From NCBI GenBank assembly GCA_905210845.1, contig CAJLYG010000038.1, forward strand, positions 1 through 19,376: a stretch of 19,376 bases of DNA, written 5' to 3'. Source of the DNA: an uncultured Prevotella sp. GTDB lineage: Bacteria; Bacteroidota; Bacteroidia; Bacteroidales; Bacteroidaceae. Each line of letters begins with the position of its first letter. Positions within the stretch are counted from its first letter, which is position 1. Positions 1 through 19,376 of this stretch are shown here, in pieces. A program made the position numbers and the translations under genes. Below the pieces are notes generated by a model. It worked only from the letters and a program-made list of their open reading frames with translations, had not been told where the DNA came from and searched no databases.

Positions 1-41
1 GATTTACAGTCTGCCCCATTTGGCCACTCTGGTAACCACCC
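1..41 (-). tRNA. tRNA-Tyr (GUA), 5' part, cut by the window edge
   Basis: Read on the minus strand from position 41, the sequence folds as the first half of a bacterial tRNA-Tyr. It has a 7-nt acceptor arm GGGTGGT, then TA, a D-stem CCA pairing with TGG around the loop GAGTGGCCAAA, a G, and the anticodon stem GCAGA with loop CTGTAAA. The anticodon is GTA (GUA), for tyrosine. The GTGGCCAAA D-loop and GCAGACTGTAAATC anticodon region match the layout of known bacterial tRNA-Tyr. The sequence ends two bases into the 3' side of the anticodon stem, so the variable arm, T-arm and acceptor 3' side lie outside the window. Confidence 0.93.
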
Positions 42-58
42 TTGCAGAAAAGCGAGTG

Positions 59-90
59 CAAAGGTAATAAAAAAGAACTGTACCGCCAAA
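59..90 (-). promoter_or_regulatory. Bacteroidota-type promoter of tRNA-Tyr
   Basis: On the minus strand there is TTTG (90-87), a 20-nt spacer, then TACCTTTG (66-59). This is an exact fit to the TTTG / TAnnTTTG primary-sigma promoter known from Bacteroidota. Transcription would begin roughly 7 nt further on, near position 52, leaving a short leader of about 11 nt before the tRNA 5' end at 41. It points away from the dlt-like operon. Confidence 0.85.
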
Positions 91-198
91 CTTTTCCTGC
101 TGAAATTTTGCCATGGAGACCAACTTATACCATGATACGAATGCGGCAGGCCTTATCCTCTGCCCAAGAAGACAGCAACAAGCCATATCTCTGCGGTA

Positions 199-1206
199 TC
201 AAACCGGTGACTGATAGATATCCTTGAGAATGGCATCCCCCACCCGTCTTCGATAATGCGAGGGGTCATAGAAATCATGGTAATCATGAAACCGAGGACT
301 TGCAGACTCGTCATGCACCGCATGCTTTCCAAACAATTGCTGCAAGACCTTAAGGTCATGGTGGTTGAACCGCTCCAAATGGAAAGACGGGCCTACTACC
401 CAGTGCACGTCGGTATGGTGAAGATCACAGATCCTGCGGATCTCTTGAAGGACCCTGACTTGTTCTTCCCCGATCACTTGTTTCCCTTCATGCACACGCG
501 TCTTGGCGATTTTCCGACGCCAACTGAGATTCTTCCAATACGACTCACCCTCCTTTGCCATCGCTGCATCTTGAGGCAGCAAGGCATCATTGGTGTATCG
601 ATCACGCGTGGGGACATAAGAATGGATGACATCCCTCCCTGATGTGTCAGGCTTTCCTGTCACCAAGTATCTCATATACGGCATCAGGAACTTAGGCGAA
701 AGGAACCCTTGGAAGAAGACAGTCTGGTAATGCGCCCAACTCTCTCCCGACACATCCGGTGGCATGATATGCATCAGGCTCTGGCGGGGATGTGTTTTCT
801 CGAAGAAACTCCGCTCGGTGATGATGAGCAGATGCCGGATCCTCTGCCCATGCTCCTTGTCCAAGGCTTCCAACTTCATGTAGCATTCGCCTAATCCTTC
901 CTCATTGGAAAAGAAGCGGAAAGGATGGGCATGGATATACCGGTTCCATTCACGGCAGGAAAAGGCTTTGGTACAGGATGTCCCTAACACAAAGGAATCA
1001 TAATGGCACCGCTTCCTGTACATCTTATATTTCTCCCATCCCACTGCACCCTCATTCTGCATGACTCGACTCTGGTCGTAATCATTATAATGCCGTATCA
1101 CCATAAAGGGGTCTTCAACGACATAAAAGATAAACAACAACAGGAGAGGGAGCGCGATAAACAGGCATTTGCGATAGAATTTCCAAATAGAATGTGATGA
1201 CTGCAT
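199..1206 (-). CDS. SGNH-like membrane-anchored acyltransferase, DltD/AlgJ role
   Basis: Last gene of the four-gene operon, beginning 5 nt after the MBOAT stop; 335 residues. One hydrophobic segment at about residues 13-30 anchors the protein, with the rest predicted outside the inner membrane. After it comes DSFVLGTSCTKAF (70-82), which resembles block I of SGNH hydrolases with Ser77 as candidate nucleophile. Near the C-terminus is FYDPSHY (312-318), a D-x-x-H pattern (Asp314, His317) like the Asp/His pair of DltD, AlgJ and PatB-type acyltransferases. The inferred role is to take the acyl group from the MBOAT and place it on an envelope polymer in the periplasm. Overall similarity to classical DltD is low by eye, so it may be a diverged family. 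The broad function is moderately sure; the acceptor is unknown. Confidence 0.65.
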   Translation of the reverse strand: MQSSHSIWKFYRKCLFIALPLLLLFIFYVVEDPFMVIRHYNDYDQSRVMQNEGAVGWEKYKMYRKRCHYDSFVLGTSCTKAFSCREWNRYIHAHPFRFFSNEEGLGECYMKLEALDKEHGQRIRHLLIITERSFFEKTHPRQSLMHIMPPDVSGESWAHYQTVFFQGFLSPKFLMPYMRYLVTGKPDTSGRDVIHSYVPTRDRYTNDALLPQDAAMAKEGESYWKNLSWRRKIAKTRVHEGKQVIGEEQVRVLQEIRRICDLHHTDVHWVVGPSFHLERFNHHDLKVLQQLFGKHAVHDESASPRFHDYHDFYDPSHYRRRVGDAILKDIYQSPV

Positions 1207-1211
1207 GATTC

Positions 1212-2582
1212 TTAGAATTGAATATAGATGAAATTCTCAACGCCAAACGACCCATAGAAAAGGATCAGGAAGACGATGAGGAAATAAAGGAGCCACCGCC
1301 CTGCCACCGGCAGTTGCTCACTGGCCTTGATCAGGTTCCGTTTGCCATTGGCATACTCTACGACAAAGAGGATGACCACAGCTACGCCGAACACGATCCA
1401 GTAAAAATCCTCCATCCCCAAGCGCAATTCCTTAACCGAGGTGTTCATGCCATCCAGAAGATGCGCATAGGCATAGAATACATCCGACAGCCGTCCAACA
1501 CGGAAAAACAAGAGGGATAAGGCAAACAGGAGATAGGTGCGCACCATCATCAGGACTCCCCCTACCCGACTGCCGAACATGCCATATAACTTTTCCCTGC
1601 GCTTCCCCAAGAGCGTCTCGATGATAATGACAATGCCTTGGAAGAGCCCATAGAAAGCAAAGGTCCAACCAGCTCCATGCCATACACCAATGCTGACGAA
1701 GGTTACCAACAGGGAGACATAGACTCCCCACCGTCCATAAGAGCGCAAGGAGGCATTCAGAGGCGTGAAGATATAGTCGCGTACCCAGAACGACAAGGAT
1801 TGGTGCCACCGACGCCATAGCTCTCCCGTAGACCGAGAGATGAATGGGCGGTCGAAGTTGGGCTGCAACCTGAATCCTAACATCCGTCCAAAGCCCAATG
1901 CCATGCAAGTATATCCCGCAAAATCCGCATACAGTTGGATAGGATAAAGCAACGTGGCAACCAAGATTTGCATGCCGGAAGCTGCACGCACATGATCGAG
2001 GACAATATCCAAAGAGGGTGAGATACGGTCGGCAATGACTACTTTCATGAAGAGTCCCCAGGCCACTAATTTCAAGCCACGGGTCACCAGGGTATAGTCG
2101 AAAGGACGTGCCGCCTTCAACTGTGGCAGGAGATCACAGGCGCGCTCAATAGGACCTGACAGGAACTTCACGAAGAGCATCATGTACAGGGTGAAGTCTA
2201 TGAAGTCATCTTCCGGCTCTTCTTCCCAATAGATCTCGATAAGATAGGACAGAGCCTGGAAGGTATAGAAGGAGATACCCAAGGGGAAAAGTGGGAACCA
2301 ATAACGTGCCACCAACCAAAACGCTACCAATGTCACGATGCCCGTCCACAGCCACCTTCCGCAAGTCGGTGTGTTAAGGGCGGCATGGATCTTCTTTCCC
2401 ATGAAAAAGGTAAGCACGGTGATGCCAGAAGCGATCACGAGGTAGGACAAATGATAATACCCGATGAATACCATGCTTGCCAATAGCAATACGGCATGTT
2501 GCCAACGGCGTGTGCCACAGGCATAGTAAAGGACGAATGTGACTGCCATGCAGGTCACAAACGGTATCGACAAAAATTCCAT
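1212..2582 (-). CDS. MBOAT-family O-acyltransferase (DltB/AlgI type) with C-terminal tyrosine motif
   Basis: A 456-residue polytopic membrane protein with many hydrophobic segments, the usual length for DltB/AlgI proteins. MBOAT hallmarks are the region DRPFISRSTGELWRRWHQSL (244-263) and VWHGAGW (300-306), whose His302 is the expected catalytic histidine in the membrane; His260 is the second conserved histidine. The protein ends in FIYIQF (451-456). In the Dlt pathway a C-terminal hexapeptide tyrosine on DltX receives the acyl group, and in other prokaryotic systems the motif is reported fused to the MBOAT itself; Tyr453 fits that role. It lies 19 nt after the carrier-protein gene and 5 nt before the SGNH-like gene. 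The inferred reaction is movement of an acyl group from the carrier thioester across the membrane. The family call is sure; the cargo is inferred from the neighbouring adenylation enzyme. Confidence 0.92.
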   Translation of the reverse strand: MEFLSIPFVTCMAVTFVLYYACGTRRWQHAVLLLASMVFIGYYHLSYLVIASGITVLTFFMGKKIHAALNTPTCGRWLWTGIVTLVAFWLVARYWFPLFPLGISFYTFQALSYLIEIYWEEEPEDDFIDFTLYMMLFVKFLSGPIERACDLLPQLKAARPFDYTLVTRGLKLVAWGLFMKVVIADRISPSLDIVLDHVRAASGMQILVATLLYPIQLYADFAGYTCMALGFGRMLGFRLQPNFDRPFISRSTGELWRRWHQSLSFWVRDYIFTPLNASLRSYGRWGVYVSLLVTFVSIGVWHGAGWTFAFYGLFQGIVIIIETLLGKRREKLYGMFGSRVGGVLMMVRTYLLFALSLLFFRVGRLSDVFYAYAHLLDGMNTSVKELRLGMEDFYWIVFGVAVVILFVVEYANGKRNLIKASEQLPVAGRWLLYFLIVFLILFYGSFGVENFIYIQF

Positions 2583-2601
2583 ATCTTATTCCCGCCTGGC
2601 G

Positions 2602-2847
2602 TTATTGGTCACATTTTGCAAGAATGGTATCAATCATGTCGCCGACATTCTTCATCCGGATGATATCGCGTAACTTAAAATGAATCTGCCATTGGCGCTC
2701 TATCTCACTGATAATCGTCATGTTGGTCAGTGAATCCCAGTTGTCTATATCATCTGCTGTCATCCGGTCTTCCAATTGGATTCCGGGGCGGTTCAATACT
2801 ACTTCAAAAATGCCATTCAACAATTGTCGGATTTCTTCTCTTTCCAT
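2602..2847 (-). CDS. Acyl/aminoacyl carrier protein (DltC-like)
   Basis: An 81-residue acidic helical protein with the phosphopantetheine attachment motif DNWDSLTNM; Ser39 in DSL is the site for the 4'-phosphopantetheine arm. Size and motif fit a stand-alone carrier protein. It sits 14 nt after the adenylation gene and 19 nt before the MBOAT gene. This is the dltA-dltC-dltB-like arrangement needed to hand an activated amino acid or acyl group to the membrane enzyme, and differs in order from the classical dltABCD. By gene order it should be loaded by the upstream ligase in the cytoplasm. It could in principle carry another small acid; D-alanine is inferred from the ligase. Confidence 0.88.
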   Translation of the reverse strand: MEREEIRQLLNGIFEVVLNRPGIQLEDRMTADDIDNWDSLTNMTIISEIERQWQIHFKLRDIIRMKNVGDMIDTILAKCDQ

Positions 2848-2861
2848 GTGGGTCTGTTTTT

Positions 2862-4349
2862 TTATTCTATCAATGCTTTGATCTTGCGTCTGTCTATCTT
2901 ATTATTTGCGTTCTGTGGGAATGTCTTCATGAACACAACCTTGTTAGGAATCATGTAATCAGGGAGATAGTCCTTCAAATACCGCGTAATCGCCTTTTCC
3001 TGACTGGTATCCTCATCTTCGACGGCAAGGATTAATTGCTCATCGCCATGGTTGCCTATTGACAGGGCGACCGTTGCCACTTGATTGTGGTAGTATCTTC
3101 TGGCACTACCCTCGATCTCACTCAGTTCAATACGATAGCCTTGTATCTTTACCTGTGAGTCCTTGCGCCCCACGTAAAGGATCTCTCCATCCAGGTCCTG
3201 CTGGCAAAGATCACCGGTGAGATACCATCGCATCCCGTCCTTCATGAAAAACGCTTCCTGATTCTTCTCTGGATTCTTCCAATAACCAGGTGTAAGCTGG
3301 TTCCCTGCTAAGCAGAGTTCCCCTTTCTCCCCTGGGGCGACAGGCTGGTGATGGCCATCAACAATTTGGGTCTGGGTATGCCACATGGCCGTACCAATGC
3401 AGACAATGCCATTCCGGTGACGGGTTTGACTTTCTAACTCATAGCCTGTGCAATAAATTGTGTTCTCCGTCGGACCGTAGACATTCCAGATCCGAGCATG
3501 GGGAACAACCGTGCGCCACTGGTCGACATCATCTGCCATCAGTGCTTCCCCGCAGAACAGGGAGTATCTGAGCCGTGGGGCTTCGATCTCATCCATGTAA
3601 GGACGCAGGTAATGGATCACCGAAGGCACCATCAGCGTTGCAGTCAACTCATAAGTATCCAAAAGTCGAAAGACCTCCTGCCACTTGATTCCACCTAATC
3701 CTACCGTATATACGCAGGCTCCGGCGAGCAATGGAGGAAGATAACTGCCCACAGACAAGTCAAAGGTCAGGTCGAACATTTGTAGGCAATGGTCGTCACT
3801 GGTCAGTTGAATGCCTAAACTACCCAAAGCCTCTAAGAAAGAAGCGACACAGCCGAAAGTGATGGGAACCCCTTTCGGGCGACCGGTGCTCCCAGAAGTG
3901 AACAAGATATAGGCCTCACGATGTGCATCAAAAATGGCAACAGGACGCATTGCTGACGAAATGGAAGGAAGTTTACGGGTAAGGATAGCCATCTCTGCGG
4001 GATAGCGAGAGGATGGACTGGAGTCAAGGACCGTATGGATCCCCACTTGTGAGATGATGTCCATACATCTTGCAAGAGGCTGGAGAGGATGTAAGGGTAC
4101 ATAACATTTCCCTTCCATCCAGATCGCGAGAATGGACGCATAAGTGGTCAGGTCATTTTGGGCAACCAGTCCGATATATCGATCCTTGACCGTTGCCAAT
4201 CGCTGACGGACAGCATTCACCTTCCCGGCAAGTTGTTGATAATCATAGAAAGTATCCTGGATGCAGAAAGCGGGCCGATGCCCGTATATAGACAATGCCG
4301 TCTGCAATCGCCCGACAAAGTCATTTGTTTGCAATGGAAGAATTGTCAT
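2862..4349 (-). CDS. AMP-forming amino-acid adenylation enzyme, DltA-like (D-alanine--carrier ligase)
   Basis: First gene of the operon; 495 residues, the normal length of a stand-alone adenylation domain. Visible core motifs are A3 LFTSGSTGRPKG (149-160), A4 FDLTFDLSV (192-200), A5 NVYGPTENT (289-297), A7 YLTGD (376-380), A8 GRKDSQVKIQGYRIELSEIE (394-413) and A10 NNKIDRRK (482-489) with the catalytic lysine Lys484. It would use ATP to form an aminoacyl-adenylate and load the carrier protein encoded next. LFCGEAL (264-270) carries a cysteine (Cys266) at the place where characterised DltA enzymes have the cysteine linked to D-alanine preference, and FDLSV also resembles DltA. The substrate call is therefore reasonable but not proven. 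No TAnnTTTG promoter was recognised in the 192 bp upstream. The start gives a full N-terminus. Confidence 0.88.
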   Translation of the reverse strand: MTILPLQTNDFVGRLQTALSIYGHRPAFCIQDTFYDYQQLAGKVNAVRQRLATVKDRYIGLVAQNDLTTYASILAIWMEGKCYVPLHPLQPLARCMDIISQVGIHTVLDSSPSSRYPAEMAILTRKLPSISSAMRPVAIFDAHREAYILFTSGSTGRPKGVPITFGCVASFLEALGSLGIQLTSDDHCLQMFDLTFDLSVGSYLPPLLAGACVYTVGLGGIKWQEVFRLLDTYELTATLMVPSVIHYLRPYMDEIEAPRLRYSLFCGEALMADDVDQWRTVVPHARIWNVYGPTENTIYCTGYELESQTRHRNGIVCIGTAMWHTQTQIVDGHHQPVAPGEKGELCLAGNQLTPGYWKNPEKNQEAFFMKDGMRWYLTGDLCQQDLDGEILYVGRKDSQVKIQGYRIELSEIEGSARRYYHNQVATVALSIGNHGDEQLILAVEDEDTSQEKAITRYLKDYLPDYMIPNKVVFMKTFPQNANNKIDRRKIKALIE

Positions 4350-4484
4350 AAGAATATTCGCTTATCCATTTTACATTAATTACTCTATTCTATAACAGAA
4401 ACAAGAAATCACCCTTTCCCCCCATAAGCAACGACATCTTTTCTTGGCAAGGGGAATGGCATTCAGAAAAAAGAAAGGGAATCC

Positions 4485-4516
4485 CTTGGTAGCTTCAGAT
4501 AAATAACCTATCTTTG
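4485..4516 (+). promoter_or_regulatory. Bacteroidota-type promoter of the BamE/DUF4476 gene
   Basis: CTTG (4485-4488, one mismatch to TTTG), a 20-nt spacer and TATCTTTG (4509-4516, exact TAnnTTTG). The predicted transcription start is near 4523, about 20 nt before the ATG at 4542. A short inverted repeat, AAGGGAATCCCTT (4475-4487), overlaps the -33 element and could be an operator, though it may be chance. Confidence 0.75.
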
Positions 4517-4541
4517 TTCCCACATATTAAAAACAGTAATC

Positions 4542-5201
4542 ATGGAAAAAATGAAAAGAAAAAATGTCCTTGCCTTTCTACTCTGCTTCATCCTCATGAC
4601 ATCCAACATGAGCGCAAAGATATTAGAGACATACCATGCCGTGGAACGGGGGATGAGCAAAAAAGAAGTATTGAAGATCTTAGGGAAACCCGAGAATACC
4701 AGTTTCGATCCTAAAGGAGAACTTTGGGAATATTTCAAGAACGGCGGATTGGTTCATTACGACAAGAAGATCTATGTCTTCTTCGATACGCACAATAGTG
4801 TCGTCAGTTACCAGGAGATAACCCTTCGTCCAGAAGATGGGAACAACGATAGAAGTCCTTACGGGCGGCAACCAGGATACTTTCCTGTACCTGCCTACCC
4901 AGGCGAAAGCTATTGTATGTCAGACGACACCTATTCTATCCTCTACCGTAAGGTAAAAGCAGCCACTTTCGATGATGACAAGAACACGCTCATCGAGGTA
5001 GCGAGCTTAGGCCTATATTATAGTGGTGCACAATGTGCAGGGTTGATGAAGCTTTTTTCCTTTGATGACAATAAGCTAAAGGCACTGCGTCTCATGGCTC
5101 CACATCTCGTCGACCTGAGTCATATCACCGATATCTATGAGACCCTTAGCTATGAAAGTAGCAGGAAAGAAGCCGACAACATCATACGAAGCTATCAGTA
5201 A
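4542..5201 (+). CDS. Exported protein with BamE/SmpA-like and DUF4476 domains
   Basis: A 219-residue protein beginning with a signal peptide (basic start, hydrophobic core at about 9-19, likely cleavage after SNMSA). Residues about 28-92 contain VERGMSKKEVLKILGKPENT followed by ELWEYF and a beta-rich segment ending in VVSYQ. This is the SmpA/OmlA/BamE-like pattern in which a helix-helix 'G-M-s-k-e-e-V...lG.P' is followed by strands. A Pro/Tyr/Gly-rich linker (about 105-122) leads to a helical C-terminal domain (about 125-218). Its KVKAATFDDDKNTLI, SGAQCAGLMKLFSFDDNKLK and AADNII-type spacing match DUF4476, a domain of unknown function common in Bacteroidota. An alternative start at residue 4 (4551) is possible. 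It is transcribed divergently from the dlt-like operon from its own promoter. Function unknown; an envelope location is the only safe inference. Confidence 0.82.
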   Translation: MEKMKRKNVLAFLLCFILMTSNMSAKILETYHAVERGMSKKEVLKILGKPENTSFDPKGELWEYFKNGGLVHYDKKIYVFFDTHNSVVSYQEITLRPEDGNNDRSPYGRQPGYFPVPAYPGESYCMSDDTYSILYRKVKAATFDDDKNTLIEVASLGLYYSGAQCAGLMKLFSFDDNKLKALRLMAPHLVDLSHITDIYETLSYESSRKEADNIIRSYQ

Positions 5202-5289
5202 GACCGGATATTCCCACTGGACATTCTGCTTGGAATCTTTTTTGCTCATACCTTTTTTCAGTCCTAATCTCATAAAAGCAGGAAGAATA

Positions 5290-5321
5290 TTTGGAAGAAA
5301 AGATTATTTTGTTTATTTTTG
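5290..5321 (+). promoter_or_regulatory. Bacteroidota-type promoter of the GH78 gene
   Basis: TTTG (5290-5293), a 20-nt spacer and TATTTTTG (5314-5321) match the Bacteroidota consensus exactly. Transcription would start near 5328. This rules out the most upstream in-frame ATG at 5291, which lies inside the promoter, and favours 5360 or 5387 as the translation start. Confidence 0.8.
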
Positions 5322-5386
5322 CCTGTGACCAAGAGACAAAACATGCCTTTGGCGAACAAATGAAAATCAATTGCAATACCGTGATC

Positions 5387-7978
5387 ATGACAAGAAAAAT
5401 GTTTCAAAAAATCGTATGTGCCATCGTATTAGCGATGATGATTCCAACGAAAAATCTTGCGGAACCAGGATATGTTGGGAAACGTGTCGGAGCACTTGAC
5501 CCCTCAACATGGAATCAATCTGTATGGATATCTGCCTCCCAAGCCTCGGTCATAACAGGTCCTATCAATGGCAACAACTGCCGGGCTGCTGACGGTGCCA
5601 GTTTCTTTATCTCTACATTGAAAAACGATAAGAAGGTGGCATCGGTCAAATGGATGACCACAGGACTGGGGATCTATATATTATATGTCAATGGACAGGA
5701 AGTAGGAGATGAGGTATTGAAACCGGGTTTCACACACTATGCCAAGACAAAGCGCTCATTCACCTATGATATTACGGATGCCATCCATAAGCAAGCGGGT
5801 GCGGAAAATCAATTAGCTGTCCAGGTAACGCCGGGTTGGTGGGCAGATAAGATCATCACTCCAGAGGGGCATGACGGCATGATCGGGAAGAAATGTGCTT
5901 TCCGCGGCGTGGTGGAGGTAACCTACACAGATGGGACGAAACAATGCTTTGGGTCGAACACAACCAATTGGAAAGCGGGAATTGCTGGTCCGGTGAGACA
6001 TGCTGCCATCTTCGATGGGGAAATATATGATGCCCGCATCCAACCAGGATATTTGTGTTCCTCCTCACTCACCACGCCAGAAGTGAACACAGAGTTCACA
6101 GGGGAGATTCTCCCTTCTGAGGGAGCAGAGGTATACCTACGGCACGACTTAGCCTTAGCTCCTGTCAAGGCGTATGTCTGGGAAGGAGTAGCTGGACAAT
6201 CAGACCAGAACTATGGTAAGGTGATCATCGCCAGGCAATACAAAAAAGGCATGGAGATGGTGTTACGTCCTGGTGAACATTTAGTGATTGACTTCGGGCA
6301 GAACTGCGCAGCCGTGCCCTCCTTCGTGTTCAGAGCCAAAGAAGGAACCACGCTTACTTGCCTCCCAGCAGAATTGCTGAACGATGGCAATGGTGCCAAG
6401 GACAGGGGCATGGATGGACCTGAAGGCAGTTGCCATCGTACGAACTTGAGGATACCCGATCAGGGAATGCAACTGATCTATACCTTCGGGCATCGGCCAG
6501 GTTACGCTTCATTCCTACCGGAATGTACATTCTTCGGATATCGGTATGTAACCCTCACCGCTACAGACGAGGTGCGCATTAAATCCATATTATCCGTTCC
6601 CGTCACCTCTATCTCGCAATCCATGGAGACAGGAACGATCACGACGGGCAACAACTTGATTAACCAGCTCATCTCCAATACACAATGGGGGCAACGCTCC
6701 AACTATCTGTCGGTGACCACCGACTGTCCGCAACGGAATGAACGGTTGGGATGGACGGCTGACACGCAGGTGTTTACAGAGACCGGGGCGTTCTTTGCCA
6801 ATACAGATCGCTTCTTCCATAAGTGGACACGCGACATGCGTGATTCTCAAAGCAAAGCTGGAGGATTCCCAGGAGTGGCACCTACTGCACAATATGGTGG
6901 GGAGACCATGCGCGTAGGATGGGCAGATGCCGGTGTTATCGTCCCATGGACAATCTGGAAACAGTTCGGAGATACGAAGATCATCAACGACAACTGGGAT
7001 GCAATGGCACGATTCATGGATTTGGTGAACCGTACCCAATATGATCATCTTGCCAATCGTTCTGAAAACCGCTCTTACCAATGGGCTGACTGGCTCAGCT
7101 ATGAACCCTTGGAGAGCTGTAGTGGCAGGGCATGGGCTAAAGACGAAAATGGGAATAGCGTCCTCAAGGCAGATGCCCTTATCTATTGGAACTATCTATC
7201 TGCTTCTTATTGGGCGATCGATGCAGAGATGATGCGCGACATGGCAAAGGCCATTGGCAAAGATACCACAGTTTATGTTCAAATGGTACAGACAGCACGC
7301 ACATACTTGAAGCAGCACTTCCTCGACGAGGAAGGCAACTTCATATGCCAGATCCTGAACACCATGCAAACCCCTGCCCTCTTCGCTTTGAAGAACAACC
7401 TTGTAGAAGGGAAGGCAAGGGAAATGATGATCGACCGCTTACGGGAAAACTTCAAACAACATGACAACTGTCTGCAAACAGGATTCTTAGGAACTTCCAT
7501 CCTCATGCAGACATTGACTGACAATGGGATGGTGGACATCGCATACGAACTTCTTTTCCAACGCAAGAACCCGAGTTGGCTATATTCTGTTGACAATGGT
7601 GCCACCACCATATGGGAACGCTGGAACAGTTACATGAAGGATAAAGGCATGGGACCCAAGGGAATGAACAGCTTCAACCATTATGCCTACGGATGTGTAT
7701 GCCAATGGCTGTGGGAGACCGCAGCCGGTATTGCAGCAGATCCCAACCAACCTGGTTTCAAGCATATCATCCTGAAACCAATTCCCGATAAACGACTCGG
7801 ATTCGTAAAGGCTGTATATAACTCAGCTGCGGGTCCCATCCGCAGTGAATGGAAATACAAAGGTGACCAATGGACCTGGACGTTCTCCATTCCGAAAGGA
7901 TCCACGGCATCGGTCACCTTGCCGGGCACAACGACCTCTAAAGAATATTCCAGTGGGACTTATCATATTGTGCAATAG
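5387..7978 (+). CDS. GH78-family alpha-L-rhamnosidase, exported
   Basis: About 863 residues from the chosen start, which leaves a clean signal peptide (hydrophobic IVCAIVLAMMI, cleavage near NLA). In-frame ATGs at 5291 and 5360 exist; the promoter rules out 5291 and 5360 would extend the signal peptide. The domain order fits GH78. An N-terminal beta domain binds like Bac_rhamnosid_N (GLGIYILYVNGQEVGDEVLKPG). A second beta domain contains VIDFGQNCAA. The (alpha/alpha)6 barrel carries DCPQRNERLGWTAD at about 446-459, with Glu452 and Asp459 in the catalytic cluster, and IWERWNSY near residue 744 with a candidate second catalytic Glu. A C-terminal beta domain follows SFNHYAYGCVCQWL. It would release terminal alpha-L-rhamnose from oligosaccharides, probably in the periplasm. 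It converges on the GH16 operon and has its own promoter. Confidence 0.93.
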   Translation: MTRKMFQKIVCAIVLAMMIPTKNLAEPGYVGKRVGALDPSTWNQSVWISASQASVITGPINGNNCRAADGASFFISTLKNDKKVASVKWMTTGLGIYILYVNGQEVGDEVLKPGFTHYAKTKRSFTYDITDAIHKQAGAENQLAVQVTPGWWADKIITPEGHDGMIGKKCAFRGVVEVTYTDGTKQCFGSNTTNWKAGIAGPVRHAAIFDGEIYDARIQPGYLCSSSLTTPEVNTEFTGEILPSEGAEVYLRHDLALAPVKAYVWEGVAGQSDQNYGKVIIARQYKKGMEMVLRPGEHLVIDFGQNCAAVPSFVFRAKEGTTLTCLPAELLNDGNGAKDRGMDGPEGSCHRTNLRIPDQGMQLIYTFGHRPGYASFLPECTFFGYRYVTLTATDEVRIKSILSVPVTSISQSMETGTITTGNNLINQLISNTQWGQRSNYLSVTTDCPQRNERLGWTADTQVFTETGAFFANTDRFFHKWTRDMRDSQSKAGGFPGVAPTAQYGGETMRVGWADAGVIVPWTIWKQFGDTKIINDNWDAMARFMDLVNRTQYDHLANRSENRSYQWADWLSYEPLESCSGRAWAKDENGNSVLKADALIYWNYLSASYWAIDAEMMRDMAKAIGKDTTVYVQMVQTARTYLKQHFLDEEGNFICQILNTMQTPALFALKNNLVEGKAREMMIDRLRENFKQHDNCLQTGFLGTSILMQTLTDNGMVDIAYELLFQRKNPSWLYSVDNGATTIWERWNSYMKDKGMGPKGMNSFNHYAYGCVCQWLWETAAGIAADPNQPGFKHIILKPIPDKRLGFVKAVYNSAAGPIRSEWKYKGDQWTWTFSIPKGSTASVTLPGTTTSKEYSSGTYHIVQ

Positions 7979-7981
7979 AAC

Positions 7982-9754
7982 TCATTTTACCATTACCTTC
8001 TTTCTGTGATGGATATAGATACCATGGGAGGGATGCTCAACCCGCCTACCTAAAAGATCATAGTAAGGAGCATTTGCAGATGTATCCCGTGGAGGAGTCG
8101 TCACTGCGGAAATAGATGATGGGGTCTTTAACTGATACACTTTCACCCAGTCAACCCGGGATTCATAGGTGAAGGTAGTATCCGCTTGAGCTGCCCAGGT
8201 ACCAGCTCCCACACTTTGATTGAGACGCAGGAAGAAAGGTGTGGTATAAGGCCATTGCCCTCCAGCGATAGCAGTCGCATCTGTAGAACGCATATAGCTA
8301 CCGGTACGGATGCCATCAACATACCAGATAATGCTGTCCGCAGTCCATTGCAAGCCATAGACATGCCAGTCCTCCACCCTTTGGTATTCATGGAAACCAT
8401 TGATAGGTTGCGAACGATGATAGGGCTTAACATCTGTCCATTGGGAATGGACTGTATGGTAGGCAATATCTTGATTGTCTATCGTTTCAAAGATATCAAT
8501 TTCTCCATGATAAGGCCATTCTTTATTGATGATGGGCATCATCCAAGCAGCCGGGAAATTCCCTTCATGGTGTGTGGTCTTCATACGTACTTCCACCAAT
8601 CCATAGGTAAAGTCGTAATGATTCCATGTATCAACAGAACCAGTGAGCATAGGTACTTGATCCTTACTACGATCTGGATTGGGAATGGCACGCAAGACAA
8701 GCTGGTGATCCTTGATGAACACGACATCCTTTGAGTCGCTGATATAGCGTGACCACACTGCAGAGGTACGCTTTGAGCGTGCCCAATAGGATGGATTAGG
8801 CTGCGACCCATCGGGGAGATTGAACTCATCAACGAAAACCAACTGATAGGGGTCCTCTGCATCTTCCTCATTCTCCTTGACGAACGTTCCGGATAGGACC
8901 AGATCGTCTTTCACCAATTGAGCAGGAATCGTAAGTGTCCCATCTGTACCGATCACATGCCAGTCGAAAACGGCTAAGGGCGTATTGCTGTCCGTTGCCG
9001 CATACATACGAATCTCCTTGCAAAGATAGCCTGCATCTGGATCCGCCTTTACGGTAACTGCTTGATACCGAGGATAACGGTCTTGCAAGGTCGTTCCTTC
9101 CCCATCTAAGATTCTACCGCCAGTAGAATGGTCGCTGACCGTGACTTGGGCTGGAAGGATACGCAAGGTGACATCCACAATGGTACCCCCATTGTTAATG
9201 ATAGAATTGGAAGCATCAACACGCCCACCGGGATCAATACTGCTCCAGTCGACTTTAAACCGCATCCTATAGTCACCGGGAGCCAATGAGACTGGGATTG
9301 TAAATGAGGGCATAACAATGGTATTGGTAGTGGCATTCTTTTTGCCAAGGCTGTTATATCCATTATAATTGGAGAAGCTCATCAAGTCGCTTCCTTCCTG
9401 AATCAGGTGGTTGGACGTGACATTTGCGGAGAAATTCCCGTCATTGCCTTGGTCTATATAGACATATCCATTCATCCATCCTGGTGAGAAATTAAATTTC
9501 ACGCTTACTTCCTGACCAGCAATGGCTTGGAATACCTGTGCAGTAAGATCATAATACATTCTCCTATCGTCCATGGACGAGGATATCACAATGGACTTGC
9601 CATTAAAGGAAATGGACTTGAGAATACGGTCTTTGTGCGTATTCTTTGTCTCTTTGTCAAAGTTGACTGGATAGTTATCCGCAAAAGTTGAACATGCCAT
9701 CATCCAAAGAGACAACAATAATAAAACTTGTTTGATTCTATTCATGGTAATCAT
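7982..9754 (-). CDS. Multidomain GH16 endo-glycanase (laminarinase/beta-galactanase type)
   Basis: A 590-residue exported protein; the signal peptide ends near TFA-DN. In-frame ATGs at 9754 and 9745 are both usable. Residues about 27-200 resemble a GEVED-type beta domain (YVYIDQGNDGNFS, APGDYRMRFKVDW). Residues about 203-293 look like an InlB-like bacterial repeat (VTVKADPDAGY ... LVLSGTF). The GH16 catalytic domain spans about 303-541. GEIDIFE at 417-423 gives the E-x-D-x-x-E triad with Glu418 nucleophile, Asp420 and Glu423 acid/base. The C-terminal tail YYDLLGRRV...GIYIHHRKKVMVK resembles the short type IX secretion-like tails seen on many Prevotella enzymes. It is the last gene of the susCD operon. 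It should cut internal beta-linkages of a glucan or galactan at or outside the cell surface; the exact linkage cannot be decided by eye. Confidence 0.9.
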   Translation of the reverse strand: MITMNRIKQVLLLLSLWMMACSTFADNYPVNFDKETKNTHKDRILKSISFNGKSIVISSSMDDRRMYYDLTAQVFQAIAGQEVSVKFNFSPGWMNGYVYIDQGNDGNFSANVTSNHLIQEGSDLMSFSNYNGYNSLGKKNATTNTIVMPSFTIPVSLAPGDYRMRFKVDWSSIDPGGRVDASNSIINNGGTIVDVTLRILPAQVTVSDHSTGGRILDGEGTTLQDRYPRYQAVTVKADPDAGYLCKEIRMYAATDSNTPLAVFDWHVIGTDGTLTIPAQLVKDDLVLSGTFVKENEEDAEDPYQLVFVDEFNLPDGSQPNPSYWARSKRTSAVWSRYISDSKDVVFIKDHQLVLRAIPNPDRSKDQVPMLTGSVDTWNHYDFTYGLVEVRMKTTHHEGNFPAAWMMPIINKEWPYHGEIDIFETIDNQDIAYHTVHSQWTDVKPYHRSQPINGFHEYQRVEDWHVYGLQWTADSIIWYVDGIRTGSYMRSTDATAIAGGQWPYTTPFFLRLNQSVGAGTWAAQADTTFTYESRVDWVKVYQLKTPSSISAVTTPPRDTSANAPYYDLLGRRVEHPSHGIYIHHRKKVMVK

Positions 9755-9777
9755 TTTATGAAAGTACAGAATGATGA

Positions 9778-9812
9778 CCGGGACTGTATACCATCATCGT
9801 ATACAGTCCCGG
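9778..9812 (-). repeat. Perfect 14-bp stem-loop between susD-1 and the GH16 gene
   Basis: CCGGGACTGTATAC (9778-9791) and GTATACAGTCCCGG (9799-9812) are exact inverted copies around a 7-nt loop. The hairpin begins 20 nt after the susD-1 stop and ends 23 nt before the first GH16 ATG. On the minus strand it is followed by TCATCATTCTG, not a T-run, so it is not a textbook intrinsic terminator. It more likely acts as a leaky terminator, or as an RNA-stability or processing element that sets the GH16 level below susCD. Confidence 0.85.
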
Positions 9813-9832
9813 ATATCAAATCGGCAATGAAG

Positions 9833-11512
9833 TTATTTCCAACCTTCGTTTTGCACAAGGCTCCTGTTCTTAAAGAGTTCTGCATTCGAGAAAGGATAGA
9901 AATACATCTTATCTGAGATATCATAGGTCTCCAGCAATCCCTTGGTATACTGATAGCTCCCATCTGCTTGCTTATGTATCATCACCTTATAAACCTGCCG
10001 CATCTCATTCAATTGCTTCCATCTGCGGAGATCCCAGAAGCGCTGGTCTTCAAAAGCAAACTCCACACGACGTTCATTCTCCAATCTGGCTAAAAACGCC
10101 TCCGTTGTCTTTCCTTGTGGATAAGGAGGCATGTTAACGCCTTTCCGGGCACGTACCTTGTTGACAGCATCCCTTGCAGAAAGTGTATAGCCTTCTGGGA
10201 CAACATCCGGACCATAAGCATGTGCAGCTGCCTCGGCATAGTTCATCAGAATCTCCGCATAGCGCATGATCACCCAGTTATGGTCATAACTCGTAGTGGT
10301 CTGTCCTGCTTCGAAGGTCGTATTGTTGTTCACGTATTTCCGAAGGTAATAGCCCGTTGTGGTGGCATTTTGCAAGGGAAGTCCATTCTTCCCCCCTTCG
10401 AATGTCTCTACAGCCGACTTCGCTGGCCACGTCATTCCGTTGTAGACGACTGTCATAGCCAAACGTGGATCACGGTTCTTATAGGGATTGGCAGACTGCT
10501 GTGGATCACTCCAATCGAAGGCACTGCCATCTTTCATCTCATAAGCATCTACAAGATTCTCCGTTGGACAAGTACTTCCATAGCCATTCTTCACGCCTAT
10601 AGGGAAGTTGGCAGACTCGAAACTGGTTGTCTTTCCTCCTGGGCGGCAAATGATCATTTCAGGACTTTGATTATTGGTTGACCCAAAGAGATTACTGTAA
10701 TTACCATCAAGAGCAAAGCCAAAGGCGGAAGCTTGGCGAATCACATCATAGGCAGCTGCAGCGGCTGCCTTCCATTTTCCCTGGTCGTCACTACCAGCGA
10801 ATAAGGGACTTGCCTGATAAAGGGTAACCCTTGACTTCAGTGCCAATGCAGCTCCCTTGCTCATACGCTGCATATTGGAAGCTGCGCCACGGAGATCGGT
10901 AGCCTTGTTAGGAAGATACTTTGCCACCGTATCCAGTTCTGCCACAACAAAGTCGAGGACCTTGGAGGCAGAGACTGGTGAGATGGTATCTGCTTCTTGC
11001 TCCGTGAGCGTATGGGTAACCAACGGTATGTTCTTATACCGTTTCACCAACTCAAAGTAGTAGAAAGCACGCAGGCATCTCACTTCATACTGATAGTTCA
11101 GGTAATTGCTATAGGTATCTGCAAAGCCATCGGAGTTTTTCCAATCATCAAAGGTCAGCCCCAAACAGTTTTCCAAATAGAAATTAGCATCATGAATGGC
11201 CTTGTAATACGTTCCGAACACATCATTGATGGTGTTGTTTGCCGACCATGTGCCATTCGTAAACTTGCAGATAGAAGCCGTAGGATAGACATGGATGGCA
11301 TCGTCCGACCCTGCGTCGTGCATCTCACTACCTAATCCATAAGGCAGATAGGAATACACTTGCGTACAAAGTTGAGATACCCTGGAAGGACTGTACAGGA
11401 TCTCGTCCTTATCATAATAAGTTGCCTCACTGCTGTCTAAAAAGTCACAACTGACCGCAAGGCTGCCAAAGGCAAGACAGCACACAGCGAGTTTGATTGT
11501 ATTGTACTTCAT
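9833..11512 (-). CDS. SusD/RagB-family glycan-binding lipoprotein (SusD-1)
   Basis: A 559-residue lipoprotein with lipobox LAVSC and acylated Cys22, followed by acidic residues (CDFLDSSE) consistent with surface export in Bacteroidota. The helical SusD fold is supported by the family pattern near the C-terminus: an RAR segment of the KVRARKG type, then ENERRVEFAFEDQRFWDLRRWK, ending in LVQNEGWK. It starts 12 nt after the SusC-1 stop. It would sit as a lid on the SusC-1 transporter and bind the incoming oligosaccharide. SusD proteins share low identity, so the ligand cannot be inferred. It is intact, with normal length. Confidence 0.95.
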   Translation of the reverse strand: MKYNTIKLAVCCLAFGSLAVSCDFLDSSEATYYDKDEILYSPSRVSQLCTQVYSYLPYGLGSEMHDAGSDDAIHVYPTASICKFTNGTWSANNTINDVFGTYYKAIHDANFYLENCLGLTFDDWKNSDGFADTYSNYLNYQYEVRCLRAFYYFELVKRYKNIPLVTHTLTEQEADTISPVSASKVLDFVVAELDTVAKYLPNKATDLRGAASNMQRMSKGAALALKSRVTLYQASPLFAGSDDQGKWKAAAAAAYDVIRQASAFGFALDGNYSNLFGSTNNQSPEMIICRPGGKTTSFESANFPIGVKNGYGSTCPTENLVDAYEMKDGSAFDWSDPQQSANPYKNRDPRLAMTVVYNGMTWPAKSAVETFEGGKNGLPLQNATTTGYYLRKYVNNNTTFEAGQTTTSYDHNWVIMRYAEILMNYAEAAAHAYGPDVVPEGYTLSARDAVNKVRARKGVNMPPYPQGKTTEAFLARLENERRVEFAFEDQRFWDLRRWKQLNEMRQVYKVMIHKQADGSYQYTKGLLETYDISDKMYFYPFSNAELFKNRSLVQNEGWK

Positions 11513-11524
11513 TTTCTTGATTCT

Positions 11525-14293
11525 TTAAAAGGTGAGATTAAATCCTAAAGCATAATGCGTCAAGGAAGGATGGGAAGTCCCCATGTTCTCCGGATCCATC
11601 TTCTTGATGGAATCGAGACTAAACAGGTCATACGCACGAGCATACACCTTTACTCCATGCAGGATCTTTGTCCTTTCCAACATCCCCTTGGGGAAGTTGT
11701 AATACACCTCGAGTGTTCTCATCTTCAGGAAGGACCCATTATGGATCCACAGCGTGTTATTGGTATAGTTGTTCGCCGACCCTGTGGAGGTTAGACGTGG
11801 ATACTTGGCATTCGGTGTATCCGGTGTCCATCTGTTCTGATAGTATTCCTTCGAGATGGTGCGATGGGAGTACATCGGCCAATACATACTGGGCGTGCTC
11901 TCCACAACACTCCTGTTTGCAGCACCTTGCATGAGTGCGTAGATTCCAAATCCTTTGTATTCAACATTCAGGTCGAAGGAATAATAAAGTTCAGGATGAC
12001 TGGAATAGCCAATAGGCACCTGGTCATAAGAGTCGATGACACCGTCACCATTCTGGTCTTTATAGATCAGGTCACCGGGATGTACTTCTGAAAGATTCTG
12101 CTTTACCTTGCTGTTGTCAATCTCCTCCTGGCTCTGATACATGCCTATCACTTCATAGCCAAAGTACTGCCCTAAGGGACGACCAGTACGTTTCAGGTAA
12201 TCATAGGCGCGATACTCCTCGTTTTCCTGCTTGATCTTATTACGTGCGAACGACAGATTACCACCCAAGGTGTATGAAAGACTGCCGATCCGGTCGCTCC
12301 AATGCAAGTCGGCATCCACGCCATAATTGTCTACCCTACCATTGTTCTTATAGGATATAGGGGCTCCAAAGATGGAGGATACTGTGCCGCTTGCTCCTAC
12401 CAAGATGTCTGTACGCTTGTCATAGAAGGCATCCACGGAAGCTGTGAGACGATGGAAAGCCTGGAAATCGAGACCTACATTCCATTTATGCGACTTCTCA
12501 TAGGTAAGATCCCTCATTCCTATCTGCTTAATCTTCAGTCCCGTACTTCCTGTAGGTGTCTTCCCGAACAGGTAAGAGCCACCATTGTCGTACATATCAA
12601 CATCCAAGTTATAGGGGTAATCTGCCCGACCGGAAATGCCGTAGCTGGCACGGAGTTTCAGAAGATTGAGCCAATCAGACTTGGCAAAAGCTTCCTCTGA
12701 AATCAACCAGGCTGCTCCCAGAGCGGGGAAGAATCCCCAACGATGACCGGGTCGGAGTACACTTGCTGCAGATCCTGACAGAGAGAGGTCGGCAATATAT
12801 CGACCCAGATAGGTGTAATGGGCTTGCCCAACCATATCAATATAGGAATAGGAATTGTTCTGCCCCTTAGCATTGATCTTGTCCATGCCATAGAGTAGTT
12901 CTGCAGATAACTGATGCTCCCCCCATGTGTTGTGATAGTCGGCATAGGCATTGAAATGGAAATGATTGGAGGAAGATCCTACTGAGTGACTGAAGCTCAG
13001 GGAGGTCTCATTCCTGAGTACCTGATGCTCATACGACTGTGTATCCCAATTATAAATTGTTTCCTCATACTTGAAGTTTCGGGAATTTGAATCCCAATAG
13101 GAAGCTCTGTTGTCCAGTCCTAACCTAAGGCCCACGGAGAGTCCTTTCACCCAGAAGTCTAGTTTCTCGTTCAGGTCGAGGTCAGCAAAGATGTTACGTA
13201 CCTGTGAACGGGCATATCCTGTCCCCGCTATTTGGGCTACAGGGTTATTACTGTAATCCGTCGTTCCACCCCATACCTTGTTCTCGTCCTTGACAGGAAA
13301 GGCTGCTGCTGGTACTTGATAGAGTGCCCCAAAGATATTTCCTGTTGAGGAACTCGGACGATTATGCTCAGAAAAGTTGGCAAAGAGGTTCAACTTAACG
13401 GTCGTAAACCGGGAAAGGAAAATATCAAGATTGGTACGGGAACTCAATCGGGAATAACGGAACTGTGTTGAATATCCATCGTTCTCTGAGGTAGGTTTCA
13501 GGATACCATCATCATTCACATAGTTGAGTTGGGTATAATAATGCACGAAGGGCCCACCTCCGGATACGGAGAAGGTAACATTGTCGCCCCAACTATGGTT
13601 GCGCAACGACTCTCCCCACCAATCGACATTCGGATAAGCATAGGGATAGGCTCCAGACTGGAAGGCATCCAATTCCTGCTGACTATATCTCGGATCCAGT
13701 CCATCGTTTACCCTTGCCTCGTTCAAGGCATTGGCATAGGTATAGGCATCCACGAACTCCGGTTTACGGCGTGGCTCTCCTAAGTTAAACTCATACGAGA
13801 ACTTGATCTGGGGCTTCCCGAGATGTCCTCTCTTGGTCTTGACAAGGATGACTCCATTGCCTCCCCTGACCCCATAGAGTGCTGTTCCCACAGCATCCTT
13901 GAGGACGGTTACCGATTCTATCTCATCGGGGGTGATGGCATTCAGGTCTCTCTGGAAACCATCAACAATGATAAGTGGAATTGTGGAGTTCCAGGTCCCT
14001 TTTCCCCTAACCGAGAGACCGGCAGCTGTTTCCCAGGCAGCACCTGTTGTCTGCATGGCTCTCAGACCAGGTATTAGACCATAGAGGATATCACTTGTAT
14101 TGATCGATTTTCGGTGCGAGAGCCGTTCACTGTCCGCAAAGGCAGTGGCTGTCGTCGACTCTTTGAGACCATAGTTCACACTACGGCCATATTCGATGTT
14201 GGGCATCGTCTGACAACTGTCTTGTTGTGCCATCAGATGGACGGGAACGATCAGGGCAGTCATCATCAACAGATAATATTTCTTTTTCATCAT
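11525..14293 (-). CDS. SusC-family TonB-dependent outer-membrane transporter (SusC-1), short N-terminus
   Basis: A 922-residue transporter with signal peptide (cleavage near LMA-QQ), plug domain (about 50-157, with LYGLIPGLRAMQTTG, LSVRGKGTWN, PLIIVDGF and VTVLKDAVGTALYGVRGGNG) and a C-terminal 22-strand barrel ending in the aromatic strand ALGFNLTF. KDQNGDGVIDSYDQVPIG is the usual SusC loop signature. Unlike most SusC proteins it goes almost straight from the signal peptide into the plug: the carboxypeptidase-D regulatory-like domain is absent and no clear TonB box is seen, which explains the length of about 920 rather than about 1,000. It pairs with SusD-1, 12 nt downstream, and follows susD-2 by 49 nt, apparently in the same operon. 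An alternative start at residue 2 is possible. Confidence 0.95.
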   Translation of the reverse strand: MMKKKYYLLMMTALIVPVHLMAQQDSCQTMPNIEYGRSVNYGLKESTTATAFADSERLSHRKSINTSDILYGLIPGLRAMQTTGAAWETAAGLSVRGKGTWNSTIPLIIVDGFQRDLNAITPDEIESVTVLKDAVGTALYGVRGGNGVILVKTKRGHLGKPQIKFSYEFNLGEPRRKPEFVDAYTYANALNEARVNDGLDPRYSQQELDAFQSGAYPYAYPNVDWWGESLRNHSWGDNVTFSVSGGGPFVHYYTQLNYVNDDGILKPTSENDGYSTQFRYSRLSSRTNLDIFLSRFTTVKLNLFANFSEHNRPSSSTGNIFGALYQVPAAAFPVKDENKVWGGTTDYSNNPVAQIAGTGYARSQVRNIFADLDLNEKLDFWVKGLSVGLRLGLDNRASYWDSNSRNFKYEETIYNWDTQSYEHQVLRNETSLSFSHSVGSSSNHFHFNAYADYHNTWGEHQLSAELLYGMDKINAKGQNNSYSYIDMVGQAHYTYLGRYIADLSLSGSAASVLRPGHRWGFFPALGAAWLISEEAFAKSDWLNLLKLRASYGISGRADYPYNLDVDMYDNGGSYLFGKTPTGSTGLKIKQIGMRDLTYEKSHKWNVGLDFQAFHRLTASVDAFYDKRTDILVGASGTVSSIFGAPISYKNNGRVDNYGVDADLHWSDRIGSLSYTLGGNLSFARNKIKQENEEYRAYDYLKRTGRPLGQYFGYEVIGMYQSQEEIDNSKVKQNLSEVHPGDLIYKDQNGDGVIDSYDQVPIGYSSHPELYYSFDLNVEYKGFGIYALMQGAANRSVVESTPSMYWPMYSHRTISKEYYQNRWTPDTPNAKYPRLTSTGSANNYTNNTLWIHNGSFLKMRTLEVYYNFPKGMLERTKILHGVKVYARAYDLFSLDSIKKMDPENMGTSHPSLTHYALGFNLTF

Positions 14294-14342
14294 GAATGTA
14301 TAAGCATATTAATGATATAAACCAGATAAAGATAAGACGGGA

Positions 14343-16175
14343 TTATTCCCAACCTGGGTTTTGTACCAGTCCATAGCCTTTGTTTACTTCCTTCGAGGGG
14401 AAAGCACTGAGGTTCAAGCGTGGATCCCATCCGTCTTTCCACCAGAACCGAGCGTACTTGGTGAGGGTAAAAGGAACGAGCTTATAGGCTCCGGTGTTCT
14501 TGTTCTTATAGACATGTAGCCCATGGAGCTGTTTCTCGAAGATATCATATCTCTTCCAGCGGATCAGGTCGAAGAACCTTACCTCCTCATAAGCGAACTC
14601 AACGGCGCGCTCATGCAAGACGGCTTCACGGAACTGCTCTTGGGTCATCCCACTCTTCAAAGGGGGCATCTCGACACGGGCACGTACTTTATTGATGGCA
14701 GCATACGCCTCTGTGGTTGGCCCGCCATTATATTCGTTCAATGCCTCGGCATAGTTAAGGTATACCTCTGCTAACCGCATGTAGGGCCATTGGATAGGAC
14801 GCGTATAGGCTTCCGTATTACGATCAAGTCCCCATTTGCGGCAGATCAGCCCGGAAGCACAACTCAGCTGATGGATACGTCCCTGCTTCCAATCGGATCC
14901 CTTAGGATAGTTGACAGGATCGGAGGAAAGGACATCTGTCATGTTTGCTGTCCTACCATTATACCGGTCACCGTCAAGGATGAAGTTCTCATACATTCTG
15001 GGGTCGCGATTCTTGAAAGGATTCGCTGCCTCCTCGGGATTCTTCCAGTCGAAATCGCTTCCGTCCTTGAGCTGGAACATATCCAAGAACTCCTTGGTGG
15101 GACAATATGCGCCCCAGCGCAGTCCTTTGTCAAAGTACGAATTCTGGTTGATATTGAGGATACCCCTCCTCACGGAAATGAGCGACTCTGTGGTTCCCCG
15201 GTCAAAATAAGCGCTGGTATAAGCCTCACGACAGTCTTTCGTCCCATCGTCTCCTGCTTCCACAAGCTTGTAATATCCGTTCTTGGCAAGGGCATCAAAG
15301 AATTCCTTGCAAGCGTCAACAGCCAATTTCCAACGGTTCTTGTCATAGTTGCCAAACCATGCCATGTGCTTGTCGGCTGCCTCGCCTTGATAATAGGGCT
15401 GATCGGCATTGAACAAAGGACTGGCCACAAAGAGCAAAACTCGTGTCTTCAATGCCATGGCACTTGCCTTCGTGAATCGACCATCCCAATTGTCTCTTTC
15501 CTCATCGCTGATCCTCCAAGGAAGATCAGGACAAGCGATGGCATCATCCAACAGCTTGATAATGAAGTCAACGGTCTCCTGAAGGGTGGCACGTGCCGGC
15601 ATTTCCTTATCGTTTATATCGATGGCATGGTCGATGATGGGAAGTGCACCATAATGGCGGAGCATGTGTGCATAGTACACAGCGATCACGACCTTGGCTT
15701 CTGCCTTCATCCGCGATTTGTCCGCATCACTCATGTCCGGCACCCTGTCTACATTCTCATAGAAGAGCCAGGCATGACGAATACCTGTCCAGAATCCTGA
15801 ACCTGTATAGCGCATCTTCGTGGGAGGCCATCCTGTATCTTCCGTCGCTGCGTTATAAAGACCGGGATAATAATATTTCTGCATGGAGGAATAGCCCATA
15901 TTGTCATAGTTGATGTCAGTAAACGACTCAACGGTACTGAACTCCATCTGCGTGGAATAGCCACTGGTCTCCATGCCGTAGGGCAGATACTGATAACTCT
16001 TCCACAATACGCGAGACGCATACTCTGAAGTGGAGAACACGGTATCGATGGTCACATCAGAACTGGGTGGCTTCTGTAGGAACTTATCGCCAAAAGCCAT
16101 GTCCTCACAAGAAACGGTCAGTGCCAACAGAACTACTGACAAACTGCCCATGATGATATTTTTTATCTTTTTCAT
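14343..16175 (-). CDS. SusD/RagB-family glycan-binding lipoprotein (SusD-2)
   Basis: A 610-residue lipoprotein with lipobox ALTVSC and Cys23, followed by Glu-Asp, in keeping with surface export. Family features are MRYTGSGFWTGIRHAWLFYENV in the N-terminal half (given here in part), the YLNYAEALNEYNGG segment, KVRARVEMPPL, HERAVEFAYEEVRFFDLIRWKRYD and the C-terminal GLVQNPGWE. It begins 12 nt after the SusC-2 stop, the usual susC-susD spacing. It is intact although its partner SusC-2 is frameshifted, so if the shift is real this lipoprotein would lack its own transporter. Ligand unknown. Confidence 0.95.
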   Translation of the reverse strand: MKKIKNIIMGSLSVVLLALTVSCEDMAFGDKFLQKPPSSDVTIDTVFSTSEYASRVLWKSYQYLPYGMETSGYSTQMEFSTVESFTDINYDNMGYSSMQKYYYPGLYNAATEDTGWPPTKMRYTGSGFWTGIRHAWLFYENVDRVPDMSDADKSRMKAEAKVVIAVYYAHMLRHYGALPIIDHAIDINDKEMPARATLQETVDFIIKLLDDAIACPDLPWRISDEERDNWDGRFTKASAMALKTRVLLFVASPLFNADQPYYQGEAADKHMAWFGNYDKNRWKLAVDACKEFFDALAKNGYYKLVEAGDDGTKDCREAYTSAYFDRGTTESLISVRRGILNINQNSYFDKGLRWGAYCPTKEFLDMFQLKDGSDFDWKNPEEAANPFKNRDPRMYENFILDGDRYNGRTANMTDVLSSDPVNYPKGSDWKQGRIHQLSCASGLICRKWGLDRNTEAYTRPIQWPYMRLAEVYLNYAEALNEYNGGPTTEAYAAINKVRARVEMPPLKSGMTQEQFREAVLHERAVEFAYEEVRFFDLIRWKRYDIFEKQLHGLHVYKNKNTGAYKLVPFTLTKYARFWWKDGWDPRLNLSAFPSKEVNKGYGLVQNPGWE

Positions 16176-16187
16176 TGCTTTCTTCTT

Positions 16188-19100
16188 TTAAATGCCAATA
16201 CGTAAACCAAAATTCAATATCTTGATCATCGGATAAGCGGTCCCGTTCGGATTGGTCTCCGGATCGCAGACTTTCAGCTTATCAAAGGTCAGTAGGTTAT
16301 AGCCTGACAAGGACACTCTCAACGAAGAGACATGCAACTTCTGGGTGACGGACCGTGGCAGGGAATAGCCTAACTCGATGTTCTTTAAGCGAAGATAAGA
16401 GGCATTGCGCAACCACAGGTCGGAACTCATATAGTTATGGCCCTTGCTACGGAATGACAAAGCGGGTGCCTTGGCAGAGTTTCCTTTCTCTGGTGTCCAG
16501 GCATCATCGACCATGTACTTCATCAGACTGAAATTATTGCTGTGACCAAAAGGCTCCAGGTAGGTGGAACTCAGCATACGAGAGGTCTTAAAGGCTCCCG
16601 ACCAAGTCATCGACAGGTCAAAGCCCTTGTAGGAGAATCCCATGTTGATACCCATGGAATACAGAGGATACATCGGATAGCCAATATCCCGGACATCCTT
16701 CTCGTCAATCTTCCCATCCCCATTCAGGTCTTTGTACTTCACGTCACCTGCCAAGGGGATGTATCCACTACCTTGGTCGGGGATGCCGCCTTCCTTGCCT
16801 TTCAGGCTCTCATAGTTCTTCACGTCTTCCTCCGAGATAACCGTCGGTGACATAGCCGAAATTCTGAGAGACAGGTTTACCTGTGCGTTGCATCCATTCA
16901 TAAGGATATTTCACCTCATCCATATAGATGATCTTGTTGCGGGCATACGACAAGCTAGCTCCTACATAATATCTGAAGTCACGGACATGACTGTCCCACC
17001 TGACATTGATCTCATATCCATGGTTGTCTACCTTTCCCATATTCACGGTAGGCAAGGAAACGGCAAGATAACCGGGAATGACACCACGGGAGATCAGGAT
17101 GTTCTTGCGATGCTCGATGAAGTAATCGAAGTTGATGGTCAACTGGTTCTTGATCAACTTCATATCTGCGCCTAAGTTGGTCTTGACTGACGTCTCCCAA
17201 GTAACTAATGGATTGCCCAACTTTCCTTCAGCTGCGCCAGGGATCTTAGAGCCTGTGGTAACGCCAAAACTGTAATTGCCACTGCTCAGGTAATAGGTAC
17301 TGGGAAGGTAAAGGAAACGGGAGCTGTCGCTTGTCAGGTCGTTTCCGACCTTTCCTAAGGAAGCCCTCAGCTTCAAGTAGCCCACTGCTTTCTTCAAAGG
17401 CTTGAAGAATCCTTCCTCAGAGAGAATCCATCCTAAGGAACCGGCAGGGAAAAAACCATAGCGATGACCCTTTGCAAAGTTCTCCGAGCCATTATATCCC
17501 ATACTAAAATCAGCAAGGTAACGGGTCTTGTAATCATAAGTGGCACGACCCACAAAGCCTACGTAGCTCCTGGGGATGCCGGGATAGCTGCCTGCAGGAT
17601 AGTATTTCATGGTCTGGTTGTACATGGCCAAGGCACTGACATGATGGGGACCGAAGTCGCGCTTGTAGTTGAAGGCTCCCTCAAGATACCAGTTCCTGGA
17701 GAGTCCATCCGACTCACTATATCCAATCTTCTGATATTCCTGGATGAGCTTCAACTGCACCTCTCCATCTTTCAAGTATGCCTCATATGCCGTCATGCGA
17801 CCTTCGCGGCGCTTGTAAATGGAGACACCGCTGTTATAGGCTCCCTTGATATGGAAGGACAATCCCTTGGTAATGGCATCCAACTGCTGGGTGAGCTGCA
17901 TGTCGAAGTTCAGCACATTGTTCGCATAGGTGTTGTATCCCTTGCCATAATAGACGTTCAGGGCATCTTGCACATCCGTGAACTTACTGTTGTATACGCG
18001 GATGCGCTTGCCATCGACGATCCCTGCCCCGCTGAAAGGAGCGGCGGTATAGATATCCCGAAAAAGATAGGAGACCGTTGACGTACTTCCATTGTTATAG
18101 TTGGGCTGTTGCCGATTGTTCAGGTATCCTCCTACATTCACCTTCAAGTTAGTCGTGCTCGTGAGTCCAAGGTCAAGGTTCAGGCGATAGTTGTAACGAT
18201 TATATCGGAAGCCCTTGTCGTTGGCATTATGAAAGGTCTTGAAGAATCCATCCTGAGTAAACGCCCCGATGGAAGCGAAGTATTTCACCCTGTCGGATCC
18301 TCCAGATATATTGAAGTTGTACTGCATCTGCAAGGAAGCCTTCCGAATCAGCATGTCCACCCAATCCGTGCTGGGATGTGTGAGCGGGGAGGAACCATCC
18401 TTGTACTTCTGGAGGTCGTCCTCGTTGAACATCAGCTGGTCTTCGGAAACGCCATCGTGCAACTGTGCCCCGTTGTATGCCGTCGCCCATCCATAGCTAT
18501 CCTCGTACTCTGGCAAGCGTGTAGGGAACTGTAACGCAGTGGTAGCAGAGAAAGAAATCTTTGCCTTCCCCTTGCTTCCACGCTTGGTAGTAACCAAGAT
18601 GACACCATTGGCACCACGCACGCCGAACACGGCAGTGGCAGATGCATCCTTCAAGACGGTGATATTGTCTACTTCATTGGGGTCTAACTGGAAGAAGGAA
18701 CGCTCTACCCCATCTACTAAGATCAGCGGCGAGGAGAGCCCAGTGCTCAGGGAGCCTACACCACGAATAAATAAGGTAGGACTATCCGCACCTGGCGCAC
18801 CGCTCATCTGGATACTCGACAAGCCCGTCACCTTACCGGCGAGGGCATTACCCATATTGGCTACAGGTGCCTTCAGCAGATCTTCCTGGTTGACCGAGGA
18901 GATTGCACCGGTGACGGTAACCTTCTTTGTCGTACCATAGGCGATCACCTGGACACCTTGTAAGGTGGTGGCGTCTTCTTTCATTTCAACTTGCAAAGGC
19001 TTCGATGACTTGCAAACCACAGAGGTGGGCATATATCCCACGCAGGTGATGTCTAACCGGGAACCCACCGGAACCTGGATAGTAAACTGACCGTTCACAT

Positions 19101-19308
19101 CTGTGACTGTGGCAGTCTTCGTGCCATGAACCATGATAGTCGCGCCAATGATGGGACCATCGCTACCGGTTACCGTACCGCGCACCTCTATGGTTCCCTT
19201 CCTTTGCAACACTTCTTGTACAACTGTAGAAGCATGGACAGGCAGGATAAACCCTGTGCCGGACAGCATCAGTGCAAAAATCCCATAAGGAATAATTGAT
19301 CTTTTCAT
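16188..19308 (-). pseudogene. SusC-family TonB-dependent transporter (SusC-2), interrupted by a frameshift near 16836
   Basis: The 5' frame starts at 19308 and runs 832 codons to a stop at 16810. A signal peptide ends near VHA. A carboxypeptidase-D regulatory-like domain covers about 38-115 (VRGTVTGSDGPIIGATI, VTDVNGQFTIQVP, VGYMPTS). The plug spans about 127-240 and is followed by barrel. After FGYVTDGY (ending at 16837) the normal SusC sequence continues in the next frame from SEEDVKNYESLKG (16835 on) through DVKYKDLNGDGKIDEKDVRDIGYP to the C-terminal strand ILNFGLRIGI at 16188. Joined, the product would be about 1,039 residues, normal for SusC. One extra base, or 2 or 5 missing bases, would account for the shift. 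No recognisable slippery site is present. Without the last roughly 215 residues the barrel could not close. It may be a true mutation or a sequencing error. Confidence 0.9.
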
Positions 19309-19376
19309 TTATCTTGCATTTAGTAAAATAGTATTGTCTAAGCTCTTTCCCCATAATAGGCATCATGACTTGCCCC

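Follow-up and report, generated by a model that had tools for sequence, protein, structure and literature searches.

The window, a 19,376-nt stretch from an uncultured Prevotella sp. (contig CAJLYG010000038.1), carries on its minus strand, from 4349 to 199, a four-gene cassette in the order A-C-B-D with intergenic gaps of 14, 19, and 5 nt (Table 1). These spacings, together with Pfam and structure matches, bear out the gene identities and tight linkage proposed in the initial annotation, and the host it proposed, a member of the Bacteroidota, agrees with the closest locus, that of the uncultured Prevotella isolate RUG143, whose D protein is 94% identical.

Table 1. Coordinates of the cassette genes and associated features in the window.
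Feature	Coordinates	Strand	Description
A	2862..4349	-	Stand-alone amino-acid adenylation enzyme, DltA-like, 495 aa; Asp197 and Lys484 kept
C	2602..2847	-	Carrier protein, 81 aa; phosphopantetheine Ser39 (WDSL)
B	1212..2582	-	MBOAT, 456 aa; DltB-like fold, conserved His302, C-terminal helices 392-414 and 426-443
FIYIQF of B (Tyr453) and stop codon	1212..1232	-	C-terminal acyl-Tyr shuttle hexapeptide
D	199..1206	-	SGNH-like transferase, 335 aa; N-terminal helix 4-31, Ser77/Asp314/His317
Intergenic region between A and the divergent DUF4476 gene (4542-5201)	4350..4541	.	Without an ORF ending in FXYXXF

The four-gene order, sought across other genomes, was found again in 30 of the 57 genome loci retrieved through D, so the clustering is not accidental. 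The window and these 30 loci make up the 31 strict cassettes; scoring in the genome surveys considered the best five or best three candidates per genome. Culturable carriers of the cassette include Hallella multisaccharivorax DSM 17128 and Segatella baroniae DSM 16972. No other gene family neighbors the cassette in more than four of the 31 loci, and the cassette thus stands alone. The 16 nearby genes scanned in 13 of the 30 loci belong to different families, and families near the cassettes include a TrpD-like transferase, DUF349, phosphomannomutase, GH97, acyl-CoA dehydrogenase, and one polysaccharide flippase. Gene neighborhood was rejected as a guide to the acceptor, since nothing is common to the loci. 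A Bacteroidetes-type promoter pattern matched twice in the window and neither match precedes gene A; a sigma-70 scan returned 12 sites against 7.3 (SD 2.7) expected.

Protein Families of the Cassette

The A protein matches the Pfam AMP-binding family (179.3 bits), and its best-ranked PDB matches include adenylation domains of NRPS and DltA proteins. Scored against the curated DltA model TIGR01734 it reaches 259.9 bits, below the cut-off of 559.85, and this cut-off was exceeded in none of the seven genomes of related loci that were surveyed. The hallmarks of amino-acid adenylation enzymes are present in A: Asp197, of the site that binds the alpha-amine, is conserved in 31 of 31 cassette proteins, and Lys484, the A10 lysine, in 30. 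Alignment A4 comprises 22 of the 31 A proteins. The C protein falls just under the Pfam PP-binding cut-off (20.2 against 20.8 bits), and its phosphopantetheine serine is retained in all 31 cassettes.

The B protein matches the Pfam MBOAT family (67.8 bits) and, by structure comparison, the DltB fold, while scoring 148.6 bits against the curated DltB model TIGR04091, which it does not pass (cut-off 375). It terminates in an instance of the acyl-tyrosine shuttle motif FXYXXF, the motif carried by DltX. The hexapeptide is found at the C-terminus in all 31 strict cassettes, and His302 in each of the 37 MBOATs (of 56) in alignment A5. Judged by sequence, B and D form a candidate acyl-Tyr shuttle system, consisting of an MBOAT with a predicted catalytic histidine and a C-terminal FXYXXF and an adjoining SGNH protein. 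Position 4 of the hexapeptide is I, V, T, or L in all 31 strict cassettes and F in all 25 loci where B and D occur without the other two genes; the strict cassettes are nearly one clade and therefore do not count as independent cases of this pattern. As a strict marker of donor type the position was rejected, given exceptions in 20 further stretches, where eight MBOAT ORFs (in L101, L115, L116, L117, and L118) have F and several of these adjoin a carrier gene, and in PatA, an acetyl-CoA user whose hexapeptide FIYANF has A.

The D protein returned no sequence match in Pfam, NCBIfam, or the PDB, and its predicted structure is an SGNH fold (mean pLDDT 92.9). Its ten best Foldseek matches are all DltD chains, from four entries, and are weak (best E 1.4e-3, TM-scores 0.30-0.39); in hhalign, the probability for D against DltD is 7.4, and in VIA-align PatB scores as high as DltD. 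The VIA-align rows for D contain no alginate O-acetyltransferase, which excludes nothing. The D alignment (A1) consists of the window protein and 24 of the 27 found, omitting P0001 (identical) and P0009 and P0027 (short).

A Proposed Carrier-Fed Aminoacylation Pathway and Its Alternatives

By membership the cassette is not a dlt operon. It had been described as a complete dlt-like operon, and completeness in the dlt sense does not hold: the DltA and DltB models were missed by wide margins, no small ORF with a terminal FXYXXF that could be DltX was found in the window, and the motif sits on the C-terminus of the MBOAT. A pattern scan for DltX in the 30 strict loci returned ORFs of at most 22 aa, apart from one of 59 aa (L030); that ORF lies in another frame over the end of B and the start of D and was taken as chance. 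An annotated dlt operon (L066) likewise has no visible DltX, and DltX is thus not universal in dlt operons. Teichoic acid is not expected in Bacteroidota.

We propose, with a probability of roughly three in four, that the cassette encodes a self-contained, carrier-fed system of envelope aminoacylation with an in-cis acyl-Tyr shuttle and an extracytoplasmic acceptor. The A protein would use ATP to activate a small amino acid and would charge the phosphopantetheine arm of C with it; from there B, in the inner membrane, would move the aminoacyl group to Tyr453 of its own C-terminal hexapeptide. On the periplasmic side, a sidedness that we infer together with each transfer step, the tail of B would then offer this aminoacyl-Tyr ester to Ser77 of D, a putative inner-membrane-anchored SGNH protein that would esterify a hydroxyl of the acceptor. 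A glycan, for instance a lipid-linked or LPS saccharide, is the most likely acceptor. The invariant Asp197 supports an amino acid as cargo. The initial annotation had named D-alanine, and here the class is upheld more than the particular residue: the ten-residue pocket code of A (DLGLLCVIYK) is identical at four of ten positions to those of two DltA proteins (DLMVMCTVAK and DLMVVCTVAK), and at the position aligned with a DltA pocket cysteine, 15 of the 31 proteins have Cys, 12 Ala, three Thr, and one Ser. D-alanine may still be the single likeliest cargo, at somewhat less than even odds, with glycine, L-alanine, and others as alternatives.

A genuine dlt pathway that has a common origin with the one in Gram-positive bacteria and D-alanylates a polymer, with the DltX motif fused to the MBOAT or always part of it, would account for the structural match of B to DltB, the weaker one of D to DltD, and the D, L, C, and K common to the pocket codes of A and DltA. 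Free trees, with the root placed on DltB by choice, instead group the cassette MBOATs with motif-bearing Bacteroidota MBOATs; a clade joining the cassette MBOATs to DltB was nevertheless not rejected by AU tests (p 0.722, 0.252, and 0.314), the first of which gave the tree containing this clade the higher likelihood. The careful tree used 46 hand-chosen rows, with L100 excluded, and was repeated once without three long rows. An origin of the cassette MBOATs independent of DltB, as the free trees suggest, is not claimed here, as the AU tests allow a shared clade. Set against the model scores of A and B, far under the cut-offs, and a gene order unlike the X-A-B-C-D of L067, common descent as a dlt pathway appears unlikely.

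We consider it similarly unlikely that D acts on peptidoglycan instead of a glycolipid or polysaccharide, which would make the cassette an aminoacyl analogue of PatAB. The same fused motif occurs in PatA, PatB equals DltD in its VIA-align score, and the absence of neighbor genes common across loci would fit a universal acceptor, whereas Foldseek ranks DltD nearer to D than PatB, and D has no Pfam domain and hence no known peptidoglycan-binding domain. More improbable still is a carboxylic acid cargo other than an amino acid, for which a Metabacillus carrier-ligase-MBOAT cluster (L069) offers a possible parallel, with a carrier, an MBOAT ending in FIYGGF, and a ligase code (SYSGTAMARK) without the key Asp. 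Against it stand Asp197, the alpha-amine-binding residue, in every cassette A protein, and the NRPS and DltA domains among the top-ranked PDB matches of A. Envelope aminoacylation through a carrier-bound donor remains the preferred reading.

Significance and Relation to Known Systems

If the preferred reading is correct, ester-linked amino acids are attached to the envelope in a group of Prevotellaceae and in some further Bacteroidota, altering its charge. Among the titles and abstract openings searched, neither a report of such modification in these Bacteroidota nor a description of the cassette was found. With its cis shuttle and carrier-bound donor, the cassette lends itself to testing the acyl-Tyr shuttle model in a small natural system. 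More tentatively, with the odds leaning against it, the cassette may be a third way of building an envelope acylation pathway, namely a carrier-fed aminoacyl MBOAT-SGNH system with a fused shuttle that arose in Bacteroidota, separately from Gram-positive dlt, when a CoA-type MBOAT-SGNH pair gained an adenylation enzyme and its carrier.

The initial annotation regarded such a gene set as unexpected in Gram-negative bacteria. This was overstated, and the surprise is only partly justified, as Dlt-like systems are known there: the dra system of Bordetella pertussis, from another phylum than the cassette host and likened here by its published description, puts D-alanine on an outer-membrane component (PMC4448142, PMC9410548), and the alm system of Vibrio cholerae, like the cassette, uses a DltA-like enzyme for aminoacylating a Gram-negative envelope molecule, adding glycine or diglycine to LPS (PMC3783018). 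In Gram-positive dltXABCD a single operon likewise encodes an adenylation enzyme, a carrier, an MBOAT, and an SGNH transferase, with folds that match B and, weakly, D, and presumably a like chemistry, but the cassette differs in its order, in the absence of a detectable DltX, in the fusion of the motif to the MBOAT, in A and B not reaching the thresholds of the DltA and DltB models, and in a D protein without a sequence match. PatA/PatB and other MBOAT-SGNH O-acetylation pairs share with it an MBOAT with C-terminal FXYXXF and a separate SGNH protein, whereas in the cassette these two are preceded by A and C, both in the window and in all 30 strict loci. A 2025 study describes the other MBOAT/SGNH pathways, in which the MBOAT itself bears the motif, as using acyl-CoA donors without a carrier protein (PMC12148441), a rule to which the cassette, if our reading is correct, would be an exception.

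The four-gene cassette and its distribution

The adenylation enzyme (A), carrier protein (C), MBOAT (B) and SGNH-like protein (D) encoded at 199-4349 are separated by intergenic gaps of 14, 19 and 5 nt (A-C, C-B and B-D). The identities proposed by the initial annotation hold, with Pfam matches for A and B and a near-threshold match for C; D also has no match by sequence in the PDB up to E 1.

Genes of the cassette in the window
Gene	Position	Strand	Length (aa)	Family match
A	2862-4349	minus	495	Pfam AMP-binding, 179.3 bits
C	2602-2847	minus	81	Pfam PP-binding, 20.2 bits, slightly below the cut-off of 20.8
B	1212-2582	minus	456	Pfam MBOAT, 67.8 bits
D	199-1206	minus	335	No Pfam or NCBIfam match

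Besides a DUF4476 gene that diverges from the cassette, the window carries genes for an alpha-L-rhamnosidase, for a GH16 protein and for two SusC/SusD-type pairs; this content is typical for Bacteroidota. One SusC-type gene (16188-19308) is seemingly split into overlapping ORFs that share a strand but differ in frame (16810-19308 and 16188-16901), the latter without a Pfam match yet resembling a SusC C-terminus, and appears to reflect a sequencing error or a broken gene.

A search with D as query returned 27 proteins, and an alignment of the window D with 24 of these led to 57 loci in named genomes. The initial annotation had proposed looking for the same gene order elsewhere in Bacteroidota, and A-C-B-D does recur, in 30 of the 57 loci (L001-L030), a fraction that is no prevalence figure because the loci were chosen via D. 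At the thresholds used, 25 loci have B and D without A or C, and B was not found in two (L031 and L033). Most carriers belong to the Prevotellaceae (Prevotella, Segatella, Hallella and Hoylesella), joined by Phocaeicola abscessus, P. oris, two unclassified Bacteroidales, a Butyricimonas, a Carboxylicivirga and an Ancylomarina. Two of the loci have extra copies of D, on either side of A-C-B (L019, 10001-15678) or in tandem (L017, 3390-5819).

Across the neighborhoods of the window cassette and its 30 counterparts, every other gene family occurs in at most four of the 31, and 16 genes near the cassettes (13 of the 30 loci) belong to different Pfam families or to none. The cassette, which is real and conserved, is therefore a stand-alone unit, and gene context does not indicate its acceptor.

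Among 295 genomes sampled from the order, 28 matched the A profile at E <= 1e-100, and wider regions covered 19 of these (20 stretches). A direct A-C-B series was present in four stretches (L100, L106, L109 and L110), with D recognized in three; including the genome of L015 itself, the total is five of the 28 A-positive genomes, eight of which were covered by short flanks only. In a family-level sample, a window-like A was found at E <= 1e-205 in 7 of 399 genomes, a count of A alone, irrespective of its neighbors. The distribution looks sporadic.

A shuttle motif on the MBOAT

As reported in PMC12148441, DltX carries a C-terminal FXYXXF whose Tyr accepts D-Ala from DltB and hands it to DltD, whereas PatA itself ends in FXYXXF, borne on two helices absent from DltB, and is auto-acetylated on the motif Tyr. 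The window B ends in FIYIQF; helices 392-414 and 426-443 precede it in a structure model whose tail is of low confidence. This hexapeptide is FIY(I/V/L/T)QF at the end of B in all 31 strict cassettes (the 30 loci and the window) and (F/Y)(I/L)YFQF in all 25 loci that have B and D alone. Position 4 is thus I, V, L or T with the carrier (31/31) and F without it (25/25), although eight MBOAT ORFs of looser clusters break this as a rule for carrier presence.

An ORF scan of the window found no small ORF ending in the motif, and the same scan of the 30 strict loci found nothing longer than 22 aa apart from a 59-aa ORF in L030, which overlies the B-D junction in another frame and was taken as chance. 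The scan recovered DltX from one control dlt operon (L067); the other (L066) has no DltX, and no motif on its DltB either. Because B carries its own hexapeptide, no separate DltX was found and a carrier is present, the cassette combines the donor side of dlt with an in-cis shuttle of the PatA type. An MBOAT fed by a carrier and bearing its own shuttle motif is the distinguishing feature of the cassette, and one that the initial annotation missed.

Looser Bacteroidales clusters (L105, 1353-8832; L115, 7036-12319; L116, 7103-13327) have extra genes between the adenylation enzyme and the carrier, and MBOATs ending in FVYLEF, FIYFQF or FIYFDF. The inserted gene is GNAT-type by Pfam in L105 and L115, where it may N-acylate the carrier-bound amino acid, and the one tested in L116 has no Pfam match; L105 additionally encodes two GDSL proteins, one carrying LysM. 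On a Metabacillus plasmid (L069, 2126-6454), a carrier gene is accompanied by genes for an AMP ligase without the amino-acid Asp, a hypothetical protein and an MBOAT whose C-terminus reads FIYGGF; this set may be a Gram-positive system in which a carrier feeds an MBOAT with a fused motif.

Origin of the MBOAT

A quick tree placed 34 of 35 cassette MBOATs in a single clade (support 100), the other, from the stretch with two tandem A genes (L100), falling elsewhere. In a more careful tree, built from 46 selected rows with DltB as the root, the 13 cassette MBOATs sampled form a clade at 100/100 amid motif-bearing MBOATs, separate from eight DltB. Yet uniting the cassette MBOATs and DltB in one clade was not significantly worse by AU tests (p 0.722, the tree with this clade having the higher likelihood; p 0.252 and 0.314 in further tests), and descent in common with dlt is therefore a possibility.

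Cargo and comparison with known systems

Catalytic residues are widely kept: Ser39 of C and Asp197 of A in 31/31 strict cassettes, Lys484 of A in 30/31 (the exception, L029, has A split into two ORFs), His302 of B in 37/37 aligned MBOATs, the hexapeptide Tyr in 56/56 MBOATs, and Ser77 and His317 of D in 49/49, with position 314 Asp in 38 and Glu in 11. The first Asp of such a ten-residue A code is the residue that contacts the substrate amine, in this case that of the amino acid. The code itself, DLGLLCVIYK in the window, is variable across relatives, with position 266 being Cys in 15 of the 31 and otherwise Ala (12), Thr (3) or Ser (1); the corresponding codes of two DltA proteins are DLMVMCTVAK and DLMVVCTVAK, in which the Cys lines the DltA pocket. 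In L100 (7971-11006), the tandem copies of A have unlike codes. Because Asp197 is kept but the pocket code varies, an amino-acid cargo is well supported by these residues, while D-alanine, the cargo named by the initial annotation, is no more than plausible and as a firm assignment exceeds the evidence. The label of a complete dlt operon likewise went too far, since A and B fail the DltA and DltB models and DltX was not found.

Dlt-like aminoacylation of Gram-negative envelopes is already known, from reports on Bordetella pertussis dra, which transfers D-alanine onto an outer-membrane component (PMC4448142, PMC9410548), and on Vibrio cholerae, which transfers glycine onto LPS (PMC3783018). Our literature searches, which reached few subscription papers, listed no description of the Bacteroidota cassette. 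Its role is most likely aminoacylation by a mechanism like that of dlt, with the in-cis shuttle motif of B shared with PatA and with a carrier protein that, like DltX, is described in PMC12148441 as absent, in similar form, from non-Dlt MBOAT/SGNH pathways.
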